From Spirogloea muscicola (lineage: Eukaryota > Streptophyta > Zygnematophyceae > Spirogloeales > Spirogloeaceae), in contig WELB01000067.1 of NCBI GenBank assembly GCA_009602725.1, positions 69,559-111,923 on the forward strand: a stretch of DNA of 42,365 nucleotides, in the 5' to 3' direction. How positions within the stretch are numbered: position 1 is the first letter of the stretch; every line of letters starts with the position of its first letter. A program made the position numbers and the translations under genes. A model generated the notes under the pieces. It did no database searches, was not told the origin of the DNA, and saw only the letters and a program-made list of their open reading frames with translations. Of the stretch, positions 1 through 42,365 are shown piece after piece.

Positions 1-137
1 GCCGGCCGGCAGCCAGCGCCGGCCTCGGCGGATGCCCACGAGCGGCGGCTCGCCGCCACGTACGGCCTCAAGCTCTCCCGCAGCGGTGCGCGCCGCCCCA
101 TGACCGCGGCCCCGTGGCCGATCCCCAAACCCTAAAC
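1..137 (+). CDS. Possible 3' end of an unidentified coding region (partial)
   Basis: Frame 1 is open from the first base to a TAA at 135-137 and reads as Ala/Arg/Pro-rich protein (for example HERRLAATYGLKLSRSG). The stretch is very GC-rich and the stop falls inside the first CCCTAAA-like repeat, so the true exon may end earlier at a splice donor such as the GTGGCC near 114. No family is recognised and the 5' part lies outside the window. The resemblance to the ELM1 exon layout further on (GC-rich exon, donor, then CCCTAAA-like repeats) favours a real exon, but low-complexity GC-rich DNA could give the same open frame by chance. Confidence 0.3.
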
Positions 138-170
138 CCTGAACCCTAAACCTAGACCCTAAACCCGAAC
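124..170 (+). repeat. Degenerate telomere-like CCCTAAA array
   Basis: The tract is built from CCCTAAA/CCCTGAA/CCTAGA units on the + strand, the plant-type telomere motif in degenerate form. It directly follows a GC-rich open stretch and is internal, not a chromosome end, because genes follow it. Similar arrays recur in introns at 6412, 26461, 33291, 41339 and 41921. Confidence 0.85.
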
Positions 171-693
171 GTTGGACCCCATCATGATAACGCATTTCCA
201 TTGCCGACGTAAGCGTTGGGTGTTATGATAATTAACACGGTATCTTACTGTGCCTATGTCGCGTGCCTTGATTGCCGTGCGCAGGCCGGCCGCTCGTCCC
301 CCCGCTGGCGTACTGGCGCAACCAGACTCTCGCCCGCGCCAAGGTTCGGCAGGCCGGCCTTAACCTCGTCTCTCTATCTCATGATTGAGCACCGCAGGAC
401 CCGCATCTTGACGAGCTCGCACAGTGATGACTCTCTGAGTGTCTGTGAACATCGGCTCACAGTTTCCGTTGCCTGTAGTCCCCCGCAGTCATGCAGTCCA
501 TCTTTAGTAGCTCTACAGGATACCATCACATGAACTGTACTACCTGCCCAAGCTTCATTGGAAAGTGACTTCCATAATGGAGTCCCACTTTGCCAAAGGG
601 TTAGCATACTTGTATCTAAGGTTGCCGCGGGTTAAATTCTGATACTGGTCTCATCAATCCTTCTGGTCGCAGGACGGCGGCATTCTCGACATC
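171..693. other. Upstream region of the SANT-protein gene; no gene seen
   Basis: I find no open frame with coding character. The stretch is of mixed composition and presumably holds the promoter and 5' UTR of the gene starting at 694. A CAG at about 669-671 (cttctggtcgcag) just before the start could be a 3' splice site of a 5' UTR intron. Confidence 0.4.
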
Positions 694-2749
694 ATGGAGG
701 GCTCGCCAGAGCGCACGGCGCGCAGCAGCAGCAACCTCTTCAACTTCCACGCCGCGCCAAAGCTGCCGACGACCAGCCCACAAGTTGCGGACGTGGTGCC
801 CGCCGCCGCCGGCGACGTCAACGTGGACGCCGAGCTCGACAAGGAGGAGCCGGCACCGAGGAAGCGGCGCCGGCTGGGCCCGGCAGCACAGACTCCGGGC
901 GCTGCTGGCGAGGAGAGAGCCGGCCATGGCCTCGCCTTGGAGGCGGCTCAGAAGCAGCGGGCTCAGCCCTCGCATGATGAGGAGAAGCAGTCGTTGCCGC
1001 CGCCGCTCGCCGGCTCGGAGGGGCAGAGCACGGCAAAGGCCGCAGCAGCTGCGGCTCCTGGAGCCACGCCGACGGCGAGTGCCGAGGCCACCGCGGCGAG
1101 CACTCCGGCGGTGGTGGGCGCGCCGCCGCCACGTTCGCAGCTGTCGCTGTCGGTGCTTGCGGCGGGTGCTGACGCTCTGCAGACGCCCCCGAGGCGGAGC
1201 GGACGGGAGCTCGGCCGCCTCCTCGAGCAGAATCGGGCCTTCAAAGCAGCCGATGTCGGCAGCGTGCAGCCAGCCTCGTCGCCATCGCCAGGCCGGCGGG
1301 CCGCTGCCCGGGCGGTGGCCAGCGGCGCAGGCGGTGACGGCTGGAGCAGCAGCGAGGAGCGCAAGCTGCGGGAGGCGGTCCTGGCGCTTGACCCCACATT
1401 GCCGGGCTTCTGGCGCGACGTCGCTGCCAAGGTTGGTCAATGCTGCCGGGGTTAGGCCCCTCCATAACGATCCGTAATGACCATGAATCTTGTCAAAACA
1501 CCGCAAGTAAAGTCACTTATGATGCTCGTGCTGAGTGAAGCTTGTTCATTTCATTGTGCAGGTAGAGGGCCGGACGCCCAAGGAGTGCTTCGACAAGGTC
1601 ACGGCCGAGAGCCCAGAGTTCAAGCGCACGCACTCGCTCGCGTGGCGCACCATACTGGAGTCCTCCAGGCAGGCAGGCAGCAATGGTGGCCTCGTGGAGG
1701 CGGCTGCGGCCGCCTCCGTCGAGAACGAGTCGTTGTCGCCATTGTCGTCACAGCCACCGCAGCAGGCAGCAGCTGTGCCCGTCAGCAGGTTCGCACCGAT
1801 GCCACACCCCGCTGCGATCGCTGGTTGCGTGGAGGAGAGGCCGTCTGGAGGAGGCCTCATGCGGCGCAGCTTGTAAACAACTACAATGGGGTCACTGAGT
1901 CCTTTGTCCAGAACAGACTGTCCTACCTGAACAGACTGTCCTACCTGATGGGAATGCTCTTTCTTCACTGTCTACTCGTGTTAATTGCTGTGCAATCTAT
2001 CACTGCGCAGGGCTGTGCAGCAGCTCCTGCAGGCCCGTCAGCAGGCGCAAGCGGCTGAGACCTTCAGCACATTCCACTTTGACGCGCTGCATGTCACACA
2101 GCTCGCGAGCGTGGCGAGCCCATCAGTGCGGAGCCCACCTCGGCAAACGGCACGCAAGAGCGGTGGCGGGCGAGGCTCCAATTTCCAGCTTGCTGCTCAG
2201 CAACGTGTCACACAGCTTGCAAGCGTGGCAAGCCCATCTCGGCAAACGGCACGCAAGAGCGGCGGCAAGCGAGGCTCCAATTTTCAGCTCGCTGCGCAGC
2301 AACATGTCACACAGCTCGCCAGCGTGGCGAGCCCACCTCGGCAAACGGCGCGCAAGAGCGGCGGCGGGCGAGGCTCCACTTTCCAGCTCGCTGCGCAGCA
2401 ACATGTCACGCAGCTTGCGAGCCCACCAGGGAGGAGCCCACCTCCGCAAACGGCACGCAAGAGCGGTGGCGGGCGAGGCTCCGATTTCCAGCTCGCTGCG
2501 CAGCAACATGTCACACAGCCTGCAAGCGTGGCGAGCCCATCAGTGAGGAGCCCAACTCCGCAAACGGCACGCAAGAGCGGCGGCGGGCGAGGCTCCAATT
2601 TCCAGCTGGCTGCCCAGCAACGTCGGCCAGTGGCGGTCGGACGGCTCCGTGAGCGGCGCGGCGGAGCACGGCAGGCCCTGGAGGCTGCTGCTGCCGCCAT
2701 CCTGGAGGACGCTAATGCTGCCAGTGGCGATGCTCTGATGGATGACTGA
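694..2749 (+). CDS. SANT/Myb-domain protein with five H3-tail-like repeats (KNL2/Mis18BP1-like candidate)
   Basis: Three exons (694-1431, 1562-1872, 2011-2749) join in phase into 595 residues. The start is the first ATG in frame. Residues 1-216 are low-complexity Ala/Pro/Ser-rich with a basic nuclear-localisation-like run PRKRRRL at 55-61. A SANT/Myb-like domain begins at W217 (WSSSEERKLREAV), continues through GFWRDVAAK, and is split by intron 1 from VEGRTPKECFDKV; it ends near 275. The EGRTPKEC/FW pattern resembles the SANT domain of Mis18BP1/KNL2 centromere-licensing proteins, but I see no SANTA domain, so that assignment is tentative. Residues 377-553 are five repeats of 33-38 residues carrying QTARKSGG(G/K)RGS-x-FQLA, strikingly like the histone H3 tail. 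The last 42 residues are Arg/Ala-rich and end DALMDD. A nuclear chromatin role is inferred; other Myb/SANT families remain possible. Confidence 0.75.
1915..1950 (+). repeat. 18-bp tandem duplication in intron 2
   Basis: The block acagactgtcctacctga occurs twice head to tail inside intron 2 of the SANT-protein gene. It is non-coding and looks like a recent slippage event. Confidence 0.8.
2090..2620 (+). repeat. Five in-frame coding repeats encoding histone-H3-tail-like units
   Basis: Units start at 2090, 2204, 2303, 2402 and 2507 with lengths 114, 99, 99, 105 and 114 bp (38, 33, 33, 35, 38 residues). Each encodes a linker VTQ-x-AS with one or more SP dipeptides, then the core QTARKS, a Gly/Arg stretch and FQLAAQQ. 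The six residues QTARKS are identical in all five units although the DNA has a synonymous difference (gcg versus gca in unit 3), while linkers vary in length and sequence. H3-like lysines fall at residues 399, 432, 465, 500 and 538. Confidence 0.95.
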
Positions 2750-3617
2750 GAGCCACCCAACGCAGCACAACATGAGAGCCTGCACCTTGTCACTGGAGAC
2801 CCATACACACACCAGTGGCACTGCTTGTTGCTCAATGCTTCACTCTCCAGATCCTTGTGTTTTGAGTCCCAAGCTTGAAGCTCAATTCTCAGACTTTGAG
2901 TCTAAATGTAGCCCACAAGCCTGAAACGTGCTGAGGTGGTCGTGTATATGTTGCCAGCCTATGCATGTACAATATAACTGCCACTTCTCATTTCTATTGT
3001 GCTGAAGTCCACTACTATAGGGAGGGTGCACGCACTTACTGCCGAAAAGCTTGGCGCACATTTCAACCGCTGTAAAGGTCCATCTAGCGTACTGCTCTTC
3101 TGTCAAGCCACAGGTTCTCATCACATGCACTGTTGCAGACTTACTCGTTAATGCAAGGTGCCCCAGAGGGATTGACTCACAGTGAGGTTGCCTGCCCTGG
3201 AGCACAGTGGGCTGCTGACTCTCAGCTTTGGCTGCCTATGTTTCCAACACAGCTGATCTACCTCGAGTGCCAGCTTCAAAGCCTGAATAAAATGCTCGCA
3301 GTAAATGTACCTGACGTGGGCTTCAACTCAAACGATGCTCCCAGGAGCTTGGCATAACCCCTGGAGCTTGAAGGCACACTGTACAACATTTCTGTGGGGA
3401 CTTTGTGACGCCCCGGGACAGTTCAGACTTCAGCTCTGAAGTATATACCAAAGCAGTGCGCAGCAACATGGCTGAACAGCTCACGGTCCTCACCGCAAAC
3501 ACGTTCGAGTTGCGCAAATGAGTTGCTAAGGGACTGAGCAGAAGATGTTTAGGAGTTGTGTTTGAGGTCACGCCTAAACTCAGTTGGCCTACAGCCTCCT
3601 CAGGAAAGCCCTCAGTC
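2750..3617. other. Convergent intergenic region; no gene seen
   Basis: The stretch lies between the stop of the SANT-protein gene (+) and the stop of the KEA3-like gene (-). It should hold both 3' UTRs and polyadenylation signals. Short open frames here have no coding character and no family resemblance. Confidence 0.5.
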
Positions 3618-6600
3618 CTACCTCCTGCCTACAAATTGCATCGACTCGTCAACGGCCTCCCTGCCTCCCTGCCTGCCACCGGCGCCCTTTTTGCCAGCGC
3701 CGCCGAAGTAGTACTCATCGTCGTCGTCGCCATCATCGTCATCGTGCCCATCATAGTCAACGATATTGCAAAGCATCACGCCGCGCGGATCGGTGTCAGC
3801 ATCGTTACCGTCAGCCCCCCGTTGGCGGGCGGCCGGCCTGTCTGCGCCGCGCTCATCCTCCTCAGCCGCAGTCGTTGCCCCGAGCACGGCCGCGTCGGCT
3901 CCCTCGGCGGGCGACGTCGCCCAGTCCCCACTGCCGGCCTTGGCCAGTGCGCCTGCGGGGGACGAGGCATTCACGGGGCTGCCATTCTGGTCGCTGCCAC
4001 TGGCGCCGGCAATTGCCTGCGACAGCGATGCTACCATCCGAGTCGTGATCTCCTGGCTCACGGGCGCTGCCGCCTCTGGCTTGCTCGCAAACTCCGCGAC
4101 CGCGCGCAAGGCGGCGTTCCGGCCGTCGAGCCGCTGCATCCCACGGCTCGGAGGTCGGCCGCTAGCATTGGGCACTGGCACAGGCGTTGGCAGGAGGTCC
4201 ATGGCCTCGCCATCGGTGCACTCGCCAGCGTGCACTGTTGCGCCCGCGTTGGCGTCGAATGTCTGCTTCCGCTTGGCCTGCAGCCCAGATGCAAAGATGA
4301 GATTAAGGACTCAGGAATGTCATGTAGGATTGGGTGTTTGTAGGTCAGAGAGTATCTTGGTGGCAACTGCAAGTAAGGTTTGCATATACCACCGCCAGAC
4401 CGCAAGACAGCGGGTCTGCCCTCTTGCGACTCTTGACATATCTTTCTATGGACATGGGTGCTCTAAGTCCAGCTCTGGCCTGTGAGCAATGTACTTAACA
4501 AAATGGCAATCTGATCATGCAAAGACCATGACACAGAGCAAGGGCAGAAGTCTAAGAATGTGTCGCAGGTAGGAGCAGGACAATGCATGGAGGCACAGCA
4601 ATGGCAAAATTGGACCCTCGAAGCTCAGAGCTTGAGGTGTTCATCACGAAACCAGGTTTCAGGATCTGGAGTGTAAGGTGAGGGCCGCCTGTGCACCTGG
4701 AAGGGCGCAAGCCACGTGGCGTTTGCCCCGTCTTTCTTCTCCAGCACCTCGCGCGCTCGCAGCTCCATGCTTTGCCGCATCATGCGCCGCACAAAAGTCA
4801 CGTCGTCCGACCGCACACCCAGGCCTTTGAGCAGGATTGACCCCAGCCGCAGGCTCGTCTGGATATAACAGCGAGGGAGCAAGCCAAAGTATTACATAAC
4901 TTTCACATGAGAAGATGGACAGTGGCATACATCTATAACAGAAAAGGTTGATGATAAGGTTAAGGCTGTGATGCAGCTGAGCATCTATTAGATGCAAGTA
5001 AGATGTCATAGCTGTCTCTGCCCAGGCACAATCACCTCGGTGTTCTCGAGCACCGCGTCAGTGGCACCGGCAACCTGCAGCTCAAGCAGATGATGGAGGT
5101 CCTGTGCCCTCGCATAGATGGGCACCTGGCATTTGCAGCAGCCCATGAGCGCAAACAGCTGCATCTTGCTGCTCGAAGACTCCATCCACATACATTGTAA
5201 TGCAGAGAGTCTAACATAAGATACGTCCCGACATAGCCGACAGCTTCTTCCACTAGCGCTGATTAGTGGATAATCACATCACCCCCAACATATTGTTCAA
5301 CAAGAGAAGGTTGGTTCTCTCATTGTGTTGACTGAGAGTCAGGCTGACTTGGGAAGCCGAGCTCACCCCTGGCCAGGCAAGGCGGATGCGCTCAACCGAC
5401 TGGACCGACTTCTGCTTGCCCGTGTACATGACCATCACCGCCTTGGGCCGCGTGATGCCCGCCGTCTGCAGCACCATTGGCCGGGATCCATCGCCATAGA
5501 GCACGGGGAAGCCAAGCTTCCTTGCGGCCTGCTCAGCCAAAGCTTGATTTGCACTTAGTCCCAATCTACTCAGGACTAACCAGGCCACACAAGGCAGGGG
5601 CGTGCCCAGCAGGCGAGGCTGGTCAGCATGAGGAGACATCGCAAGATCAAGAAATTGTTGCACAAGGAAGGTCAAGATTGTTGATGTGAAGTGGATGCTG
5701 CAGCAAGGAGTGACTCTATCTCACTTAAGGACGCCACCATTCAGCTGCAAAAACCTCTGGCAATGTCCTCTGTGCACGTGTGGGAATGCCACTAGCGAAG
5801 CCATGCACATTGATGCACATGCGACAGTGCGGGTCTGCATCGGAGCACAGACCTTAACTCTGCTGGGGTCGAGGTCAAAGGCGACATATGGCCAGCCAGC
5901 ACCAACGACCCCCCCACCTGCTGCAAGCGGCGTGGCCAGGAAATTGGCCAGAACCTGCACATGCGTCCAAGAGGTCATCGACCAAAATTAAACATGCTGA
6001 AAAATTTGTGAATGCAGAGTATAAATCTATTGTTGCGCTGAGTGTAAAAGCCCAGTTTTCCGCGTGACATACCCAGCAATGTATGAATCATCAGGTATGC
6101 AAGCCTGTGCCTCAGACAAAATACGAAGGTTAACTAGATAACCGCGAGCTCCTGTCAGACACTGGACCGACAGGCACCAAGGGAGGCGTCCTCTGCGGAG
6201 CAGGCCGACCTGCGCCATCTGCCCGAAGCCAATGATGACTACCGGGTCCGCCGCGTCATACGTGTGGCCATCACTATCAACAAGTGCCTGCACGCCACCC
6301 TGGAAACCGCCAGATCCACTAGGCCACTCGGCCAGTCAGGACAACATGAACCAAGAAGAGTTGCTTCAACCTGTATCAGCAAGGACAAGCCATTGAGCTA
6401 GTCTACGCTGAATGGGTTAGGGTTTAGAATTTGGGGTTCCCTAAACAATTGACCCTATTCGTAGCTGCAAGATTAAGCAACAAAAAGTATCCTGTTCTTG
6501 ACGCAGTTCCTGACGCAGCACAAGGTTTCCGGACATGACACTGAAAGTTGTGCAAGTTGGGTTTCAACCCGTTCCTCAGGCATGAACCCTCAGGCATCTG

Positions 6601-9600
6601 TAGAGATACAGATGGCCTCTTCCACCAAAGCCAGGACACGAAAGCAGAGCATGGCAGTCGACTGCTTGTTCATCTTAGCTGTAAGGCCCTCGCCCTCGTC
6701 TTCTCATCTGAGAACCATTGGGGCTGTGCTATTTTGCTTTCCAAATGACTTTCCTGACTATCTATAGGGACTACTACTTGTGGCCACTGCTTGAGAGTAC
6801 AGCTTAAACAGACCGGATCCTATCTAGAAGGAATGGCACCTCCAAGATAACAGGCTGTCCAAGAAGCACATCATCACCTGCTGTTTAGCCTCCGCATCGT
6901 CGCCTCGCTTCTCAAGTGCCTCGGCGGCACGCCGCCCGACATCGTTTAAAAGAGGCGTGAGTGCCATGGAGAGCACTACGACGATGATGAGCAGCTGGTT
7001 GAGCTCCAGCGGCAACACGCCCAGCCTGCCAATACCACCGTTCGGCACAAGTTCACCTCTGCCATCAGCTGCAGTGCCTCCACAAGTGCATGGATGAGTG
7101 ATGACTACTTGCAGCGGATTCAGGTGATCGAGATGACTGGACCGTACAGCTTGATCCCTAAAACCCCAAAATTTGAGCAATGGCTCTCTGAAGCTGAGAC
7201 TTACAAAACGAGAGAGCTGACATGGAGTGCGCAGGCAAGAGAGCCAGGAGGGCAGGGGAGAGGGAGAGGAGCGGGTGAGAGGCGTACTCGTTGGCCAAGG
7301 AGAAGACGACAAATGCAAACTCGCCGCCTTGCGAGAGCAGGAGGCCAGTTCGCACAGACTCGGGGAAGGTGAGGCCGACGCGCGTGCCAAGTGCCGTGAT
7401 GATTGTCGTCTTGATTGCAATCAGGCCGCCGAGTAGCGCCATGATGTTCGGAAACTCCTTCACCATCAGCTGCAGACCGCACCGGCAGGTAGGCCCGTTG
7501 CAAGCAGTGCGGCGTCAGGGGGCCTATCTGCTGCGTCTGAGACCAACCGCAAGGCCGCAGCAGCTACCTTTACTTCTCATGGATAACTGGCACTGATGTT
7601 TCTCACTGTAGAGCATTGGGAAAGGATTGCTACACTCGAATCAAGGTCAAGTGATCTCTGGGGCCCCAAAACCATTGAGTAAGTTGTTTTGGGTTGAGTC
7701 AAGCCAGTCCTGCTCAAGCTGCTGGCGCCATCGTGCTGCAGCACACCTGGAGGTCAATGGATGTGCCGGTGGTGACAAAGAAGAGGCCAAGGAGGAGGCC
7801 GCGGAAGGGCCGGATGTCCGCCTCCACCTGCGTGCGGTAGTTGGTCTCCGCCAGCAGCGCACCAGCCAGAAACGCGCCCAGCTGCGCCGCGGAAGGATGG
7901 CAGCCAGCAGGTTGATCAGAAAGGCCTTGCCTCGATCTCAAAGCTTGTGGGCTCATGGAGCGCTGCGCTTTTAGGCTAGCGAGCGGAAGCGAGGGATAAA
8001 TAGGAGGGAGGAGGGCAGAGATAGAGGGGTGTGCCGTACCGAGTCGCTGAAGCCGAGCTTCTGGGTGAGGAAGGAGGTGCCAGTGACGGTGAGCAAGCAC
8101 ATGGCCACAAACGCCTCAGGGCTCCGCGAGTCGGCCACCACCTGCAAGAATGAGCGCACCGCCGGCAGCAGAGTAGCATGAGGGGTCTGCCGGCCTGCCA
8201 CCGAGCAACCAGCAATGTGCAGGCAGGGCCCAACACTGACCTCGAACGCCGGGCGGAGGAGGAGACGGCCAGCCAGGAGCAGCAGGCCGAGGCCAAGCAG
8301 CGCCTTGAGGCTCGCGGCAACCAGCACCGGCATCATGCTCTCGTCCGTGAAGTCCTGCCACCATGACCATCGCCACAGCAACCACCACTCAAAAATCATG
8401 CGAGCTGGTGGCTCAGTCACCAGGCCACTGGCAGTGGCAGTATCAGCAGCTTACCCCAAGCTCTAGAATTGGGAGGATGACGAGCAGAGGCACCACCGCA
8501 ATATCCTGCAAGGATGGCGCCGACATGACTGACAAGAAAGTCAGCCCCCCTGCCGGATGCAATGTGCAGCTGAACAACGAGCTGCTTCGTGTTGGGGCTC
8601 GAATGTTGGATTGCCAAAGATCATGTAGCGGTGCAAGGATTGCCGAAAGAGGTCGGAGGGACTATTACGAGCGTGCAGGGTTTACACAACATACATGCAT
8701 GATGCACAATCAGCCATTACAAAATTGATTATCAGTGGCCATAGAAATGTGGTGGTCGTAATTGTCACCTGGAGTAGGAGGATACCAAGCGTCGCCGATC
8801 CAAACTTGGTCGGCAGCTCTCCCTTCTCCGCAAGTAGCTGAAGGATGGAAGAACCCCCGGAGCACAGCAACAGCTCTTCCGTCAATATGGCAAGTCTAAG
8901 CATTAACCTGAAGCCACAGCAGTGGACACGACAAGGGTGTGCTGGCAGCACTGGCGACCATAGAGGACCTGGAGGACAAAGGCTGAGGATGACATGGCGA
9001 GCGCGGCGCCAATGACCAGCGCCTCGTCGACTGACCGGATGTTCACCTGCAGCACAGAGCAAGAGGCGCAGGGAGGAGGGCGGGGGGGGGGGTTTTAGAG
9101 AGACGTGGATGGCAGCTGGCGGAGCAGTGGCTGGACGAGGCACCGACTGGCATTGGCCGGGCGGAGGTGTGACAGGGTGACGAGCGAAAGAGGAGCACGG
9201 CAGGGAGAGCAGACCAAGTCTGGGCGGGCGTGGAAGAGGAACTCGAGCACGCGCGTGCCGATTGCCTTCTCTGGCGGCAGCTCAAACGCTGTGAAGGCCA
9301 GCGTCGACAACACCACCTGCATCAGCGCCCAGCCAGCCTAAGCCTTCCGCCGAGCGTAGCAATGAGCTCCAGCATAAGAGCGGCGGCCGAAGTGGCTTCC
9401 GGCAGCACACCTGGGCGAGACCCATGCCGAAGGCGTACTTGGCAAGCGCCTTGAGGCGCGCCAATGAGAGCTCCAGGCCCATCTCAAACAGCTGCAACCA
9501 GTGCCACATCGTCAGTGGCGCAGCTCTCGAACAGGCAGCAGCAAGAACGGCAGCGGCATGGTGGCGGCTGTTGCGGGTGACGTACCAGAAAGAGGATGCC

Positions 9601-10251
9601 GAGCTCCGACAGCGCCTTGACGTCGGCAATGTTGTGGATGAGCTTCAACTGATTCAGCACGATGCCAGAGAGCAAAAACCCCAGAATCTGCATGGTTGCG
9701 GCGCCAGCGCCAGTGCCAAATTGTCAAGGGGCGGCCCGGCAGGTAGCAGCCGCCCCCCCCGGCGAGCGCGGCCATGGTTATGGGCACCTAGGGAAGCTCA
9801 CAGGGCTGAGGTTGATCGCCTTGAAGGTGGGGACGACGAAGACCGTGGCGACCAGAAAGAGGAGCGTGTCGAGGCCGAGGCCCTGGATGACGTCCAGGCC
9901 GCCCTGCGCCGACGCAGCGAGCTCGCCGGCGGCGGCGCGCGGAGGCGGCGGGCCTCGGCTGAGCTGCCGGCGGTATCTGTGCGCCGCCCACAAACTCGGC
10001 GCCGGCGCTGGCGCGGCCCTGCGGCAGGCAGCGCTTGGTGCTGCATGCCAGAGCGGCGCGGCGCAGCCATGGCTCCTGCAACAGCTGCTGGTGATGGGGA
10101 CGGCGAGGTTGGCTGCGGCTCTCGGCCGCCGCCATGCCAGGCGCGTGCCTCTGAGGACTTTTACAGGCTCCCCATAGATTGCAGGTCGCAGCCGCAGAGG
10201 CATGGCGGCTGCGCCAGTTGACTCTAGGCCGAGTAAGGTCGCCGTGGCCAT
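3618..10251 (-). CDS. KEA3: Thylakoid K+/H+ antiporter, KEA3-like (CPA2 family)
   Basis: Eighteen exons: 10251-9802, 9687-9586, 9491-9411, 9316-9215, 9046-8969, 8837-8769, 8505-8455, 8354-8241, 8141-8040, 7881-7747, 7469-7288, 7025-6878, 6299-6210, 5954-5853, 5528-5367, 5125-5036, 4858-4697, 4277-3618. They join in phase into 959 residues. The first ~110 residues are Arg/Ala-rich like a plastid transit peptide. The antiporter core follows, with KEA3-typical runs such as [52 protein letters not shown] and [20 protein letters not shown] Rossmann RCK/KTN domain then starts at [11 protein letters not shown] and includes [14 protein letters not shown] and [14 protein letters not shown]. Arabidopsis KEA3 exports protons from the thylakoid lumen in exchange for K+ and adjusts photoprotection. 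The last exon adds about 219 residues of low complexity with a run of Asp near the end; this tail differs from the plant protein. All but one of the introns are phase 0. Confidence 0.93.
6412..6441 (-). repeat. Telomere-like repeat in KEA3 intron 12
   Basis: A short GGGTTAGGGTTTAG-type tract on the + strand (CCCTAA in the sense of the gene) sits in the intron between exons ending at 6878 and starting at 6299. It is degenerate and about 440 bases from the donor, farther than the other intronic arrays. Confidence 0.6.
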
Positions 10252-10729
10252 GGCCCTAAGCCGGGAGGCCGGCGGCAGCCGCGGCTGTCAGCGCCGGCCC
10301 TCTGCCGAGACTCGGCACTGTGGCCGCCCAGACGGCGACCGCCACCGAGCCCGGACTCCCCCGCCATTGACAGGACGCCCGAGGCAGCGATGCCGCCCCA
10401 TTGCCGCCGCCGCCGCCGCCGGGGTTGCCGCCGAGAAGGCGCCGCTGGTAACAATTGCTAAGCGCAAGCTCTTGATGTGGCAGAGGTCCTCCTCCCGCAA
10501 TTGACGTGGGGATACCTGTCAGTCGTGTGGGTTCTGCTGCTCCAATGAAAGCTATGGAACGGCAGCAGCCGCTTCCGGCAGCGGCCTTGGGGGCCTGGAA
10601 GCCCGGGCAGCGACGGGTGGGCGCGGGAGAGAGAGGGCGGGCATGGAGAGCGGGCGGGGAGGTGGGGAGCGCGGCACCAGCTGGCCAGGCGGGGGGCCGG
10701 ATAATGGCGGGTGGGGCGTCGGGGGGGGC
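10252..10729. other. GC-rich 5' flank of the KEA3-like gene
   Basis: Upstream of the antiporter start the DNA is GC-rich with GGC/GCC and G runs, ending in an 8-G run at the assembly gap. Open frames exist on both strands only because of the composition. The promoter and 5' UTR should lie here. Confidence 0.4.
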
Positions 10730-11502
10730 NNNNNNNNNNNNNNNNNNNNNNNNNNNNNNNNNNNNNNNNNNNNNNNNNNNNNNNNNNNNNNNNNNNNNNN
10801 NNNNNNNNNNNNNNNNNNNNNNNNNNNNNNNNNNNNNNNNNNNNNNNNNNNNNNNNNNNNNNNNNNNNNNNNNNNNNNNNNNNNNNNNNNNNNNNNNNNN
10901 NNNNNNNNNNNNNNNNNNNNNNNNNNNNNNNNNNNNNNNNNNNNNNNNNNNNNNNNNNNNNNNNNNNNNNNNNNNNNNNNNNNNNNNNNNNNNNNNNNNN
11001 NNNNNNNNNNNNNNNNNNNNNNNNNNNNNNNNNNNNNNNNNNNNNNNNNNNNNNNNNNNNNNNNNNNNNNNNNNNNNNNNNNNNNNNNNNNNNNNNNNNN
11101 NNNNNNNNNNNNNNNNNNNNNNNNNNNNNNNNNNNNNNNNNNNNNNNNNNNNNNNNNNNNNNNNNNNNNNNNNNNNNNNNNNNNNNNNNNNNNNNNNNNN
11201 NNNNNNNNNNNNNNNNNNNNNNNNNNNNNNNNNNNNNNNNNNNNNNNNNNNNNNNNNNNNNNNNNNNNNNNNNNNNNNNNNNNNNNNNNNNNNNNNNNNN
11301 NNNNNNNNNNNNNNNNNNNNNNNNNNNNNNNNNNNNNNNNNNNNNNNNNNNNNNNNNNNNNNNNNNNNNNNNNNNNNNNNNNNNNNNNNNNNNNNNNNNN
11401 NNNNNNNNNNNNNNNNNNNNNNNNNNNNNNNNNNNNNNNNNNNNNNNNNNNNNNNNNNNNNNNNNNNNNNNNNNNNNNNNNNNNNNNNNNNNNNNNNNNN
11501 NN
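10730..11502. other. Assembly gap (773 N)
   Basis: Unsequenced bases. The left edge is a G-rich run and the right edge falls inside a sequence repeated at 28024, so the gap probably reflects a collapsed or unresolvable repeat plus a G-rich tract. Confidence 1.
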
Positions 11503-11709
11503 CATACGCCTGAGCTCGTTGCAGACAGGTTGACACTCGACGTCGCAGAAATGACAGATAGGCTGCCGGCATACCCATCTGGGCTGGGAGCATATCCTTG
11601 CGTCGTGCATATCCCAGACTCGCTATGTTCTCGAGTAGGGTATGGAAGCGAGGACCCAAGCAGCCGAAAGTGTCGATTGCGGCCGGGAGGAGGTGGTCAC
11701 TGCGGGGGT
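11503..11709 (-). mobile_element. Retroelement fragment, copy of 28024-28230
   Basis: About 207 bases match 28024-28230 with one visible difference (ccttgcg here, cctcgcg there). On the - strand it encodes the same peptide (HTLLENIASLGYARR onward) as the C-terminal part of the ORF at 27910-28542, with Lys instead of Glu at one site. Similarity stops abruptly at about 11709, after gcgggggta, so this copy is truncated there; its other end lies in the gap. Confidence 0.85.
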
Positions 11710-12430
11710 AAACTCGGGGGGTGCAGATGGTGGATTATAGATCAGGGAGAGTTACACATCGCAATCTTCTGCCCGTCTGGGCTTGGCGAGCTGCAGCCAT
11801 CCACCCAAGAAGGGGGCGAGCCCTTCGGCTTCCTGTGGTTTCGTCGTGTCTTCTTGTCTAGATGCCTAGCTGTGCGCTTCTTCAGAAGAGAGTGCGCGCC
11901 CACAGAGCTTCTTCGCTCTTTGGCTTTGGACTTTGTCCATTCTTTCTGGGCTGGCTTTGCTAGCCCCCCCTTCTCTATAGGCGAGCACTTTCTTCGGAAG
12001 AGCTTGTACTTCTTGGAATACTTCTTAGCATAGGGCTCCGTTTTATATAGCCTTTTATCCTGCACTAGTTCTGCGTGAACAATGTATTGGCTTGAATTGG
12101 CCTCCCTTTGATTTCATGCGCTCCGCGCACCTTCTCTCTCTCTCTTGAAAGAGGCTTAGGCTGCTGACTTGGGCTTACTAAGCTCTCGTGCGCTGTAGTC
12201 TCTTGCATGGCTGTATGGTTTTGGCGCCTTTTGGCCCTCTGGACCTTGTTCATTCGTTGAAGAAGTGAGCTTTTTCGAGGGGCGAGGGCTGTGCCAGCCT
12301 GAAATAAGTTCGTGCTTGTTCTCTGAAGTTCGTGCGAGATCGTGCAAGATCTATGTCTAGTTCGGGCTGTGCCAGCCCGAAATAAGAAGAGCTTTCATTC
12401 ATTCCTTAGTCTGACTCCTCCCAGCTTCCA
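11710..12430. other. Hairpin-bearing stretch of possible organellar origin
   Basis: The composition differs from its surroundings, with runs such as ctttctctct and many short GC palindromes. A motif gggctgtgccagccYgaaataag occurs at about 12287 and again at about 12365; the second contains a perfect inverted repeat (ttcgggct / agcccgaa with a 5-base loop). The word gttcgtgc is also repeated between them. Dispersed GC hairpins of this kind are common in green algal organelle intergenic DNA. A Lys/Arg-rich open frame on the - strand (12065-11742) is not recognised as a protein. Organellar origin is inference only. Confidence 0.35.
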
Positions 12431-13606
12431 GGCGTTTCCGCGTGCATGCCGCGCTTTGGCTGCTGCTGCTGGGCTCTGACGTGACGACGCTCTTGTGCTG
12501 GTCGAGCCCTTCTCTCTTTTGCTGCTAGCTACTCCGACTTGCGCCTGTTGACTAGGGTTTGCCCTGGTAGCCAGATTGCATAGCTGCATGGTTTGCTCTT
12601 TCCGGCCCCTTGTCAACTTCTTTGGGGCGTCAAGTAAGGGCAATGTGCGGACCGCCCTGCCGGTTATTTGTTGCACTGGCCATTGACGTTCACAAGGCGT
12701 TTGCGTACAACAATGACGAAAGAGAGGTGTGTCAACATACTTGCTGACGTACGTCATTGTATGTCTCAAGTACGTAGATCGACGTTGTTTGGCTACTTGG
12801 GAGTCAAACGGAGCAACAACAACTTACTGACGAACGATCTAATCTCCTCATCATCCAGCTTAGAGAAAAAGTGAAACGGAGCCTAATCAAGAATCACCCA
12901 GACAAGGTCACTCTTTATCCTGCTCTGTCAGCGATGATGCTGTCATGCACATTGATTGACTGATTGCCGATTACTTGTTGTAGACACACTCTGCTCTATC
13001 GTGGAGTATCCTGCTACTACTGTCCTGTACTACAAGCTGGCGTCCTGATGACATTGTAGTATGCTAAGTAGCCCAAATCAAAGCTGATGCTGATGTTAGT
13101 CGACCTATTGCCGATATTAGGAAGCTCTGGAAGAGCATTGAAAGATTTCTTCTCGTCTTGCAAGCGAGACGCCGCAGCTCGCGCGCCGCCTTAACCAGTG
13201 CTGCCGACCGACTACCACCTATTAAGATGAGCTTTTGACGGTAATCTTAGCCGTCTGTCATTGACATATATTCCCCCGTTAATGTTTCGTTTAGAATAGA
13301 CCCAATGCCTGGTACGCTCGCGTTCCCCCCGCCACTGCAGGCCGCTCGCAGCCGCCACCGCCAGCGCCCGCGCCAGCGCCGCTTCGACGCGGCAAGTGCT
13401 GCGCGTACCGAGCACCTCGCGCCCGTTATGTCGCCTCGCCTCGCAGGTCATTCTATACCGCTTGCTGATCTGGTCACGAAGACTTCGATCCAACATGCTG
13501 TGGTTGCAGCTTGCGAGCTGGGCCGCTTCCGCTTGCATCACGACGTCGCAGATCAGAGCTCTCATCAGCTAGAAGACTATACACTTGAAGCAGTAGCATC
13601 GTGACC
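12431..13606. other. Intergenic region before the sulfotransferase-like gene; no gene supported
   Basis: A moderately AT-rich stretch followed by a GC-rich island at about 13300-13560 that is open in both directions. The open frames look compositional. Promoter and 5' UTR of the gene starting at 13607 are expected here. Upstream exons of that gene cannot be excluded. Confidence 0.4.
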
Positions 13607-15593
13607 ATGTCGCCACAGACTCGGTACAAGGACATATGGGCCATCATTATGGGTAAGCTAGATCAGCCATATCTTCCAGCGCTGCTCACCTCAGTGTGAT
13701 ACACACAAGCGCACAAACTTCCCGTTAGTCTGATCTCATGCGCATCTTAATGAGCTTCTGTTCTGCTGCAGTGACTATAATCTTGCCGCTTGCAATGTAC
13801 GGCATGCGCGGGAAGGCAAAGAGCAGCACAAAAATTGCAGCAGTCGTCTCTGTGCTGGTCGGATTGTGCATCTTCGGCGTGATTGGCCTATCTCTGGTAT
13901 ATGCGAGTACGCAGGAAGTCAATCTTTCTGCAGCAGGTCCGTCATCAGTCCTGTACCTTATCATGCATATGACATGATGCAATGATCCAGCTATTGCTTG
14001 GAGCCTATTGTTTCCTGAAGCTATAATCATTATCAGTATATCAGGATCACCGCTTTGCTGCTGTAACGCTTCCTCTTATGTCCTGCTATGCAGTCTACAC
14101 ATCGGCAGTCTACTCTGCTGCCCTCCTCTGTCCCATGCGCATTCAGTCTACGATTTCAAGTCGCAGTGACACCCTGCGAGCAGGTCTACGCCCAATCATC
14201 ATCAACGTGGCCGGTCCAAATACTGGTGGCGGCTGGTGGAGAGAGACTCTACGAAGCTTTGCGGCACGAGAAGGGCTGGTCTTCGGTGACAGTGGAGATG
14301 CAGATATAAGCTGCAGCCACGATGCATTCCAGGTCTTGAACCCTTCGTATGGCCAGACAAGGTAGTGGCTGTCTGTGATGTCGTTATTGTCCACCTTAGA
14401 AGAGGGCTACATAATTGCACGGCACTAATGACCTGATATTCCGGCATGTGCTGCCTGGCAGATTGAGGACTATTCTGATGACTTGCTCTTATCCTTACCA
14501 AGGCCATCTCGCATCAGCCTTATTGTTCGAGATCCCAGATCAGTCGTCCTTGAGATGTACCTCACAGCTGTTCGCAAGTGCCAGTCGGACAAGTTGCAGC
14601 TACCAAGACTGCAGAAGAACACGTTGCCAGTTGCAGGGCACAGTGACCTGAGGAGATTGAGGAGAATGCTGATACAGGAAGAGCACAAGGCGACCAGCTT
14701 GCATGTAGGTCTCCGCTATTCTTCAGCACCCGCACGCTCTTATTCAACAACAACAGCTCATCGATCGTTTCTGCTTGTACTTTTGTGCATGTTAGGCAGT
14801 CTGCAATGCCAGCAAAGAGGAGGGCATCAACATAGTCATCAGAGAGCTGCAACAAGAGGGTTGTCGAGGCTCCCTGGCTTATGCCTGTGTAGCCAATGGA
14901 CTTGCGGCTCAGGTTCTACAAGAAGAGAACCTCAGAGTCTTCAAGGTGACAGTGGATATACTTGGGATGCTTAGGATCGTGTGCAAGCTGAGCTTCACGC
15001 ATATAAGCTGGCGTAGCGCTTTTGCTGACATGTTGACTGGTAGTGCTTCCGCAGTATGAGGACCTTTGGGGCAACAGTGAGGGGTTCACAAGCATTGGAA
15101 GCTTCTTTGGCCTGCAGGTATCTATCTTCAAAGGCACAGGCAAGGCTATACGTGCTTATGATTTGGATATTGGAGATGGACAGTCTCATGGCAAATGCCA
15201 CTCTTAGTAGCGCATTATTGGCTTTCAATTGTGATGCTTGGCAAAAAGAATGTGACACTCTGCATCTGCATGAGGTTGCACTCAGGGCAAGCAGCTTAAG
15301 AACTTTGTGAACGTTGGCCAGCTCTGGACTGAGGACTTCCGGCGCCTGTTCCGCAGCTCACACATCCTGCAGGCTCGTGAAATAGGAGCCTGGCGGAATG
15401 TGAGTTTCTCTGGGCCGCCGACCCTGCAGGGACCTGGCCTAATGTACTTGCTGTTCTGTCTTTTCTTCTCACAATCTGACCTGACTTCGTTTGGACTGCT
15501 TGCTTGCTCCAGCATTTTACTGCTAGTAACCGAGAATCTGTGATGGCTGCCCTTGGCAATGCCATCCTGGGCATGGGCTACAGTCCAATGTGA
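13607..15593 (+). CDS. Membrane-anchored sulfotransferase-like protein
   Basis: Eight exons (13607-13652, 13772-13906, 14094-14332, 14462-14704, 14796-14945, 15055-15117, 15286-15399, 15513-15593) join in phase into 356 residues. The N-terminus holds two hydrophobic segments (DIWAIIMVTIILPLAMYG and AAVVSVLVGLCIFGVIGLS), suggesting a Golgi or endomembrane anchor. A P-loop-like segment, IIINVAGPNTGGGWWRETLR, matches the 5'-phosphosulfate-binding region of PAPS-dependent sulfotransferases. ISLIVRDPRSVVLEMY matches the 3'-phosphate-binding motif. VFKYEDLWGN and a terminal MAALGNAILGMGY fit the later family motifs (YEDL, and the final LGY). The likely reaction is transfer of sulfate from PAPS to a carbohydrate or small molecule; the acceptor is unknown. 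The classical Lys of the P-loop is not evident, so activity is uncertain. It converges on the Pol III gene. Confidence 0.72.
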
Positions 15594-16139
15594 GCCAGAG
15601 CAGCTGGCGGTGCGCTCAGCACACCAGTGTGCACTGTAAGCATGAGGCGTCAGCAGCGAAATATCTTGCAGAAGCTTGTCGTTGAAGCGGTCAAATGTTG
15701 GAGCGGAGCTGCAACATTTGCATCCTGCTGCTCATTGGTAGTAGAGATGAGTAGACGGGGTCAGTTGGCCCCAAGCTTGGCAGCTAGGCTGGCAGCTTCA
15801 CGCATGTCACGTCCTTGTCACCTCAGAGACATGGTATTGCTCAATGCCAACCTGTTCCGCCTGGCCTTCGCATAATGTAGCCCTTCAAGCCGCGACAGGC
15901 AAACCCTGCAGCGTCACAACACCTCATGAATCAGTCACCAGTGCTTTCCTCTCAGCAGCCTGCTGCATGACATGCTGTAGGCACTAGTATTTATGGTAGC
16001 CCCTCTGCTGCTGCTCCTCAGGCCAGTCCAGTCAAGGTAGCATCTCAGCCTTACCTCCAGCAGCGAAGAAAGCAAGAGTGGCCAAGCGTGCTGTGCACCA
16101 TTCGGCAGCGACAATGTACGGGGCCCTATCCTCGAGCTC
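15594..16139. other. Convergent intergenic region
   Basis: This stretch lies between the stops of the sulfotransferase-like gene (+) and the Pol III subunit gene (-). A TGTAA pentamer at 15635-15639, about 42 bases after the + strand stop, fits the polyadenylation signal typical of green algae. No gene is seen. Confidence 0.45.
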
Positions 16140-27767
<11,628 letters not shown>

Positions 27768-27909
27768 GGTTTTGGGGGGTTTATGGGTTAGGGAGAAGAG
27801 AGAGTGGGAGGAATGCGCGTATATTAAGAGATGGGGAGGCCATGTGTGGCCAAGTACAAAGGCAAGCACATTGGACAAATGTACGTCACCTGCTGCTAAG
27901 CTGACCCGC

Positions 27910-28590
27910 TCAGTAACCACGAGTCAGCACATAGAGGTCGCTAGCTGACGCTCGAATACCGGACGGCAATTGACTAGCTCTTGTGCCAGCAGCTAAGGCT
28001 CGACCAGCTTTCTGATGCAGAGCATACGCCTGAGCTCGTTGCAGACAGGTTGACACTCGACGTCGCAGAAATGACAGATAGGCTGCCGGCATACCCATCT
28101 GGGCTGGGAGCATATCCTCGCGTCGTGCATATCCCAGACTCGCTATGTTCTCGAGTAGGGTATGGAAGCGAGGACCCAAGCAGCCGAAAGTGTCGATTGC
28201 GGCCGGGAGGAGGTGGTCACTGCGGGGGTAGTCTGAGTAGTGTCGGAGCTTTTTCTGCTCAGCACCTCCCACTGCATGGCCAGCAATGTGTGTGGAAGCG
28301 GAACTCTTGTATGCCTCAGTCACCACCACATCAACCAAAGCTCGTGGGCCTCCGCCAGGTTGTACACCCACAATGTCCAGGGTGCGACGGTGATGGCCTC
28401 CCTGGGAATCCGTGGTGATGGGCATTACATTGCTCACTTCAACGATGGCGCGGTAGCCGGCCTCGCGCATCAAGCCCGCCAGGGCGTCCCGTAGGAGATT
28501 GTGGACGCCCACCACCTCAGGGCCTGTGGGACACCGCAGCATGTGGGTGGCTAGGTCTCCGCCCTCCGCACGGAAGCCACACTCACACTA
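27910..28590 (-). mobile_element. Retroelement C-terminal ORF with zinc knuckle and nuclease-like domain
   Basis: An uninterrupted frame of ~210 codons from ATG 28542 to a stop at 27910, open upstream to about 28582, where a stop/acceptor-like TTTAG occurs. The extended N-terminus carries CECGFRAEGGDLATHMLRCP, a C-x-C...H...C zinc-knuckle pattern. Then TLDIVG, ALVDVVVTEAYK and GGAEQKKLRHY give a D...D-V...K arrangement resembling the PD-(D/E)XK-like domain found after reverse transcriptases in many algal and protist retroelements, followed by LLPAAIDTFGCLGPRFHTLL. No reverse transcriptase is present next to it, so this is a 3' fragment or a stand-alone derivative. Lack of introns contrasts with the neighbouring genes. 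A partial copy lies at 11503-11709. Confidence 0.65.
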
Positions 28591-28650
28591 AAGGGAGGGA
28601 GGGAGGAGAGAGGGAGGAAGGAGGGAGGGAGGGAGGGAAGGAGGGGGAGA

Positions 28651-28704
<54 letters not shown>

Positions 28705-28705
28705 G
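28589..28705 (+). repeat. GGGA/GA microsatellite
   Basis: The left half is built from (GGGA)n-like units and the right half is a pure (GA)n run of about 20 units. On the - strand it is a polypyrimidine run ending CCCTTTAG immediately before the retroelement zinc-knuckle sequence. Confidence 0.95.
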
Positions 28706-28828
28706 ACGAAGCTCGCACATCCCAAGCACTGCCTAGAGGCACCACGTTGCATGTGCATGATATCATGGAGCAGTCGGCCATATACTTCTTGGGCACTGCT
28801 GCAGACTCTCCAGCACAGACGGCCATGA

Positions 28829-29371
28829 TCATCGCAAGCCTGTATCAAAGACTGATACTGTTGTGCAGACCAACTGGTCCCTGGAGTTTTTTGGCGAGCG
28901 AAGAAGGCCCACATAATCCCAGACTGACACCGTAGCTGGGTCCGCCCCTGCCTTCCGCTCGATGGCTGACTTACTAATTGCCTCTGCGCCAGGTGCTTGC
29001 AGATCGTCATTGGCTTTTAAAGCCGTCTGCAGGCGCTGCTGTCGTGTCGTTGCAGCAATCACCATCTGGGTAAAGCTCACTTTCGGGCTCTCAGACTTCC
29101 AGCACGTGCACAGTGCATGCAGGACAAATGGACGTATGGAGTCCCTCAAAAGGGCGTCGAGAATTCGACATGGAAGATGGTGCTGCTCCACGGCTGTCTC
29201 GTGACATGGTCTAAGCGAGTAGACTGTGCCAGTGTCTGTGAGGGGAGACCACAAGCAAGACATGCAGCCTCTGGAAGCTGCAAGAAACTTTGGAGCAGAA
29301 GCTGCAGGAAGTAGCCTTGCCCTCGTGCACGAAAGATCCTGGGCATTGCCAGGGCGAGCAGAGGGCCCCAT
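28829..29371 (-). CDS. Orphan open frame beside the retroelement, unidentified
   Basis: A 180-codon frame runs uninterrupted between the retroelement ORF and the 3' end of KRR1. It includes CRILDALLRDSIRPFVLHAL and ALKANDDLQAPGAEAISKSA, which look like ordinary helical protein, but I recognise no family. Its intronless state in an intron-rich neighbourhood, same strand and adjacency suggest it belongs to the inserted element, possibly its upstream part split off by the GA microsatellite. It may also be a chance frame. Confidence 0.3.
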   Translation of the reverse strand: MGPSARPGNAQDLSCTRARLLPAASAPKFLAASRGCMSCLWSPLTDTGTVYSLRPCHETAVEQHHLPCRILDALLRDSIRPFVLHALCTCWKSESPKVSFTQMVIAATTRQQRLQTALKANDDLQAPGAEAISKSAIERKAGADPATVSVWDYVGLLRSPKNSRDQLVCTTVSVFDTGLR

Positions 29372-29487
29372 AGCAATCTCTTCAGTGCTTCATGGCTATC
29401 CAGCAAGTGGCTTGAGTGTGCTAGCTTAAATCTTATGGACCAATCTATGGACCACTAATTATTAGTTGATCAAAAGGTTTTGGATGG

Positions 29488-33469
<3,982 letters not shown>

Positions 33470-33833
33470 CTTCGGCCTGCCCTTGGCGTTCAGCCGCACA
33501 CCCTCGCCGTCGCCGCCGCCGCCTTCCTTGGCGCCCGCGTCCTGCGCCGCCGCCGCCGCCGCCGCCGCCGCCGACGCCGTTCCTCTGATCTACATAACTC
33601 ACAGCAGATTGACCCGCTCAACAACCACGGGACAAAATATGAATGTCAAACGTGAGCTGAGGCAGTGAGGCATTGCTTTTCCTATCTGAAACAATTTACT
33701 CAAGTGGTGTTGCCTCCCCCTGGGTATATTTTTTCACTTCGAGCTTTTACTGCCGCTCTTTTGGAATGGGCAGCCGCACTCCTGTTACTCTAAGCAAAAG
33801 TTAGCTTACTGCCAGTGCCACGGCAGCCATCGC

Positions 33834-33867
<34 letters not shown>
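33470..33867. promoter_or_regulatory. Shared 5' region between divergent KRR1 and NDUFB3
   Basis: About 400 bases separate the two start codons and probably act as a bidirectional promoter. (GCC)n at about 33545-33575 lies on the KRR1 side, and (GGC)n at about 33838-33867 directly precedes the NDUFB3 ATG. No defined transcription-factor site can be named from sequence alone. Confidence 0.4.
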
Positions 33868-33868
<1 letters not shown>

Positions 33869-34077
33869 TGGCGGGCGGCGGGCCCGGGGACTTCTTCCGG
33901 GCGCGCGACGAGTACCGCTTCCACCCCATGATCCGCTCGCCGTGGCGCCACGCCTTCCCGGGCCTCGGCCTCGGCGTCGCCGCCTTCGCCGTGTACCTCT
34001 TCGTGGAGGGCATGGCGTCCAAGCTCGCCGCGCCGCGCGGCGGCGGCGGCGGCGGCGCCAAGCACAGCGACCACTGA
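33868..34077 (+). CDS. NDUFB3: Mitochondrial complex I B12 subunit (NDUFB3-like)
   Basis: A single uninterrupted exon encodes 69 residues. GDFFRARDEYRFHPMIR, then an amphipathic stretch, and HAFPGLGLGVAAFAVYLFVE (the single membrane-spanning helix) match the plant NDUFB3/B12 subunit in order, spacing and length (plants about 70 residues). The protein is an accessory subunit of the membrane arm of NADH:ubiquinone oxidoreductase in the mitochondrial inner membrane. The ATG follows a GGC-repeat leader and no earlier in-frame ATG with family similarity is seen. The Gly run GGGGGG near the C-terminus is unusual and matches the local GGC-repeat bias. It is the only intronless recognisable gene here, and it is divergent from KRR1. 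Confidence 0.93.
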
Positions 34078-34087
34078 AGGCGGCGGC

Positions 34088-34118
<31 letters not shown>

Positions 34119-35040
34119 TCGCCAACTCGTCGCCGGCGTTGATGGCGCCCTTGGCATCGCCGCCGATGCCAGCCGTGAACGGCTGACGCCGCAGGCTGGT
34201 CGTTTGATGATGGCGGCGAGGCGTCGCCTCAGCACTGCGTGACCAGCAGCGGGTGACTGTTGCGGACGCTCTGCGCCGCCATCGTTCGCCTCGATGGCCT
34301 AGATTGCTGCAAGCGCTAGCAAGGATTTGGTGGGCAAGCCCGGTGATGGCGCGGGCGTGGCAGCTCCCGCTGCTAGAAGTTGCAATTTGGCAGCCTAGTC
34401 TGCTAAGATCTGGCCATTGACCTTGCCAATGCAAGAGATCAACGTCCGCTGTGCGAAGGCTAAATGAGCCTTCCTCACCTGCAGCTTGGCACAAGATGCA
34501 AAGCGCGCTTCACCAGTTTGGCATAACACACAATGAACTGGAGCATGTCGCAAACCCCCACGCTAAATGGTTGCAGAATCATAACAATGTGCACGCGCAA
34601 GTTTGTGCCGGTGTATTGATGAACAGAACAGCTTGCTTGGAATTGCTGTAAACACCCTGCATTATCCACCGGCACACCGCGCTACGTCTTTCCATAGCAA
34701 GATGCCCGAAGAGAAGCGAGTGGCCTGGGAAGCCCACACATAAGTGGCAGTGTGAGGCAGTATTGGGGGGTTATCTCCATTGAGCAGTGGTTGCAGTTGC
34801 CCGCCCACATCGGTGCGCCGGCTGCAGTCGACGCAGTCGATGTCCACAAGCAGGCCTTTGGTATTAGCTTAATGGAGGCGCGTTAAGGGAGGCTCACATC
34901 ACCACTGCCAATGGCGCTGATAAAGCTGGCGGCGCCGCCGGTGGCCATTTGTGCGGCTCCCAGCAGCTGCTGCGTCTGCAAGATGGCAGCGCGGCAGGCG
35001 ACAGTGGGTGGTTTTGCCGAAGGCGGCGGTGGCGCCGGCG
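34078..35040. other. GC-repeat-rich intergenic region
   Basis: The first part (34078-34140) is (GGC)n-like DNA downstream of NDUFB3. The rest has no convincing coding frame, although long compositional frames exist on both strands. The region ends in the upstream flank of the FkbM-family gene. Confidence 0.45.
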
Positions 35041-38000
35041 ATGGCGGCAGAAAGGGCGGACGCCCAACTGAGCACCATGGTGCTGCCCGACGGCCTACCC
35101 ATCAAGTGCGTCCAGGGCTCTGCCAAGTTGTTGTAGGAAACGTCATTGCATATGCTTGGACGGCACCGCTAAGGTCAGCTCGGATGCACCGCCGTCACGG
35201 CGGCGGTGGCGGAGGAGGCTGGCAATGGCTGCAGCTTGGCGGCACTGGGAGCGACGATGATGGCGGTGACGACAGCGGCCTCATGCGTCGGCACTGCCGT
35301 GACTTTACAGTGTATACAGTGTGTCGGCACTACAATGTGCCGCGTGCACGATGGTGGATCGCCCACGTAACCGCCGCCTCCATCTCGGCTGGCGTCGTAT
35401 ACTGCTGCAGGTATGTCAGCAAGTTGGACGCGGAGTTCTTGTATCGGGAGGTCGTGGAGCAAGCGCAGTACCAACGGCTTGGGGTGATGGCCGCAGCCCA
35501 GCAAAGCGTCCGCCATTGCAGATCCATCACCGGTGCAGAGTGTAGGGTCAGGAGCCTGGCCTGGGCCTTCGGCTAGGATAGAGATCAGATGACGTTGTGC
35601 TTCTTGCTCGTCTATATGTGATGCTCAAGTTGCCAGAAGTCACATCGTCGAATGGCAAAGAGTCCATCGTATTGCAGCTTGGTAATCGCTCGCATGCAAT
35701 GCTGGGCTGGACTGTGATACCTCAATGCTGCAGGCTGAGCTGGTACCCGGCGCTGTCATCGTCGATGTGGGCGCCAACATCGGCTTCTTCACCATGTTGG
35801 CGGCCAAGGCAAGTGAGCAAAAGCCAGACCAATGACGCTGAGCTTCCTGTTGGTCACTGTGATTAGTCGTGAGCTCCCATTAACAATGCTGTAAGCACAT
35901 CAATGTCAAGGGCTCGCAAGATAACGGCCGTAAGCACCGCCAGCTTTGATGGAGGTTCTGGCGGCACCCAATCGGCCAGGCTTACCCAGGCGGGATTGTC
36001 ATTGCAATCGAGCCCATCGCCGCCAACTTTGGGGCGCTGCAGTGGAACCTCGCATCGCTCAGGCGGCAGCAGCCAGCCCGCGGTGTGAGCTGCACGCTGC
36101 TGCACACCAGCTTGATCTTCGAATTGAAGGACTTTCCATCTGAGGCTTTCAGTGGGGCTCGCTAGACAACTGCTGGCACAGTCACTATGTACGCGCCAGC
36201 ATTCAGCCAACAGTCATCATAACCGTGCGAGCTTGACCCCATTTGTGGCATACATCGCCTGTACCAGCAGAAGTGGCAGAGGTGCGGCTGCTCAACGTTG
36301 TTGTCTCGGACGGGTCCACCGACACGGCAAGCAGCCGGAGCCCTGAGATGCAGCGAGAGTGGACGCTGCAGCCCAGAACATGCAGGAGAATTGCATCAAG
36401 AATACTGCAACTTATCCCTCTCTCTCTCGTGTGTGCAGGCAGAGTTCACATTCTACGAACGGGCCTCCGGATGGAGCACAATGAGGCCAGACCCTGGCGA
36501 GGTGAGGCAGAAATCATAGCTTTTGCTTTTGGGGTGGTCAAGTACCAGACTTCTTCAGCGCTGTGCTCCTTAGCTGGCCATGGAGCTGGCCTTGAAGAGT
36601 GTCACAGCTGCCAGCGCCTGCATCACGCAGGTAGATGCTGCCATGGTCATATTCCTCAGAAACACGCTCGGAGGATCTGAGCTCTTGCCGGATGGTCCCT
36701 TGGTAGGCCCCATGAGAACTTACACTCGTGAGAGCAGACTTAGCAGACACTTAAGTCTTAACTGATGCACTGCACTTTAGATCTCAATGAATCTGAAGAT
36801 GCGGAATTTGAAGGAGGTTAGACTGTCTTCTCGTCATCCTTCTATCAAGGATTCGTCCATGCCCTCTGCTATCTGGCCTGGACTGGTCTCACCCTGGTAT
36901 CATGGCATTGCCTTGCGCATGCCAGGCATCTGCTGGGAGGTGGCTGCTGGATTGCTGGCCCACGTGGCTGTATGATGCAGCAGTGCGCAACTTCGTGCAG
37001 CACATGCTGGGAAAGCAGACCAAGGTGTCTCCGGCCTCACTTATCTAGAGGCATAGACCAATTTTTGATGTACTTATGAACAATCTCAACTCCTAAAGCA
37101 CGTTAATTACCTTCCTAGACATTCATCTTCCTTGTATAGCCAGAGGAAGGCACAAGCGGGCCCGAAATGGGTTGCTCGTTGGAGAGTCAGGGTTCACGTG
37201 CAAATTCTGCGTGGCCTCAGAATTGAGCTCGAAGTTGATGGTCTTTAAGTTGCTGGTCCTCTGGCCAGGTGTCCTGCCCGTTGGTGAGCCTCTCCGACAT
37301 CATCATCCAAGAGGACCTCAAGTGAGCACTTTTTTGATTGCCATTGCATTCACAACCCCCCAAAGTGGAATTAGAGGCTATGAATGATTGTTAAGTAAAG
37401 TAATCCAATCAGTTTGAGGCCAGAACAGCCTAATCATGGCATAATGGCATCAGCGCATCTGAATGTCATACTGCAGGCGCATTGACCTCCTCAAGGTTGA
37501 TGTGGAGCGGGCGGAGCTTGACGTCCTTCGTGGAGTGCGGTCCAGCCACTGGCCCCTCATTCAACAGGCGAGCCGCCACTCATCAGATCGTTTAGATTTC
37601 GAGTCCTCTCCTTTGTCCCATGCAAGAACTGTAGTGCCTATGCTAAAACTGAGCATTGAAGTGAATCATCGTAGCAGATACCTCCTACTCCTCGCTCTTA
37701 CTCTACTAGCTCCTTCTCTGAGATTACATTCTTATGCAGGTTATACTGGAGATTCATGATCAAAGCGGCCAGCTCCAGGCAGCGGTAAGATGTGATGCTC
37801 ATGGCACACTCTTTCTCAGAGGATGAGAGCAAGTCGTGCATATCATAGATTGTTCTTCTGGCACGCGCCGCAACCCAAACGATCTGTGAGGTAACGGGTT
37901 ACTGGTTGCTGTAATTCACCAACAACACCAACTCAATTTTACTTGTTATCTTGTGGCACTGCAATCTCCATCACCAAACTCTGATTCAGTTGATGTGGCG

Positions 38001-38863
38001 TTCAATCTAGGAAATGGCGACTTGCCTGCCACTTTTGGGAGCTCACTTTTTGTTGTATTACAATATGCAGACCACTGATCTTGTACAACGATTATGCAGG
38101 TGGATCTGTTGAGGGATGCAGGTTTCGATCCCATCCAGGTGACGCAGGCAGAAGAGCTTCGTGACAGCACCCTCTACAATCTCTATGTGCGCCGCAATGC
38201 CCCAGTTACACCAGGTATACGTGTAGAACACAATTGCTTGCCCGCACTGTGAGCTCCGTGTCCATGAGCTCGCGGCTTGCATGAGGCTTAGATGTGCAAG
38301 TATAGGTACTGAGATCCTTATAGAGTCAAGGGTGACAGCCCACTTATGCCAAAAACAACTGCGTGCTGTGGTATTGGCTGCTCAGTCCTACTACTACTGG
38401 ATGATGCGCCAGGCACGCCAGGTGCATGGGACGCCACATGAAAATGAGGCGCTGCTTGCGTATAAGCAAGTGTAGCTGCTCGCCAAGACGTCTCTGCGTC
38501 CTTCCAACAAGCGAGCCCGAGATGACCAGCTTCAGCCCACAAAGGTAAGTGTGCAAAGGTGGCAGTGTGTCAGTCTGCATACGTGTCCTGGCTCAGGCAA
38601 CAACTTGAGCCTTCACCCATGTGCTGTATATTAGCAGCAGTTAGCCGCTGGTTCGCAGTTAGCAGCCCCAACCTCTGACAATTATCCTTTATCCGCAGCT
38701 CTGGCCCAAGGTTCTGCCGCTGCTCGGCACAGCCGCATCGACTGGCACGCTGCCAGCAAACTGGGTCACGAGAGGATCTTGTGCTGCCGTGACGGCGGCA
38801 CAAGCCCCATCCTTGCCAGCCCATCTGCCACTGCCCCATGCCCTCATAATGCCATCCTGATTT
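35041..38863 (+). CDS. FkbM-family SAM-dependent methyltransferase
   Basis: Supported exons: 35041-35105, 35411-35483, 35734-35812, 35990-36082, 36268-36326, 36439-36501, 36981-37024, 37269-37321, 37477-37567, 37740-37784, 38100-38214, 38339 onward. At least one exon between 36501 and 36981 is unresolved (a candidate reads DLNESEDAEFEG at 36782-36819). Signatures in order: LPDGLPIKYVSKLDAEFLYR at the N-terminus, VIVDVGANIGFFTMLAAK (SAM-binding motif I), VIAIEP (motif II), FTFYERASGWSTM, IDLLKVDVERAELDVLRG and VILEIHD, all diagnostic of the FkbM fold. FkbM enzymes usually methylate hydroxyls on polyketides, sugars or glycolipids; the substrate here is unknown. The 3' end is ambiguous: the reading from 38339 stops at 38475, or a short intron joins further exons (to 38545 and 38699-38863) that end in a stop at 38861-38863. 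Two introns seem to have GC donors (after 36326 and 37567). Confidence 0.85.
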
Positions 38864-39371
38864 AGTCTGCTAGTTTAACACTTTGCACAAATTACATCCT
38901 GTTACCTCGTAAATGACATATGTATTGGTAGTATAATCTGCAATTGCCAGATCAAATGATCCTCACACCCGCACCCTTGTGACCAGGCAGGTCCCTCCCT
39001 TCTTTGCTCTTCTCTGTCTGCTCCTATGCAAGTAGCTGCATGGCACTCCGTTTGGTGCCTTCAATGCGCTATTCAAAGTCATGAAGCCTGATTCCATTTA
39101 AGATTTTGACAACAGCCAATAGTGCAGCTCACTGATGTGCATGTCCCAAGTTACCTCCTCTGCATGGCCGCTTGGGTTGAGCTTAGACTGGACATTAAGA
39201 TGGACTAACTTGCTTAGCTCAATTTCGGGCTCTGCTGCAGCAGGCCGTCAGCTCTGGCATGGCAAAAATTGGGCTTGCTCACAGAGGCCACCATGCAAAT
39301 TGTAGGTGCTACGCTCCACTCAATGTTGAGAGCAGCACAAGACGACTGAGTAGTAAGTTCATGACATGCAC
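38864..39371. other. Convergent intergenic region
   Basis: This stretch separates the FkbM-family gene (+) from the ELM1-like gene (-). No coding frame or repeat of note is seen; it should contain both 3' UTRs. Confidence 0.5.
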
Positions 39372-42180
39372 TCAAGAGCGCGGGGCAATGCTCCAGTTGC
39401 GCTCGGCAATCATGGCTCGTATCTTGGCAGCAGCATTGGCATTGTCCGTCAGTGGCGGGTAGCTCCAATACTCCTCAATCTGCCAGCTAGTCCTATCTGC
39501 TTAGTCCAAAAGTGCGCCAAAGGCATGCGAAGAAGCAGGCCACTATACCTCCAAACAGTGACGAGGAGCTCATGCAGGGTTGCTGATTACATTGGCAGTC
39601 ACTTAAACAGCTAACCAAACATTGAGGTGGTCACAGGACAAACAGCTGCAGACATGGAGATTGCAAGTCTGCAGGATTCCACGTCTGTGTTCTATCAACA
39701 CCAGATCGTTATCTAAACTAATTATGCATCTTGAACATTACGAAGCTCCTATGCTGCAGACGCCGGATCTGAGAAGAGATGGGGTTGGGCCTACCGGCTC
39801 GTCTCCAGTGAACGGCCGTGTCGCGCCCCGCTCCTCGAGCAGCCGATGGAAGGCGGCAAACTTCCACCGGCAGAGGTCCCGGCCCACGACATACACCGGC
39901 TTCCTACGCAGGGCATTAGTGCTTACCATTATGCGCTGAGGCTCTTCCTCATCACAGACTGTGGGGTTCATTACATGCCCCAGTACTAGACCTCCTAACA
40001 GCTATGTGCTCTGTGATACTAGGCCTCGCCTGAAAGCTGAGACATGGTACTAGGAAATCGCCCACATGGCAGCACAGCCAGACTGCACAACTCCGGTGAG
40101 TCTACAGCTGCACGGGATCTGAACTGGACTGCATGTGTGTCGTGGTCAACATGAGATGTGCACTTGCTCACCCCGTGGTGCAGGCCTCGCTGAGCATGCT
40201 GACTGAGTCCGCGGTGACGACAAAAGCGTCCGCCCATGCCAGGTGCCCAAAGTGCGGATTGGCACCTGCCATGACGAGATTTGGATGGAGGCCACTCAAC
40301 ATCATTCAGAGGGGGTGTATCTTACACTACTGAGAGATGCGGTTCAAGATGGAATGCAATTCTTGAAAAGGAAAGTAATGTGGGGTTGCAAGAAGGAATT
40401 TAGCCTTGTAAGCAATGCACAAAGCGGGCCGATGGAAAGGAAGGACTTGTGACTAGTGACAAACAAGTGCACAACATGCACATGAACTACAGCACGCTGC
40501 TTCTGGACCAGGCCAAAGCCGTCAACTACAGGACCTCATAGTTTCCTGATCGCAACCTTCTGCTTCAAGTTCATGCTGGTGGTGAAGAGATTTGGGCTGA
40601 GGCCCTCACCTCGTCTGTCCCAGATATACACGTTGGGATGGCCTCCGAGCTGCTCCTGAACGACGCTTTTGATCTGCATCAAGATCAATAGTAGCTGGAG
40701 CTCACAGCTGGCATTGATTGCAGGTAATATAGCGACATAAGTGCGCCAATGACATGCGCTGTTTTCTACAGCCAAAAGGTCTAGTGAACCCCAGACCTAG
40801 AAGATCTGTCTCGCTTGTGGACGTGCGCGCAAGTAGCAACACTTTGACTAGCTAATATTCGGATTGACACGATGGGCAAACATGCAGCCTCAAAGAATCA
40901 CATGCTGAGGACACCAAATGCAGCACAAGGATGTGAGACAGATGGGGAGCATGGATCTTTGACCAAGATCGCACGTGGGAGGGAGTGCGCCGGGAGAAGG
41001 AGACGCGTGCACTGCCGCCGGACCGCGCGAGGACCCGCGTCAGGGCCTTGCAGAGGTGCACCGCCAGCTGGCCACCGTACCAGCAGTTGCCTGCAGGAGA
41101 GGCCGGGACTTATTAAGAGCAATGTGATTAGAAATGCTTTACAAAGGTAGGGGACTTCAAATCTTGGGGATGAGAATGAAGCTCTTGGTGAATATCTCGA
41201 ACACATGATTGAAGTCAAGGTAATCTGACTGTTTGTCTTGCCAGTTTGTTGAATATAGCAACTCAGCTGGCAAGGGCTGTTAATTGAGAATGAGAGATGG
41301 TAAGAAATTGGAGCTTTAAGGCAAATAGATTTTCAGAAGGGTTAAGGGCTTAGGGTTCAGGGTGTGAGGTTTAAGGGGTTTAGGGTTTTGAGTATTGGAG
41401 GTCGGGAGGGGCCTAGCGGCGTCGCCAGTGGCCGCAGAACGCACGTGTGGGGCCGCCGACACTGACAGCGACCAGTGGGCGAGGCAGGTCTGCGAGCTCG
41501 CCATGCCAGGCCGCGGCGGCAGACCGCAGTGCCGAGGCATCGGCAGCGTGTAGTGCGCCAATGGTCTGCACCTGGGCGCGCAGGATGGGTGTGCGACCAT
41601 GGTTCAGTGATGCCCTGAATTAATGGATCTAAGTGGAGTAGAAACAGACAATAATTTACGTAAATAACAAAGAAAATTTAAAGGGAAAAATTTCATATAC
41701 AATCCACTTTGAACAATAGTACTGTTACAGATGTAAGAGGACAAGTAACATCCTGGTCTTCAGCAGGTGTTTATATTGAGGCGCAAAAACTAAGCACTGC
41801 ACTTGCTGCTCAAATTGCTGCTGGTAATGGCATCCGCCTTTTAATGGATCAGGGGATGAAACAAGCAGAGGTAAATGATTAGCGGACCGCAGAACCAATT
41901 AGGAGCAAGTGAGATGCAATTAGGTATTAGGCTTAGGGTTAAGGATTTCGAGTTAGGTATTAGGGTTCAGGGTTAGGGTTTGGGCTTTGGGGTGTGCAGC
42001 GGCGCCAGGGACAGCTAGGAGGCGGACCACGGTCGGGCCGGGGAGCTCGACGGCGCTGCCGAGGTAGCGGCGCAGGTACGGCGGCCGCTCCCGCCGGCCC
42101 GCCTCGGAGTGCGCGTGGAAGTCGTGCGCGGGCGCGACGATCGCGTCGAAGAGCTCGGCGGGCATGCGAGGGTGCTGGAT
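39372..42180 (-). CDS. ELM1: ELM1-like mitochondrial fission protein, 5' end missing
   Basis: Seven visible exons (42180-42031, 41571-41445, 41090-40975, 40673-40610, 40265-40172, 39903-39795, 39479-39372) join in phase into 255 residues. Signatures: [125 protein letters not shown] and [20 protein letters not shown]. These match the ELM1 family (plant ELM1 helps localise dynamin-related proteins to mitochondria for fission; related bacterial proteins have a glycosyltransferase-like fold). The N-terminal exons are absent because the contig ends about 180 bases upstream. Introns 1 and 2 of the visible part each carry a CCCTAA-like array shortly after the donor, and visible intron 1 also contains a plastid rps11 remnant. 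Confidence 0.92.
41339..41392 (-). repeat. Telomere-like array in an ELM1 intron (second visible)
   Basis: The + strand reads gggttaagggcttagggttcagg and continues to tttagggttttg; the gene's sense strand is CCCTAA-like. It starts 53 bases downstream of the donor after 41445. Confidence 0.9.
41691..41882 (+). pseudogene. rps11: Plastid rps11 remnant inside an ELM1 intron (NUPT)
   Basis: An AT-rich 64-codon frame on the + strand, opposite to ELM1, reads [43 protein letters not shown] and KQAEVND before TAG. This is the conserved core of ribosomal protein S11 (uS11), and TDVRGQV-SWSSAG with DQGM-QAEV is the plastid form. The N-terminal part is out of frame (KENLKGKNF in another frame just upstream), and the C-terminal tail that normally follows QAEV is missing. 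The AT content (bounds about 41620-41882) contrasts sharply with the GC-rich ELM1 exons. I read it as plastid DNA transferred into a nuclear intron and decaying. Confidence 0.8.
41921..41992 (-). repeat. Telomere-like array in an ELM1 intron (first visible)
   Basis: The + strand reads as repeated ttagggtt/ttaggtatt/gggttcagggttagggttt units, so the sense strand is CCCTAA-like. It starts 39 bases downstream of the donor after 42031 and lies between that exon and the rps11 remnant. Confidence 0.9.
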
Positions 42181-42303
42181 CTGCGTGGACAGAGGTTGGG
42201 AGGGAGGAGGTGAAGCAGGATTTATGGGGGGTTAGAGGTGAGAGAGGTGGAGGGAGGATGGCCAGTACTGGCATCGCTGCTGCCATAGCAATTGAGCAGG
42301 AAA

Positions 42304-42325
42304 GGGGGGGGGGGGGGGGGGGGGG

Positions 42326-42365
<40 letters not shown>
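42304..42365. other. Poly-G/poly-A contig end, probably artefactual
   Basis: The window ends in 22 G followed by 40 A. Such homopolymer pairs at a contig edge are typical of sequencing or assembly artefacts and should not be read as a polyadenylated tail. Confidence 0.7.

Follow-up and report, generated by a model that had tools for sequence, protein, structure and literature searches.

From the succession of a CENPC-k motif and a SANT domain in its predicted product, we conclude that the gene at the start of the window is a KNL2/M18BP1-type factor for centromere licensing, i.e., for CENH3 loading. The window is a stretch of 42,365 nucleotides, C67:69559-111923 of a 153-Mb genome. The last exon of the gene carries a tandem array of five units that resemble the tail of histone H3. 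These repeats are real, and a positively charged, switchable chromatin anchor is a more likely explanation for them than a faithful copy of H3. The first-pass annotation of this DNA had described the repeats and a SANT domain, and had not identified the gene as KNL2/M18BP1.

One spliced gene occupies the first 2,749 bases of the window, on the plus strand; only its 3′ part, with five exons, is visible. Upstream of the window the assembly is N for at least 8,059 bases, and the 5′ end of the gene falls there. All exon joints are GT-AG and one open frame runs throughout. The spliced protein has 606 aa; residue numbers in the modelled protein are counted from Met694. The first visible exon (1-85), whose 5′ end lies outside the window within the N stretch, has an open frame and a GT donor after base 85 and encodes ...LAATYGLKLSRSG, the first half of the CENPC-k motif. 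The second exon (285-343), the first codon of which is completed across the splice joint by the preceding exon, encodes the other half of the motif (RPLVPPLAYWRNQTLARAK) and has a protein match at C67:69836-69901. A telomere-like repeat of the CCCTAAA type lies at 123-166, within the intron that splits the motif; CCCTAAA repeats are of the plant type and would point to a green alga as the source. The third exon (673-1431) encodes a Pro/Ala-rich linker followed by the first part of the SANT/Myb domain (WSSSEE...GFWRDVAAK, 1342-1431, matched by both PF00249 and 1wgx), and the fourth (1562-1788) encodes the remainder of that domain (VEGRTPKECFDKVTAESPEFK) and a further linker. The last exon (2011-2749), with splice sites common to three copies of the gene, contains the repeat array and a C-terminal tail, and the stop codon is at 2747-2749.

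Two more diverged copies of the gene are present besides the one on C67, on contigs C115 and C121, and comparison of the three led us to reject an error in the gene model. In alignments to C67 that start at position 1296, identity between copies is 0.91-0.96 in exons and 0.78-0.83 in introns; for the exon at 1562-1788 alone, it is 0.91-0.93 as against 0.78-0.83 in two introns. The splice sites agree across the three copies, and the substitutions peak at the third codon position, which accounts for 26/43 (C67/C115) and 30/46 (C67/C121) of those in the non-repeat coding part from 1296. As this part changes mostly at third positions, the gene appears to be under purifying selection. A contig end truncates the C115 copy and a stretch of N lies before the C121 copy, so that the CENPC-k exons are visible in C67 only. 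The introns of the KNL2 copies are approximately 20% apart. Like KNL2, a spliced H3 gene is also found in three diverged copies (C186, C342 and C270), and the triplicate KNL2 and H3 genes together suggest a triplicated or three-subgenome assembly. A histone H3 gene at C276:154349-154606 is cut by a contig end. Elsewhere in the window, an open frame on the minus strand at 5274-5675 has a TrkA_N domain and, by its look, is perhaps part of a KEA-type potassium antiporter, while another minus-strand frame at 3618-4235 is without a Pfam match. A run of N at 10730-11502 is either an assembly gap or a withheld stretch.

The CENPC-k motif KLSRSGRPLVPPLAYW is encoded by the upstream exons and spliced across a GT-AG intron. 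A search of PDB sequences with the spliced peptide LAATYGLKLSRSGRPLVPPLAYWRNQTLARAKDGGILDIMEGSP gave two matches at E up to 10, one to MIF2 (E 0.18, 15.4 bits) and the other to 7y7i_K (E 1.2), which is named ‘Myb-like domain-containing protein’ and which we take to be chicken KNL2. Each of these matches is weak alone, and both appear to be to CENPC-motif proteins. Eleven of the 16 residues are identical to the plant consensus printed in the available part of PMC9210943, and the Arg and Trp which that part gives as required for centromere targeting in Arabidopsis are both present. The SANT domain of the first-pass annotation was borne out by its best match among PDB sequences, 1wgx (KIAA1903; E 8.3e-8). 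Mis18-binding protein 1 in 9f5w (E 3.6e-5) has the identical aligned stretch, and scores similar to that of 9f5w were obtained by other SANT/Myb proteins (RADIALIS, E 3.1e-5; DNAJC2, E 4.8e-5). The Pfam matches were of the Myb type only, with PF00249 (E 1.4e-4, 22.4 bits) falling below its curated cut-off of 24.4. Red and green algae have been scanned (PMC9210943, in its available part), and a SANT domain was not detected in plant KNL2 variants according to the accessible text of PMC11879092, whereas the algal protein has both SANT and the array. The presence of CENPC-k and SANT together is thus notable in itself.

CENP-C was considered as the identity of the protein and rejected, given that the 606-aa product has no cupin (PF11699), its C-terminus being formed by the array and a short tail. 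The genome likewise had no match to this cupin, in a search that detected 4 of 14 controls, all of them below cut-off. SANTA (PF09133) was also without a match in the genome, but no control was detected by that search and the upstream sequence of the gene is N. A genome query for a separate CENH3 returned only H3 genes and one for CAP-G2 gave no match; none of these four negatives (cupin, SANTA, CENH3, CAP-G2) is proof of absence. Five matches were to either Mis18 or Yippee. There were no orthologues in viral contigs or prokaryote genome contigs, as expected of a eukaryotic gene.

The five tandem units reported at 2090-2620 are present as described, on the plus strand, in what is now seen to be the last exon of a spliced gene. 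They comprise unit 1 (38 aa, HVTQLASVASPSVRSPPRQTARKSGGGRGSNFQLAAQQ, 2090-2203), unit 2 (33 aa, a GGK variant, 2204-2302), unit 3 (33 aa, 2303-2401), unit 4 (35 aa, 2402-2506) and unit 5 (38 aa, 2507-2620), and are followed by the C-terminal tail (42 aa, 2621-2746), which was delimited in the three-copy alignment and contains the helix-prone LRERRGGARQALEAAAAAILEDA, a helix predicted with low confidence. QTARKS starts at 2144, 2243, 2342, 2447 and 2561 in a single open frame. Its lysines are residues 371, 404, 437, 472 and 510 from Met694; those originally listed as Lys 399, 432, 465, 500 and 538 are the same residues, with 28 added to each number. The other copies have fewer units, with four in C115 and two in C121 against the five of C67. 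A search of the genome for the unit, in which QTARKS was not required, returned exactly the 11 known places; the H3 genes were not among the 11 first-look candidates of this search, and other weak look-alikes are thus uncounted. As a check against motif-biased choice of units, RGSxF, AQQ and VTQ were counted, and each equalled the QTARKS count in every copy.

The array of C67 has a net charge of +22 over 177 aa, compared with 0 both for the 348 modelled residues ahead of it, counted from Met694, and for the 42 behind it. The arrays of the other two copies have net charges of +18 and +9. A structure model of the last exon had a mean pLDDT of 41.7, and its strand pattern was set aside, the model being too poor to show disorder. 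Units differ on average by 0.089 when compared within a copy and by 0.085 when compared between copies. The similarity of these values indicates that the array arose at about the time when the copies split, unless units have been exchanged by gene conversion. Recent duplication is therefore not favoured as the full cause of the QTARKS invariance, since synonymous sites vary and QTARKS has no replacement changes; the array did not arise trivially by such duplication.

When aligned without gaps to H3 residues 5-21, four of the five units have the 11/17 identities first described, and unit 2 has 10/17 because its GGG is GGK. H3 positions 1-4 have no counterpart in the units. One unit was searched against 177,635 distinct PDB sequences at E up to 10 and gave 17 matches, all 17 of them histone H3; the best (E 0.32, 15.1 bits) is about as strong as that of CENPC-k to MIF2. 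Only 3 of 20,000 within-unit shuffles reached the observed score against the H3 tail. Among 1,773 segments drawn from all six reading frames of the window, a set that left out the array's own frame, none reached it (maximum 41 vs 52), and the fitted p is ∼6e-5 (5.7e-5) per 38-aa segment. The probability of 11/17 identities at the exact register is ∼4-5e-9 per position. By these comparisons, the units have an ARK(S/T) core whose flanks resemble H3 more closely than shuffled sequence does. They share one founder and hence do not represent five independent H3 matches.

QTARKS, which had been called invariant in the five units, is kept in all 11 units over the three copies, its codons having undergone 3 synonymous changes and no replacement change (neutral probability 0.011-0.027). 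The other 14 codons of the 20-codon core have 8 synonymous and 9 replacement changes, a contrast short of significance (Fisher p 0.22). The 11 units share the core SPxxQTARKSxxxRGSxFxLxAQQ. Within it, the SP found four and three residues ahead of QTARKS is invariant in 11/11 units, as is RGS, and the non-H3 residues (SP, RGS, F, AQQ) are as strictly kept as the H3-like ones. Conservation does not track H3 identity: over 24 columns and 11 units, 7/11 of the H3-identical columns are invariant compared with 9/13 of the others. Selection favouring the H3-identical positions is thus not apparent in this alignment, and the comparison does not support retention of the distal QLA and Gly pair for the sake of their match to H3. 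Their retention at H3 spacing, as first described, is true of C67, where QLA is found in 5/5 units and the Gly pair in 4/5 (one Gly is missing from unit 2), but not of C115, where FQLA and the Gly pair are each found in 2/4 units. The changes in C115 are of the distal Q to K in two units and of A to S in one, with one Gly lost in two.

These figures bear on whether the likeness to H3 arose by chance. A match such as this is unlikely for one given protein, and by extrapolation from the fitted p per 38-aa segment, a few could occur by chance across a whole proteome. The array may then be a lineage-specific low-complexity expansion, the founder unit of which happened to resemble H3, with no H3-related role. 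A conservation pattern that ignores H3 identity and a unit number that varies from five to four to two agree with such an origin. However, the shuffle and segment tests weaken chance as the sole explanation, as does the low neutral probability of the QTARKS pattern, and the array sits in a protein associated with H3-variant nucleosomes, which raises the prior for an H3-related role. We regard an origin by chance as possible but rather unlikely.

Alternatively, the units may be true decoys of the H3K9 tail, with their ARK(S) lysines methylated by SUVH/G9a-type enzymes and read by chromodomains, which would give KNL2 a heterochromatin-like, multivalent platform at centromeres or next to them. 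The exclusive matching of H3 among PDB sequences and the presence of QTARKS in every unit are in line with this, and the genome has canonical H3 tails, two Pre-SET matches and chromodomain matches in at least 150 places (of 509 candidates, 150 were scored), which may include both host readers and mobile-element proteins. Known substrates of EHMT2 have in common a short motif centred on RK, but the minimal RK motif is very common, its pattern occurring in >17,000 proteins (PMC10611923, available part). Furthermore, the H3-identical columns are no better conserved than the rest, the distal G, Q and A are variable among the C115 units, and H3 positions 1-4 are not copied, all of which make a true decoy unlikely in our estimation. 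The H3-mimic interpretation of the first-pass annotation therefore retains H3 as the best match among solved structures and a chromatin protein as host, but loses H3-guided conservation. At least 150 chromodomain matches are very many for a 153-Mb genome; some lie in long open frames, and they are perhaps largely mobile-element integrases.

The invariant SP and ARKS of each unit, the charge of the array and the KNL2 literature favour a phospho-switched, multivalent DNA/nucleosome anchor that would work with CENPC-k, a reading of the sequence to which we give an even chance of being correct. We infer that the C-terminal tail of KNL2 expanded a unit of 33-38 aa into a strongly basic, probably disordered array. 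The CENPC-k motif would supply specificity for the CENH3 nucleosome and the array a multivalent, sequence-independent grip on DNA or nucleosomes, which mitotic kinases could release or set at the SP (CDK-type) and ARKS (Aurora-type, cf. H3S10) of each unit. ARKS is the context in which H3S10 is phosphorylated by Aurora B. The unit would then resemble the H3 tail through a like job, as a basic, ARKS-containing segment that contacts DNA and has phosphorylation as its switch, and would not be a copy meant for reading as H3.

As stated in the available part of PMC11879092, the anchoring of plant alphaKNL2 at centromeres requires CENPC-k for specificity along with basic DNA-binding regions, which are poorly conserved, positively charged and sequence-independent, and centromeres were likewise reached by a fusion of CENPC-k with a bacterial DNA-binding domain. 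CDK-1 phosphorylates C. elegans KNL-2 in vitro at SP/TP sites in its C-terminal part; normal chromosome condensation depends on these sites, and CENP-A loading does not (PMC8714079, available part). The accessible portions of two further sources describe control of Xenopus M18BP1 by mitotic phosphorylation in the CENP-C motif (PMC13021935) and binding of human M18BP1 to condensin II, in a phosphorylation-dependent exchange with MCPH1 (PMC13252511, a preprint). Several observations nevertheless speak against the anchor. Invariance extends beyond the basic residues to RGS, F, L and AQQ in equal measure, which a model of charge alone would not require, and QTARKS is not significantly more conserved than the remainder of the unit. 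The C121 copy is down to two units, so high valency is not essential there. The expected partners, CENH3 and the CENP-C cupin, were not found in the genome. The units could instead occupy a surface of KNL2 or of the Mis18 complex that binds the H3/CENH3 tail, as an intramolecular decoy that leaves the loading factor inactive until phosphorylated. The histone-mimicking linker of BAZ2B lowers histone binding (PMC5663869, available part); however, the corresponding nematode site is the central region of KNL-2, which was not identified in this protein, and the CENH3 query, in returning only H3 genes, left no algal CENH3 tail for comparison. We consider such self-inhibition very improbable.

Among known systems, the KNL2/M18BP1 of non-mammalian vertebrates (chicken, Xenopus) also has a CENPC motif, a SANT domain and a further C-terminal region, but the available parts of the sources on these proteins do not mention an H3-like repeat array; SANTA, in turn, is not visible in the algal protein, the upstream sequence of which is missing. 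Plant alphaKNL2 is similar to the algal protein in its plant-type CENPC-k (11/16 consensus residues) and in its basic regions elsewhere. The H3 tail and the ARK(S/T) mimics (EHMT1/2, WIZ, CDYL, LIG1) have QTARKS in common with the units, at up to 11/17 identities to H3 5-21. Unlike these, the algal units are tandem, 33-38 aa long and internal rather than N-terminal, and their non-H3 part (SP, RGS, F, AQQ) is equally conserved. The CDK-regulated C-terminal region of C. elegans KNL-2 is alike in having SP sites in the C-terminal part, and no sequence similarity is claimed. Among the matches listed for H3 mimics and KNL2/M18BP1, the titles and opening lines of abstracts describe no H3-tail repeats in KNL2.

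The joining of CENPC-k to SANT in an apparent green-lineage organism bears on the nature of the ancestral green-lineage KNL2. It is doubtful that a centromere-licensing factor carries its own H3K9/S10-like tails, and with them an H3 methyl/phospho switch on the CENH3-loading machine. If it did, KNL2 would itself undergo writing, reading and erasing as chromatin does, and would couple CENH3 loading to heterochromatin readers and to Aurora kinase; true H3 decoys would thereby provide a direct link from H3K9/S10 signalling to centromere licensing. Should the array be a phospho-switched anchor, as we favour, the poorly conserved tail of KNL2 could evolve by repeat expansion, with CENPC-k keeping the specificity.
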